Positions 1-48,529 of a stretch of 48,529 nt of DNA are shown here, piece by piece. How positions within the stretch are numbered: the stretch's first letter is position 1; each line of letters opens with the position of its first letter. The translations under genes and the position numbers were made by a program. The notes beneath the pieces were generated by a model. It had not been told where the DNA came from and searched no databases. It saw only the letters and a list, made by a program, of their open reading frames with translations. Source of the stretch: Candidatus Izemoplasma sp. (GTDB lineage Bacteria; Bacillota_I; Bacilli_A; Izemoplasmatales; Izemoplasmataceae); the NCBI GenBank assembly GCA_007132465.1, contig SLOP01000023.1, forward strand, positions 1-48,529, in the 5' to 3' direction.

Positions 1-1344
1 CACGACCTCGACATCGTTGAAGTCATCCAAGGCGGCGACGTCAGCGAAGCTGCCTACACCGACACCGAGACCGGCATCCTCATCAACAGCGACTTCCTCA
101 ATGGCCTGGATGTCAACGAAGCCATCCCCGCCACCATCGACTACCTTGAAAAAGAAAACCTCGGCAGCCGCGCCATCAACTACAAGATGAAAGACTGGGC
201 GTTCAACCGCCAGCGGTACTGGGGAGAGCCGATTCCCATCGTCCATTGCGACGCATGCGGGATGGTCGGCGTCAAGGAAGAGGACCTGCCCGTGACCTTG
301 CCAGAGGTCGAACGTTTCGCCCCGGCCGAAGACGGTGAAAGTCCCTTGGCCGCCATCGATGACTTTGTGAACACGACGTGTCCTAAGTGTGGCAAACCGG
401 CTAAGCGCGAAACCGACACGATGCCGCAGTGGGCCGGCAGCAGTTGGTACTTCTTGCGTTACACCGACCCGCATAATGAGGATGCGTTAGCAGATCGCGA
501 TAAACTCGCTTACTGGATGAATGTCGATTGGTACAACGGTGGCATGGAACACGTCACACGCCACGTCATCTATTCGCGTTTTTGGCATCTCTTTTTGCAC
601 GACATCGGCGCGGTGCCGATGGCGGAACCCTATCAAAAACGCACCGCCCAAGGGTTGATTTTAGGTCCTGATGGCGACAAAATGAGCAAATCGAAAGGCA
701 ACGTCGTGAACCCGATGGACATCATTGAACGCGATGGCGCCGACACGTTACGTCTGTACATTCTTTTTATCGGCGATTATGAACAATCAACCCCGTGGAA
801 TGAATCGGGTGTTAAAGGCGCGCGGCGTTTCCTCGACAAAGTGTGGCGGTTGCATGAACACGTCGCACCCATCGAACCCTCGCAGGATGTGCTAAAACAC
901 GTGCACAAAACCATCGCTGGCGTCAACGCCGACGTCGAAGCGACAAAGTTCAACACCGCCATCTCTAAGCTGATGACGCTTGCGAATACCTTGAGCACGC
1001 TGGATACCGTCCCGCGTGAAGCCTATGAAATCTTGTTGAAGTTGCTTCATCCGTTCGCACCACATATCAGCGATGAACTTTACGAGCGTTTAGGCCACCG
1101 CACGGGCCTCACCTTCTCGACCTACCCTACCGCCGATCCGACGCACCTCGTTGATGAAACCATCACCATGGTCATCAGCGTCAACGGCAAAGTGCGCGAC
1201 AAACTGGCCGTGGCGAAGGACACCCCGAAAGCGACCCTCGAAACCCTCGCCTTAGAAAGCGAGAACGCGCAAAAATTCATTGCCGGAAAGCCGGTAAAAA
1301 AAGTTATCGTCGTGCCCGGTAAATTGATTAACATCGTGGTTTAA
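1..1344 (+). CDS. leuS: Leucyl-tRNA synthetase, C-terminal part (5' truncated by window)
   Basis: The frame is open from base 1, so the gene begins upstream; 447 codons are present. Class I leucyl-tRNA synthetase charges tRNA-Leu with leucine in the cytosol. What is visible is the end of the CP1 editing domain, the catalytic core after it (DWAFNRQRYWGEPIPIVHC from about base 190), two Cys pairs (CDAC, CPKC) as in a zinc-binding insert, the KMSKS signature at 679-693 (KMSKSKGNVVNP), an anticodon-binding helical domain, and a C-terminal domain ending near KVIVVPGKLINIVV. The gene ends with TAA and is followed at once by a strong terminator. Assignment is secure; only the missing N-terminal half cannot be judged. 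Confidence 0.97.
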   Translation, partial: HDLDIVEVIQGGDVSEAAYTDTETGILINSDFLNGLDVNEAIPATIDYLEKENLGSRAINYKMKDWAFNRQRYWGEPIPIVHCDACGMVGVKEEDLPVTLPEVERFAPAEDGESPLAAIDDFVNTTCPKCGKPAKRETDTMPQWAGSSWYFLRYTDPHNEDALADRDKLAYWMNVDWYNGGMEHVTRHVIYSRFWHLFLHDIGAVPMAEPYQKRTAQGLILGPDGDKMSKSKGNVVNPMDIIERDGADTLRLYILFIGDYEQSTPWNESGVKGARRFLDKVWRLHEHVAPIEPSQDVLKHVHKTIAGVNADVEATKFNTAISKLMTLANTLSTLDTVPREAYEILLKLLHPFAPHISDELYERLGHRTGLTFSTYPTADPTHLVDETITMVISVNGKVRDKLAVAKDTPKATLETLALESENAQKFIAGKPVKKVIVVPGKLINIVV

Positions 1345-1346
1345 AG

Positions 1347-1373
1347 ACGCCCCCATTGCGGGGCGTTTTCTTT
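1347..1373 (+). terminator. Rho-independent terminator of leuS
   Basis: ACGCCCC (1347-1353) pairs with GGGGCGT (1360-1366) around a six-base loop, followed by a T-rich run (TTTTCTTTG). It starts 3 bases after the leuS stop. Confidence 0.9.
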
Positions 1374-1440
1374 GTTTATACATGCATATAATTTGTCATA
1401 CAAAAGAACGTTGAGATTTCAAAAATATGCCCGAATATCA

Positions 1441-1469
1441 TTGAAAACCCCAAAACATAATGTTATAAT
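1441..1469 (+). promoter_or_regulatory. Sigma-A-type promoter for the leucine dehydrogenase/VOR operon
   Basis: TTGAAA (1441-1446), a 17-base spacer and TATAAT (1464-1469), with TG at 1461-1462 making an extended -10. This is close to consensus. The leader of about 70 bases can form a small 6-bp hairpin (AAACGC 1481-1486 with GCGTTT 1499-1504), significance unknown. Confidence 0.85.
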
Positions 1470-1546
1470 CATTTGTGTAAAAACGCTTTCATGCGACGGC
1501 GTTTAAATTTATGAGAAGCGAATCTTTTTCTAAGGAGGATTTTTTA

Positions 1547-2620
1547 ATGAAGAAATTTGAGTACATGGAAAAATACGGCTATGAACAACTGGTGTTTTTC
1601 CATGACGAAGCGACTGGCCTCAAAGGCATCACCTGCATTCACAACACGCAACTTGGGCCATCGCTTGGGGGCACTCGGCTTTGGAACTACGACAACGAAG
1701 ATGAAGCCACCATCGACGTGCTGCGCTTAGCACGCGGCATGACGTTCAAAGCCGCGGCAGCTGGACTCAACCTTGGCGGCGGGAAAACCGTCCTCATCGG
1801 CGATGCTGAAAACGTCAAAAGCGAAGGGTATTTCCGTGCTCTCGGACGGTACGTGCAAACGCTCAACGGCCGTTACATCACCGCTGAAGACATCAACGTC
1901 GGCACCAAAGACCTCGACTTTGTGAACATGGAAACGGATTATGTCGTCGGGCTTGCACACAAAAGCGGCAACCCCTCACCAAAAACTGCGCTGGGCGCCT
2001 TCCACGGCATCCGCGCCTCGCTCAAAGCAGTGTTTGGAAGTTCGAAAATCGAAGGGAAAACCTTCGCCGTGCAAGGTGCGGGGCAAACCGGCGATTTCTT
2101 AATCGGCTACTTGCGCGAAGCGAAAGCGAAAAAAATCTATTTTACGGAAATTAACGATAAACACATCAAGAAGATTAACGAAAAATATCCGGATGTTGAC
2201 TTTGTTAAACCCGATGACATCTATGGCCTCGACGTCGACGTGTTCGCTCCGTGTGCACTAGGCGCTGTCATCAACGACAAAACCATCAAGCAGCTTCAAT
2301 GCAAGATCGTTGCCGGGACAGCCAACAACGTGCCTGAAGACGAAGAAAAACACAGCCAAGCGCTGAAAGACAAAGGCATTTTATACGCCCCCGATTTCGT
2401 CATCAACGCCGGGGGGCTCATCAATGTCTATCATGAGCTCCAAGGATACAATGAAAACAACGCCGTCAATGACATCAAAAAAATCTATGACCGCCTTGAC
2501 GCGATTTACACCATCGCTCGCGACAACGACGTGCATACCCAACAAGCGGCATTGATGTTTGCCGAAGAACGCATTAAACTCATCAGCCGCGTCCGTTCGA
2601 ACTTCGTTAAGCGCGGATGA
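1547..2620 (+). CDS. Leucine (branched-chain amino acid) dehydrogenase
   Basis: This 357-residue protein belongs to the Glu/Leu/Phe/Val dehydrogenase family. Such enzymes oxidatively deaminate the amino acid with NAD+ to a 2-oxoacid and ammonia. Its length fits Leu/Val/Phe enzymes (about 350-370) rather than glutamate dehydrogenase (over 400). The family lysines fall at K68 (MTFKAA) and K80 (LGGGKTV), the numbering I recall for Bacillus leucine dehydrogenase. The Rossmann dinucleotide motif is GAGQTG at 177-182. The ATG at 1547 is chosen over an in-frame ATG at 1511 because AAGGAGG (1532-1538) lies 8 bases before it. The gene is first in an operon and its TGA overlaps the next ATG (ATGA). The downstream VOR and butyrate kinase support a role in branched-chain amino acid catabolism; the preferred substrate is inferred. 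Confidence 0.9.
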   Translation: MKKFEYMEKYGYEQLVFFHDEATGLKGITCIHNTQLGPSLGGTRLWNYDNEDEATIDVLRLARGMTFKAAAAGLNLGGGKTVLIGDAENVKSEGYFRALGRYVQTLNGRYITAEDINVGTKDLDFVNMETDYVVGLAHKSGNPSPKTALGAFHGIRASLKAVFGSSKIEGKTFAVQGAGQTGDFLIGYLREAKAKKIYFTEINDKHIKKINEKYPDVDFVKPDDIYGLDVDVFAPCALGAVINDKTIKQLQCKIVAGTANNVPEDEEKHSQALKDKGILYAPDFVINAGGLINVYHELQGYNENNAVNDIKKIYDRLDAIYTIARDNDVHTQQAALMFAEERIKLISRVRSNFVKRG

Positions 2621-3267
2621 AACGCATCACGATTTTAACGGGCCATTACGGGTCGGGAAAATCGGAAATTGCGGTCAATCTGGCCGTCCAGGAACACACC
2701 GACATGCTCGTCGACCTCGACATCATCAACCCGTATTTCCGGTCTCGCAGCGTTCGCGCGTTGCTTGAATCGCACGGTGTCGAGGTTGCCGAGTCGACCC
2801 TGGAGAATGCCGCAGGAAGCGACCTCCCTTTCATCAGTCCGAAAGGGAGTCGTCCTTTTGTTAGCAGGGATTTGCGCGCCGTCTATGACCTCGGCGGCAC
2901 CAAACACGGCGCCAAAATCATGATGCAATACCGTGACATAATCAAAGACCCTGATAACATTGATTTTCTCGTCGTCATCAACATCAACCGCATGGAAACC
3001 GACTCCGCGGAGAAGATTATCCACGTCATCGAAGATCTTGAAGCGACAAGCCAGCTGCGCGTCACCGGCCTAATCAACAACGCGAACATGCTGGAATACA
3101 CCGACGAACAAACGATTCGCGACGGTGAAGCCGTGCTCAAAGACGTTGAAGCGAAAACCGGCATCCCGATTGTCATGACGTTCGTCGAAACCCACGTCAA
3201 AACCACCGGCTCGTTCGCAGGCGAAACGCGTCCCCTGACGCGCTACCTCGCAGAACACTGGTTATAG
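2617..3267 (+). CDS. P-loop ATP-binding protein (MinD/ParA/CobQ-like) of the VOR operon
   Basis: This 216-residue protein opens with a Walker A loop, GHYGSGKS at residues 9-16, followed by an acidic strand MLVDLDIINPYFRSR (about 30-44) as in SIMIBI-class NTPases of the MinD/CobQ type. It lacks the deviant N-terminal lysine of ParA proper and has no membrane segment. The start overlaps the upstream TGA by 4 bases, so it is translationally coupled to leucine dehydrogenase, and the ferredoxin subunit gene follows 9 bases after its stop. Similar small ATPases occur near 2-oxoacid:ferredoxin oxidoreductase genes in other anaerobes as far as I recall, but no biochemical role is known to me. Cofactor or FeS insertion into VOR is a guess from context only. 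Confidence 0.75.
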   Translation: MKRITILTGHYGSGKSEIAVNLAVQEHTDMLVDLDIINPYFRSRSVRALLESHGVEVAESTLENAAGSDLPFISPKGSRPFVSRDLRAVYDLGGTKHGAKIMMQYRDIIKDPDNIDFLVVININRMETDSAEKIIHVIEDLEATSQLRVTGLINNANMLEYTDEQTIRDGEAVLKDVEAKTGIPIVMTFVETHVKTTGSFAGETRPLTRYLAEHWL

Positions 3268-3276
3268 GAGGATATT

Positions 3277-3501
3277 ATGGCCAAAGGCAGAATAATTATC
3301 GACCAGGACCGATGCAAAGGCTGCGCCCTTTGCGTGTATCAGTGCCCGGTCCATATTTTAGAACTTGATACGTCGACGACAAACCAAAAAGGGTACACAC
3401 CTTTAATGGTCAACGACCCGGAAAAATGCATCGCGTGTTCGTTTTGCGCGATGATCTGCCCGGACTCAGTCATCACCGTCGAACGATTCGTGAAGGAGTG
3501 A
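3277..3501 (+). CDS. vorD: 2-oxoacid:ferredoxin oxidoreductase, ferredoxin-like delta subunit
   Basis: A 74-residue 2[4Fe-4S] ferredoxin-type subunit. Eight ligands are visible: C13, C16, C19, C23 (CKGCALCVYQCP) and C51, C54, C57, C61 (CIACSFCAMICP), each closing with the typical CP. In the VOR/KOR family this subunit carries electrons from the thiamine-diphosphate site to free ferredoxin. AGGAGG (3266-3271) overlaps the stop of the gene before it and sits 5 bases before the ATG. It is the first of four contiguous oxidoreductase subunits (delta, alpha, beta, gamma), the usual arrangement of the four-subunit branched-chain or 2-oxoglutarate enzymes. A free ferredoxin is less likely given this position. 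Confidence 0.9.
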   Translation: MAKGRIIIDQDRCKGCALCVYQCPVHILELDTSTTNQKGYTPLMVNDPEKCIACSFCAMICPDSVITVERFVKE

Positions 3502-3505
3502 TTGG

Positions 3506-4576
3506 ATGGCTAAAGTATTGATGAAAGGGAACGAAGCCATGGCGCTTGCAGCCATCAAAGGCGGCTGCGACGCATTCTTCGGATACCCGATTACGCCACA
3601 AAACGAAGTGCCTGAGTACTTGTCTTATCACATGAAAGAAAACAACCGCGTGTTCGTTCAAGCAGAAAGCGAAGTCGCGGCCATCAACATGGTTTATGGA
3701 GCCGCCGGCGCGGGCGCCCGGGTGCTAACCTCATCATCAAGTCCCGGCATCGCATTAAAACAAGAGGGCATCAGCTACATGGCCGGCAGCGAATTGCCCG
3801 CCGTCATCATCAATGTCATGCGCGGCGGTCCCGGGCTTGGCGGCATCCAGCCGAGCCAAGGCGACTACAACCAAGTCACCCGGGGTGGCGGAAACGGCGA
3901 TTATCATGTGCTATCATTCGGCCCTGAAACGCTGCAAGAAACCGTGGATTTAGTCCGTCATGCCTTCGACCTCGCCGATTATTATCGTAACCCGGTGATG
4001 ATTGCGGTTGATGGCCTTATTGGACAGATGATGGAACCCGTCGATCTTGACAACAAGATTGCCTCCATGGACCTGCCAACGAAAGAGTGGGCATCAAACG
4101 GAAAATCAGGAGAACGCGGGCGACTCAACAAAATTGTCAGCCTGCACCTCGATCCTTATGATCTCGAAAAACATAATTTAAAGTTAAAAAAGAAATACGA
4201 CGAAATGGTTGAAAAAGAACAGCGCTATGAACTCATTAACACCGACGATGCCGACATCGTCATCGTCGCATACGGCACCGTCGCCCGCGTGGCCCGAAGC
4301 ACCGTCAAAACGCTTCGTGAAGAAGGCATCAAGGTCGGGATTTTACGACCGATTTCGCTTTGGCCCTTCCCGGAAAAAGCATTCGAGAAACTGCCGGAAT
4401 CGGTGCATTCGCTGTTGACCGTTGAGATGAGCCTTGGTCAAATGCACCAAGATGTACGCATTGTCAACGAAGGCAAGCGGAACCTTGCGTTCTACGGACG
4501 CGCAGGTGGCGTTGTGCCTGAGGCGGATGAAATCGCCGATGAAGTCCGCAAACTCGTAAAGGGGGCTAACGCATGA
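3506..4576 (+). CDS. vorB: 2-oxoacid:ferredoxin oxidoreductase, alpha subunit (VorB-type)
   Basis: A 356-residue alpha subunit of the pyruvate:ferredoxin oxidoreductase superfamily. The N-terminus MAKVLMKGNEAMALAAIKGG followed by CDAFFGYPITPQNE is the pyrimidine-binding domain of the VorB/KorA type, and the C-terminal part (VIVAYGTVARVARS, GILRPISLWPFPE) is the transketolase C-like domain. With beta, gamma and delta subunits it converts branched-chain 2-oxoacids (or 2-oxoglutarate) plus CoA to acyl-CoA, CO2 and reduced ferredoxin. AAGGAG lies in the last codons of vorD; the stop overlaps the vorA ATG. Branched-chain specificity is inferred from leucine dehydrogenase and butyrate kinase in the same operon; 2-oxoglutarate is the main alternative. 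Confidence 0.9.
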   Translation: MAKVLMKGNEAMALAAIKGGCDAFFGYPITPQNEVPEYLSYHMKENNRVFVQAESEVAAINMVYGAAGAGARVLTSSSSPGIALKQEGISYMAGSELPAVIINVMRGGPGLGGIQPSQGDYNQVTRGGGNGDYHVLSFGPETLQETVDLVRHAFDLADYYRNPVMIAVDGLIGQMMEPVDLDNKIASMDLPTKEWASNGKSGERGRLNKIVSLHLDPYDLEKHNLKLKKKYDEMVEKEQRYELINTDDADIVIVAYGTVARVARSTVKTLREEGIKVGILRPISLWPFPEKAFEKLPESVHSLLTVEMSLGQMHQDVRIVNEGKRNLAFYGRAGGVVPEADEIADEVRKLVKGANA

Positions 4577-5328
4577 AAACCGAAACCATCTACCAACCGA
4601 CCAAAGGCCTCACAGAACGACAACTGACCTACTGCCCGGGGTGTACCCACGGCATCATACACAAACTGATTGGGGAAGTCCTCGTTGAGAAAGGGTTGCT
4701 CGACACATCCGTTGGCATCGCCAGCGTTGGTTGCAGCGTCATGAGCTATGAATTTTTTAACTGCGACACCCAACAAGCAGCCCATGGCCGCGCCCCTGCT
4801 GTCGCAACCGGAATTAAACGCACCAACCCAGACGCCACGGTCTTCACCTACCAAGGTGATGGCGATTTGGCCTCGATTGGGCTTGCTGAAATCGTTCATG
4901 CGGCACACCGCGGCGAGAACATCACCGTCATTTTTGTCAACAACGCCATCTACGGCATGACTGGTGGACAGATGGCTCCGACCACGTTGATTGGCCAAAA
5001 AACCACCACATCACCGCGCGGCCGCGACCAAGGTGACACCGGCTTACCGCTCAGAATGTCTGAAATGCTTGCCACCGTTCCTGGGGCGACGTATTTAGAG
5101 CGCGTCAGTGTCCATGATCCTAAACACATTCGAAAAGCGAAAAAAGCCCTTGAAAAAGCGTTTGACGTTCAAACCAATAAGCAGGGATTCTCGATGATTG
5201 AGTTCATTTCCACCTGCCCGGTTAACTGGGGCATGACACCGCAGGATTCCTTGAATTGGGCTGTCGACCAGATGATTCCTTACTACCCCCTCGGATTGTA
5301 TAAAGACGGCACCAAGGAGGAGAATTAG
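4573..5328 (+). CDS. vorA: 2-oxoacid:ferredoxin oxidoreductase, thiamine-diphosphate beta subunit
   Basis: A 251-residue beta subunit. It shows YCPGCTHGI near the N-terminus, the GCSV segment, and the thiamine-diphosphate/Mg motif GDGDLASIGLAE followed about 25 residues later by NNAIYGMTGGQMAPTT, the standard GDG...NN signature. It carries the catalytic cofactor site of the VOR complex in the cytosol. Its ATG overlaps the alpha-subunit stop (ATGA at 4573-4576), so the two are coupled, and the gamma subunit starts 2 bases after its TAG with AAGGAGG just upstream. Length and motifs are ordinary for the family. Confidence 0.92.
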   Translation: MKTETIYQPTKGLTERQLTYCPGCTHGIIHKLIGEVLVEKGLLDTSVGIASVGCSVMSYEFFNCDTQQAAHGRAPAVATGIKRTNPDATVFTYQGDGDLASIGLAEIVHAAHRGENITVIFVNNAIYGMTGGQMAPTTLIGQKTTTSPRGRDQGDTGLPLRMSEMLATVPGATYLERVSVHDPKHIRKAKKALEKAFDVQTNKQGFSMIEFISTCPVNWGMTPQDSLNWAVDQMIPYYPLGLYKDGTKEEN

Positions 5329-5330
5329 CC

Positions 5331-5873
5331 ATGGCTAAGCACGAACAAGTCATCGTCGCCGGCTTCGGTGGTCAAGGTGTGATGTTGATGGGGCAAATGC
5401 TCGCATACGCCGCCACCAACGAAGGCCTAAACACGGTGTGGATTCCTTCTTACGGTCCTGAAACCCGCGGAGGAACAGCCAACTGCTCAGTCGCCATCTC
5501 CGACTCGATGATTAACAGCCCTGTCGTCACCAAGCCCGACAGCGTCATTGCGATGAATTTACCCTCGCTGCAAAAATTCGAGCCAAAACTATCAAAAGAC
5601 GGACTGTTAATTGTCAACGTCGCCGCTATCAAAGATTATGACTACCGCGACGATGTCCGCGTCATCACCATTGACGCGAACAAAGAAGCGCTCGCACTCG
5701 GAAACTTGCGCGTCGCCAACATGATTATGCTCGGGGCCTACATTCAGGCGACCGGCATCTTCGACAAAGAAGCGATTGTCGCCGTGTTTAAGAAAAGTTT
5801 CACCGGCGATAAAGCACGGCTTGTCGACATCAACATCAAAGCGCTTGAAACCGGCATGAAAATCGTCGATTGA
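5331..5873 (+). CDS. vorC: 2-oxoacid:ferredoxin oxidoreductase, gamma subunit
   Basis: A 180-residue gamma subunit with the family hallmarks VIVAGFGGQGVMLMGQML at the start and SYGPETRGGTANC near residue 40-52. In this superfamily the gamma domain binds CoA and contacts the alpha subunit. It completes the delta-alpha-beta-gamma set. The stop TGA is 26 bases before the butyrate kinase start. Nothing is missing or unusual. Confidence 0.92.
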   Translation: MAKHEQVIVAGFGGQGVMLMGQMLAYAATNEGLNTVWIPSYGPETRGGTANCSVAISDSMINSPVVTKPDSVIAMNLPSLQKFEPKLSKDGLLIVNVAAIKDYDYRDDVRVITIDANKEALALGNLRVANMIMLGAYIQATGIFDKEAIVAVFKKSFTGDKARLVDINIKALETGMKIVD

Positions 5874-5899
5874 CGGCCAAAATAGGTGGTGAAACAGGG

Positions 5900-6964
5900 A
5901 TGAAAATCCTTACGATTAACCCCGGTTCCACAAGCACCAAGGTCGCCGTTTTTCACGACACCAAACGCATTGCTAAAGAAACCATCAAACACGATGACGG
6001 CGAAATGCTTACCTTTGAGACACTAGCCGATCAAATACCGTACCGGCAAACCTTGATTCTTGATTTCCTGCGTGCGAACGATTTCAGCCTTGAAGACATC
6101 GATGGCTTTATCGGGCGCGGCGGCTTATTGAAACCCCTTAGCAGCGGCCTTTATGAAGTCGGTGACACGATGATTAAAGACTTGGAAAACAACACCTATG
6201 GCACGCATGCATCCAACCTTGGTGGCTTAATCGCGCATCAACTCGCCGCGCAAGTTGGCAAAAAAGCCTACATTGCCGACCCCGTGGTGGTTGATGAGAT
6301 GGATAAGGTCGCTAAAATGAGTGGCCTAAACGGAATCGAACGACGCAGTTTATTCCATGCACTCAACCAAAAAGCGGTTGCGAGAACGTACGCCAAGAAA
6401 ATCAACGTGCCCTACGAAGAGTTGCACCTTATCGTCGCCCATTTGGGTGGGGGTATCAGCGTTGGATACCATAAACTCGGACGCGTCGTTGACGTCAACA
6501 ACGCCCTAGATGGCGACGGCCCGTTTTCGCCTGAACGCACCGGCAGTTTGCCGGTGGTGAGCGTCATCGACCTCGCCTACAGCGGGCAGTACACCAAGAA
6601 AGAGTTGCTTAAACTCATTCACGGTTACGGCGGTATGTTCAGCTACTTGAACACCAAAGACGCCGAGGAAGTATCCGACATGCTCAACAGCGGTCGGGTG
6701 GAAGCGATGCGCGTTGTTCAAGCGCTGGTGCATCAAATCGCCAAAGAGATTGGCGGGCTTTATGCGTTGACGAAAGGCTCGCTGGACGCGATTATCTTAA
6801 CTGGCGGCCTCGCCTATAATCAAGACATCATTCAACCGCTCATCGAAACGCTTGAACACCTCGGTGACATCGTCATTTACCCCGGCGAAAACGAACTCGA
6901 AGCGCTTGCTTTCAACATGCATGCCTTCTTGAGCGGTAAAATTGAACCCAAAAAATACGCTTGA
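5900..6964 (+). CDS. buk: Butyrate (branched-chain acyl) kinase
   Basis: A 354-residue acetokinase-family protein. The N-terminal phosphate-1 motif NPGSTSTKV and the VAHLGGGISVG motif are those of butyrate kinase; length is typical (about 355). It makes ATP from butyryl-phosphate or branched-chain acyl-phosphates and ADP. I place the start at 5900 (MKILTINPGS), with AGGTGG 5884-5889 upstream, because an in-frame ATG at 5870 overlaps vorC and would add ten residues not seen in the family. It is the last gene of the operon, followed by a strong terminator. Its usual partner, phosphate butyryltransferase, is absent from this window, so the acyl-CoA to acyl-phosphate step must be encoded elsewhere or done otherwise. 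Confidence 0.92.
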   Translation: MKILTINPGSTSTKVAVFHDTKRIAKETIKHDDGEMLTFETLADQIPYRQTLILDFLRANDFSLEDIDGFIGRGGLLKPLSSGLYEVGDTMIKDLENNTYGTHASNLGGLIAHQLAAQVGKKAYIADPVVVDEMDKVAKMSGLNGIERRSLFHALNQKAVARTYAKKINVPYEELHLIVAHLGGGISVGYHKLGRVVDVNNALDGDGPFSPERTGSLPVVSVIDLAYSGQYTKKELLKLIHGYGGMFSYLNTKDAEEVSDMLNSGRVEAMRVVQALVHQIAKEIGGLYALTKGSLDAIILTGGLAYNQDIIQPLIETLEHLGDIVIYPGENELEALAFNMHAFLSGKIEPKKYA

Positions 6965-6988
6965 ACCGTGTCGCAAGACACGGTTTTT
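6964..6988 (+). terminator. Terminator of the VOR/butyrate kinase operon
   Basis: AACCGTGTC (6964-6972) and GACACGGTT (6977-6985) form a perfect 9-bp stem with a GCAA tetraloop, followed by a T run to 6988. It begins within the buk stop codon. Confidence 0.93.
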
Positions 6989-7020
6989 GTGTGCTATCAA
7001 GCCCATCGGAGGTGAAGTTC

Positions 7021-7272
7021 ATGCGCAACGCATCAGTGTATAGCCGTGTGGTCGCGGTGGTGTGCTTTTTCCTTTTCGCCATTTTTATGGTGGCCTTGGA
7101 TGCGGCTTTGTTGTTTGGTTCGCTCGCCTTGGCTGCGCTGTCGTGGGCATGTTTTACCTTGGCTTATCGTGCGTCGCTGCAGCAACACACCACACAGGCA
7201 AAGCGCATGCTCACACTGGCAATCGGGTTAGGCATCGTGGCCTTGGTGGGGTTGGTGGTGGCCATCGCCTGA
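7021..7272 (+). CDS. Small predicted membrane protein, unknown function
   Basis: 83 residues starting MRNASVYSRVVAVVCFFLFA. I see two to three hydrophobic stretches (about 8-29, 31-46 and 66-82) separated by a short polar segment with Arg and Gln, so a small integral membrane protein is likely. GGAGGTG (7008-7014) lies 6 bases before the ATG; the frame is open further upstream, but that part overlaps the buk terminator. No obvious promoter lies in the short gap, so it may be read from leaky termination. I do not recognise a family. It precedes the Cys-motif protein and hpf, but shares no visible functional link with them. Confidence 0.55.
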   Translation: MRNASVYSRVVAVVCFFLFAIFMVALDAALLFGSLALAALSWACFTLAYRASLQQHTTQAKRMLTLAIGLGIVALVGLVVAIA

Positions 7273-7321
7273 AGCAAAAACCTTGCGGACGTGTATCATC
7301 ATATCGAAAGGAGTGGGACGC

Positions 7322-7705
7322 ATGCCGAGATGTCACGTATGCCATACCTTCTACGTCCGCCCCCAAACTTTTGCGCGTCTGTTTAACAACGCTAACCAAT
7401 GCGATGTATGCATCACCTATGAACGGCTAACGCTGTCGCTTGCTGTCGTGCCGCTTGAAGCGACGGTGATGGAGGTGTGTCACCTGGACCACGGCAGCGA
7501 TCACCCGGCGCTTACTCGACGGTTTTTTGCACACCTGATTCGCGAGGGGGGAACGCCTTATTTGTTTGACCCCTACGACATCGCCTCGAATGAAGCGTTG
7601 CGGTTGCTCGGGGCACTTGGAAACCCGCTTCGCCTTTACGCAAGCCGCGCGCTTGATCATCAAACCCTAGCAATGTTCGGCGCTTCGACCGGTGAGGGCG
7701 CATGA
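7322..7705 (+). CDS. Small protein with ComFC-like N-terminal zinc finger, no phosphoribosyltransferase domain
   Basis: 127 residues beginning MPRCHVCHTFYVRPQTFARL. Two CxxC pairs at C4/C7 and C27/C30 (CHVC, CDVC) separated by about 20 residues resemble the zinc finger at the start of ComFC/GntX proteins, including the pattern P..(8)..LF between the pairs. The remaining 95 residues do not show a PRPP-binding loop, so the transferase domain typical of ComFC (about 230 residues) is absent or replaced. AAGGAG 7308-7313 supports the start. In Bacillus, comFC lies shortly upstream of hpf, secA and prfB, and here this gene sits directly before hpf, which fits a shortened or rebuilt comF relic. That is inference; a lineage-specific zinc protein is the alternative. 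Confidence 0.5.
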   Translation: MPRCHVCHTFYVRPQTFARLFNNANQCDVCITYERLTLSLAVVPLEATVMEVCHLDHGSDHPALTRRFFAHLIREGGTPYLFDPYDIASNEALRLLGALGNPLRLYASRALDHQTLAMFGASTGEGA

Positions 7706-7741
7706 AAATGTAACGAATTACACAGACACACTCATGGCATA

Positions 7742-7750
7742 TGATATAAT
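7742..7750 (+). promoter_or_regulatory. Extended -10 promoter of hpf
   Basis: TGATATAAT (7742-7750) is a perfect extended -10. The -35 region at 17-base distance is poor; TTACAC (7718-7723) lies too far upstream. The predicted start of transcription near 7757 supports translation from the ATG at 7781 rather than 7751. Confidence 0.7.
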
Positions 7751-7780
7751 ATGAGTATCAAACCAAAGGAGTTGATCTTG

Positions 7781-8320
7781 ATGCTTGTGGAAGTCAGAGG
7801 CAAGAATGGATTTAAAGTAACCGACGCCATCGAAAGCTACGCCAAAGACAAACTCTCCAAGGTCGAACGCTACTTCAAAGAAGAGCTTGATGCCTTCGTG
7901 GTGTGTAAGACCTACAAAGATCACCATCGGGTGGAAGTGACGATTCCAACGAAGTACTACACGATGCGCGCCGAGGTAAAAGAAGAGGACATGTACGCTG
8001 CCATCGACCTCGCCATCGACAAACTCGAAAGCCAAATTCGAAAAAATAAAACGAAAATCACACGAAGCTTACAAAAGAAGGAAGGCACCGCGGAAATTTT
8101 CCACGACGAAATTGATCTTGAAGCGCTCGAACGTGAGCTCGTCAAAACGCCGGTGAAACGCAAGCAAATCAGGCTTGAGAAGATGACCACCGACGAGGCC
8201 ATTACCGCGATGGAAATGTTGGGACATGATTTCTTCTTATACAAGGACGACGAGTCCAATAGAACCGCCTTGGTCTACTTACGAGATGACGGAAAATACG
8301 CGTTGATTGAAACCGAATAA
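7781..8320 (+). CDS. hpf: Ribosome hibernation promoting factor, long form
   Basis: 179 residues: an N-terminal S30AE/HPF domain (MLVEVRGKNGFKVTDAIESY, YARDKLSKVERYF-like segment, then TIPTKYYTMRAEVKEEDMYAAIDLAIDKLE) and, after a basic charged linker, the C-terminal dimerisation domain of long HPF (KQIRLEKMTTDEAITAMEML, HDFFLYKDDES). Long HPF dimerises 70S ribosomes into inactive 100S particles in stationary phase. AAAGGAG (7765-7771) nine bases before the ATG at 7781 decides the start. It has its own promoter and terminator and precedes secA, the common Bacillota order. Confidence 0.95.
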   Translation: MLVEVRGKNGFKVTDAIESYAKDKLSKVERYFKEELDAFVVCKTYKDHHRVEVTIPTKYYTMRAEVKEEDMYAAIDLAIDKLESQIRKNKTKITRSLQKKEGTAEIFHDEIDLEALERELVKTPVKRKQIRLEKMTTDEAITAMEMLGHDFFLYKDDESNRTALVYLRDDGKYALIETE

Positions 8321-8328
8321 CATGCGGA

Positions 8329-8356
8329 AGCGCCGGATAAATCCGGCGCTTTTTTT
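8329..8356 (+). terminator. Terminator of hpf
   Basis: AGCGCCGGAT (8329-8338) and ATCCGGCGCT (8341-8350) are perfect inverted repeats with a very short loop, followed by seven T. It separates hpf from secA. Confidence 0.92.
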
Positions 8357-8403
8357 AATGGTGCCCGGGCATTTTTACATGGGCTTTCGCAAGGATAAAT
8401 CCT

Positions 8404-8432
8404 TTGGAAAAGCGCTCGCTTTATGGTATGAT
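8404..8432 (+). promoter_or_regulatory. Promoter of secA
   Basis: TTGGAA (8404-8409), a 17-base spacer, then TATGAT (8427-8432) with an extended TG at 8424-8425. The secA ATG is 25 bases downstream. No second clear promoter is visible before the peroxiredoxin gene at 23 kb. Confidence 0.75.
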
Positions 8433-8456
8433 AGGAATGATTAAAGAGGTGACGTT

Positions 8457-10958
8457 ATGTTTAAAAAACTGTTCGACCCGGGACGTCGTGCCCGCAAACA
8501 TCTTGAAGCGTTTGCTGAGGAAGTCATGGCACTGGCGCCGGCGATGAAAGCACTCAGCGACGACGATTTCAAAACAAAGACAGAAACCTTTAAACAACAG
8601 CTTAACGACGGTGAAACCATGGAAGATATCGCCGTTGAAGTCTTTGCCCTCGTGCGCGAGGCCTCAACCCGTGTGACGGGCATGACACCGTTTAAAGTTC
8701 AAATCATGGGTGCCAAAGTCATTCATGAAGGCAACATCGCCGAGATGAAAACCGGTGAAGGGAAAACCTTAACCGCCGTGATGCCCGCCTACCTAAACGC
8801 CCTCTCGGGCGAAGGGGTGCACATCGTGACCGTCAACGACTACCTCGCGTCTCGTGAAGCCGAAGGTGAGATTGGCGATATTTTTCGCTTTCTGGGCTTG
8901 AGCGTTGGGCTTAATAACCGCGATAAATCCAAAGAAGAGAAGCGCGAAGCCTACCAAAGCGACGTGCTTTATTCAACCAACAACGAACTCGGATTCGATT
9001 ACTTGCGCGATCATATGGTCATCTACAAAGAAGACATGGTACAGCGACCGCTTAATTTTGCGATTATCGATGAAGTCGACTCAATTCTTATCGACGAAGC
9101 CCGTACCCCCCTGATTATATCCGGCGGCGCCAAAACCATCCAAAATTTGTACCTGCAAGCTCAAGCGTTTTCCCGTACCCTCACCGAAGATGATTACGAC
9201 ATCGACATCAAAGCGAAATCGGTGTCGCTCAACCCCGAGGGCATCGCCAAAGCCGAACGCTATTTCAACGTCGACAACCTTTACGACCTTGAACACGTCA
9301 GTTTGCTGCATCACATCAACAACGCGATCAGGGCGAACTACACGATGGAGCGCGACGTCGATTACGTCGTGCAAGACAACACCGTCATCATCGTTGACCC
9401 GTTCACTGGACGGCTGATGCATGGTCGTCAATACAGCGAAGGCTTGCATCAGGCCTTGGAAGCCAAAGAAGGCGTTGAAATAAAAAAAGAGACCACCACC
9501 CTTGCCACCATCACCTTCCAAAACTTCTTCCGGATGTATAAGAAACTCTCCGGCATGACCGGGACTGCCAAGACCGAAGAAGAAGAATTTCGCAACATCT
9601 ACAACATGCTTGTCATCCAAATCCCAACCAACGAACCCGTCATCCGCGAGGACGCCAACGACATGATTTTTGCGTCGATGAAGGCGAAGTTTAACGCCAT
9701 CGCCGATGAAATCAAAGCACGGCATGAACGCGGTCAACCAATGCTTATCGGCACCATCGCCATTGAAAGCAGTGAACGCTTAAGCCGCCTGCTTAAACGG
9801 CGTGGCGTGCCTCACGAAGTGCTCAACGCCAAGCAGCATGAACGCGAAGCACAAATCGTTGAAAAGGCCGGTCATCAAGGATCTGTCACCATTGCCACCA
9901 ACATGGCCGGGCGTGGAACCGACATTAAACTTGGCCCCGGCGTCGTTGAACTCGGCGGTCTGGCCGTGCTCGGAACCGAACGCCATGAATCACGACGCAT
10001 CGACAATCAGTTGCGTGGCCGAAGCGGTCGCCAAGGTGACCCCGGGTACTCGAAATTCTTTTTATCGGCCGACGATGAGTTGCTTAAGCGTTTTGGGGGC
10101 GACTCCTTTAAACGCCGCATCGAAATGATTACTCGCGTTAAAGGTCAGGATGCTGAGAAGCCCATTGACTACGGGGTATTCTCACGTTTCATCCGGCGTG
10201 CCCAACGCCAAATCGAAGGCAGTAACTTCGATCGCCGGAAAACCGTGTTACAATACGACGAAGTGTTGCGAAAGCAACGAGAAGTCATCTACCAACAACG
10301 CCGCGATATCCTGATGAACGAGGATGTCACCGACATCGGTGAGGGCATCGTGAAGCGCCAGATTGATCGATTTGTCGAACAGCATATTGACCCAGAAAAA
10401 AAACGGCCAACCGTCGATGTCGACCGATTGCACGAAGCCTTAGACGGCAAGGTGTTTCACCTCAACGCCGTCGATAAAACACGCCTAAGCACCGAACCAG
10501 AAGCAACCCAAGCCTACTTAACCACCGTCGTCGATGAGCAACTGATGCGCAAACGCGAGCAATTTGGTGAAGCGAAGTACAATGAATTTTTCAAGGCGAT
10601 GTTGCTGAAGGTTGTCGACACCCATTGGGTGCGTCACATCGACCAAATGAGCGAACTTCGACAAAGCATTTCGCTGCGCTCGTATGCACAACAAAACCCG
10701 TTGCGTGAATACCAAGAAATCGGCTATCAAATGTTTGAAGAACTCATCGGTTCCATCGAGTCCGATGTCGCATCATACGCTCTACGTGCTGTCATTCGCG
10801 ACCGCGTTCAACGCGTTCAAGTCGCCAAGCCGACGGCCACGCACTCGGGCAAAGAGGAAGCTGAAAAACGCCAACCTCGCCGCAGTAAAAAAATCGGCCG
10901 CAACGAACCATGCCCATGCGGTAGCGGCAAAAAATACAAGCATTGCCACGGCCGTTAA
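8457..10958 (+). CDS. secA: Preprotein translocase ATPase SecA
   Basis: 833 residues, the usual Firmicutes length. SecA drives Sec-dependent protein export by ATP hydrolysis at the membrane. The DEAD-like motor shows Walker A MKTGEGKTL (GEGKT at 100-104), Walker B IDEVDSILIDEARTPLIISG, and the second nucleotide-binding fold with MAGRGTDIKLG and QLRGRSGRQGDPG. The tail GRNEPCPCGSGKKYKHCHGR carries the zinc-binding, SecB/ribosome-interacting SEC-C motif (C819, C821, C830, H831), preceded by a basic linker. GAGGTGA before the ATG at 8457 is the ribosome site. It is followed by prfB, as in many Bacillota. Nothing is unusual in the protein. Confidence 0.98.
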   Translation: MFKKLFDPGRRARKHLEAFAEEVMALAPAMKALSDDDFKTKTETFKQQLNDGETMEDIAVEVFALVREASTRVTGMTPFKVQIMGAKVIHEGNIAEMKTGEGKTLTAVMPAYLNALSGEGVHIVTVNDYLASREAEGEIGDIFRFLGLSVGLNNRDKSKEEKREAYQSDVLYSTNNELGFDYLRDHMVIYKEDMVQRPLNFAIIDEVDSILIDEARTPLIISGGAKTIQNLYLQAQAFSRTLTEDDYDIDIKAKSVSLNPEGIAKAERYFNVDNLYDLEHVSLLHHINNAIRANYTMERDVDYVVQDNTVIIVDPFTGRLMHGRQYSEGLHQALEAKEGVEIKKETTTLATITFQNFFRMYKKLSGMTGTAKTEEEEFRNIYNMLVIQIPTNEPVIREDANDMIFASMKAKFNAIADEIKARHERGQPMLIGTIAIESSERLSRLLKRRGVPHEVLNAKQHEREAQIVEKAGHQGSVTIATNMAGRGTDIKLGPGVVELGGLAVLGTERHESRRIDNQLRGRSGRQGDPGYSKFFLSADDELLKRFGGDSFKRRIEMITRVKGQDAEKPIDYGVFSRFIRRAQRQIEGSNFDRRKTVLQYDEVLRKQREVIYQQRRDILMNEDVTDIGEGIVKRQIDRFVEQHIDPEKKRPTVDVDRLHEALDGKVFHLNAVDKTRLSTEPEATQAYLTTVVDEQLMRKREQFGEAKYNEFFKAMLLKVVDTHWVRHIDQMSELRQSISLRSYAQQNPLREYQEIGYQMFEELIGSIESDVASYALRAVIRDRVQRVQVAKPTATHSGKEEAEKRQPRRSKKIGRNEPCPCGSGKKYKHCHGR

Positions 10959-10963
10959 GCCAA

Positions 10964-10990
10964 GAAGACTCAAGTTCCGCTTGAGTCTTC
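10964..10990 (+). other. Perfect 11-bp inverted repeat between secA and prfB
   Basis: GAAGACTCAAG (10964-10974), loop TTCCG, CTTGAGTCTTC (10980-10990). The hairpin is strong but followed by GTGTTATCC rather than a T run, so it looks like an mRNA-stabilising or attenuating element, or a weak terminator, more than a classic terminator. prfB has no clear promoter of its own in the 35 bases left before its start. Confidence 0.7.
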
Positions 10991-11024
10991 GTGTTATCCA
11001 CTACGTGAAAGGAGCGTGCGTCTC

Positions 11025-12140
11025 ATGGAACGAACCGACCTCGAAAACAAAATCGCTTCCTTCGAAGCCACCCTCGAACAACTCAAGGGGCAACTCGACT
11101 TAACACAGCTGAAAGAAACCATTGCCGCTTTGGAGAAAAAAACCTACAAAGACGGCTTTTGGGATGATCACAAACACGCGAACACCATCATCGCTGAACT
11201 AAAGTTTCACAACAACCGCCTCACCACCTACGAAGCACTCACCGACATGCTCGAAAACCTCAAAATTACCTTAGAATTGCTAGATATGGGTGAGGAGGTC
11301 GACACAGCCGAGCGTGACGTTAACACGTTTGAAAAGACGCTTTCACGGTTCGAGACCAGCCTGTACCTCTCGGAGTCCTACGATCACCTCGGGGCCATCA
11401 TCGAGATTCATCCAGGCGCCGGCGGCACCGAGTCACAAGACTGGGCGTCAATGCTTTATCGCATGATGACACGTTTTTGTGAGCGTCACGACTACAGCAT
11501 CGACATCAACGACTACCAAGAAGCGAGCGAAGCTGGCCTCAAAAGCGTTTCATTCACCGCCGAAGGCCAGTATGCCTTTGGTCATCTTAAAGCGGAAGCC
11601 GGGGTACATCGCCTCGTTCGAATCAGCCCGTTTGACGCCTCGGGCCGACGCCACACCAGTTTCGCAAGCGTCAACGTCATCCCCAACATTGACGACAGCA
11701 TCGATGTCGACATCCAGGATGGCGACCTAAAAATCGACACCTACCGTTCCAGCGGCGCCGGCGGCCAAAGCGTTAACACCACGGATTCTGCCGTCCGCAT
11801 CACCCATTTGCCCACAGGGCTCACAGTGACCTGCCAAAACGAACGATCGCAAATCAAAAATCGAGCCAAAGCCATGCAAATTCTACGTGGGAAGATCTAT
11901 CAGCGTGAACTGGCTAAACAAAAAGAGGAAATCAACCGCATGAAAAACCTCGGCACCTCGATTGCCTTCGGTTCACAAATTCGCTCGTATGTCATGCACC
12001 CATACACGATGGTCAAAGATCACCGTACCGGCGTTGAAACCGGCAGCGTTCAAAAGGTGCTAGACGGCGATCTCGACGCTTTCATCGAAGCCTACCTGCG
12101 CGCTCTTGCCAAAGGAGAACTCGCACATGACAACGCTTAA
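11025..12140 (+). CDS. prfB: Peptide chain release factor 2, without programmed frameshift
   Basis: A 371-residue class I release factor. The codon-recognition tripeptide SPF at 201-203 (RISPFDASGRRH) marks RF2, which reads UAA and UGA; the catalytic GGQ is at 246-248 (SSGAGGQSVNTTDSAV). The ATG at 11025 is preceded by AAAGGAG (11008-11014); a GTG at 11016 is only one base from that site and is rejected. Unlike most prfB genes the frame is continuous: where the CTT TGA C shift site normally lies (codons 24-26), this gene reads CTC GAC, yet the Shine-Dalgarno-like AAGGGG just before is kept. UGA is clearly a stop in this genome, so RF2 is needed. The 3' end overlaps yitT by 14 bases. Confidence 0.97.
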   Translation: MERTDLENKIASFEATLEQLKGQLDLTQLKETIAALEKKTYKDGFWDDHKHANTIIAELKFHNNRLTTYEALTDMLENLKITLELLDMGEEVDTAERDVNTFEKTLSRFETSLYLSESYDHLGAIIEIHPGAGGTESQDWASMLYRMMTRFCERHDYSIDINDYQEASEAGLKSVSFTAEGQYAFGHLKAEAGVHRLVRISPFDASGRRHTSFASVNVIPNIDDSIDVDIQDGDLKIDTYRSSGAGGQSVNTTDSAVRITHLPTGLTVTCQNERSQIKNRAKAMQILRGKIYQRELAKQKEEINRMKNLGTSIAFGSQIRSYVMHPYTMVKDHRTGVETGSVQKVLDGDLDAFIEAYLRALAKGELAHDNA

Positions 12141-13002
12141 AACCCTGACACCACGACGTCGCTATGGGATGATTACCCTCGGCATCTTCCTCATGGTGGC
12201 GGGGTTTTACTATTTCATCGTTCCCTTTAACCTCGTCATCGGCGGCGTGAGCGGCGTGGGCTTGTTGTTCAACGAACTGCTTGGCGTGCCAATGTCCTTG
12301 GTGGTGTTTATCTTGAACGTGGTGCTGCTTTTATCCGGGTGGGCTTTTCTCGGGTTTGCGGCGTTTACGCGCAGCTTGTACGGGTCCTTTGTGTTTCCGT
12401 TTTTCCTTTTCTTACTCGAGGTGTTCAGCCCGCTTTTTGACCTCCCGAACGATCCGCTTATCGCCATTGCCTTCGGCGGGTTCTTCATGGGTCTTGGGTT
12501 TGGGTATGTGATACGCTACGGCGGCACCAGTGGCGGCACCGACATTCCGATTAAAATCCTCAATCGCAAACTTAAACTGCCCCTCTCGGTCTCCATTTAT
12601 CTCGTCGACGGCGCCATCATCTTATCGGGTATGATTGCCTTTTATTCCGTCGCAGGCATTGCCGGGGGACTCTATGCGATTTTGACCGTCGTGGTTGCTG
12701 GTAAAGTGGCCGATGCCGTCGTCGTCGGTTCAAACGCGCTACGCACCGTGCAGATTGTCACCGATAAGCCCGATGAAATCAAAACGCTTATCTACCAAAA
12801 CGTTGCACGCGGCGTGAGCCTTGTGCCGGTTGAAGGTGGTTACAGCAAACACCGTAAAACCATGCTTATCACGGTCATCACTCGCACCGAGTATTACATC
12901 ATTCGCACCATCATCGCCAAGGCCGATCCGAAAGCGTTTGTGTTCGCCACCCCGGCCACAGAAATTCAGGGCGACTTCGACGCCCGAATGGAGGATGCTT
13001 GA
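12127..13002 (+). CDS. YitT family membrane protein (DUF161 + DUF2179)
   Basis: 291 residues. The N-terminal two thirds hold about five to six hydrophobic segments with the family pattern YYFIVPFNLVIGGVSGVGLL and GLGFGYVIRYGGTSGGTDI; the C-terminal soluble domain (QIVTDKPDEIKTLIYQ...TVITRTEYYIIRTIIAKADPKAF) is DUF2179. YitT proteins are widespread in Bacillota and of unknown function, often multi-copy. AAAGGAG (12111-12117) inside prfB and 9 bases before the ATG at 12127 fixes the start; the in-frame codon at 12106 has no ribosome site. The TGA overlaps the next ATG (TGATG), so it is coupled to the protease gene. Confidence 0.88.
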   Translation: MTTLKTLTPRRRYGMITLGIFLMVAGFYYFIVPFNLVIGGVSGVGLLFNELLGVPMSLVVFILNVVLLLSGWAFLGFAAFTRSLYGSFVFPFFLFLLEVFSPLFDLPNDPLIAIAFGGFFMGLGFGYVIRYGGTSGGTDIPIKILNRKLKLPLSVSIYLVDGAIILSGMIAFYSVAGIAGGLYAILTVVVAGKVADAVVVGSNALRTVQIVTDKPDEIKTLIYQNVARGVSLVPVEGGYSKHRKTMLITVITRTEYYIIRTIIAKADPKAFVFATPATEIQGDFDARMEDA

Positions 13003-14429
13003 TGCCTACTAACGCCAAACGCATCATGAACACCGCACTCTTTTTCCTGTTTATCACCCTCGCCTTTCTCGGCGGGTTAATGATCACCCCACCGGGTCGC
13101 AGCTATGACAACGCGGTGTTTAACGAAGTCTTCGACCAGTTGCACCAGAACCATCATCGTCAACCGAGCGAAGAAACGCTCTGGCGCGGCGCCATTGACG
13201 GCATGATTGCTTCGCTAGAGGATCCCTACACATATTACCTGGACGGCGAGGACTACCTGCGCTGGCAAGACCGCCAGGGCGAGGACTTCGTCGGCATCGG
13301 CGTCACCGTACAAAACGTCGATGAACGCGTCCACATTATCGGCGTGTTCCCCAACTCCCCCGCGGAAGCGGGCGGCTTGATGGCTGGGGATGTCATCACC
13401 CATGTCGACGGCGTCGATTACCGTGACATGTCTTACCTCGAAACCATCAGTGCCTTAAGTGGGGAAGAAGACACGGACGTGACCATCGGCTATGAACGCC
13501 ACGGGGTGTTTTATGAAACCCCAACGCTCACGCGTCGTCGCATCGACAACCCTAGCGTCACAGCTGACACGGTGCAAGCAGGCATCCATATCATCCGGGT
13601 ACACAGTTTCGGCCGCGACACCGCGGACGTGTTTTCTGATGAACTCGCCGCGCTTGAAACCCTTGGAATCGATGCCCTAATCATCGATGTGCGCGACAAC
13701 GGCGGCGGCTACCTCAGCACGCTTGAAGCGATTTTGGACATCTTCCTAAGTGATGACTTACCCTACTTTCAAAGCGAAACGTGGTGGAACCGCGAGTCAA
13801 GCCTTGAATCAGATTACCTAAATCCAACCGATCCCAAACCATATCCCATCGCCGTGTTAATCAACGGCCATAGCGCCTCAGCGTCTGAAGCGTTTGCGGC
13901 GGCGATGCATGAACTCGGTGACTATCCCCTCATCGGCACCCAGACGTTCGGTAAGGGCACCCAACAGGTGATGCGTCCCTTAAGAAGCGTTCGCAACCAT
14001 TTTTTGAACCTGACCGAAGGACGATGGATGACCGGTGCCGGCATCTGGATTGAGTCCAACGACCCACCGGGCGTTAGCCCGACGCACCTTGTTGAACAAG
14101 ATCCGCTGTTTACTCAGCCGCTCCTTTACGTGAGTGGAGAAACCGTTTTTTCGTTTGACATGGTCGATGACACCATCGCGCGAATGCAAGCGCTGTTGGT
14201 CATGAGTGGCTACGCCATTCGCACCGACGGCTATTTTGATGCCGCCACGCAAAGCGCTGTGGAAAGTTTTCAAAGCGACACCGGCCTAAGTGTCAATGGT
14301 GAACTCGACGCACCGACGGCGGCGGCGCTTTCACAAGCATTGCTTGATTATCGTGCGGACATCGCCAACGACGCGCAACTTCAAGCCGCCATCGATTATC
14401 TGGAAGGGATGCTCCATGCCGACGATTAG
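13002..14429 (+). CDS. S41 family carboxy-terminal processing protease (CtpA/CtpB-like) with PDZ and peptidoglycan-binding domains
   Basis: 475 residues. An N-terminal signal anchor (about 7-27, MNTALFFLFITLAFLGGLMI) places the rest outside the membrane. Then follow a helical entry region, a PDZ domain (about 88-175, VGIGVTVQNVDERVHIIGVF), the S41 catalytic domain with predicted nucleophile S295 (HSASASEAF) and general base K318 (FGKGTQQ), and a C-terminal PG_binding_1 repeat (about 390-450, YAIRTDGYFDAATQSAVESF). This order matches Bacillus CtpA/CtpB, which cleave secreted or regulatory proteins at the cell surface. The target here is unknown. GGAGG precedes the ATG at 13002, which overlaps the yitT stop; the 3' end overlaps recX by 14 bases. 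Confidence 0.93.
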   Translation: MPTNAKRIMNTALFFLFITLAFLGGLMITPPGRSYDNAVFNEVFDQLHQNHHRQPSEETLWRGAIDGMIASLEDPYTYYLDGEDYLRWQDRQGEDFVGIGVTVQNVDERVHIIGVFPNSPAEAGGLMAGDVITHVDGVDYRDMSYLETISALSGEEDTDVTIGYERHGVFYETPTLTRRRIDNPSVTADTVQAGIHIIRVHSFGRDTADVFSDELAALETLGIDALIIDVRDNGGGYLSTLEAILDIFLSDDLPYFQSETWWNRESSLESDYLNPTDPKPYPIAVLINGHSASASEAFAAAMHELGDYPLIGTQTFGKGTQQVMRPLRSVRNHFLNLTEGRWMTGAGIWIESNDPPGVSPTHLVEQDPLFTQPLLYVSGETVFSFDMVDDTIARMQALLVMSGYAIRTDGYFDAATQSAVESFQSDTGLSVNGELDAPTAAALSQALLDYRADIANDAQLQAAIDYLEGMLHADD

Positions 14430-15204
14430 ATCGCTGAAAGCCAAAGGCAAGCACGCGTTTAACCTGACGTTTCTAGAAAGCGATGAGACACTGACACTAC
14501 ATCGTGAAACCATCATCGCTCACCGCTTGTTTCACGTGGATCGTCTGGATGAGCGACAACTGAAAAAAATCAAGGAAGATGATGCGGTGCATCGCGCCCT
14601 TGAGGTGTCGCTCAAGGCGCTCGCCAGGCAAAACCAAACCGAACGTGCGCTCCATGCGATGCTTAAGCGACGTGGTTACCATGGTGATACCATTTCCAAA
14701 GCATTAAAAACACTTACAAGCAACGGCTACCTTGATGAGGCGAAAGCCTTGGATGCTTGGTTGGAAGTATTTTTTTCAACCGCGCTCAAAGGCCCTCGCT
14801 ACTTAAAACAAAAACTTGAACAAGACGGCTATCGACCGGCGCTGATTGACGATGCGCTCGCACGGTATGACGAAACCATAGAAAAAGCCAAACTTGACGC
14901 ATTTTTAAGCCAAGCGGCACGCGCCATCGGCGCCGGGACGAAACGTGACCGCGCTAGGAAACTCGCCGCCCGCGCCATCAACGCCGGCTTTAGTCCAGCG
15001 GGTGTCTTTGAAGCGGCGCAAACCGTGGTGGACGCCACGCACGACGCCGACGCCGAGGCGGCTCAACTCAAGCGTCACTATGAAAAACTTCGTCAACAAC
15101 ACGATCTTCGTAATCGCAAAGAAAAAGATAAACTTATTCAAAAACTGATGCGTAAAGGGTATGCTTATGACATCATTACCAGCATCATCGAAAGCGAGGA
15201 ATGA
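14416..15204 (+). CDS. recX: RecX family regulatory protein
   Basis: 262 residues starting MPTIRSLKAKGKHAFNLTFL. The arrangement of three-helix repeats is visible: ALEVSLKALARQNQTERALH, MLKRRGYHGDTISKALKTL, YLDEAKALDAWLEVFFSTAL and LKGPRYLKQKLEQDGYRPAL, the typical RecX pattern. RecX binds the RecA filament and modulates recombination; long Firmicutes RecX proteins are about 260 residues. The ATG at 14416 has GGAAGGG seven bases upstream and overlaps the protease gene. glgB begins one base after its TGA. Its place between a protease and glycogen genes probably reflects operon growth rather than shared function. Confidence 0.88.
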   Translation: MPTIRSLKAKGKHAFNLTFLESDETLTLHRETIIAHRLFHVDRLDERQLKKIKEDDAVHRALEVSLKALARQNQTERALHAMLKRRGYHGDTISKALKTLTSNGYLDEAKALDAWLEVFFSTALKGPRYLKQKLEQDGYRPALIDDALARYDETIEKAKLDAFLSQAARAIGAGTKRDRARKLAARAINAGFSPAGVFEAAQTVVDATHDADAEAAQLKRHYEKLRQQHDLRNRKEKDKLIQKLMRKGYAYDIITSIIESEE

Positions 15205-15205
15205 C

Positions 15206-17056
15206 ATGCAGCCGCTCAATGAAGACACACGCCATTTCTTTTTATCCGGCACCCTCGAAGACGCGTATCGCCATTTTGGTGCGCACTTAATAAAAGCCGC
15301 TGATGGCCGAACGACAGCCACGCGGTTCAGTGTGTACGCGCCTCACGCCCGTGCCATCAGCGTGGTCGGTGAGTTCAACGATTATCAAGACTGGGTGCAT
15401 CGAATGACGAAGGTCGACGCCATCGGCATCTGGCGAATCGAGATTCCCGAAAACCTCGAATGGAACGCGTACAAGTATAAGATCACCACCCACGACGGCC
15501 GGGAGCTTTATAAGAGTGATCCGTACGCCTTTTTCAGCGGCGAGCGGCCTGAAACCGTCTCGAAGGTTTATGACCTCGACAACTACGTGTGGTCGGATGA
15601 GGCGTACATGCGCCATCGCAAATCACCTTACGACCAACCCATGAACATCTATGAAGTACACCTAGGCAGTTGGATGAAAAAACCCGACGGCACCTATAAC
15701 CGTTTCACCGACCTGGTTGATCGACTCATTCCCTACGCTTTGGACAACGGCTTCACGCATCTGGAAATCATGCCGCTGATTGAACACCCACTCGATCAAT
15801 CGTGGGGATATCAAGGCACCGGTTACTTCAGCATCACCTCGCGCTACGGCGTGCCTAAGGATTTTATGTATTTTGTCGATCGTGCCCACCAAGCTGGACT
15901 CGGCATTATCCTTGATTGGGTCCCCGGGCATATTTGCAAAGACGCTCACGGGCTATACATGTTCGATGGTCAACCGCTGTATGAGTACCGCGATCCGTGG
16001 ATGCGTGAAAACATCGTGTGGGGCACGGCCAACCTCGATTTGTCTCGCGGCGAAACACGCAGTTTCCTCATGTCTAACGCCCTGTTTTTTCAACGCTATT
16101 TTCACATCGATGGCCTTCGAGTGGACGCCGTCGCTAACATCATCTACCCTCATGGCGACGCCTCGCGAGGCACCAACGATGGGGCGATCGATTTTTTACG
16201 CCGGTTGGCGCAATCGGTCTTTAGAGAAAACCAGGCGTTTATCCTTGCTGCGGAGGATTCATCAGCCTACCCTGGCGTCACCCGCCCCGTAGAGCACGGG
16301 GGCCTGGGGTTTAACTACAAGTGGAACATGGGGTGGATGAACGACACGCTAACCTACTTTGCGCGTGAGCCGATTCACCGGCAATACCATCACAATGAAA
16401 TCAATTTCGCAATGCATTATGCCTACAGCGAAAACTTCATCTTGCCGATATCGCATGATGAGGTGGTGCATGGTAAGCGCTCCGTCGTGGAGAAGATGCC
16501 CGGCGATGCGTGGCAGAAGTTTGCCAACGCCCGTGCGCTTTTTGGATTCATGTATACCCATCCCGGAAAGAACCTCGTGTTCATGGGACAAGAATTTGGC
16601 CAACGCCACGAATGGCGCGATTATGAAGAATTGGATTGGGCTCGTCTCAACGACACACCCCATCAAGGCATGCATCGTTTCCACCGTGACCTCGCGCGCC
16701 TCGTCAAACGCGAGCCAGCCTTGCACGCCCTTGATCACTCTCCAGAAGGGTTTGCGTGGATTGACGCCGACAACCGCGAAGAGAGCGTGCTTACCTACGT
16801 GCGTAAAAGCCACCAGGATGCCATCATCGTCGCCATAAACTTGACGCCCACGGTGCGCCGTGATTTTTGGCTCTCCACACCCTGCGAAGGAACCTTCGTC
16901 GAAGTGCTCAACAGCGACGCCACCGAGTATGGCGGTTCCGGCGTCACCAACGACGCTGATTTTCACGCGTTTGACCACGTTGCCCAAGGGTTTCATCACG
17001 CAATACGGGTGACTTTACCCCCGTTGAGTGTGACGCTTTTCAAACGGAGGGATTAG
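15206..17056 (+). CDS. glgB: 1,4-alpha-glucan branching enzyme
   Basis: 616 residues: an N-terminal CBM48-type beta domain (TATRFSVYAPHARAISVVGE), the GH13 barrel and a C-terminal beta domain. It moves alpha-1,4 chain segments to alpha-1,6 positions to make glycogen branches. Catalytic residues can be placed: nucleophile D307 (GLRVDAV), acid/base E350 (ILAAEDSSAYPGVTRPVEHG) and D418 (ISHDEVVHGKRS). The protein is slightly shorter than E. coli GlgB because the extra N-terminal domain is missing, which is common in Bacillota. The start at 15206 is one base after the recX stop, with GAGGA as a ribosome site; glgC starts at the base after its TAG. Confidence 0.96.
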   Translation: MQPLNEDTRHFFLSGTLEDAYRHFGAHLIKAADGRTTATRFSVYAPHARAISVVGEFNDYQDWVHRMTKVDAIGIWRIEIPENLEWNAYKYKITTHDGRELYKSDPYAFFSGERPETVSKVYDLDNYVWSDEAYMRHRKSPYDQPMNIYEVHLGSWMKKPDGTYNRFTDLVDRLIPYALDNGFTHLEIMPLIEHPLDQSWGYQGTGYFSITSRYGVPKDFMYFVDRAHQAGLGIILDWVPGHICKDAHGLYMFDGQPLYEYRDPWMRENIVWGTANLDLSRGETRSFLMSNALFFQRYFHIDGLRVDAVANIIYPHGDASRGTNDGAIDFLRRLAQSVFRENQAFILAAEDSSAYPGVTRPVEHGGLGFNYKWNMGWMNDTLTYFAREPIHRQYHHNEINFAMHYAYSENFILPISHDEVVHGKRSVVEKMPGDAWQKFANARALFGFMYTHPGKNLVFMGQEFGQRHEWRDYEELDWARLNDTPHQGMHRFHRDLARLVKREPALHALDHSPEGFAWIDADNREESVLTYVRKSHQDAIIVAINLTPTVRRDFWLSTPCEGTFVEVLNSDATEYGGSGVTNDADFHAFDHVAQGFHHAIRVTLPPLSVTLFKRRD

Positions 17057-18184
17057 ATGAAAAAGCATGTCGTAGCGATGGTGTTGGTCGGCGGACGCGG
17101 AACTCGCCTCGGTGCCATCACCCAACACAAAGCGAAGCCGGCCGTGACGTTTGGCGGCAAGTATAAACTCATCGACTTCGTCCTGAGCAACCTCGCCCAC
17201 GCGCAAATTGACACCGTCGGCATTGTCACGCAGTATGAGCCGCATGAACTGATGCACTACATCCAACGCGGCGCAAGCTGGGATCTCGATGTCAACGACG
17301 GCGGCGTACATTTTTTGACGCCCTACACGACGCGTGAGGGCACGAAGTGGCAACGAGGCACCGCGCATGCGGTTGCCCAACATCTGCACTTTTTAAACGC
17401 CTACAACCCAGAACTCGTGCTCGTCCTTTCTGGCGATCACGTTTATAAAATGGATTACCGTCGGATGCTTGACCACCATCGTGCGAGCGGTGCCGACATC
17501 ACGGTTGGCGCGTTTAAACCACACGATGATTTGTCGCGATACGGCGTCTTGTCACTCGACGAACAAGACCGCGTCACGGCGTTTGAAGAAAAGCCGGATG
17601 CCCCCGCAAGTGACCTGGCTTCGATGGGGGTATACGTCTTTACCCGTACGGCGCTTGAGAATGTGCTTAAGCAAGGGGTGGGTGACGATCTCGATTTCGG
17701 TCGCGACATCATCCCCAAAGCCTTGAAGGAACATTACCGGGTGTGCGGCTACTATTTTGACGGTTATTTTCGCGATGTCGGCACCGTTGAGAGTTTGTTT
17801 GACGCAAACCTCGAGCTGCTTGACCACCCGGAATACCTGAAAATCCACGACTACACCACCCACCCCATCTACACGCGGACCGAGGATTTGCCACCGCACC
17901 ATAACATGAGCCCCGACCGGGTCCGCGATGCGCTGGTGTGTGATGGAACGATGATCATGGGTCAGGTGGAACACAGCGTCATCTCGAGCAACGTGCTGAT
18001 TAAAGAAAACGCTTTTGTGAAAAATTCTCTCATCTTTACCGGCGTTAAAATCGGCGAACACAGCCGACTTGAAAACGTCATTGTGCTTGAAGACACGGTC
18101 ATTTTACCAAGAACCGAACTCGTCTACGACCGCCCTACCGTCATCGATAACGAAACGCTCTGGAAGGTTGGTGATGACCGATGA
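17057..18184 (+). CDS. glgC: Glucose-1-phosphate adenylyltransferase, catalytic subunit
   Basis: 375 residues. It makes ADP-glucose from ATP and glucose-1-phosphate, the committed step of glycogen synthesis. The nucleotide loop GGRGTRL is at 12-18, followed by KAKPAVTFGGKYKLIDFVLSN, and the catalytic GDHVYKMDYRRML segment near residue 125. The C-terminal left-handed helix region shows hexapeptide-like repeats (VEHSVISSNVLIKENAFVKN). All active-site motifs are present, unlike the GlgD part of the next gene. It begins directly after the glgB stop (no intergenic base) and ends with a 4-base overlap onto the fused glgD-glgA gene. Confidence 0.96.
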   Translation: MKKHVVAMVLVGGRGTRLGAITQHKAKPAVTFGGKYKLIDFVLSNLAHAQIDTVGIVTQYEPHELMHYIQRGASWDLDVNDGGVHFLTPYTTREGTKWQRGTAHAVAQHLHFLNAYNPELVLVLSGDHVYKMDYRRMLDHHRASGADITVGAFKPHDDLSRYGVLSLDEQDRVTAFEEKPDAPASDLASMGVYVFTRTALENVLKQGVGDDLDFGRDIIPKALKEHYRVCGYYFDGYFRDVGTVESLFDANLELLDHPEYLKIHDYTTHPIYTRTEDLPPHHNMSPDRVRDALVCDGTMIMGQVEHSVISSNVLIKENAFVKNSLIFTGVKIGEHSRLENVIVLEDTVILPRTELVYDRPTVIDNETLWKVGDDR

Positions 18185-20616
18185 GCCGCCTTTTTGCCAT
18201 CATCGATGCCAGCGTCCGCGGGCAACTTGGGCTGCTGACGATTCACCGCATGCCGGGTGCCATGCCGGTCGTCGGTAAGTATCGCCTCATCGATTTTGCG
18301 CTTTCCAACATGAAACACAGCGGCATTAACAACGTGGCAATTTTCCCCTATGGAAACTATCGCTCGCTCCAAGATCACATCGGTTCAGGCAAGCGCTGGG
18401 ACCTCGATCGTCGTGCCGACGGTCTTTTCGTGTTACCGCCAAAAAACATCGCCGCCCCGACCGAAGACATGGTGACGTTCCAACGGATGCACGAACACAT
18501 TGAGTACTTTCAGCGAAGCAACCAAGATTACGTCTTGATTACCCAGGCGAACATCTTATGGAACGTGGATTTTAACGTTATCCTCGACCATCACCTGACC
18601 ACCGGGGCCGACATCACCGAGGTGGTGCATGAAAAAACACGCCTGAAAACGTTTATCATGTCGAAAAAGCGTCTGTATGACTATATTTTGAACTATGATA
18701 CCATTCCCTACAAAACCTTGAACGATGTCGTCGAGCAAGCGCCATCGTTGACCATAAGCACCTACATCCATCGTGCGTATGTGCGTTACGTACGCGATGT
18801 TTTTCACTACATGAAAGCCAATTTGGACATGTTGCGTTTTGATCGAGGCCGCGACATTTTCCTGGCTAATCGACCGATTATGTCCAAAGAGAAGACCGCC
18901 CCTCCGGTACGATACGGCAAACACGCCAACGTCACCAACAGTTTGCTTTCGAGCGGCACCATCGTCGATGGCACCGTTCGTCACAGCGTCATCGGCCGCG
19001 ATGTCATCATTAAACGTGGCGCGCGCATTGAGCACAGCGTCGTCTTAAACAACGCCGTGGTCGAACAAGGCGCCGTTCTCGACCATGCGGTGTTGGACAA
19101 AGGCAGCATTGTGAAACAAGGCACGGTGCTAGAAGGCACGCTTCGCGACCCATACATCACGCAAAAAAACCAGGTGGTCACCAACCAAACCGGCATGCGA
19201 ATACTTCACGTCGCCGCAGAAATGACTCCGTTTGTGAAAACCGGAGGCCTCGCGGATGTGCTTGGCGGGTTGAGCGTTCATCTAGCCAAAATCGGCTTAA
19301 ACGTCTCGGTGGCGTTGCCTTACTATCCGGTGATCAAAGCGCGTTTTGAAGAAGCCTGTCAAACGGTCGGCGACCTGGTGTTAACCGATCGAGGCAACCA
19401 GCGAAAAGTCAAGGTACTGAGGACCACGTACAAGGGCGTTGACGTCTATTTTTTCGACAACTTCCATTACTTCGAACGCGAGGCCATTTACGGCCATGAT
19501 GATGACGTCCTGCGCTTCGCGTTTTTCTGTCGTGCCGTGGTGGCGGCGCTACCGATGATTGGACCCTTTGACCTCATCCACGCTCACGATTGGCATGCCG
19601 CGCTTTTACCGGCGATGATCAAGGGGCAGATGACCCCACCGAAGACGCTGTTGACGATTCATAACATTGATTATCAAGGCCTTGTGTCCGCCGATGTGTT
19701 AAAGCACATAAGCCTCCAGCAGCTTGGCAAAGTTCACAACGGGAAGATGAATTCGCTAGAAATCGGCATCGAACACGCCGATAAGCTTTCAACGGTCTCA
19801 GAGACGTACCGCGATGAACTTCGCTATGACTATTACGGAAAGAACTTAACCCCGGCGATTCTCAAGCGCGAACGCGATTTCTACGGCATCCTCAATGGCA
19901 TATCCTCAAAGCATAACCCCGAGCGAGACCCGGTCATCGCGGCGCGCTACGGCCTATCGACGCTTGAGAAAAAAGCTCTCAACAAACGGCACCTGCAACG
20001 CATCATGAAACTGCACACAAACCCCGGCGCCTACCTCATAGGTTCGGTGGGTCGCCTGAGCGAGCAAAAAGGGTTCGCAATCATGATACCGGCGCTTGAG
20101 CGCATCATGAAGGCGCACAACGATGTTCAGTTTGTGCTGCTTGGAACCGGGGATGATGCCATCAAGGAGGCACTCCTCACCTTGCAGAAAACATTCCCGG
20201 GTCGCGTGGCGTTAAACTTAACATTCGATGCCACCGAGCCCAACTATATTTACGCTGGCGCGGATGTTTTCTTGATGCCATCGCGTGTTGAACCGTGCGG
20301 CCTCAGTCAAATGATTGCGATGCGTTATGGGACGGTGCCCATCGTCCGGGAAACCGGCGGCCTCGCTGACACGGTAAGCGCTTATGATAGCTACACAGGA
20401 CGGGGCACCGGGTTCACGTTCTTCGATTTTGACGTCGATGCGCTTGTGCAAACCCTGGAAACATCGTACAATGTGTACAAAGAACACCCAGACGTGTTCC
20501 GAAAAATAAAACGTCGAGCCATGCGTGAGGATTTCAGTTTGACACGCCAAGCGTCAAAAACCGTTGAACTCTATCGCCTCGTGCTCGAAACTCAACCAAA
20601 GGAGACATCATCGTGA
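18181..20616 (+). CDS. Fused GlgD (ADP-glucose pyrophosphorylase regulatory subunit) - GlgA (glycogen synthase)
   Basis: A single uninterrupted 811-codon frame joins two proteins that are normally separate. Residues 1-338 are GlgD-like: KYRLIDFALSNMKHSGINNV and the C-terminal hexapeptide repeats are present, but the catalytic GGxGxRL loop is replaced (DASVRGQLGLLT), as in non-catalytic GlgD. Residues 339-811 are a complete GT5 glycogen synthase: MRILHVAAEMTPFVKTGGLADVL at the start (KTGGLADV at 353-360), an HAHDWH motif, and VEPCGLSQ (E704). The junction at base 19195 reads ...NQTG|MRILHV with no stop and no convincing internal ribosome site. The ATG overlaps the glgC stop (ATGA). Expected role: to place synthase on the GlgC/GlgD complex. 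Confidence 0.93.
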   Translation: MSRLFAIIDASVRGQLGLLTIHRMPGAMPVVGKYRLIDFALSNMKHSGINNVAIFPYGNYRSLQDHIGSGKRWDLDRRADGLFVLPPKNIAAPTEDMVTFQRMHEHIEYFQRSNQDYVLITQANILWNVDFNVILDHHLTTGADITEVVHEKTRLKTFIMSKKRLYDYILNYDTIPYKTLNDVVEQAPSLTISTYIHRAYVRYVRDVFHYMKANLDMLRFDRGRDIFLANRPIMSKEKTAPPVRYGKHANVTNSLLSSGTIVDGTVRHSVIGRDVIIKRGARIEHSVVLNNAVVEQGAVLDHAVLDKGSIVKQGTVLEGTLRDPYITQKNQVVTNQTGMRILHVAAEMTPFVKTGGLADVLGGLSVHLAKIGLNVSVALPYYPVIKARFEEACQTVGDLVLTDRGNQRKVKVLRTTYKGVDVYFFDNFHYFEREAIYGHDDDVLRFAFFCRAVVAALPMIGPFDLIHAHDWHAALLPAMIKGQMTPPKTLLTIHNIDYQGLVSADVLKHISLQQLGKVHNGKMNSLEIGIEHADKLSTVSETYRDELRYDYYGKNLTPAILKRERDFYGILNGISSKHNPERDPVIAARYGLSTLEKKALNKRHLQRIMKLHTNPGAYLIGSVGRLSEQKGFAIMIPALERIMKAHNDVQFVLLGTGDDAIKEALLTLQKTFPGRVALNLTFDATEPNYIYAGADVFLMPSRVEPCGLSQMIAMRYGTVPIVRETGGLADTVSAYDSYTGRGTGFTFFDFDVDALVQTLETSYNVYKEHPDVFRKIKRRAMREDFSLTRQASKTVELYRLVLETQPKETSS

Positions 20617-23021
20617 ACAATCCATTTGATACCCCTGAGACGTTTGTTGAGGCTTTTAAAGCAACCGTGGAAACCTTGCATGCGAAACCCTTCGAAGAAA
20701 GCACACCACGCGAACAATACCACGCCTTAGGGCGCTTGGTTTTCGCCAACCTGAGCAAGCAATGGAAAGCCCGAAAAGCCCTGTACAATACACACGCCCC
20801 GAAAACCGTGCACTATTTTTCCATGGAATTCTTGCTCGGTCGCCTGATTACCAACAACCTCATGAACTTAGGGTTGCGCGACGTTGTAAAGACAGGCATG
20901 GAAAGCCTCGGGCTCGACCTTAACGCCATCGAACACCAAGAGGTTGATCCCGGCCTAGGCAATGGTGGGCTCGGTCGCCTGGCCTGTTGTTTTCTCGATT
21001 CATTGGCCAGTTTGTCGTTGCCCGGTCACGGCGTCGGCATTCGCTACCGCTATGGTCTTTTCGAACAAGAAATTCGCCACGGGTATCAGCTGGAAAAACC
21101 CGATGATTGGCTTAAAGACCAATACGTTTGGGAAGTGCGCGTCGAGGAAGAAGCGATTGAGGTTCCCTATGGAGGGCATGCTAGCTTCAACAACGGCACC
21201 GCTCAATACACTCCCGACGAGAAAATACTCGCCGTGCCCTACGACATTCCCATTGTCGGTGCCGCCAACCACACCGTCAATCGCCTAAGGCTTTGGAATG
21301 CCGAGCCGACCGACGTTTTCCCAGCCGATGTGAACATGATTGAATACAACCGGGAACTGCGGCAAATAAGCGGCATGTTGTATCCTGACGACACCACGCG
21401 TGAAGGCAAAACGCTGCGCATCAAGCAGCAGTACTTTTTTAGCGCCGCCGGCGTCCGCAGCATCCTCAACGACCATTACACCCGGCACGGCACATTCGAC
21501 AACGTACCCGACAAACTCGTCATTCAAATCAACGACACCCACCCGGCGCTTGTGATTCCTGAAATGATGCGCCTGTTCATGGATGATTACGGCATGGAAT
21601 GGGACGCGGCGTGGGCCATCACCATCAAATCATGCGCCTACACCAACCACACTTTGCTTGCTGAAGCGCTGGAAAAGTGGCCGATTAGCCTCTTTCAGCC
21701 CGTGCTTCCCCGAATCTATCAAATCATTGAAGAAATCAATCGCCGGTTTTGCTTATGGCTCATGCGTGATAAAAACATGGACCAAGACACCGTTCGCCGT
21801 CTTGCCATCATCGGCGACCAACAAGTTCGCATGGCGCATTTAGCCATCGCCGGTTCGTTTAGTGTCAACGGTGTCGCCGCATTGCACACCAAACTGCTTA
21901 AGGAAATCGAAATGAAAGCCTGGCATGCGCTGTACCCTGGAAAATTCAACAATAAGACCAACGGTGTGACCCACCGACGGTGGCTTAAACACATCAACCC
22001 AGAACTCTCATCCCTGCTTGATGAGTTGACGCCGGGGTGGCTAAGCGACATGTCAGCCATCGAAGGATTGCTTCAACACGTCGATGACGAGTCCGTGCAA
22101 ACCCGCTACGCCGAAATGAAACGCGCGCGTAAAGTGCATCTCGCCGAACGCATTGAACGCGAGCAAGGCATCGCCCTTGACCCAGACAGCATCTTTGATG
22201 TGCAGGTCAAACGGATGCATGAGTACAAGCGACAACTCATGAACGCGCTGCATATCCTGATGGTCTACAATCGACTGAAAACTGACGTGGCGTTTCGTGA
22301 ACACTACGTGCCACATAGCTATATTTTCGGGGCGAAAGCCGCAGGAAGCTATTATTTTGCGAAAAAAGTCATCAAGCTGCTGAACACGATTGCCGACAAG
22401 GTCAATCATGACCCCGACATCAATGCGCTCTTGAAGGTTGTGTTTGTCGAAAACTACAACGTCAGCTACGCCGAACAAATCATACCGGCTTGCGACCTCA
22501 GTGAGCAAATTTCACTCTCCGGTAAAGAAGCCAGCGGCACCGGCAACATGAAGTTCATGATGAATGGCGCCATCACCATCGGCACACTCGATGGGGCCAA
22601 CGTTGAAATCGCTGAGCTCGTGGGCGACGATAACATCATCATCTTCGGCATGAATACCGACACCGTCAACCGCCTCCGCGCCGACAACACCTACGACCCA
22701 TTGGAAATCTATCAACATGACGATGAAATCCGCACCGCCGTCGACCAACTGACTAACGGCTTTTTCGCCGGCGTGTCCAAATCGGAGTTCGCCGAGGTCC
22801 GCGATAAACTGCTCGGCCGCGACGAATACTTTGTGCTGAAGGATTTGCGGGCATACGCTGAGGCTCATGCCGAGGCCAACACGCGCTTTAAAGATCAAGC
22901 GCGCTGGCGCAAAATGGCGCTAATCAACATCGCCAAAAGTGCTTTCTTCACGAGTGACCGAACCATCAAAAACTACGCAGAAGACATCTGGAACCTCGCG
23001 CCGCTAACCGAAAAAAACTGA
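20613..23021 (+). CDS. glgP: Glycogen/starch phosphorylase
   Basis: 802 residues of GT35 type. It releases glucose-1-phosphate from glycogen with phosphate and pyridoxal-phosphate. The cofactor lysine is K647 in EASGTGNMKFMMNG, followed by GTLDGANVEI; the N-terminal MEFLLGRLITNNL and GNGGLGRLACCFLDS segments are typical. Translation starts at GTG 20613, since AAAGGAG (20598-20604) lies 8 bases before it; the GTG overlaps the TGA of the previous gene. It is the last glycogen gene. I see no hairpin terminator after its stop, so transcripts may run into the peroxiredoxin gene. Confidence 0.96.
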   Translation: MNNPFDTPETFVEAFKATVETLHAKPFEESTPREQYHALGRLVFANLSKQWKARKALYNTHAPKTVHYFSMEFLLGRLITNNLMNLGLRDVVKTGMESLGLDLNAIEHQEVDPGLGNGGLGRLACCFLDSLASLSLPGHGVGIRYRYGLFEQEIRHGYQLEKPDDWLKDQYVWEVRVEEEAIEVPYGGHASFNNGTAQYTPDEKILAVPYDIPIVGAANHTVNRLRLWNAEPTDVFPADVNMIEYNRELRQISGMLYPDDTTREGKTLRIKQQYFFSAAGVRSILNDHYTRHGTFDNVPDKLVIQINDTHPALVIPEMMRLFMDDYGMEWDAAWAITIKSCAYTNHTLLAEALEKWPISLFQPVLPRIYQIIEEINRRFCLWLMRDKNMDQDTVRRLAIIGDQQVRMAHLAIAGSFSVNGVAALHTKLLKEIEMKAWHALYPGKFNNKTNGVTHRRWLKHINPELSSLLDELTPGWLSDMSAIEGLLQHVDDESVQTRYAEMKRARKVHLAERIEREQGIALDPDSIFDVQVKRMHEYKRQLMNALHILMVYNRLKTDVAFREHYVPHSYIFGAKAAGSYYFAKKVIKLLNTIADKVNHDPDINALLKVVFVENYNVSYAEQIIPACDLSEQISLSGKEASGTGNMKFMMNGAITIGTLDGANVEIAELVGDDNIIIFGMNTDTVNRLRADNTYDPLEIYQHDDEIRTAVDQLTNGFFAGVSKSEFAEVRDKLLGRDEYFVLKDLRAYAEAHAEANTRFKDQARWRKMALINIAKSAFFTSDRTIKNYAEDIWNLAPLTEKN

Positions 23022-23030
23022 GTGTTTTGA

Positions 23031-23059
23031 TTGAAAAACCACCCCGCACCGCCTAAGAT
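23031..23059 (+). promoter_or_regulatory. Promoter of the peroxiredoxin gene
   Basis: TTGAAA (23031-23036), a 17-base spacer and TAAGAT (23054-23059), within the 69-base gap after glgP. Confidence 0.7.
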
Positions 23060-23090
23060 AATGCTCGGAAAAACACAAGGAGGATGCCTC

Positions 23091-23693
23091 ATGAAATACG
23101 ATAACGATTTTTACGTCACCGCCGCGCGCGTCGGCAAACAAGCCCCGCGTTTTACGATGCCTGCGCTTAGCCCTGAGGGCAAGGACCTTGACCGCATGAA
23201 CACCGTCAAACTGGATGACCTTCTCAACGAAGGGCACTGGGTCGTGGTGTATTTTTACCCGCTCGATTTCACGTTTGTTTGCCCCACCGAAATCCAACGT
23301 TTCAACGAACTCAATGAACAGTTTGAAACAAAAGGCGCGAAACTGATTGGTGTTTCGACCGATTCACTCTTCAGCCATCTCGCGTGGCAACAAGGCTCGC
23401 TTGGCCATTTAAACCACTTCCACGCCAGCGACGCCAATCACGTTGTCAGCGAAGCTTACGGGGTGCTTGACGAAGATAAAGGCGTCGCCTGGCGCGGCAC
23501 GTTCATCATCGCACCCAACGGCATCTTAAAAGCCGCGCACGTCAACCACGGTGAAGGCGGACGCAACGTCGATGAAGTGCTTCGCACCCTCGAGGTGTTT
23601 CAAAACGAAGTTGCTGGTAAACTCGTCCCTTGCGGGTGGCAACCGGGGAAGCAGTTCATCAGCCCAGACGATAAGAAGACGAAGGAAGATTAA
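23091..23693 (+). CDS. 2-Cys peroxiredoxin (AhpC/Prx1 type)
   Basis: 200 residues. It reduces hydrogen peroxide and organic peroxides in the cytosol. The peroxidatic cysteine is C64 in FYPLDFTFVCPTEI and the resolving cysteine C181 in LVPCGWQPG, so it is a typical 2-Cys enzyme of the Prx1/AhpC subfamily. AAGGAGG (23077-23083) with 7-base spacing picks the ATG at 23091 over an upstream in-frame TTG. No ahpF or dedicated reductase is adjacent, so the electron donor (thioredoxin or similar) is not known from here. It is monocistronic, with its own promoter and a strong terminator. Confidence 0.93.
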   Translation: MKYDNDFYVTAARVGKQAPRFTMPALSPEGKDLDRMNTVKLDDLLNEGHWVVVYFYPLDFTFVCPTEIQRFNELNEQFETKGAKLIGVSTDSLFSHLAWQQGSLGHLNHFHASDANHVVSEAYGVLDEDKGVAWRGTFIIAPNGILKAAHVNHGEGGRNVDEVLRTLEVFQNEVAGKLVPCGWQPGKQFISPDDKKTKED

Positions 23694-23699
23694 GCGTGG

Positions 23700-23728
23700 A
23701 GCGTTCGGCTTGGCCGAACGCTTTTTTT
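23700..23728 (+). terminator. Terminator of the peroxiredoxin gene
   Basis: AGCGTTCGGC (23700-23709) and GCCGAACGCT (23713-23722) with a TTG loop, followed by a run of T to 23728. Confidence 0.94.
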
Positions 23729-23842
23729 ATGGTGGCCATCTGTCCACGCACATCGAGTGATACGGTGTGATGTGACGTTTCCTGGGCCCACGATTAGGCA
23801 TGCAACCAGGGCAAGGAATTATTTATAAAAACCGATTGGCGG

Positions 23843-23871
23843 TTGAAATCACCGTATCGATAAGTTATAAT
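23843..23871 (+). promoter_or_regulatory. Promoter of the phosphoglucomutase-rnf operon
   Basis: TTGAAA (23843-23848), 17-base spacer, TATAAT (23866-23871), near consensus. It is the only clear promoter before the rnf genes. The stretch 23729-23842 between the terminator and this promoter shows no gene-like frame of its own. Confidence 0.85.
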
Positions 23872-23922
23872 ACATGTTGTTTATATGTAACCCTATATTA
23901 TAGTAAAAGGGAGCGCGGTCGC

Positions 23923-25650
23923 GTGAAAAAAACTTTCGACACGTGGAAAAACCATCCGAGTTTAGATCCATCGCTTAAAAAAGCCATGGAGACCATGTCG
24001 GAAAGCGACATTGAGGATGCCTTTTATAAACCCCTCGCCTTTGGCACTGGGGGCATGCGTGGCAAAATGGGTCCCGGCACCAATCGGATCAACGTGCACA
24101 CGCTGAGAAAGGCCGCTTACGGCTTCGCTAAATACGTGGTTGAACATGAAACCGATGCCCAGCGTCGTGGCATCGTCATCGCCTACGACAACCGCGAACA
24201 CAGCGATGCTTTTGCATGGGCCGCCGCGGAAGTCATCGCCGCTTTTGGGATGCGAGCGTTCGTGTTTGAACACATGCGGCCAACGCCGCTATTATCGTTT
24301 GCGGTACGGCACCAAGGCGCTGCCGGTGGCATCGTGATTACGGCTTCACACAATCCCCCGGAATATAACGGCTTTAAAATATACGACGCCGACGGGTGTC
24401 AACTGGTGCCGAACCATGCCGATAAGGTGGTCCGAAATGTTGAGGCGGTGGAGGACGTGTTCAAGGTTCCCGCCATGGACATCGATGAAGCGAAAGCAAA
24501 GGGGTTAATCACCGAACTCGGTCGTGATATCGACGAGAGCTACCTCGAGCAAATCGCCACCGTGCCGATACAGCCAGCCGACAAAAAACAATTGACGGTG
24601 GTGTTTACACCGCTCCATGGTGCCAGTCGAGAAATCGGTTTACGCGCCCTCACCGAAGCCGGCTACCACGTGGTGACGGTCGAAGAACAGATGGTCCCTG
24701 ACAGTCAGTTCAAGACCGTTAAAAGCCCGAATCCGGAAGACGAAGCGGCGTTTGAACTAGCCATCAAATACGCCCGAGAGCACCGCGCCGATTTGCTTAT
24801 CGCCACCGATCCCGACGGCGATCGCCTCGGCCTTGGTGTCTTGCATGAAGGCAACTACGAGTTTCTAACCGGCAACCAAACCGGCGCCATCTTCATTGAA
24901 CACATGCTTGAAAGCCATAAACAGGCGGGCACCTTGCCCGACCACGGCATCATATACAACACCATCGTAACCAGCGATTTTGGCGCTGCCATCGCCCGAA
25001 CCTACGGAGTTGATGTGGAATCAACGCTGACGGGCTTCAAGTTCATCGGTGAACGCATGAAAGCCATCGAACAAACCAAGCACACCTTCCTGATGGGGTA
25101 TGAAGAGTCGTATGGTTACATCATCAAGGATTTTGTCCGTGACAAGGACGCCATCCAAGCGATGATCTACGCCGCAGACATTGCCGACCGCTTGAAAAAA
25201 CAAGGAAAAACGTTGATTGACTACCTGCATGAACTTTACGCCAAGTATGGAACCTATCGCGAAAAAAATGTGAACCTCACCTTGGAAGGAAAAGCAGGAG
25301 AAGCACGCATTGAAGCAATCATGGAACATTTCCGCGAGTGGATGCCGACGCGCGTGGCCGGCCACAATCTCATCGTTAAAGAAGATTATTTGCGACGATT
25401 ACGATACGAGCGGGGCGTCGAACACATCATCGATTTGCCCGCCTCAAACGTCATCAAGTTTGCGTTCGATGATGAGGCGTGGTTCGTCTTACGCCCCAGC
25501 GGAACCGAACCAAAACTGAAAATCTACATCGCCGCCAAGGCACCGCGCATCACCGAAGCTGACACCACGCTTAAGGCCCTCGAAGAAGCCATCATGGCCA
25601 TCATTGATGACGTGCCGGAAGCAGACCAACATAAGGAAGTGAAACGATGA
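23923..25650 (+). CDS. Phosphoglucomutase/phosphomannomutase (PgcA-type)
   Basis: 575 residues, close to Bacillus PgcA. It interconverts glucose-1-phosphate and glucose-6-phosphate, joining glycogen turnover to glycolysis. Phosphoserine S142 lies in TASHNPPEYNGFKIYDADG; the metal loop is DPDGDR, the sugar loop GYEESYGY and the phosphate loop RPSGTEPKLKIYI. The start is GTG 23923: GGGAG lies about ten bases upstream, downstream of the promoter, whereas the open frame further upstream (to 23800) runs through the promoter and has no family similarity. The stop overlaps the rnfC ATG (ATGA at 25647-25650), which couples its translation to the Rnf complex, an unusual pairing. Confidence 0.94.
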   Translation: MKKTFDTWKNHPSLDPSLKKAMETMSESDIEDAFYKPLAFGTGGMRGKMGPGTNRINVHTLRKAAYGFAKYVVEHETDAQRRGIVIAYDNREHSDAFAWAAAEVIAAFGMRAFVFEHMRPTPLLSFAVRHQGAAGGIVITASHNPPEYNGFKIYDADGCQLVPNHADKVVRNVEAVEDVFKVPAMDIDEAKAKGLITELGRDIDESYLEQIATVPIQPADKKQLTVVFTPLHGASREIGLRALTEAGYHVVTVEEQMVPDSQFKTVKSPNPEDEAAFELAIKYAREHRADLLIATDPDGDRLGLGVLHEGNYEFLTGNQTGAIFIEHMLESHKQAGTLPDHGIIYNTIVTSDFGAAIARTYGVDVESTLTGFKFIGERMKAIEQTKHTFLMGYEESYGYIIKDFVRDKDAIQAMIYAADIADRLKKQGKTLIDYLHELYAKYGTYREKNVNLTLEGKAGEARIEAIMEHFREWMPTRVAGHNLIVKEDYLRRLRYERGVEHIIDLPASNVIKFAFDDEAWFVLRPSGTEPKLKIYIAAKAPRITEADTTLKALEEAIMAIIDDVPEADQHKEVKR

Positions 25651-26945
25651 TTGCGAAAACACGCAAAGTGAGCGACTACAAACAGCTGAACACCGAACTG
25701 CCGACGGTGCGTTTCGTCGATCCCGAACGGGTGTATTTGAACTTGACGACAAGCCGTTGCAAAGAGTACACCTTGGACGTCAAAGCGGGCGATCACGTCA
25801 AACTCGGCCAAATCATTGGCGAACGCGACGGATGCTTTTTTCGCCAACCCGTCTACGCCACCATCAGCGGCACCGTCGAAGACAAGGTGACGATGATTGA
25901 CTCCACCGGCATCGACGTCGAATGCATCACCATCCGCAACGACTTCAAAGACACCTACCACGAAAGCATCACCGACCGTCCCGACAGCGTGATTGAAAAG
26001 ATGACCCAAGAAGAAATGGTCGAAATCATCAAAGAAAAAGCCGTCGTGGGCTTAGGTGGAAGCGGCTTCCCCTCGTATGTCAAACTGGCAACGGAAGAAA
26101 CGATTCATACGGTGGTCATCAACGCCATCGAATGCGAACCCTATTTGAGCAGCGATTATCGCTTAATCAAAGACCAACCCGATGAGATTTTCCAAGGCCT
26201 CAGCTACATCATGCAAGCCGTTAACGCCAAGCAAGGCATCATCGCCGTCAAAAAAACCAAGACGGAACTGATCGAAGTGCTTGAACGCGAAGCTGAGCGG
26301 TTTAAGCACCTGAACGTGAGCATTGCCAAACTTGGTGATTATTACCCACAAGGGTGGGAAGTTGAAACCTTTAAAAACGCCACCGGCATCAAAGTTCCCT
26401 CAGGTGACTTGCCGATGAAACACGGGTTGCTTGGGTTTAACGTCTCGACCACTGAGAGCATCTACGAAGCGATTAAGCACAACCTCCCAATCACCAAACG
26501 CTACATCACCGTCAACGGCGATGGCGTGAAGTTTCCCCAAAGCATTCGCACACGCGTCGGCACGTCGGTGCGCGAGTTACTCAAGTTGTGTGACGGTTTC
26601 GTTGACGACGCCGACAAACTTGAGTTGGTTATCGGCGGACCGATGATGGGCACCGCTGTCAAGAGCGACAACGTGGTGGTCACACCGACCACAACATCCG
26701 TGTTGGTGTTCCGTCCCATTGAGTATAAAGAAGAACCGTGCGTTCGTTGCGGTTCATGCGTTTATAGCTGCCCCGTTCACATCCAACCGGTGTCCATCAT
26801 GCAAGCGGTCAAACGCAACGACGTTGAGGCCATCAAAGGATTAGAAGCAAACAAGTGCATCGAATGCGGACTGTGTTCCTACGTCTGCACCAGCAAAATT
26901 CCCGTCACCGACTACGTCAAAGACGGCAAAAAGAAGATAGGGTGA
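25647..26945 (+). CDS. rnfC: Rnf complex subunit RnfC
   Basis: 432 residues. RnfC is the peripheral, FMN/NAD-binding subunit of the ferredoxin:NAD+ oxidoreductase (ion pump). The biotinyl-lipoyl-like N-terminal domain (LKAGDHVKLGQIIGE-like, VYATISGTVEDKV), the GLGGSGFPSYVKL glycine-rich nucleotide loop, the SLBB region and two C-terminal [4Fe-4S] motifs are visible: C365, C368, C371, C375 (CVRCGSCVYSCP) and C404, C407, C410, C414 (CIECGLCSYVC). Length matches clostridial RnfC. It is coupled to phosphoglucomutase upstream; rnfD starts 4 bases after its stop. Confidence 0.96.
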   Translation: MIAKTRKVSDYKQLNTELPTVRFVDPERVYLNLTTSRCKEYTLDVKAGDHVKLGQIIGERDGCFFRQPVYATISGTVEDKVTMIDSTGIDVECITIRNDFKDTYHESITDRPDSVIEKMTQEEMVEIIKEKAVVGLGGSGFPSYVKLATEETIHTVVINAIECEPYLSSDYRLIKDQPDEIFQGLSYIMQAVNAKQGIIAVKKTKTELIEVLEREAERFKHLNVSIAKLGDYYPQGWEVETFKNATGIKVPSGDLPMKHGLLGFNVSTTESIYEAIKHNLPITKRYITVNGDGVKFPQSIRTRVGTSVRELLKLCDGFVDDADKLELVIGGPMMGTAVKSDNVVVTPTTTSVLVFRPIEYKEEPCVRCGSCVYSCPVHIQPVSIMQAVKRNDVEAIKGLEANKCIECGLCSYVCTSKIPVTDYVKDGKKKIG

Positions 26946-26949
26946 TACG

Positions 26950-28173
26950 ATGGATTTCATACAAAACACCGCACCACACCTGAGAAAACCCAACGCCTCC
27001 GTCGTGCGCATGATGCGCGATGTGGTGATCGCACTCAGCCCACTCGTGGTGCTCGCCATCATCAACCATGGCCTCAGGGCCGTGTGGATTATGCTCGTCG
27101 CCGTGCTCTCGATGGCGGTGACGGAGTACATCTACTACCAAATCCATGACGCGATCAACCGCAACCGCGAAGGCATGGAAAACCTCTTCGACCAGCTTGC
27201 GAAACTAAAAAAAGCGCTGAAAGAAGCAGAGCAACAAGACCAAAAAGACACGCTGAAAAAGCAGATTGCTGAGATCAAACAGGCAATCAGCGAGAAAAAA
27301 CGCGAGAGCAAACGTGAAGAGAACAAAAGGTTTCACCCCATCAACAAAAACTTCACGCTCTACAACTACAGCATCCTTGTCAGCGGTGTCATCTACGGAC
27401 TCACCATTCCCGACGCGACCCCGCTCGCTATCGTCATCATCGGTGGTGTCGTCGCCGTCATTCTCGTGAAGCTGATCTTCGGTGGCATGGGCCAAAACAT
27501 CTTTAACGTCGCCGCCTTCGGCCGCGCCTTCATCGCCCTTAGCTTCGGCGGCCTCGTCGCCGTGGCCAACCATGTGGACGCGACCTCTAACGCCACCGTC
27601 CTCGGCGAACTCGTCGCCGCCCCGTTTAGCGAAACCGGCTATTCCCTGACGACGATGTTCACCGGCATCGGCTTGCCGGGAACGCTCGGCGAAGTCAGCG
27701 CCATGCTGATTTTGGTCGGCGGGATTTACCTTTTCTTGCGTAAGTCCTTCGACGTCTTTATTCCGCTTGTCTACGTCGGGACCGTTTTCGTCCTCGCCCT
27801 GGCGACGATGCTCGTGACCGACGCTGGCTGGTGGTTTCCCTTGACGCACCTCTTATCGGGTGGGTTGCTGTTTGGTGCCATCTACATGGCCACCGACCCC
27901 ATCACCGCCCCCGTCACCCGACCCGGACGCATCTATTTTGCTTTCGGTTTGGGCTTGATAACGTTTGTCATCCGCCTTTTTGGGGCTTATCCAGAAGGCG
28001 TCGTGTTTGCCATTTTGATTATGAACATCTTCGTTCCGGCGATTGACTTCCCAAAATGGTCGCACACACAATTTAACTGGAGACGCGCCATCATCTTCAC
28101 CGCCGTCGTGTTGCTTTCAATCACGGCTGTGATGATTGGTGCAGAATCCCTGGCAGGTGGTTTGAATGGCTAA
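26950..28173 (+). CDS. rnfD: Rnf complex subunit RnfD with coiled-coil insert
   Basis: 407 residues, longer than usual RnfD (about 310-350). RnfD is an integral membrane flavoprotein of the Rnf pump. About nine hydrophobic segments are visible. Between the second (about 42-64) and third (about 138-160) lies a strongly charged, heptad-like segment, residues 70-128, rich in Lys, Glu and Gln, which accounts for the extra length. The covalent FMN threonine site, normally D-x-x-S-G-A-T, reads DATSNAT (210-216), so the Gly is Asn while the acceptor Thr is kept. The conserved FGGMGQNIFNVAAFGRAF is intact. The 3' end overlaps rnfG by 8 bases. Confidence 0.94.
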   Translation: MDFIQNTAPHLRKPNASVVRMMRDVVIALSPLVVLAIINHGLRAVWIMLVAVLSMAVTEYIYYQIHDAINRNREGMENLFDQLAKLKKALKEAEQQDQKDTLKKQIAEIKQAISEKKRESKREENKRFHPINKNFTLYNYSILVSGVIYGLTIPDATPLAIVIIGGVVAVILVKLIFGGMGQNIFNVAAFGRAFIALSFGGLVAVANHVDATSNATVLGELVAAPFSETGYSLTTMFTGIGLPGTLGEVSAMLILVGGIYLFLRKSFDVFIPLVYVGTVFVLALATMLVTDAGWWFPLTHLLSGGLLFGAIYMATDPITAPVTRPGRIYFAFGLGLITFVIRLFGAYPEGVVFAILIMNIFVPAIDFPKWSHTQFNWRRAIIFTAVVLLSITAVMIGAESLAGGLNG

Positions 28174-29479
28174 TTTATTAGAAAAAATGAAAGTTGCTGC
28201 GGTGTTGTTGATTATCGGTGCCGTCAGCGGCCTTGCCATCTTCGGCACACACACGTTGACCGAAGAACGACGTGAAGAAAACCGTCGGATGGCACAACTG
28301 GCGATTTACCTCGAGATGTTCGATGGCGCCGTCGCCCCGGACGATGACGATATCGTAGCCATCGCCGACAGCAGCGTCAAAGAAATGGTCACCATGCGTG
28401 ATGGCAGCGGAAACATCCTCGGCTATGCTTTCCGCGGTGAAGGGCGCATCAGCCACGGCGACATCACGGTGATTGTCGGCATCGACTTAGACGGCACCAT
28501 CGTCGATGTCAAAATCGCCGATTCGACGCAAACGCCTTCCTATGTTCAATCGGTCCGAGACCATTACTTGCCGAAACTCATCGACCAACCAATCGTCGCC
28601 ATGAATTACGATTTCACGAGTGAAATCGCTGGCACCAGCGCATCCGCTGGCATGACGTTTGGCAACGTACGCCGCATCATTGAAGACGCTCGGTTCATTG
28701 CCGGTGATTTCCTTAGCGATCCTATCATGGATGCCTATGAGAGCCTAGTGCCCGACGTCGTTTCCTTTGAAACCTTTGTTGTCTTCGACCGCGCCTTCAA
28801 AGAAGAGCTGCTCGTCAAGGACGACGACGAAAACACGCTTGCTTACGCATACTTAATGGACCTCGATATTGACGGTGAAACGGTAACCTACGTCGCCGCG
28901 TACGACGAAACAGAATTTATCGGCATCACAGTCTTTGCGTTCGATGATGTTCCTCAAGACGCGATTGACGCCGTGTGGGCATTTGAAGGCTACTGGAACA
29001 GCGACTTTAACGGCTTGACTTTCGACGTCGACGGCGAGATTGAAAACACCATTGCCGCGGCGCTTACCGAACTCAACACCTTCGTTGAAAACCGCACTTG
29101 GATTAATGCCAACACCCTCGATTACGTCGAAACGCTTTACGACGGAGACACCGTCACAGGATACATGTTCATCGGCCGTAGTCAAGGGCTTATGAGCATT
29201 AACGTGCTCGAAGTTTATCTGGATGAAACAGGCGCTTTCCAAGGATTCACCTATAATCAAAGCGGCGATAGCCTTAACTGGCGAACCCCCTTGATTGAGC
29301 GTTTCGGTGCATATGAGGGACAGACAGAGATTTCGCAAAGCGAAGCTGAAGCGGCTTGGGATGATGTTAACCCGAATGCCCCCGACGGAGAAACGAGTGC
29401 AACAGGCACCGGCCAATCGGTGTATGCCGTCATCAGCGCGGCCTTAGACTACTACAGCGACACGTTAGGAGATGAGTGA
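28166..29479 (+). CDS. rnfG: Rnf complex subunit RnfG, double length with repeated FMN-binding-like domains
   Basis: 437 residues, about twice the usual RnfG (180-210). An N-terminal transmembrane anchor (about 9-27) precedes an extracytoplasmic part. Residues about 75-185 are a normal FMN_bind domain whose flavinylation motif reads SASAGMT (158-164) in place of SGAT. Residues about 315-435 look like another such domain (TVTGYMFIGRSQG, EVYLDETGAFQGF) ending in DGETSAT (407-413), again a SGAT-like site. The stretch 215-300 (LAYAYLMDLDIDGETVTY) may be a third, decayed copy. AGGTGG before the ATG supports the start; both ends overlap neighbours by 8 to 9 bases. Identity is clear from the position in the rnf operon; the repeat count is my reading. 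Confidence 0.85.
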   Translation: MANLLEKMKVAAVLLIIGAVSGLAIFGTHTLTEERREENRRMAQLAIYLEMFDGAVAPDDDDIVAIADSSVKEMVTMRDGSGNILGYAFRGEGRISHGDITVIVGIDLDGTIVDVKIADSTQTPSYVQSVRDHYLPKLIDQPIVAMNYDFTSEIAGTSASAGMTFGNVRRIIEDARFIAGDFLSDPIMDAYESLVPDVVSFETFVVFDRAFKEELLVKDDDENTLAYAYLMDLDIDGETVTYVAAYDETEFIGITVFAFDDVPQDAIDAVWAFEGYWNSDFNGLTFDVDGEIENTIAAALTELNTFVENRTWINANTLDYVETLYDGDTVTGYMFIGRSQGLMSINVLEVYLDETGAFQGFTYNQSGDSLNWRTPLIERFGAYEGQTEISQSEAEAAWDDVNPNAPDGETSATGTGQSVYAVISAALDYYSDTLGDE

Positions 29480-29480
29480 C

Positions 29481-30242
29481 GTGGCTAAAACCAAGAACAT
29501 GAAAAAAGAAATGTCCCGTTTGGCGAACTTAACCAAAGGCTTCTTCAAAGAAAACCCCGTCTTTGTCTTCTTACTTGGGCTCTGTCCAGCGCTTGCCGTC
29601 ACCGGCACGGTTGAAGCCTCACTCGGCATGGGACTCCTCGTCATCTTTGTGTTGACCGGATCAAACGTGGTTGTTTCACTGATTCGTAAATGGATTCCTC
29701 ATCAAATCCGTGTGCCATCATACATCGTCATCATTTCGACCTTTGTCACCATCGTCGGTTTACTCACCGAAGCGTATGCCTACGCGCTCCATGGCGAACT
29801 CGGCATCTTCATCCCGCTGATTGTCGTCAACTGCTTGATTCTTGGCCGCGCCGAAAGCTACGCCTCGAAAAACAAGGTGCACGACGCCGCCATCGACGGC
29901 TTCGGCATGGGCCTTGGATTCCTCGGTGCGCTGGTGGTCATCGGCTTTTTCCGGGAGTTCTTATCAACCGGCGCCATCGCTTACGGTGTGTTCTTGCCGC
30001 TGGCTGAAACCCCCGGTTCCATCATCAACATCGATAGCTACGTCTTCAGCATGGACGCCTTCGGTCAAGCACCGGGTGGCTTCCTCGTCATCGGATTGTT
30101 GCTCGGAATCTTCAACTTCGTCGCCATCCTTAAACGCAACAAAAAAGAACGTGAACGTCAACGCATGATTGAAGAGAAAAAACGTCAAGCGCTTGAACGC
30201 AAGCGTCAAAAAGCCCAAGAAAAGGCAGGTGCTAAGGCATGA
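29481..30242 (+). CDS. rnfE: Rnf complex subunit RnfE
   Basis: 253 residues from GTG 29481. RnfE is one of the two paired membrane subunits (with RnfA) that hold the central FeS site of Rnf. The hallmark LGLCPALAVTGTVEASLGMGL with its cysteine and the VNCLILGRAESYASKN half are present, with six membrane segments. GTG 29481 is preferred because AGGAG (29467-29471) is 9 bases before it, while the in-frame ATG at 29472 directly abuts that site. Residues about 220-253 form a long basic, helical tail (KKERERQRMIEEKKRQALER) not usual in RnfE. The stop overlaps rnfA by 4 bases. Confidence 0.94.
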   Translation: MAKTKNMKKEMSRLANLTKGFFKENPVFVFLLGLCPALAVTGTVEASLGMGLLVIFVLTGSNVVVSLIRKWIPHQIRVPSYIVIISTFVTIVGLLTEAYAYALHGELGIFIPLIVVNCLILGRAESYASKNKVHDAAIDGFGMGLGFLGALVVIGFFREFLSTGAIAYGVFLPLAETPGSIINIDSYVFSMDAFGQAPGGFLVIGLLLGIFNFVAILKRNKKERERQRMIEEKKRQALERKRQKAQEKAGAKA

Positions 30243-30847
30243 GCTGGACAGTCTTCTTTGTCGCCATCTTCTCATCGATGCTGATCAATAACGTCGTGCT
30301 GATGAAGTTTTTGGGTGTATGCCCCTTCCTCGGCGTCAGCAAAAAAACCGGTTCCGCGCTCGGCATGAGCGCCGCGGTCATGTTCGTCATGGTCATTGCC
30401 GCGTTTGTATCATACTTGCTTTATTACCTCGTGCTCGTGCCGCTTGAAATCGAGTTCGTGCAAACCATTTCCTTCATCTTAATCATCGCCTCGCTCGTGC
30501 AACTCGTTGAGATGATTATCAAAAAAATCAGCAAGAAACTCTACAAATCCCTCGGCGTCTACATCGCGCTCATCACCACCAACTGCGCGATTCTCGGGAT
30601 TGCCGTGGAAAACATCACCCGCGATTTTGCGGGCCAATACGGCCTCTTCCCAGGCCTTGCGGTCGCGGTCACCACGGCCTTTGGCGCAGCGCTTGGTTTT
30701 GGCCTTGTGATGTTCGCCTTCTCGACCATTCGTGAACGCCTTGAAGGCGCGAACGTCCCAGAAGCCTGGAAAGGCGTCCCCGTCTCGCTCATTACCGCCG
30801 GCATCATGGCCCTTGCGTTTGCCGGCCTTGGAGGCATCGTTGGATGA
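30239..30847 (+). CDS. rnfA: Rnf complex subunit RnfA
   Basis: 202 residues with six membrane segments. The paired-subunit signatures are NNVVLMKFLGVCPFLGVS and TTNCAILGIAVENI, each with the cysteine thought to ligate the intramembrane FeS cluster shared with RnfE. Length and sequence are ordinary for the family. It is coupled to rnfE (ATGA, 30239-30242) and its own TGA overlaps the ATG of the small Cys protein that follows. Confidence 0.96.
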   Translation: MSWTVFFVAIFSSMLINNVVLMKFLGVCPFLGVSKKTGSALGMSAAVMFVMVIAAFVSYLLYYLVLVPLEIEFVQTISFILIIASLVQLVEMIIKKISKKLYKSLGVYIALITTNCAILGIAVENITRDFAGQYGLFPGLAVAVTTAFGAALGFGLVMFAFSTIRERLEGANVPEAWKGVPVSLITAGIMALAFAGLGGIVG

Positions 30848-31014
30848 TGCCTGCTGTGATATTCGTCACCGTCATGGTGGTGCTCTTCTTAGGCACCTTC
30901 ATGCTCAACAAAAACACCCCCGCGCCCGTTGATTACAAGATCAGCGCCGCACGCTGCAGCGCTTGTTCACACTACGGCTGCGCGCTAAAACAAGAAGAAG
31001 CGGAGGAAAGCTAA
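30844..31014 (+). CDS. 56-residue membrane-anchored Cys-motif protein between rnfA and rnfB
   Basis: A short frame, MMPAVIFVTVMVVLFLGTFM then a polar part with RCSACSHYGC. One hydrophobic segment (about 3-20) is followed by three cysteines C38, C41 and C46, spaced C-x2-C-x4-C. That is exactly the spacing of the FeS motif in the neighbouring short RnfB (CGACSYPGC), but the fourth ligand is absent. GGAGG (30830-30834) lies 9 bases before the ATG, the start overlaps the rnfA stop and the rnfB ATG comes two bases after its TAA, so it is almost certainly translated as part of the operon. It could be a decayed RnfB duplicate, an accessory FeS protein, or a member of the small FeoB-associated Cys-rich membrane type. 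I do not know a characterised homologue. Confidence 0.7.
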   Translation: MMPAVIFVTVMVVLFLGTFMLNKNTPAPVDYKISAARCSACSHYGCALKQEEAEES

Positions 31015-31015
31015 C

Positions 31016-31321
31016 ATGTGGGCAGTATTCGTACTTGCGTTGATGGGTGGCTTGCTTGGGCTTGGCCTCGCGTATGCCGCCGACCTCTTGAAAGTGGAAG
31101 CCGACCCGCGCATCGAAGGCGTCAGAGAACGCCTTCCCGGCTACGATTGTGGCGCGTGCAGTTATCCAGGGTGCTCAGCCTTTGCCGAAGCGATCGTGGA
31201 AGGCGACGTCAAAGACTTAAAGCTGTGTAAACCCGGAAACAACACTCATTACGACGCCATCGTCGATTACCTTAACGACAACCGCAACCCTGATGGCAGC
31301 AAAATCACCGTCAAAAAATAA
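31016..31321 (+). CDS. rnfB: Minimal RnfB: membrane anchor plus single FeS domain, ferredoxin domains missing
   Basis: 101 residues. The hydrophobic N-terminus (about 2-22) and the Fe4S domain with C45, C48, C53 and C71 (PGYDCGACSYPGC ... KLC) match the first 75 residues or so of RnfB. Normal RnfB then carries two or more ferredoxin-type [4Fe-4S] clusters (190 to over 300 residues); here the protein stops at residue 101 and a terminator follows at once, with no ferredoxin motif in any frame before ppdK. GGAGG (31002-31006) sits 9 bases before the ATG. The gene ends the operon, the usual place of rnfB. No frameshift is apparent, so the short form looks genuine. Confidence 0.85.
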   Translation: MWAVFVLALMGGLLGLGLAYAADLLKVEADPRIEGVRERLPGYDCGACSYPGCSAFAEAIVEGDVKDLKLCKPGNNTHYDAIVDYLNDNRNPDGSKITVKK

Positions 31322-31325
31322 ACCC

Positions 31326-31353
31326 AAACCCATCGCTGTGCGGTGGGTTTTTT
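31326..31353 (+). terminator. Terminator of the pgm-rnf operon
   Basis: AAACCCATCGC (31326-31336) and GCGGTGGGTTT (31340-31350), one G-U pair, loop TGT, then a T run to 31353. Confidence 0.93.
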
Positions 31354-31385
31354 ACTGTGCATAATGAAAGCGTTATCACGCAACG

Positions 31386-31408
31386 GCGCCGAGAACGGCG
31401 CCATTTTT
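31386..31408 (+). terminator. Second hairpin with T run, possible back-up terminator
   Basis: GGCGCC, loop GAGAAC, GGCGCC, followed by ATTTTTGTT. It lies between the rnf terminator and the ppdK promoter where there is no gene, so it may be a tandem terminator or the end of a short untranslated transcript. Confidence 0.5.
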
Positions 31409-31409
31409 G

Positions 31410-31438
31410 TTGAACTTTGGGCCGCCAAGTGGTATAAT
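31410..31438 (+). promoter_or_regulatory. Promoter of ppdK
   Basis: TTGAAC (31410-31415), 17-base spacer and TATAAT (31433-31438) with TG at 31430-31431 (extended -10). Confidence 0.85.
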
Positions 31439-31495
31439 GTTTTCGTGTCAAACGCAGAGATTACACGAAAAATCTAGAAACGAAAGGTGAATGCA

Positions 31496-34123
31496 ATGAA
31501 ACGAATTTACATGTTTGGCGAGGGCACCAGAGACCAACGCGAACTGCTTGGCGGTAAAGGTGCCAACTTGTCTGAAATGAAGCGTCTAGGCATTCCTGTT
31601 CCGGCCGGTTTCACGGTCACGACGGAAATGTGCACTGAGTATTACAACAACGGTGAAAAGAACTCACCCGAACTGCTTGAAGACATTAAGACCTACGTTA
31701 AACAACTCGAAGAGGAAACTGGCAAAGTGTTCGGCGGCGCCGACAATCCGTTGCTAGTTTCAGTTCGTTCCGGCGCGAAATTTTCGATGCCGGGCATGAT
31801 GGATACCATCCTCAACCTCGGCATGAACGACGACGTCATCGACGGCATGATTAAAAAGACGGACAACCCCCGTTTTGTTTACGATCTTTACCGTCGCTTG
31901 ATTCAGATGTTTGCGGAAGTGGTGCTCGAACTTGAAAAGGCGCACTTTGACAGTGTCCTTGACAAGCTCAAAGAAGCCAAAGGGTACCAAAACGACACCG
32001 ACATGACCGCCGAAAACTGGAAAGAAGTGTGCGACGCGTTTTTGGCTATTTACAAGCGCGAAGTTGGCGAACCCTTCCCACAAGATCCGATGACGCAACT
32101 GTACATGTCAATCGACGCCGTGTTCCGTAGCTGGGACACCCCGCGTGCCCGTGTGTACCGCAACCACAACCACATCCCTCATGACCTTGGAACCGCGGTC
32201 AACGTGCAAGAAATGGTCTACGGCAACACCGGTGACAACTCCGGCACCGGCGTGCTTTTCACCCGCAATCCTTCGACCGGTGAGAAAAAAGTGTACGGCG
32301 AGTTTTTATTCAATGCCCAAGGAGAAGACATCGTCGCCGGCATCCGCACCCCGCTCGACCTTTCCGAACTCGGCAATCGCCGTCCCGCTATTTATAAAGA
32401 GCTAACCGACATCCTCGACAAACTCGAAGCCCACTACAAAGAAATGCAAGATGTCGAGTTCACGATTGAAGAAGGCACCCTTCACATCCTGCAAACCCGG
32501 ACCGGCAAACGCACCGCGCATGCCGCCGTTCGTATCGCCGTTGAAATGGTTGAAGAAGGCCTCATCACGAAAGAAGACGCCTTGCGTCGCATTGACGTCA
32601 ACCAAATCGACCAACTACTGCACCCCGTGTTCGAAGAAAAATCGCTTGGCGACGCCAAACCTGTTGCTAAAGGTCTCGCTGCCTCACCGGGAGCCGCGAC
32701 CGGCCGCATCGTCTTCACGAGCGAACACGCCGTGCAGAAAAAAGACGAGTACGGTAAAGTCCTGCTCTTCCGTAAAGAAACCAGCCCCGAAGACATCGAA
32801 GGCATGATTGCCGCCGAAGGCTTCGTCACCCAACTTGGCGGCATGACCTCACACGCCGCCGTTGTCGCCCGCGGCATGGGTAAATGCTGCGTCTCAGGCG
32901 CCGGCGCCATCAGCATCAACGAAAAAGAAGGCTACATGACCATCGGCGGAAAGCGCTACAAAGAAGGCGAATTTTTCTCCATCGACGGCACGACCGGTCA
33001 AGTGTATGCCGGTAAAATTAACACCAAACTGCCGGAATTCAGCGGCCCCTTCGAGCAAATACTCACCTGGGCCCAATCGCTCAAACGCCTCGGTGTCAAA
33101 GCCAACGCCGACAACGAACGCGACGCCACTCAAGCGATTAAATTCGGCGCCGAAGGCATTGGCCTCGCGCGTACCGAACACATGTTCTTCGAAGACGAGC
33201 GCATCACCAACGTCCGTGAAATGATCATCGCCACCACGAAAGAAGAACGTGAAAAAGCGCTTGACAAACTGCTTCCGCATCAGTTAAAAGACTTCAAAGA
33301 AATCTTCAAGGTCATGGACGGCAAAAGCGTGACCATCCGCCTACTTGACCCGCCACTTCATGAGTTTTTGCCCGCCCGCGAAGACGTTCCGACCGCGGCG
33401 AAAAAACTCGGCGTCACAGAAGAGCGCTTGCACCAAGCCCTCGACCAACTCCACGAGTTCAATCCGATGCTCGGACACCGCGGCTGCCGCTTGGCCGTGT
33501 CGTACCCTGAACTCACCGTTATGCAAACCAAGGCAATCATCCTCGCTGCCATCGAGATGGCCAAACAAAACATTGTTGTCAAACCGGAAATCATGATTCC
33601 GCTCATCTCGACCGTCGAAGAGTTCACGTACTTGAAAAAGTACGTCGTGGAAACCGCTGACCGCTTAATCGCGGAAGCCGGCGTCGAACTCGAGTACCTC
33701 GTCGGCACGATGATTGAAACGCCTCGCGCGGCGCTCATCGCCGAAGGCGTGGCCAAAGAAGCTGATTTCTTCAGCTACGGCACCAACGACCTCACGCAAA
33801 TGACCTACGGCTTCAGCCGTGATGACGCCGGAAAATTCCTTCATGAATACCAAGAAAAAGGAATGTTCGTCCACGACCCCTTCCAGTCCATTGACCAAGT
33901 CGGCGTCGGCGAACTTGTTGCCACCGCGAGCACGCGTGGACGTCAAGGCAACCCGAACCTGATTTTAGGAATCTGTGGTGAACACGGCGGGGACCCCGCT
34001 AGCGTGCATTTCTTCCACAAAATCGGGCTCGATTACGTCTCATGCTCACCCTTCCGCATTCCCCTTGCCATCATCGCCGCCGCTCAAGCGGAACTCGAAG
34101 GCGAAGGCCCGGAAGACCGCTAA
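31496..34123 (+). CDS. ppdK: Pyruvate, phosphate dikinase
   Basis: 875 residues, the standard length. It interconverts pyruvate, ATP and phosphate with phosphoenolpyruvate, AMP and pyrophosphate; anaerobes use it in glycolysis or gluconeogenesis. The ATP-grasp N-terminus (GGKGANLSEMKRLGIPVPAGF, SGAKFSMPGMMDTILNLG), the phosphohistidine domain with GGMTSHAAVVARGMGKCCVSG, and the PEP-binding barrel (EGIGLARTEHMFFEDERI, EIMIPLISTVEEF, GTNDLTQMTYGFSRDD) are all present. AAAGGTGA upstream supports the ATG at 31496. It is a single-gene unit between its own promoter and a UUCG-loop terminator. Confidence 0.97.
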   Translation: MKRIYMFGEGTRDQRELLGGKGANLSEMKRLGIPVPAGFTVTTEMCTEYYNNGEKNSPELLEDIKTYVKQLEEETGKVFGGADNPLLVSVRSGAKFSMPGMMDTILNLGMNDDVIDGMIKKTDNPRFVYDLYRRLIQMFAEVVLELEKAHFDSVLDKLKEAKGYQNDTDMTAENWKEVCDAFLAIYKREVGEPFPQDPMTQLYMSIDAVFRSWDTPRARVYRNHNHIPHDLGTAVNVQEMVYGNTGDNSGTGVLFTRNPSTGEKKVYGEFLFNAQGEDIVAGIRTPLDLSELGNRRPAIYKELTDILDKLEAHYKEMQDVEFTIEEGTLHILQTRTGKRTAHAAVRIAVEMVEEGLITKEDALRRIDVNQIDQLLHPVFEEKSLGDAKPVAKGLAASPGAATGRIVFTSEHAVQKKDEYGKVLLFRKETSPEDIEGMIAAEGFVTQLGGMTSHAAVVARGMGKCCVSGAGAISINEKEGYMTIGGKRYKEGEFFSIDGTTGQVYAGKINTKLPEFSGPFEQILTWAQSLKRLGVKANADNERDATQAIKFGAEGIGLARTEHMFFEDERITNVREMIIATTKEEREKALDKLLPHQLKDFKEIFKVMDGKSVTIRLLDPPLHEFLPAREDVPTAAKKLGVTEERLHQALDQLHEFNPMLGHRGCRLAVSYPELTVMQTKAIILAAIEMAKQNIVVKPEIMIPLISTVEEFTYLKKYVVETADRLIAEAGVELEYLVGTMIETPRAALIAEGVAKEADFFSYGTNDLTQMTYGFSRDDAGKFLHEYQEKGMFVHDPFQSIDQVGVGELVATASTRGRQGNPNLILGICGEHGGDPASVHFFHKIGLDYVSCSPFRIPLAIIAAAQAELEGEGPEDR

Positions 34124-34130
34124 CCATCTA

Positions 34131-34161
34131 AACGCCGTTTCTTCGGAAGCGGCGTTTTTTT
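34131..34161 (+). terminator. Terminator of ppdK
   Basis: AACGCCGTTTC (34131-34141) pairs with GAAGCGGCGTT (34146-34156) around a TTCG tetraloop, followed by T to 34161. Confidence 0.94.
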
Positions 34162-34193
34162 ATCGTATACACACCACATTCGCGCTGCGAGCA

Positions 34194-34202
34194 TGCTATA
34201 GT
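34194..34202 (+). promoter_or_regulatory. Extended -10 promoter of the two-component/copper operon
   Basis: TGCTATAGT (34194-34202) is an extended -10; the -35 region (near 34174-34179) is weak, which would suit an activated promoter. The response regulator ATG lies 20 bases downstream. Confidence 0.55.
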
Positions 34203-34221
34203 GAAGGTGAGGTGAAAATCC

Positions 34222-34893
34222 ATGCATGTGCTTTTGCTTGAAGACGACAAGAAAATCAACGACATGCTCGCGCTGTATCTGCGGCAGGAAAACCACCGTG
34301 TGCGCGCCTTTTCACATGCCGAAACAGCCCTTGAAGCGCTCGAGAAAGAAACCTTCGAGGTCGTGCTGAGCGATCTGATGCTGCCGGGGATGCAAGGGGA
34401 GACATTCGTGCGGCGCGTGCGTGAGGCGAGCGACATCCACATCGTTGTCATCACCGCCAAACACGACGACGCAACGAAACTCGACCTGCTAAAACACGGC
34501 ATCGACGACGTCATCATCAAACCGTTTTCAATCGATGAGGTCCTTTACAAACTCCGCAACGTCGAACGCCGCATCGAACGCGAAGCAACCGTGCGATTTC
34601 GATTGGGTGAGGCGGTTTTCTCGGTGAAAGCCCAAACCAACCGCATCGAACGTAACGGTGACCCGCTTGAACTCAACCCGACCGAAATGCGGATTTTACG
34701 CATGTTTTTGGACCACCCGACGCAAGTGTTCTCCCGCGATCAAATCATCACCGCCTGCCTGCGTGAAAGCGACGCCTTCGACCGCATTGTCGACACGTAC
34801 GTGAAGAACCTGCGCCGCAAAATCGGCGATAAACACATCATCGAAACCGTCTACGGTGAAGGCTACCGCTTCGGGGGTGAGCACGATGCGTAA
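34222..34893 (+). CDS. OmpR/PhoB-family response regulator
   Basis: 223 residues. Receiver domain: acidic pocket EDD at 7-9, phospho-acceptor D51 (VVLSDLMLPG), switch T79 and K100 (IIKPF). C-terminal winged helix from about 125 (LGEAVFSVKAQTNRIERNG, LNPTEMRILRMFLDHPTQVF, VDTYVKNLRRKIGDK, ETVYGEGYRF) typical of OmpR/PhoB. Its ATG is preceded by GAAGGTGAGGTG. It overlaps the histidine kinase gene by 8 bases, and downstream genes (CueP and copper chaperone types) suggest it controls copper or related envelope-stress genes; the ligand is inferred. Confidence 0.94.
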   Translation: MHVLLLEDDKKINDMLALYLRQENHRVRAFSHAETALEALEKETFEVVLSDLMLPGMQGETFVRRVREASDIHIVVITAKHDDATKLDLLKHGIDDVIIKPFSIDEVLYKLRNVERRIEREATVRFRLGEAVFSVKAQTNRIERNGDPLELNPTEMRILRMFLDHPTQVFSRDQIITACLRESDAFDRIVDTYVKNLRRKIGDKHIIETVYGEGYRFGGEHDA

Positions 34894-36115
34894 ACTGACC
34901 GAACACCTGGCACAAAAAACTGTCCGCAACCTCCGCGTTGGCCTCACCTTGTTGGTTCTCGTGCTCAACGTGGCTGTGATCGTCGTCAACACCATCCACA
35001 TCACCAACTCCATGGAAGACCAAAACGTACGTTTGGTCGACATGGTGTCTCATCTTGAGACGCACACGGACGAAACCGCTGTCCTCACCTACCTCGAACA
35101 TTACGGACACACCCACGCCGTGACACTGCGATACCTCGCGCTTGATGGGACCGTCCTTTTTGAGACCGACACGCCACCCAAAGCCAGCGCGAGCTACAGT
35201 GTGATGCGTGATGAGGACGTGGTCGCTACGATTATCATCGACAACGCCCAATCGAACCTATGGGTATCGAACGTGACCTACATCACTGTGACCACCGCGA
35301 TGTTGATTGCCATTTATGTGAGTGCGCTTCTTATCGCCAACCGTAAGGTGCGCACAGTGTTGTCGCCCGTGCTCGACGATTTTACCGCCATCAAAAGCGC
35401 GATGCGTTCCCTCGCCTTCGACCGCGTGTATGGCTTCGTCGAACTCCAAGACATCAACGACACTTTTGAAGCAACCTACGACCGCCTCAAACGCGTCGAG
35501 CGGGACCATAAAGCGCGTGTCCAAACGCTCGCACACGACATCAAAACACCGCTCACCGTCATCAACGGCCTCGTCGAAGGCATTGTGTCACATCGAATCG
35601 AGCCAGACGAGAAGACCCATCAATCGCTTCAGGAAGAAATCGCCCGCATCGGTGAACTGCTCGAACGCATCATCAGTGAAGATGCGCGCGAGGCACACAC
35701 GACCTTCGAACTGGCGGCAGTCATCAAGGCATCAATCGACCGTCACCGTCCCGTATTCGATCGCCAAGGCGTCACGCCAACCTACGATTTGCATCACACC
35801 CTCATCAGCGGCGATGCCGATGACATCCGGCGGGTCGTTGATCACCTGATTGCCAACGCGCTCAAGCACACCGAGCGCGGCGATGAAATCCGCATCACCA
35901 TGCAAGAAACGACGCCGGTCATGGTGGTCGAAGACACTGGCCACGGCATGGACGAGGCCACGCGCGACAATCTTTTCGAGCCTGTTGAAAGCGCAAACGG
36001 TACCGGCGTGGGGCTGGTGCTTGTCAAACGGATTTTAGACGCCCATGGGGCGACCATCGACGTGGCCTCTGTGCCCGGTGAGGGCACGAGGGTGACGGTG
36101 GATTTCAGTTCATAA
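34886..36115 (+). CDS. Sensor histidine kinase
   Basis: 409 residues. Membrane segments at about 18-38 and 132-151 bracket an extracytoplasmic sensor of about 90 residues. Near its start five histidines fall within 22 residues (H56, H60, H72, H75, H77), a plausible metal site. The cytoplasmic part has the H box with H217 (TLAHDIKTPLTV), N box HLIANALKHTERGD, G1 VEDTGHGMD and G2 GTGVGLVLVKRILDAHG. It would phosphorylate the partner regulator. No HAMP domain is obvious between membrane segment 2 and the H box beyond a short linker. The ATG at 34886 overlaps the regulator stop. Confidence 0.92.
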   Translation: MRKLTEHLAQKTVRNLRVGLTLLVLVLNVAVIVVNTIHITNSMEDQNVRLVDMVSHLETHTDETAVLTYLEHYGHTHAVTLRYLALDGTVLFETDTPPKASASYSVMRDEDVVATIIIDNAQSNLWVSNVTYITVTTAMLIAIYVSALLIANRKVRTVLSPVLDDFTAIKSAMRSLAFDRVYGFVELQDINDTFEATYDRLKRVERDHKARVQTLAHDIKTPLTVINGLVEGIVSHRIEPDEKTHQSLQEEIARIGELLERIISEDAREAHTTFELAAVIKASIDRHRPVFDRQGVTPTYDLHHTLISGDADDIRRVVDHLIANALKHTERGDEIRITMQETTPVMVVEDTGHGMDEATRDNLFEPVESANGTGVGLVLVKRILDAHGATIDVASVPGEGTRVTVDFSS

Positions 36116-36128
36116 TTCGTTCACAATT
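36109..36128 (+). promoter_or_regulatory. Direct repeat, candidate response-regulator operator
   Basis: TTCATAATT (36109-36117) and TTCACAATT (36120-36128) repeat with an 11-bp period, i.e. TTCAYA-N5-TTCAYA, the geometry used by OmpR/PhoB-type regulators. It lies over the histidine kinase stop codon, a few bases upstream of a possible -10 (TATCAT, 36135-36140), so it could drive the SHOCT-cueP-copZ genes. Confidence 0.45.
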
Positions 36129-36157
36129 GTACGCTATCATATGCCTGAGGTGATATC

Positions 36158-36472
36158 ATGAGAAAACCACTATGGTTTCTTGGAGGATTCATCGCCGCAG
36201 GCGTTATGCTTAGCGGCATGTGGTGGGTCAGCCGAACCAATGACAACGAGCCATGGACATGGGGCCACCATCACGCGACGTCCGTGTTCCCACACATCGG
36301 CATGGGACTAGTCTGGATTGTCATCATCATCGCCGTGCTATTCCTCGTCCAACGCCCCTTGGGCACCGACGTTACCACCCGCTCCGCCCGGCGCGTTCTC
36401 GATGAGCGTTACGTGCAGGGAGACATCGACAAAGACACCTACCTGACCATGAAAAAGACCTTGGAGGACTGA
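36158..36472 (+). CDS. Small SHOCT-domain membrane protein with His-rich loop
   Basis: 104 residues. Two hydrophobic segments (about 6-24 and 47-64) flank a loop with Trp and histidines (WTWGHHHATSVFPHIG). With two positive residues before segment 1 the loop should face outside, and its HHH could bind metal. The C-terminus (ARRVLDERYVQGDIDKDTYLTMKKTLE) is a SHOCT motif, a short C-terminal helix pair often found in small membrane proteins of oligomeric type. GAGGTGAT precedes the ATG. It lies between the two-component genes and cueP, so a role in copper sensing or handling is plausible but unproven. Confidence 0.8.
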   Translation: MRKPLWFLGGFIAAGVMLSGMWWVSRTNDNEPWTWGHHHATSVFPHIGMGLVWIVIIIAVLFLVQRPLGTDVTTRSARRVLDERYVQGDIDKDTYLTMKKTLED

Positions 36473-36473
36473 C

Positions 36474-37037
36474 ATGAAACCGTTGCTGATTGGATTTTTA
36501 CTCGTCGTCAGTGCCCTGATTGCCGTGATTGTGTTCACCGGGGATGACGACGTCAATGACGTGTTTGAGCAATACGGTCTGAGCGGCCTCAGCACTCATG
36601 AAATGGTCGAGACACTCGACCGTCAGACGCTCGATGGGTCAATCATCGCTGCGGCGATTTTGGAGACAGAACTCATCATTCAGACCGCCGGGGGCGAAAA
36701 TACCTATCCCGTCGATGCAGGGGCGTTTTACCTGTCTTTCGCCCCCTACATCGAACACACACACCCGTGTCATAACCACAACTTGGTGACCTGTCGGAGC
36801 GAACTCGCCGGCGAAACCGTGGACGTTCGCATCACCGATGCCGATGGTGCCGTGTTGATTGACGAGACAGTCACGCTTTACTCGAACGGCTTTTACGGCG
36901 TATGGTTGCCCGCCGGCATTGAAGGGACCATCGCCATCGTTTACGGTGAGCACAGCGTCACTGCTCCCATCGCCACGCACGCTGACAGCGGCACGTGCCT
37001 CACCGAGCCGCTTCAACTGACGCTGGGGGAGGAATGA
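36474..37037 (+). CDS. cueP: CueP-family copper-binding lipoprotein-like/secreted protein
   Basis: 187 residues with an N-terminal hydrophobic signal or anchor (about 4-21) lacking a clear lipobox cysteine. The exported part has three cysteines, C99, C107 and C175, with spacing 8 and 68, the same spacing I recall for the conserved cysteines of Salmonella CueP. The segment SFAPYIEHTHPCHNHNLVTC also has four histidines, and the end is HADSGTCLTEPLQL. CueP binds and buffers copper in the envelope. GGAGG lies 6 bases before the ATG at 36474, which follows the SHOCT gene without a gap. The copper chaperone gene follows, supporting the metal assignment. Confidence 0.88.
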   Translation: MKPLLIGFLLVVSALIAVIVFTGDDDVNDVFEQYGLSGLSTHEMVETLDRQTLDGSIIAAAILETELIIQTAGGENTYPVDAGAFYLSFAPYIEHTHPCHNHNLVTCRSELAGETVDVRITDADGAVLIDETVTLYSNGFYGVWLPAGIEGTIAIVYGEHSVTAPIATHADSGTCLTEPLQLTLGEE

Positions 37038-37039
37038 CC

Positions 37040-37273
37040 ATGATAAAAGTCGTCAACCTCAAGATTGAAGGCATGCATTGTGGATCATGCATCAACCGCA
37101 TCGATCGCGCGGCGCGCCTTGCCGGTGCGAAGGACGTCGATGTGAACCTTCCGCGTCGTTTTGGCCGGTTGACCTACGATGATGACACCACCGACGCTGA
37201 GGTGCTTCGCCAAGCAATCGCTGAGGCCGGTTACGATGTGACCAAACTCGGCGTATTCGACCAAGACGAGTGA
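37040..37273 (+). CDS. Heavy-metal-associated (CopZ-like) copper chaperone
   Basis: 77 residues, one HMA domain (ferredoxin-like babbab fold). The metal site is GMHCGSCINRI with C14 and C17. CopZ-type chaperones carry Cu(I) in the cytosol to P-type ATPases. GGGGAGG (37026-37032) lies 7 bases before the ATG at 37040; an ATG at 37034 is too close to that site. No copper ATPase or CsoR/CopY is present in this window, so the export partner must be elsewhere. A terminator follows. Confidence 0.9.
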   Translation: MIKVVNLKIEGMHCGSCINRIDRAARLAGAKDVDVNLPRRFGRLTYDDDTTDAEVLRQAIAEAGYDVTKLGVFDQDE

Positions 37274-37280
37274 TGAAAAG

Positions 37281-37302
37281 CACGCTTTCGGGCGTGTTTT
37301 TT
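37281..37302 (+). terminator. Terminator of the copper/two-component operon
   Basis: CACGC (37281-37285), loop TTTCGG, GCGTG (37292-37296), then six T. The T run partly overlaps the ung promoter. Confidence 0.75.
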
Positions 37303-37310
37303 GGTATACT
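37302..37310 (+). promoter_or_regulatory. Extended -10 promoter of ung
   Basis: TGGTATACT (37302-37310) with a poor -35; ung ATG is 18 bases downstream, with GAGGTG between. Confidence 0.6.
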
Positions 37311-37327
37311 GAAGACGAGGTGATTTG

Positions 37328-37978
37328 ATGCGGACATGGTCTGAAGCATTAGCAGACGTCAAACACGACCCGCGGTTCACGCGGGCGTTTGACGACGCCC
37401 GCAACCGCGCCCGCAACCGCACCGTATACCCACCCCAAAACGCGTGGTTCCGCGCCCTTGAGCTCACGCCGCTCGATAAAGTCAAAGTGGTCGTGTTGGG
37501 CCAAGATCCCTACCATCAACCGAACCAGGCCAACGGCCTTGCCTTCAGTGTGCACAAAGGCGTTCGCATACCACCATCCTTACAAAACATCTATAAGGAA
37601 CTTCACGATGACCTCGGCATCCCCATACCGACGCACGGAGACCTCATGACGTGGGCGACACAAGGCGTCCTGCTGTTAAACACGACGCTCACCGTGGAAG
37701 CCTCGCGGCCTGCCTCACACGCTGAACTTGGGTGGGGGTGGTTCACCGACCGCGTCATCGAGGCGGTGTCGGCGAAAGAAGACCCGATCGTCTTCATGTT
37801 GTGGGGGGCGCACGCACGACAGAAACGTGCGCTCATCGACGCGAGGCATCTCGTGCTCACCGCGCCACATCCGAGCCCGCTATCGGCACACAGGGGGTTC
37901 TTCGGATGCCGGCATTTTTCCAAAGCCAACGCGTTTTTGGCGCGCCACGGGAAAACCCCAATCGACTACCGGGTATGA
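37328..37978 (+). CDS. ung: Uracil-DNA glycosylase, family 1
   Basis: 216 residues. It removes uracil from DNA. The water-activating loop GQDPYHQPNQANGLAF (D60, H63), the minor-groove loop region PPSLQNIYKEL, LLLNTTLTV, and the HPSPLSAHRGFFGCRHFSKAN segment with the catalytic His are all present. The ATG at 37328 is used rather than the TTG just before it, with GAGGTG 5 bases upstream. It is monocistronic; the FolT-like gene after it has its own promoter and riboswitch. Confidence 0.97.
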   Translation: MRTWSEALADVKHDPRFTRAFDDARNRARNRTVYPPQNAWFRALELTPLDKVKVVVLGQDPYHQPNQANGLAFSVHKGVRIPPSLQNIYKELHDDLGIPIPTHGDLMTWATQGVLLLNTTLTVEASRPASHAELGWGWFTDRVIEAVSAKEDPIVFMLWGAHARQKRALIDARHLVLTAPHPSPLSAHRGFFGCRHFSKANAFLARHGKTPIDYRV

Positions 37979-37991
37979 GGGCGTAAAGGGC

Positions 37992-38019
37992 TTGCAATTT
38001 ATCGGGAACTTGTTACAAT
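37992..38019 (+). promoter_or_regulatory. Promoter of the riboswitch-controlled FolT-like gene
   Basis: TTGCAA (37992-37997), 16-base spacer, TACAAT (38014-38019) with TG at 38011-38012. Transcription would begin just before the riboswitch. Confidence 0.65.
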
Positions 38020-38028
38020 GAAAGCAGA

Positions 38029-38120
38029 TACAGAGTAGCTGTTTTGCGTTAAGTGTTATACCATGGGACGTCGGGTATAAACGAACACACTTGTGTGGCG
38101 GTAAAACGGCGCGTCCGCTT
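38029..38120 (+). promoter_or_regulatory. Tetrahydrofolate (THF) riboswitch aptamer
   Basis: The leader matches the THF riboswitch core: GAGTAG, GCGTTAAGTG, GGGACGTCG, ACGAA and GCGTCCGC occur in the right order. Stems are supported: CTGTTTT (38039-38045) with AAAACGG (38103-38109), TTATACC (38056-38062) with GGTATAA (38074-38080), a small ACACAC/GTGTG hairpin (38085-38097), and the pseudoknot GGACG (38066-38070) with CGTCC (38112-38116). It sits in front of a FolT-like gene, the expected target. It senses reduced folate to lower expression of folate uptake. Confidence 0.9.
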
Positions 38121-38156
38121 GGATACTTCGCAGTCTCGCTCGAAGTGATTGGGTGG

Positions 38157-38184
38157 ACCTCTTAAAATGTTTAGGAGGTTTTTT
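38157..38184 (+). terminator. Riboswitch expression platform: terminator hairpin that contains the ribosome binding site
   Basis: ACCTCTTAAA (38157-38166) pairs with TTTAGGAGGT (38170-38179; one G-U) around a 3-base loop and is followed by six T. The 3' arm holds TAGGAGG, the ribosome site of the next gene, and the T run forms part of the spacer to the ATG at 38188. The same hairpin can thus stop transcription and mask translation. Confidence 0.85.
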
Positions 38185-38187
38185 CTT

Positions 38188-38748
38188 ATGCAAGAAAAGG
38201 ATTTCAGGACTCGCCGCATCACCTACATGGCGATGCTGGTCGCAATCAGCTTCGTGTTAAAAAGCTTGCTTGGTTACGAGCAAGCCGATTGGGCCATTCG
38301 TTTTTATGATGTGCCGCTGTTTATTACCGGCATCATGTTTGGGCCGGTATACGGTCTGTTGGCTGGGTTGATGACCGACACACTGCATATCTTGTGGCCA
38401 CTCAACTTTGCCACCATGTACAACCTCATGACGTTATCATCGATGAGTTGGGGGTTGGCAGGCGGCTTGTTTTTCCACGGCAAAAAACATCTGTCGAAGC
38501 AATTTCTTGCGGGTGTCGTCATCGTTGTTTCATTGTTTTCCTTCACGGTCATCAGCATTCAACTGTATGGGCCGCAGCGCTATTTTTTCTTCGGTCTGTC
38601 ACCAATACCCGGGATGTTCATGCGATTTGGCGTGCTGCTCATCACACTCCCGTTGCGCATATATTTAATTCGCACCTTGTTTGACCGCGTCATCGCACCC
38701 AACCACGTGTATCAATTTATGTTGGAAGACCAGACCAATCACTCATGA
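38188..38748 (+). CDS. ECF transporter S component, probable folate type (FolT-like)
   Basis: 186 residues, five to six hydrophobic segments after a short cytoplasmic N-terminus (MQEKDFRTRRITYMAMLVAI). The order of segments and DVPLFITGIMFGPVYGLLAGLMTD resemble the FolT family of ECF substrate-binding subunits, which work with the shared EcfA/A'/T module, not encoded here. Folate specificity rests mainly on the THF riboswitch directly upstream. TAGGAGG 9 bases before the ATG at 38188 fixes the start. It is followed by a strong bidirectional terminator. Confidence 0.88.
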   Translation: MQEKDFRTRRITYMAMLVAISFVLKSLLGYEQADWAIRFYDVPLFITGIMFGPVYGLLAGLMTDTLHILWPLNFATMYNLMTLSSMSWGLAGGLFFHGKKHLSKQFLAGVVIVVSLFSFTVISIQLYGPQRYFFFGLSPIPGMFMRFGVLLITLPLRIYLIRTLFDRVIAPNHVYQFMLEDQTNHS

Positions 38749-38750
38749 AA

Positions 38751-38776
38751 AAACGCCGCAATGCGGCGTTTTTTTA
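38751..38776. terminator. Bidirectional terminator between folT-like and minus-strand genes
   Basis: AAACGCCGCA (38751-38760) and TGCGGCGTTT (38762-38771) are inverted repeats with A-run on the left and T-run on the right, so they can end both the plus-strand FolT gene and the minus-strand reductase gene. Confidence 0.92.
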
Positions 38777-39328
38777 TTGGCTCATGTGCGTTTTAAATCG
38801 CTCGAGTTGGGACTTGTAGGTTTGTGTGATATGTTGAATGGTGTCGGTCCCACCGAGCGTGAGCGTGTGTGTGCGCTCGACATCGAAGAGTTCCTCAAGC
38901 AAGCGCGTGGTTAATTTAACGCCGTCAAACATGGTCGGATCATGGCTCGCCGTGGTGCTGATGAGGATGAGGCGTTGGATGGTGGTGAATGGTTTTTGGT
39001 GTGTGAACTTCGCCTCGAATAGTTGTTGGAAGCGGTTGATGATGCGCAACAAGGCATCAGTCATCGCCCCGAAGTAAACCGGCGTGGCGATAATCAGCGT
39101 GTCGGCTTTTTTGAGGGCGTCGAAGACGGTTAGCATGTCGTCGTTGTGCTTGCAAGCGAGGCGCATTCGGCACAGCTTACAATCGTCGCACGAATGCACG
39201 TTCAGGTCGTAGGCGTGAAACGTTGCCTTAGGCAACAAACCGAGTACCGCCCGGACGGCTTCCATGGTGTGACCGCGGCGGTTGGGTGAACCGTTGATGA
39301 GCACGGTCGTAAGGTCAGATTTCAACAA
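38774..39328 (-). CDS. Flavodoxin-fold NAD(P)H-dependent oxidoreductase with Cys motif
   Basis: 184 residues if started at TTG 39328. The flavin-phosphate loop INGSPNRRGHT (11-21) and IIATPVYFGAMTDALLRIINRF are typical of the NADPH-dependent FMN reductase / multimeric flavodoxin family. A CDDCKLC motif (C47, C50, C53) with C59 nearby is as in the iron-sulfur flavoprotein-like branch. The frame is open further upstream, but AGGGAGAGG about 6 to 9 bases before tandem TTG codons (39328 and 39325) argues for a TTG start that overlaps the end of the GH13 gene by 14 bases. Function (quinone or electron carrier reduction) is unknown. Confidence 0.8.
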   Translation of the reverse strand: MLKSDLTTVLINGSPNRRGHTMEAVRAVLGLLPKATFHAYDLNVHSCDDCKLCRMRLACKHNDDMLTVFDALKKADTLIIATPVYFGAMTDALLRIINRFQQLFEAKFTHQKPFTTIQRLILISTTASHDPTMFDGVKLTTRLLEELFDVERTHTLTLGGTDTIQHITQTYKSQLERFKTHMSQ

Positions 39329-41372
39329 TTTTGACCTCTCCCTTGCCGAGGTGGATGTCAAGCGTGGTGTCGCTCAGAAACTGCGTGAAGGGGCGCGGTG
39401 GTTCGTGGGTGGAGAAAAGCAAATCACCGTGTGTGCGGTGGTTCATCGCCTTGCGGCGGAGTTCGCTGATGTCGATGGTGTGCTGTGCGTCGTAATCAGG
39501 GTTCAAGTTCGCTAACACCAGTAAGATGTTTCGCTCAGTGTCTTTGGTCTTGCGGACGAAGCCGAAGCCGACGAAGAGCGGGTTTTCGTTGTCAAAGCCG
39601 ACGTTTTGCGCGGCGCGCATGATTGCGGTGGCGTAGCGCGCGCGAATCTGGCTGACGTGGTCGAGGATGTCGGGGATATGCCACCGCCGCGGGTGGGTGT
39701 AGTGCAGGGCCACTTTGTCGAACAAGGCGAGTTTCCTGTAGTAAGGGTCGTCTTCGGGAAGGTGGTAGCGATCAGCCTCGCTCGCGTCAAGCCCGAGGTT
39801 CATCGGTTGTTTTTCATACACTTCTTGACCGGCGTTTAAAAACGGGACACCGTTGGGGGTGAACATGTTTAAGAGGGTGAGCGTCGTCGCACCAACGTCC
39901 CCAGCTTCACGGCTGGCGATGCGCGGCGTGTCGTGCGTCTCGCTGCAGGCGAAGGCCGGCAGCGGCAGTTCCTTAAGTCCATGATAGAAGGCGCGCGCCT
40001 GGCCGGTGTGAATGCGTGGCGTCATGATGAAGCCGTTGCCGATAATCATGTTGTAGCCTTTGGCTTTGGCGTCGGTGGCAAGCTCAGGGTTGAGTTCTTC
40101 GGCGATGAAAGCAAAATCAGGGTTGATTGCACGTGCCTTCTCGATAATCATGTCAAGCAGCTTCTTGGGGAGAGCGTGGCCCATGTCGATACGGGCGCCG
40201 TCGATGCCAAAGCGACGTTGGAATGCGGGAATCACGTCAGCGATTGTGCGCCACAGCGGCATATTAGGTTTTTTACCAGGATAGAGGTTCGCCTTGATGG
40301 TGTCATAAAGCATGTAGGGCGGTTGACTTTCGGCATCATCTAAATAGTTGCGCGTAGCCACCGGGTGGTCGAGAAATAAGCGGAAGAAGGTGACGTCGGA
40401 CCACGGTGGTTGGATGTCGTTGATAAAATCGCTAAACGCCGGCGCGACGGTGAGGTTGAAGGTTTCTTCGACCGCTTTGAGCAGGTTTTTGCGTTGTTTG
40501 ACGCGTTGCCACTTCTTAGCGTCTTGGGTTTTCGGGTCGTGGGCGAAACGCGCGAGATGGCGTTTGATGGAGGCGTCAGCGAACACCGTCGGCATCTTCT
40601 CAGGGGCGGGAAAAGCCGTTTCATCAAGCGCGTCAACGCGCGGGGTTGTGTAGGGCACATCCGCCTTTACCCAGTAGAACCACTCAGGGTTGGTGCGGAT
40701 CAAGTCGTTGTCGATGGCGTGAGTGCGCGGGATGATGTCGATGACGACGCGGATGCCGAGCAAATGACAACTTTCCACCAAGGCCGCGAACTCTTCATCG
40801 ATGCTCATCGCATCGCCGGTCATCGGGTCTTTGAGGTTCGGGTCGAGTTCAGTGAAGTGCTGGACGGCGTAGGGGCTGCCGAAATCGCCTTTTTTAATGT
40901 GGGTGCTGTGTTTGGAAATCGGCAGTAAGTACAGCGTGTCGATGCCCATTTTGCGGAGCGTTGGTAACATCCCGAGCATTTTGACGAACGTCCCCGTTTC
41001 CTTGAGCCCGTCGAGGTTTTTAAGTGAGAGGTCTCCATCGCGGTCGTGGTCCCAGGCGCTTGAGGTGCGAATCATCGTCGAGTACATGACACTTTTTTTC
41101 ACCCAGTCGCCGCCGTCGCGGCGTTTTTTGTTTTGGCTGAGTGCCTTGCTTGGGTCGAGCCCTTTTTTCGCGCTCGGTAAAATGACGCGCTCAATAATGG
41201 CCGCATAAAAATCGTAGGGGTTGACGAGCAGTTCATTGCTTCGCAGACGTTTCATCTCCGCCCCGTCGTAATCGAACGCGTTCCACACATCGGGCACCGC
41301 GTAATTGAAAGGCGTCGCAGGTTTATGTCGTTTCAGTGTGTCAAGCAATTTCTTGACGTGCGCGGCAGGCAT
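39315..41372 (-). CDS. Cytosolic GH13 alpha-amylase-family enzyme, specificity unknown
   Basis: 685 residues without signal peptide. The (beta/alpha)8 barrel is recognisable: TLYLLPISKHS near the first conserved region, IRVVIDIIPRTHAID, GARIDMGHALP with nucleophile D396, FAFIAEELNP with acid/base E425, and ETHDTPR with D481. The enzyme begins with an all-helical region of about 90 residues and lacks the usual NHD before the second region (it reads IPRTHAID). The start at 41372 is chosen because GGAG lies 7 bases before it; an ATG six codons upstream lacks a ribosome site. It may act on maltodextrins from the glycogen pathway, but a GlgE-like or other transferase activity cannot be excluded from sequence alone. 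Confidence 0.88.
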   Translation of the reverse strand: MPAAHVKKLLDTLKRHKPATPFNYAVPDVWNAFDYDGAEMKRLRSNELLVNPYDFYAAIIERVILPSAKKGLDPSKALSQNKKRRDGGDWVKKSVMYSTMIRTSSAWDHDRDGDLSLKNLDGLKETGTFVKMLGMLPTLRKMGIDTLYLLPISKHSTHIKKGDFGSPYAVQHFTELDPNLKDPMTGDAMSIDEEFAALVESCHLLGIRVVIDIIPRTHAIDNDLIRTNPEWFYWVKADVPYTTPRVDALDETAFPAPEKMPTVFADASIKRHLARFAHDPKTQDAKKWQRVKQRKNLLKAVEETFNLTVAPAFSDFINDIQPPWSDVTFFRLFLDHPVATRNYLDDAESQPPYMLYDTIKANLYPGKKPNMPLWRTIADVIPAFQRRFGIDGARIDMGHALPKKLLDMIIEKARAINPDFAFIAEELNPELATDAKAKGYNMIIGNGFIMTPRIHTGQARAFYHGLKELPLPAFACSETHDTPRIASREAGDVGATTLTLLNMFTPNGVPFLNAGQEVYEKQPMNLGLDASEADRYHLPEDDPYYRKLALFDKVALHYTHPRRWHIPDILDHVSQIRARYATAIMRAAQNVGFDNENPLFVGFGFVRKTKDTERNILLVLANLNPDYDAQHTIDISELRRKAMNHRTHGDLLFSTHEPPRPFTQFLSDTTLDIHLGKGEVKIVEI

Positions 41373-41398
41373 ACCATCACTCCGTTTCATCTACGTTC

Positions 41399-41427
41399 AT
41401 TATACTAGAGTGCGGGCTGCATGTATA
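41399..41427 (-). promoter_or_regulatory. Promoter of the minus-strand GH13-reductase operon
   Basis: Read on the minus strand: TATACA (41427-41422), 17-base spacer, TATAAT (41404-41399). Confidence 0.7.
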
Positions 41428-41490
41428 GGTAAAAACCTGAAAGTAAACGCTTACGATAAGGCGTTATTGCTGTAAAACCGTCACTAAACT

Positions 41491-41499
41491 TGGTATAAT
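41491..41499 (+). promoter_or_regulatory. Extended -10 promoter of gpmI-eno
   Basis: TGGTATAAT (41491-41499), a perfect extended -10 with a weak -35 (TGTAAA, 41471-41476). The gpmI start is 38 bases downstream. Confidence 0.75.
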
Positions 41500-41537
41500 G
41501 AAGTGAATGGCCGAGAAGGCCAAAAGGAGTGAAACCG

Positions 41538-43058
41538 ATGAAACGACCCGTAGCCCTCATCATCATGGATGGGTGGGGCCTCGCCGAGAAAGGCGAAGGC
41601 AACGCTGTTGACCTCGCCAACACCCCACACGTCGATGCTTTGATGAAACAATACCCGACCACCACCATGCGCGCTTCCGGCCTGACTGTCGGCCTTCCCG
41701 AAGGCCAGATGGGCAACTCCGAAGTCGGCCACTTGAACCTTGGCGCGGGACGCGTCGTCTACCAATCGCTGACGCGCGTACACAAAGCCATCGACGATGG
41801 CGAACTCGCCACCAACGACGCCTACCAAAACGCGTTCACACATGTTAACAAGCACCATTCCAAACTTCACGTCATGGGCCTTGTCTCCGACGGCGGCGTC
41901 CATTCACACATTCGCCATTTTAAGGCGATGGTTGACGCGGCGAAAGCCGAAGGCATCAGCCGTCTTTACATCCACGCGTTCCTCGACGGACGCGACGTGC
42001 CTCCCCAATCGGCCGTGAACTATCTCCGCGATCTTCAGGCACACCTCGATGAGGTCGGCCTCGGCGTCATCGCCAGCGTCCACGGACGCTATTATGCGAT
42101 GGACCGCGACCGTAACTGGGAGCGCACGCAACAAGCCTACGACATATTATTGCGCGCCGAAGGCAACGAGGCGGAAAACCCCGTCGCCGGTGTTGAGGCC
42201 TCCTACGAGGACGGCGTGGTCGACGAGTTCGTCCGGCCTTTCATTATCGACAAAGAAGGCACCATCGACGCGGATGACGCCGTGATTTTCATGAACTTCC
42301 GACCCGACCGCGCGATTCAGTTGTCCACGGCGCTCACCAACCCCAGTAAGACCAAAATAGAAGCCGCCCGCACGCTCACCAACCTGCACTTCGTCTCGAC
42401 GATGCACTACCACGAAAACGTCAAAGGATCGATTGCCTTTGGCCTTCAGACCTTGGATGACATGTATGGCGAGGTCATCAGCCGCGCCGGCATGAAACAA
42501 CTCCGAATCGCCGAAACGGAAAAATACGCCCACGTCACGTTTTTCTTCGACGGCGGCGAAGACAAGGAAATCAACGGTAGCACGCGCATCCTCGTGCCGA
42601 GCCCCAAAGTTGCGACCTATGACTTAAAACCTGAAATGAGCGCCCCCGAAGTCACCGACCGTGTGCTTGAAGAACTCGACAAGGACATCCACGACACCAT
42701 CATCCTCAACTACGCCAACTGCGATATGGTCGGCCACACCGGCGTCATCTCGGCCGCCGTCAAAGCCGTGGAGGCAACCGACGCCTGCATCGGTAAAGTC
42801 GTCGACAAAATCGTCACAATTGGCGGCGTCGCGATTGTCACGGCCGACCACGGTAACGCCGAAAAAATGCTCGACGCAGAAGGCGGCATCCACACCGCCC
42901 ATACGCTAAGCCGTGTCCCGCTCATCGTCACCGACCACGACGTGACGTTGCGGGAGGATGGCATCCTCGGCGACATCGCCCCGACGATGCTTCAGTACCT
43001 CGGGATTGAACAACCCGACGCGATGACCGGAAAAACCCTCATCAAATCAAAACAATAA
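41538..43058 (+). CDS. gpmI: 2,3-bisphosphoglycerate-independent phosphoglycerate mutase
   Basis: 506 residues of the alkaline-phosphatase superfamily. It interconverts 3- and 2-phosphoglycerate in glycolysis using manganese. Metal ligand D11 (LIIMDGWG) and the phosphoserine S61 (GQMGNSEVGHLNLGAGR) are present, as are HGRYYAMDRDRNW, FRPDRAIQL and VTADHGNAEKM. AAAGGAG (41523-41529) 8 bases before the ATG at 41538 fixes the start; an in-frame GTG at 41529 overlaps that site. Enolase follows after 36 bases with no terminator, so the two are co-transcribed. Confidence 0.97.
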   Translation: MKRPVALIIMDGWGLAEKGEGNAVDLANTPHVDALMKQYPTTTMRASGLTVGLPEGQMGNSEVGHLNLGAGRVVYQSLTRVHKAIDDGELATNDAYQNAFTHVNKHHSKLHVMGLVSDGGVHSHIRHFKAMVDAAKAEGISRLYIHAFLDGRDVPPQSAVNYLRDLQAHLDEVGLGVIASVHGRYYAMDRDRNWERTQQAYDILLRAEGNEAENPVAGVEASYEDGVVDEFVRPFIIDKEGTIDADDAVIFMNFRPDRAIQLSTALTNPSKTKIEAARTLTNLHFVSTMHYHENVKGSIAFGLQTLDDMYGEVISRAGMKQLRIAETEKYAHVTFFFDGGEDKEINGSTRILVPSPKVATYDLKPEMSAPEVTDRVLEELDKDIHDTIILNYANCDMVGHTGVISAAVKAVEATDACIGKVVDKIVTIGGVAIVTADHGNAEKMLDAEGGIHTAHTLSRVPLIVTDHDVTLREDGILGDIAPTMLQYLGIEQPDAMTGKTLIKSKQ

Positions 43059-44384
<1,326 letters not shown>

Positions 44385-44390
44385 ACGATC

Positions 44391-44419
44391 AAGCGCGTCT
44401 CAAGGAGACGCGCTTTTTT
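44391..44419 (+). terminator. Terminator of gpmI-eno
   Basis: AAGCGCGTCTC (44391-44401) and GAGACGCGCTT (44405-44415), loop AAG, T run to 44419. Confidence 0.95.
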
Positions 44420-44452
44420 CTTGAAAAATATCGGGAAAAGCAGCGCGTAATT

Positions 44453-44461
44453 TGATATAAT
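44453..44461 (+). promoter_or_regulatory. Extended -10 promoter of the cation exchanger gene
   Basis: TGATATAAT (44453-44461) is a perfect extended -10; no good -35 at 17 bases. Confidence 0.65.
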
Positions 44462-44496
44462 GACCGTGAAGTCTTTTCCGAGAGGCGGCCGATGCC

Positions 44497-45516
44497 ATGC
44501 TGACCAGTTTACCCATAATCATCGCGCTATACCTCGCGCTCGCCGCCTTGACGGTCTTTTCGACGATACGCGCGTCGTTTTTCGTCAACGAACTCGACAA
44601 GAAGACAAAAATCAGCGGCGCCTTAATCGGTGGGGTCCTGCTGGCGACAGTGACGAGTTTGCCCGAGTTCATCACGAGCATCACCTCAACAGTGGTGCTT
44701 GACGAACCCGGCCTCGCCTTCGGCAACGTCTTCGGGTCGAACATGTTCAACTTGCTCATTTTGGCGGTCGTCGACCTCGTCTTCATCAAACACCTGTTTT
44801 TCAACAAAACCACGACTGGCCTTAAGACCAACAGCTTGATTGTGATGATGTATGTTATTTTGGTGCTTCCGGTGTTGCTGTCGCGTTTGAACGAATCGCT
44901 AGGTTACGGCACCTTCGACGTGCGCCTTGGTATTGCGTTTAACGTCGTGTCGCTCTTGATCATCCTCGTGTATTTCTTAGCCCTGCGCAGCATGAACAAG
45001 GAACTGCCTCAAGAGAAACTCGGCAGCACCGACCGACCGATGAAACAGATCCTTATGGGCTTTTTCTTCTGGGCCGTCATCGTCGTCGTGACGAGTTACT
45101 TCGTCACGGTGGTCACCAACGACCTTTCCCGAGAACTCAATTTAAGCGCATCCTTCGCCGGCGCCATCTTCCTGGGCGTGGCCACGAGCTTGCCCGAGAT
45201 GACGGCCGTCATCTACCTCGTGCGCATTCGCAACTACGACGTCGCCCTCGGCAACATCCTAGGCTCAAACATCTTCAACATGACAATCATCAGCGTCGTC
45301 GACTTCATCAATTTCCGCACCCACATCTACGATGCGGTCGCCCGCGAAGCGGGGCTGGGTAAAAATGTGTCATTGCTCTTGATTTTAGGGCTGATAAACT
45401 CTATAATGGTACTGGTGGCTTTGAAACGAAAGCCACAAAAGAACTTGGTTTTATACGCGTTACCGAGCGTGGTGATCATCATCAGTTATGTGGTTTACAT
45501 CGCGCTCAGCATATAG
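44497..45516 (+). CDS. CaCA-family Na+/Ca2+-type cation exchanger
   Basis: 339 residues with about ten hydrophobic segments arranged as two halves. The two alpha repeats are clear: GGVLLATVTSLPEFITSITS with GNVFGSNMFNLLI, and GAIFLGVATSLPEMTAVIYL with GNILGSNIFNMTI. These acidic and polar residues bind the cations in YrbG/NCX proteins. It probably exchanges Ca2+ for Na+ or H+ across the membrane. AGAGG lies 11 bases before the ATG at 44497. It lies between eno and secG, which are often neighbours in Bacillota, so it looks inserted. secG follows after 12 bases. Confidence 0.92.
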   Translation: MLTSLPIIIALYLALAALTVFSTIRASFFVNELDKKTKISGALIGGVLLATVTSLPEFITSITSTVVLDEPGLAFGNVFGSNMFNLLILAVVDLVFIKHLFFNKTTTGLKTNSLIVMMYVILVLPVLLSRLNESLGYGTFDVRLGIAFNVVSLLIILVYFLALRSMNKELPQEKLGSTDRPMKQILMGFFFWAVIVVVTSYFVTVVTNDLSRELNLSASFAGAIFLGVATSLPEMTAVIYLVRIRNYDVALGNILGSNIFNMTIISVVDFINFRTHIYDAVAREAGLGKNVSLLLILGLINSIMVLVALKRKPQKNLVLYALPSVVIIISYVVYIALSI

Positions 45517-45528
45517 GAGGTTAATACC

Positions 45529-45750
45529 ATGGGATTTGCACACATCATGCTGCTCATCATGTCGATTGTGTTGATTACGCTGGTCATCACGCAAAGCTCG
45601 AAAGACGACATCCAAAGCGCCTTCAGCGGTGAAAAATCGGAGTTGTTCGCCAACCAGAAACAACGCGGCTTCGAACTTTTTATCACCCGGCTGACACTCG
45701 GCTCTGCGGTGTTGTTTATCGTCTTTGCGATTTGGGCCATTCTACCGTAA
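45529..45750 (+). CDS. secG: Preprotein translocase subunit SecG
   Basis: 73 residues with two hydrophobic segments (about 3-22 and 51-70) and the family loop ITQSSKDDIQSAFSGEKSELF. SecG is a small membrane subunit that helps SecYEG translocation. AGGAGG lies 8 bases before the ATG at 45529. Its place before rnr, smpB and ssrA is the usual Bacillota order. A terminator-like hairpin starts at its stop codon. Confidence 0.93.
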   Translation: MGFAHIMLLIMSIVLITLVITQSSKDDIQSAFSGEKSELFANQKQRGFELFITRLTLGSAVLFIVFAIWAILP

Positions 45751-45777
45751 GAACACTTTCCTAGTGTTCTTTTTTTC
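45750..45777 (+). terminator. Terminator or attenuator between secG and rnr
   Basis: AGAACACT (45750-45757) and AGTGTTCT (45763-45770) with a 5-base loop and seven T after it. rnr starts only 17 bases later with no room for a promoter, so this may be a leaky terminator. Confidence 0.85.
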
Positions 45778-45794
45778 TCGCAAGGAGGTAAAAC

Positions 45795-47894
45795 GTGAAA
45801 ACACGCATTGTGGACCATCTGTCCAAACAACCAAAGAAAAAATTCACCGCACGCGTGCTCGCTGACGCGCTTGACGCCACCAGCAGTGAAGCGTACAAGG
45901 CGCTTGTGAAGGCGCTCGTCGATTTGGAAGACGACGCCCGCGTGATTTTAGACGACAAGCACCGGTATCAACTCATTGAACACACCAGTTTCCGCACCGG
46001 CGAACTCGATGTCAAAGACAAAGGATTCGCGTTTTTGCGTGTCGATGTGTTGGATGAAGACGACATCTACATTCCCAAAACCAAACTTAAGGACGCAATG
46101 CACAAGGACCGCGTGCTCGTCCAAGTTGAATCAACGCCCGGCGGCTACAAGAAAGAAGGCGCCGTCAAACGCGTGATCGACCGTCACCTCACGCACCTCA
46201 TCGGCACCGTCGTCAAACACAAAGACCGTTTCGAACTCATCAGCGACGAAAAAAAGATTAAACAGCGCATTCTCATCAACGACCACGCCCTAGGCGGCGC
46301 CAAACCCAACGATAAAGTGCAGGCAATCATCACCAGCTATGCACACCAAGGCATCATCAAAGTCGACGTCATGCGCATCATCGGACCCAAGCACGCCCAA
46401 GGCGTCGACATCTTCAGCAAAATCCTCGCTCACGACATCGACCCCGATTTTCCCGCCACCGTCCTTGATGAAGCGGACGCGATGCCCGAGGTCGACAAAA
46501 ACGTTGCAGGAGGCCGCGTCGATATGCGCGAGCGCGTGCTCGTGACAATCGACGGCGAGACCGCCAAAGACTTCGACGATGCCGTCGACGTCAAAAAACA
46601 CCATGACGGATCATACACCCTCGGCGTGCACATCGCCGATGTGAGCCACTATGTTACCCCGGGAAGCGAACTCGACAACGAGGCCTTCCGCCGTGCGACC
46701 AGCGTCTACCTCGTCGACCGCGTGATTCCGATGTTGCCGGAGCGGCTGTCGAACAACCTTTGTTCGCTCATGCCCGGCGTCGACCGTTACGCCGTCAGCT
46801 GCATCATGCACATCGACAAAACCGGCAAAGTCACCGACCATAAAATCATGCCCACCATGATTCGCTCAAAAGCGCGGATGACCTACACCAACGTCAACCG
46901 GATTTTACACGGCGATTTGGGCGTCACCAAACGATTCGACCATGTCGCGGCGATGTTTCCGGTGATGCGCGAACTCGCGCGTGTTTTGGAGAAAAACCGC
47001 ACCCGACGTGGCAGTTTGCACTTTGAGACCGAAGAAGCAGTCGTCACACTGGATTCCGAAGGACGCGCCATCGCTGTCAACCCGGCCACACGGGGTGTCG
47101 CCGAAGGCATCATCGAAGAATTCATGCTGATTGCGAACCAGACGGTTGCTGAGCACATCCATTGGATGGAACTCCCTTTCATCTACCGGGTGCACGAAAA
47201 ACCGACTGAAGAGAAAACCCACCGGTTGCTGTCGATGGCCCAGGCCCTCGGTTTTCCGGTGCGTGCGAAAAACCAAATCGGCCACAAGGAGCTGCAAAAA
47301 CTCCTCCAAAAAGTCGAAAACACCGCCAGCGAGAAGGGCATCAATTTGATGATGCTCAGAAGCATGCAAAAAGCGATTTACTCACAACACAACCTCGGCC
47401 ATTTCGGCCTTGCGTTCACCCATTATACCCACTTCACCTCACCGATACGACGCTATCCTGACTTAATCGTGCACCGCTTGCTTAGAACCTACCTCTTCGA
47501 TGGTGATGTGTCAGAGAAAACCGTTCGTCGCTACGACCAACGCCTGCCCGACGTCGCTCGCCATACCAGCGAACGCGAGCGTGGCGCCATTGACCTCGAA
47601 CGCGACGTGCTCGACATGAAAAAAGCCGAATACATGGACCGCCACGTTGGTGAGACTTTTGAGGGTGTCATTTCCTCGGTCACCCCGTTTGGCGTTTACG
47701 TCGGCCTGAAAAACACCTGTGAAGGCTTGGTGCACATCAGCGAACTCGATGACGATTACTACGAGTTTGATGAGAAAATGCTCACCTTGATTGGCGCCCG
47801 CAAAAAACGCGTCTACCGCATCGGCGACAAGGTGAAGGTCAAGGTCACCGGCACCAACATCTTTGACGGTGAAATCGACTTTAACATCATCTAG
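45795..47894 (+). CDS. rnr: Ribonuclease R
   Basis: 699 residues. It is a 3'-5' exoribonuclease that degrades structured RNA and works with tmRNA in clearing stalled messages. Order: N-terminal winged helix (about 1-60), two cold-shock domains (FRTGELDVKDKGFAFLRVD), the RNB catalytic domain with the acidic cluster D253, D259, D261, D262 (DGETAKDFDDAV), and a C-terminal S1 domain (GETFEGVISSVTPFGVYVGL). A long basic tail as in E. coli is missing. Start is GTG 45795, 6 bases after AAGGAGG (45782-45788). smpB follows after 9 bases. Confidence 0.96.
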   Translation: MKTRIVDHLSKQPKKKFTARVLADALDATSSEAYKALVKALVDLEDDARVILDDKHRYQLIEHTSFRTGELDVKDKGFAFLRVDVLDEDDIYIPKTKLKDAMHKDRVLVQVESTPGGYKKEGAVKRVIDRHLTHLIGTVVKHKDRFELISDEKKIKQRILINDHALGGAKPNDKVQAIITSYAHQGIIKVDVMRIIGPKHAQGVDIFSKILAHDIDPDFPATVLDEADAMPEVDKNVAGGRVDMRERVLVTIDGETAKDFDDAVDVKKHHDGSYTLGVHIADVSHYVTPGSELDNEAFRRATSVYLVDRVIPMLPERLSNNLCSLMPGVDRYAVSCIMHIDKTGKVTDHKIMPTMIRSKARMTYTNVNRILHGDLGVTKRFDHVAAMFPVMRELARVLEKNRTRRGSLHFETEEAVVTLDSEGRAIAVNPATRGVAEGIIEEFMLIANQTVAEHIHWMELPFIYRVHEKPTEEKTHRLLSMAQALGFPVRAKNQIGHKELQKLLQKVENTASEKGINLMMLRSMQKAIYSQHNLGHFGLAFTHYTHFTSPIRRYPDLIVHRLLRTYLFDGDVSEKTVRRYDQRLPDVARHTSERERGAIDLERDVLDMKKAEYMDRHVGETFEGVISSVTPFGVYVGLKNTCEGLVHISELDDDYYEFDEKMLTLIGARKKRVYRIGDKVKVKVTGTNIFDGEIDFNII

Positions 47895-47903
47895 GAGGTT
47901 CCC

Positions 47904-48350
47904 ATGAACGTCATCGCCCGCAACAAAAAAGCCAGTCACCTGTACTTTCTTGAAGACCGTTTCGAAGCGGGCGTTGTTTTGCGTGGGACGGAAATCAAAT
48001 CGATTCGCGCCGGCAAAGTCAGCATCAAAGACAGTTTCGTCCGCATCCGCAACAACGAAGCCTTCATCATCAACATGCACGTCGCCAAGTACGCCCAAGG
48101 CAGCCAGTTCAACCACGACGAGACCCGCGAGCGAAAACTCCTGCTTCACAAACGGGAAATCGAACGCTTGGCCGGCAAGGTGCAAAAAGAGAACTACACC
48201 CTCGTCCCGACCCAAATCTACATCCAACGGGGCCGCTGCAAAATCGAGATCGCCTTGGCGAAAGGCAAGAAACTCCACGATAAACGCCAAAGCTTAAAAG
48301 ACAAAGACATGAAACGGCGCTTAGAAAAAGAACTATCGCACCGTCACTAA
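47904..48350 (+). CDS. smpB: SsrA-binding protein SmpB
   Basis: 148 residues. SmpB binds tmRNA and brings it to stalled ribosomes in trans-translation. Family segments: NKKASHLYFLEDRFEAGVVL, GTEIKSIRAGKVSIKDSF, and the C-terminal GKKLHDKRQSLKDKDMKRRL tail that enters the mRNA channel. TAGGAGG overlaps the rnr stop. The tmRNA gene itself begins 62 bases downstream with its own promoter. Confidence 0.97.
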   Translation: MNVIARNKKASHLYFLEDRFEAGVVLRGTEIKSIRAGKVSIKDSFVRIRNNEAFIINMHVAKYAQGSQFNHDETRERKLLLHKREIERLAGKVQKENYTLVPTQIYIQRGRCKIEIALAKGKKLHDKRQSLKDKDMKRRLEKELSHRH

Positions 48351-48374
48351 GCGCCTAACTTGCGTTTTCACACC

Positions 48375-48403
48375 TTTATCATTCACTCGTTTCATGGTAT
48401 AAT
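48375..48403 (+). promoter_or_regulatory. Promoter of ssrA
   Basis: TTTATC (48375-48380), 17-base spacer and TATAAT (48398-48403) with TG at 48395-48396. The tmRNA 5' end lies about 10 bases downstream. Confidence 0.8.
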
Positions 48404-48412
48404 ACACATGCT

Positions 48413-48529
48413 GGGGTTGATTCTGGATTCGACAGGGTGGACTGTAGCGTGATAAGCATGCCGTGGTGGTTCACGTAAAAGAGCCAAGGTTAAATATAAC
48501 CGGAAACCAAGAACAATACGCTTACGCGG
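48413..48529 (+). ncRNA. ssrA: Transfer-messenger RNA, 5' part (3' end outside window)
   Basis: The 5' end GGGGTTGATTCTGGATTCGACAGG carries the conserved tRNA-like start, including GGATTCGACAGG. Its place after smpB supports this. The window ends inside or just before the tag-coding part; in the last 30 bases more than one frame is open, one of them reading GNQEQYAYA, so the tag peptide cannot be fixed here. The 3' tRNA-like half with CCA is not in the window. Confidence 0.93.

Follow-up and report, generated by a model that had tools for sequence, protein, structure and literature searches.

An RnfG with three tandem FMN_bind folds and altered flavin-attachment motifs in Candidatus Izemoplasma

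How an RnfG of 437 residues is built, and how many flavins it may carry, is the question raised by a locus of Candidatus Izemoplasma sp. The stretch of DNA that was analysed (48,529 nucleotides, referred to as the window) lies on contig 38 of a 1.43-Mb genome that is 99% complete. It contains a complete rnfCDGEAB operon at positions 25647–31321, with all genes on the forward strand. The rnfC gene (25647–26945) encodes 432 residues (TIGR01945, 350.8 bits; Complex1_51K, RnfC_N, SLBB and Fer4 domains) and rnfD (26950–28173) encodes 407 residues (TIGR01946, 219.2 bits; PF03116, 1.1e-80). The rnfG gene (28166–29479) is followed by rnfE (29472–30242, 256 residues; TIGR01948 and NF009070), rnfA (30239–30847, 202 residues; TIGR01943, 225.2 bits) and rnfB (31016–31321, 101 residues; PF04060, 1.9e-13). 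The rnfG reading frame, located between rnfD and rnfE, is open over 437 codons with no internal stop. The nearest relative by RnfC (94% identical) is Candidatus Izimaplasma bacterium CSSed162cmB_71 (L075, the same genome as G002), referred to as the sister, and its RnfG has 426 residues and is 81% identical. As the length class recurs in this independent MAG, together with an altered motif in the first domain (see below), the long RnfG is not an assembly artefact, and the 437-residue protein reported by a first-pass annotation is real.

Two other subunits deviate in length. RnfB consists of a membrane helix and the proximal FeS domain only, and Pfam detected no ferredoxin dicluster domain in the window protein. 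An RnfB of this kind, with ~100–110 residues and without the dicluster domains, is encoded in nearly all of the mollicute Rnf operons that were examined. A truncation of RnfB as partner of the RnfG enlargement was discarded, since species with a short RnfG also have an RnfB of ~100–110 residues. The window RnfD contains a charged, coiled-coil-like insertion of ~55 residues (residues ~66–125), which is confined to part of the clade with long RnfGs (RnfD of 407–420 residues versus ~350–360).

The gene is assigned as rnfG by operon position, fold and orthology, with the flavin anchor of its first domain marked as altered. The score against the RnfG model TIGR01947 is only 30.6 bits, below the curated cut-off of 102. 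The solved RnfG 7zc6_G was nevertheless matched in a profile search at 1.2e-11 over window residues 8–172, and the arrangement of a single N-terminal membrane helix ahead of an FMN_bind fold was found by profile, AlphaFold and Foldseek, the best Foldseek matches of the model being RnfG chains. The membrane and linker helix comprises residues 2–51 (28169–28318) according to the AlphaFold secondary structure and the 7zc6_G profile alignment.

The remainder consists of three tandem FMN_bind folds: D1, the canonical RnfG domain (residues ~63–182; 28352–28711), D2 (~200–308; 28763–29089) and the C-terminal D3 (~310–434; 29093–29467). The Pfam model PF04205 detects a single partial domain in the window protein (residues 97–135, half of D1). 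This reflects a limit of sensitivity, since PF04205 yields two or three matches per protein in nine relatives with orthologous long RnfGs, and a domain count from Pfam alone, which misses domains revealed by relatives' profiles and models, was abandoned. A profile built from the short RnfGs of Izemoplasmataceae recognizes D1, D3 and, more weakly, D2 (in several of them at ~1e-4 to 1e-7) in the long relatives, with values up to 4e-32 for D3 of L013 and 3e-28 for a fourth domain in L009. On the window protein it matches D1 at 1e-41 and the D3 stretch at 0.001, so that D2 and D3 are weakly supported by this profile. A second profile, made from the D3 domains of the long-RnfG clade itself, gave 62.7 bits for the window D3 and 97.0 bits for that of the sister. 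In a PDB profile search, D1 matched solved RnfGs, and D3 matched 8p2b (profile positions 325–407). AlphaFold models of the window RnfG and of L076 (mean pLDDT 88.7 and 89.3) both show three successive repeats with the same order of strands and helices. More than one FMN_bind domain is thus found by the clade profiles, by Pfam in relatives and by AlphaFold, whereas Pfam applied to the window RnfG itself shows a single one. The first-pass annotation had described a double-length RnfG with repeated domains and a possible decayed middle copy. The repeats are confirmed but number three, and the middle copy exists and has no anchor but is predicted to have a complete rather than a decayed fold. Nor is the rest of the protein unrelated to a single FMN_bind domain, which would have spoken against that description.

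The long form was then placed among relatives. The named relatives of the window RnfC are Candidatus Izimaplasma/Izemoplasma MAGs, and in the RnfC tree the Izemoplasmataceae with long RnfGs form one clade (SH-aLRT 99), those with short RnfGs another (98). In the lineages that are sister to the long-RnfG clade, RnfG has its normal length of about 175–211 residues. Because these normal-RnfG relatives sit in a separate clade, the three-domain RnfG is an inherited form, neither the local fusion error that had been considered nor a private oddity. In one relative D3 is very close to D1 and another has gained a fourth domain, with intact motifs in both. The names of the MAGs with long RnfGs (CSSed, CSBr, T1Sed, T3Sed, B1Sed, DLM2) may point to soda-lake sediments.

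Separate enlargements occurred elsewhere: RnfGs of 315–326 residues with two domains in Acholeplasma relatives, and in Anaeroplasmataceae/Acholeplasmatales RnfGs of 610 residues with four domains and of 1424–1555 residues with eight to ten detected. The latter giant RnfGs, with FMN_bind-like domains, are encoded in rnf operons of rumen/gut Acholeplasmatales-type MAGs (L119, L128, L143, L154). An apparent absence of the attachment motif from Acholeplasma/Anaeroplasma RnfGs was a pattern artefact, as D-x-x-C-G-A-T is present. Several short-RnfG Izemoplasmataceae (L067, L068, L069, L070, L074) have a second rnf cluster, with an RnfG of 493–633 residues where read and an RnfD without a GAT motif at the aligned position.

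Covalent attachment of FMN by ApbE involves the motif D-x-x-[S/T]-G-A-[S/T], in which Ser can also be the acceptor; Thr-to-Ala exchange abolishes flavinylation, Gly-to-Ala approximately halves it and Asp-to-Ala has minor effects (reviewed in PMC12052999). The strict form D-x-x-x-G-A-[ST] is missing from D1 of the window RnfG and of the sister. It is present in the other Izemoplasmataceae compared except G011, a short RnfG with DDVTSAT: D1 has [TSV]-G-A-T in every other long RnfG compared, and the short family members have G-A-[ST]. Motif counts from the 33-row D1 profile are not evidence, as its members were picked by the GA[ST] pattern.

In the window and the sister, D1 contains an insertion and reads AGTSASAGM[TS]F. 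The motif region TSASAGMT (residues 157–164; 28634–28657) is noncanonical and adjoins a 7-residue insertion. The first-pass annotation had correctly read SAGMT at 160–164 but had taken T164 as the anchor; this residue aligns with the conserved Thr two positions after the acceptor and lies inside a predicted helix, and was ruled out. Two registers can be drawn. The profile treats the 7 residues as one insertion and, with low posterior, aligns Gly162 with the acceptor; if the insertion is split 5+2, the motif reads T-S-A-S, the acceptor is S160 and T164 becomes the +2 Thr. In C. tetanomorphum RnfG, Thr164 opens helix 164–188 (PMC9588780). Likewise, AlphaFold models the last helix of L076 D1, L076 D3 and the window D3 as beginning right at the acceptor Thr (T167, T424 and T413, respectively). 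In the window D1 it begins at residue 159, with S158 and S160 nearest (local pLDDT ~70), which makes these the candidate acceptors. The D1 anchor is either lost or moved to S158/S160.

No attachment motif was found in D2 of any long RnfG compared. In D3 the motif DGETSAT (residues 407–413; 29384–29404) occurs exactly as first annotated. T413 (29402–29404), the predicted acceptor, is a good anchor candidate judging from motif and model, so that the second of the two proposed sites is plausible. An 11-residue insertion upstream of this motif is absent from the sister, whose D3 motif is DAWSGAT, and the window D3 has no pocket ‘TP’, which several relatives retain. Among the relatives compared, every complete D3 has Ser or Thr at the acceptor position while Gly and Ala vary, giving SGVT, AGGT, SEAT, ASAT and SSAT. 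A general invariance of the motif Gly outside the window species and the sister was dropped, given these D3 motifs (ASAT, SSAT, SEAT) and TSAT in the G011 RnfG; it is limited to the Izemoplasmataceae RnfDs and to the small proteins, of which few were compared.

The extra domains might be purely structural, providing stability, shielding or protein contacts and carrying no electrons. The anchorless D2, the degenerate SGVT, AGGT and SEAT motifs in D3 and the very acidic composition of the window RnfG (D+E 18%, K+R 5%) are in line with this. However, a short RnfG (HR2) is about as acidic (17% D+E), the acceptor residue is kept in a motif-like sequence in every complete D3, and newly duplicated-looking copies have perfect motifs. 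Retention of Ser/Thr and intact motifs in new-looking copies are what one would predict for an anchored D3 that serves a purpose, and we consider the structural explanation unlikely.

Comparison with the sister revealed strong purifying selection. The dN/dS values, which are rough as dS is near saturation in places, are 0.061 for D1 (residues 41–185), 0.079 for D2, 0.172 for D3 and 0.054 for RnfD; the other Rnf genes are likewise strongly constrained. With the tightest constraint of the soluble domains, D1 is not dead: its motif region (residues 146–176) has a value of 0.037 and hardly differs between the two species. Within the window RnfG, constraint is weakest in D3 (range 0.17–0.29). Weak constraint, the insertion, the Gly-to-Ser change in the motif and the missing pocket ‘TP’ suggest that the window D3 may be decaying.

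These values bear on the distribution of work between the domains. In Rnf, RnfG accepts electrons from RnfA/E and passes them to RnfD (PMC12174285), and apo-NqrC lacking the covalent bond binds FMN very weakly (PMC4348036). Because of this weak binding, a true loss of the D1 anchor would break the core route unless D3 takes over. D3 would then do the canonical job, swinging between RnfA/E and RnfD, as might be read from the profile alignment of Gly162 with the acceptor and from the perfect DAWSGAT of the sister. We regard such a takeover as highly doubtful: D1 and its motif segment are the best conserved and D3 the least, and the D1 anchor is kept in all other long-RnfG species compared.

Motif changes are not restricted to RnfG. 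RnfD reads DATSNAT (27577–27597), with Thr216 kept and Gly replaced by Asn; the replacement (SNAT) is common to the window genome and the sister, while the other Izemoplasmataceae RnfDs compared have Gly. Three FMN_bind proteins were found in the window genome: RnfG, an NqrC-like protein and a small protein unlinked to rnf. The small protein has SEAT in the window genome and the sister, compared with SGAT in G001, G003, G004, G007 and G022 and SGGT in G021. It is 131 residues long with the motif DAISEAT and is encoded on contig 5 of the window genome (G000; L036:5647-7687), near a DUF1576 protein. NqrC retains the usual motif, DAITGGT. NqrB/C/D/E-like genes are located on contig 14 (L035:5873-9822) together with a gene for an NqrF-like protein with Fer2, FAD_binding_6 and NAD_binding_1 domains; the NqrB-like protein of this second system has no GAT at the position aligned with the RnfD motif.

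An apbE gene, for which a search had been suggested, is present. The sole ApbE of the genome (143.7 bits) has kept the Ser, His and Asp residues that align with the reported triad. Compared with 15 relatives, it has changes in loops that are conserved elsewhere: TSGDY is changed to TSSGF, NAG[ST]SN to DAGGSS, and GD...T (GD..ST) to VDLHKS. In the alignments shown, solved ApbEs do not have these loop changes either. No apbE was found in the 87%-complete MAG of the sister. The gene is located on contig 1 (L037:5261-6577, reverse strand), beside PF07456 (Hpre_diP_synt_I) and RnfC/NqrA-like Fer4 proteins.

The sequences allow three readings: a drifted recognition motif, a flavinylation system that is eroding, or ordinary ApbEs that accept such variants anyway; the last would fit G011, where a TSAT RnfG occurs together with an ordinary-looking ApbE. 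As single Gly replacements are sporadic in relatives, the changes are a weak hint at a shifted or eroding flavinylation code. According to a changed code, the ApbE with altered loops would attach FMN at [ST]-[S/N/E]-A-[ST] instead of [ST]-G-A-[ST] (SNAT in RnfD, SEAT in the small protein, TSAT in D3, perhaps TSAS in D1), with D3 of RnfG serving as an extra electron outlet; we think this combination quite improbable. Erosion in this lineage would mean that ApbE and its substrates degrade together and that the flavins of the enlarged RnfG are gradually being lost; the changed motifs in D1, D3, RnfD and the small protein and the odd TSSGF and VDLHKS residues of the only ApbE could be cited in its favour. 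It appears distinctly unlikely in view of the purifying selection on D1, RnfD and the other Rnf genes, the acceptor Thr retained in RnfD, D3 and the small protein, the usual motif of NqrC, and the conserved Ser, His, Asp and score of ApbE. Moreover, the Gly-to-Ser change occurs in G011 without an unusual ApbE.

The best explanation as a whole, to which we give an even chance, is an enlarged RnfG of a complete Rnf complex with duplicated domains, in which an anchored D3 acts as an extra relay. The enlargement would go back to tandem duplication of the FMN_bind domain that RnfG already had outside the membrane. By homology, D1, the orthologue of ordinary RnfG, would transfer electrons from the membrane Fe–S centre of RnfA/RnfE to the FMN of RnfD, its anchor having probably shifted to S160 or S158 in the window lineage. 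D2 would be an old copy with retained fold and no anchor, probably a spacer. D3, with its ApbE-type anchor (T413; SGAT in the sister), most likely carries a second covalent FMN, which may act as an electron relay or store outside the membrane. The most economical purpose of this flavin would be exchange with a second acceptor. The extra-flavin reading proposed initially is supported in part, by the additional extracytoplasmic domains, the intact operon, the apbE gene and the plausible anchor at T413, and loses T164 as its first site.

No outside acceptor was identified in the genome, where neither a further multi-domain FMN_bind protein nor a PplA-like multi-FMN lipoprotein was found. The sole full-length FAD_binding_2 protein was rejected for this role, as its N-terminus has no signal peptide; we take it to resemble a cytoplasmic enzyme of the L-aspartate-oxidase type. 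Electrons may leave Rnf via the extra flavin, as has already been hypothesized for multi-flavinylated RnfGs. We know of no test to date of this electron outlet, proposed in 2021. The Izemoplasmataceae, wall-less bacteria with small genomes, offer a natural comparison among close relatives whose RnfGs have one, three or four domains, some anchored and some not. The loss of Gly in several substrates of one lineage whose ApbE has also changed could serve as a natural experiment on the joint change of a protein-modifying enzyme and its recognition sequence.

Comparison with known systems delimits what is new. The window RnfG resembles canonical RnfGs (C. tetanomorphum 7zc6_G, A. woodii 9eri_G, A. 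vinelandii 8rb9_G) in membrane helix, D1 fold and operon position; these have one domain, ~190–240 residues and one anchored FMN, as opposed to three domains and 437 residues. The match of the D3 profile to 8p2b, a crystallized domain of a proven multi-flavinylated protein (CbFMN4), links it to proteins with tandem FMN_bind domains. CbFMN4-type proteins are not Rnf subunits, and their domains are >80% identical and each flavinylated, whereas those of the window RnfG have diverged strongly and include one that lacks an anchor. Also close are the multi-flavinylated RnfGs for which a second electron route to extracytosolic acceptors was proposed (Meheust et al., 2021, eLife, PMC8238504). According to the passages of that paper on these proteins, which mention neither Izemoplasma nor motif changes, they are likewise encoded in rnf clusters and have more than one FMN_bind domain; the window RnfG differs in its anchorless middle copy and the noncanonical anchor of D1. 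The enlarged RnfG and the idea of an outside acceptor are therefore already published; what is added here is the alteration of the usual flavin-attachment sequences in several proteins of one cell.
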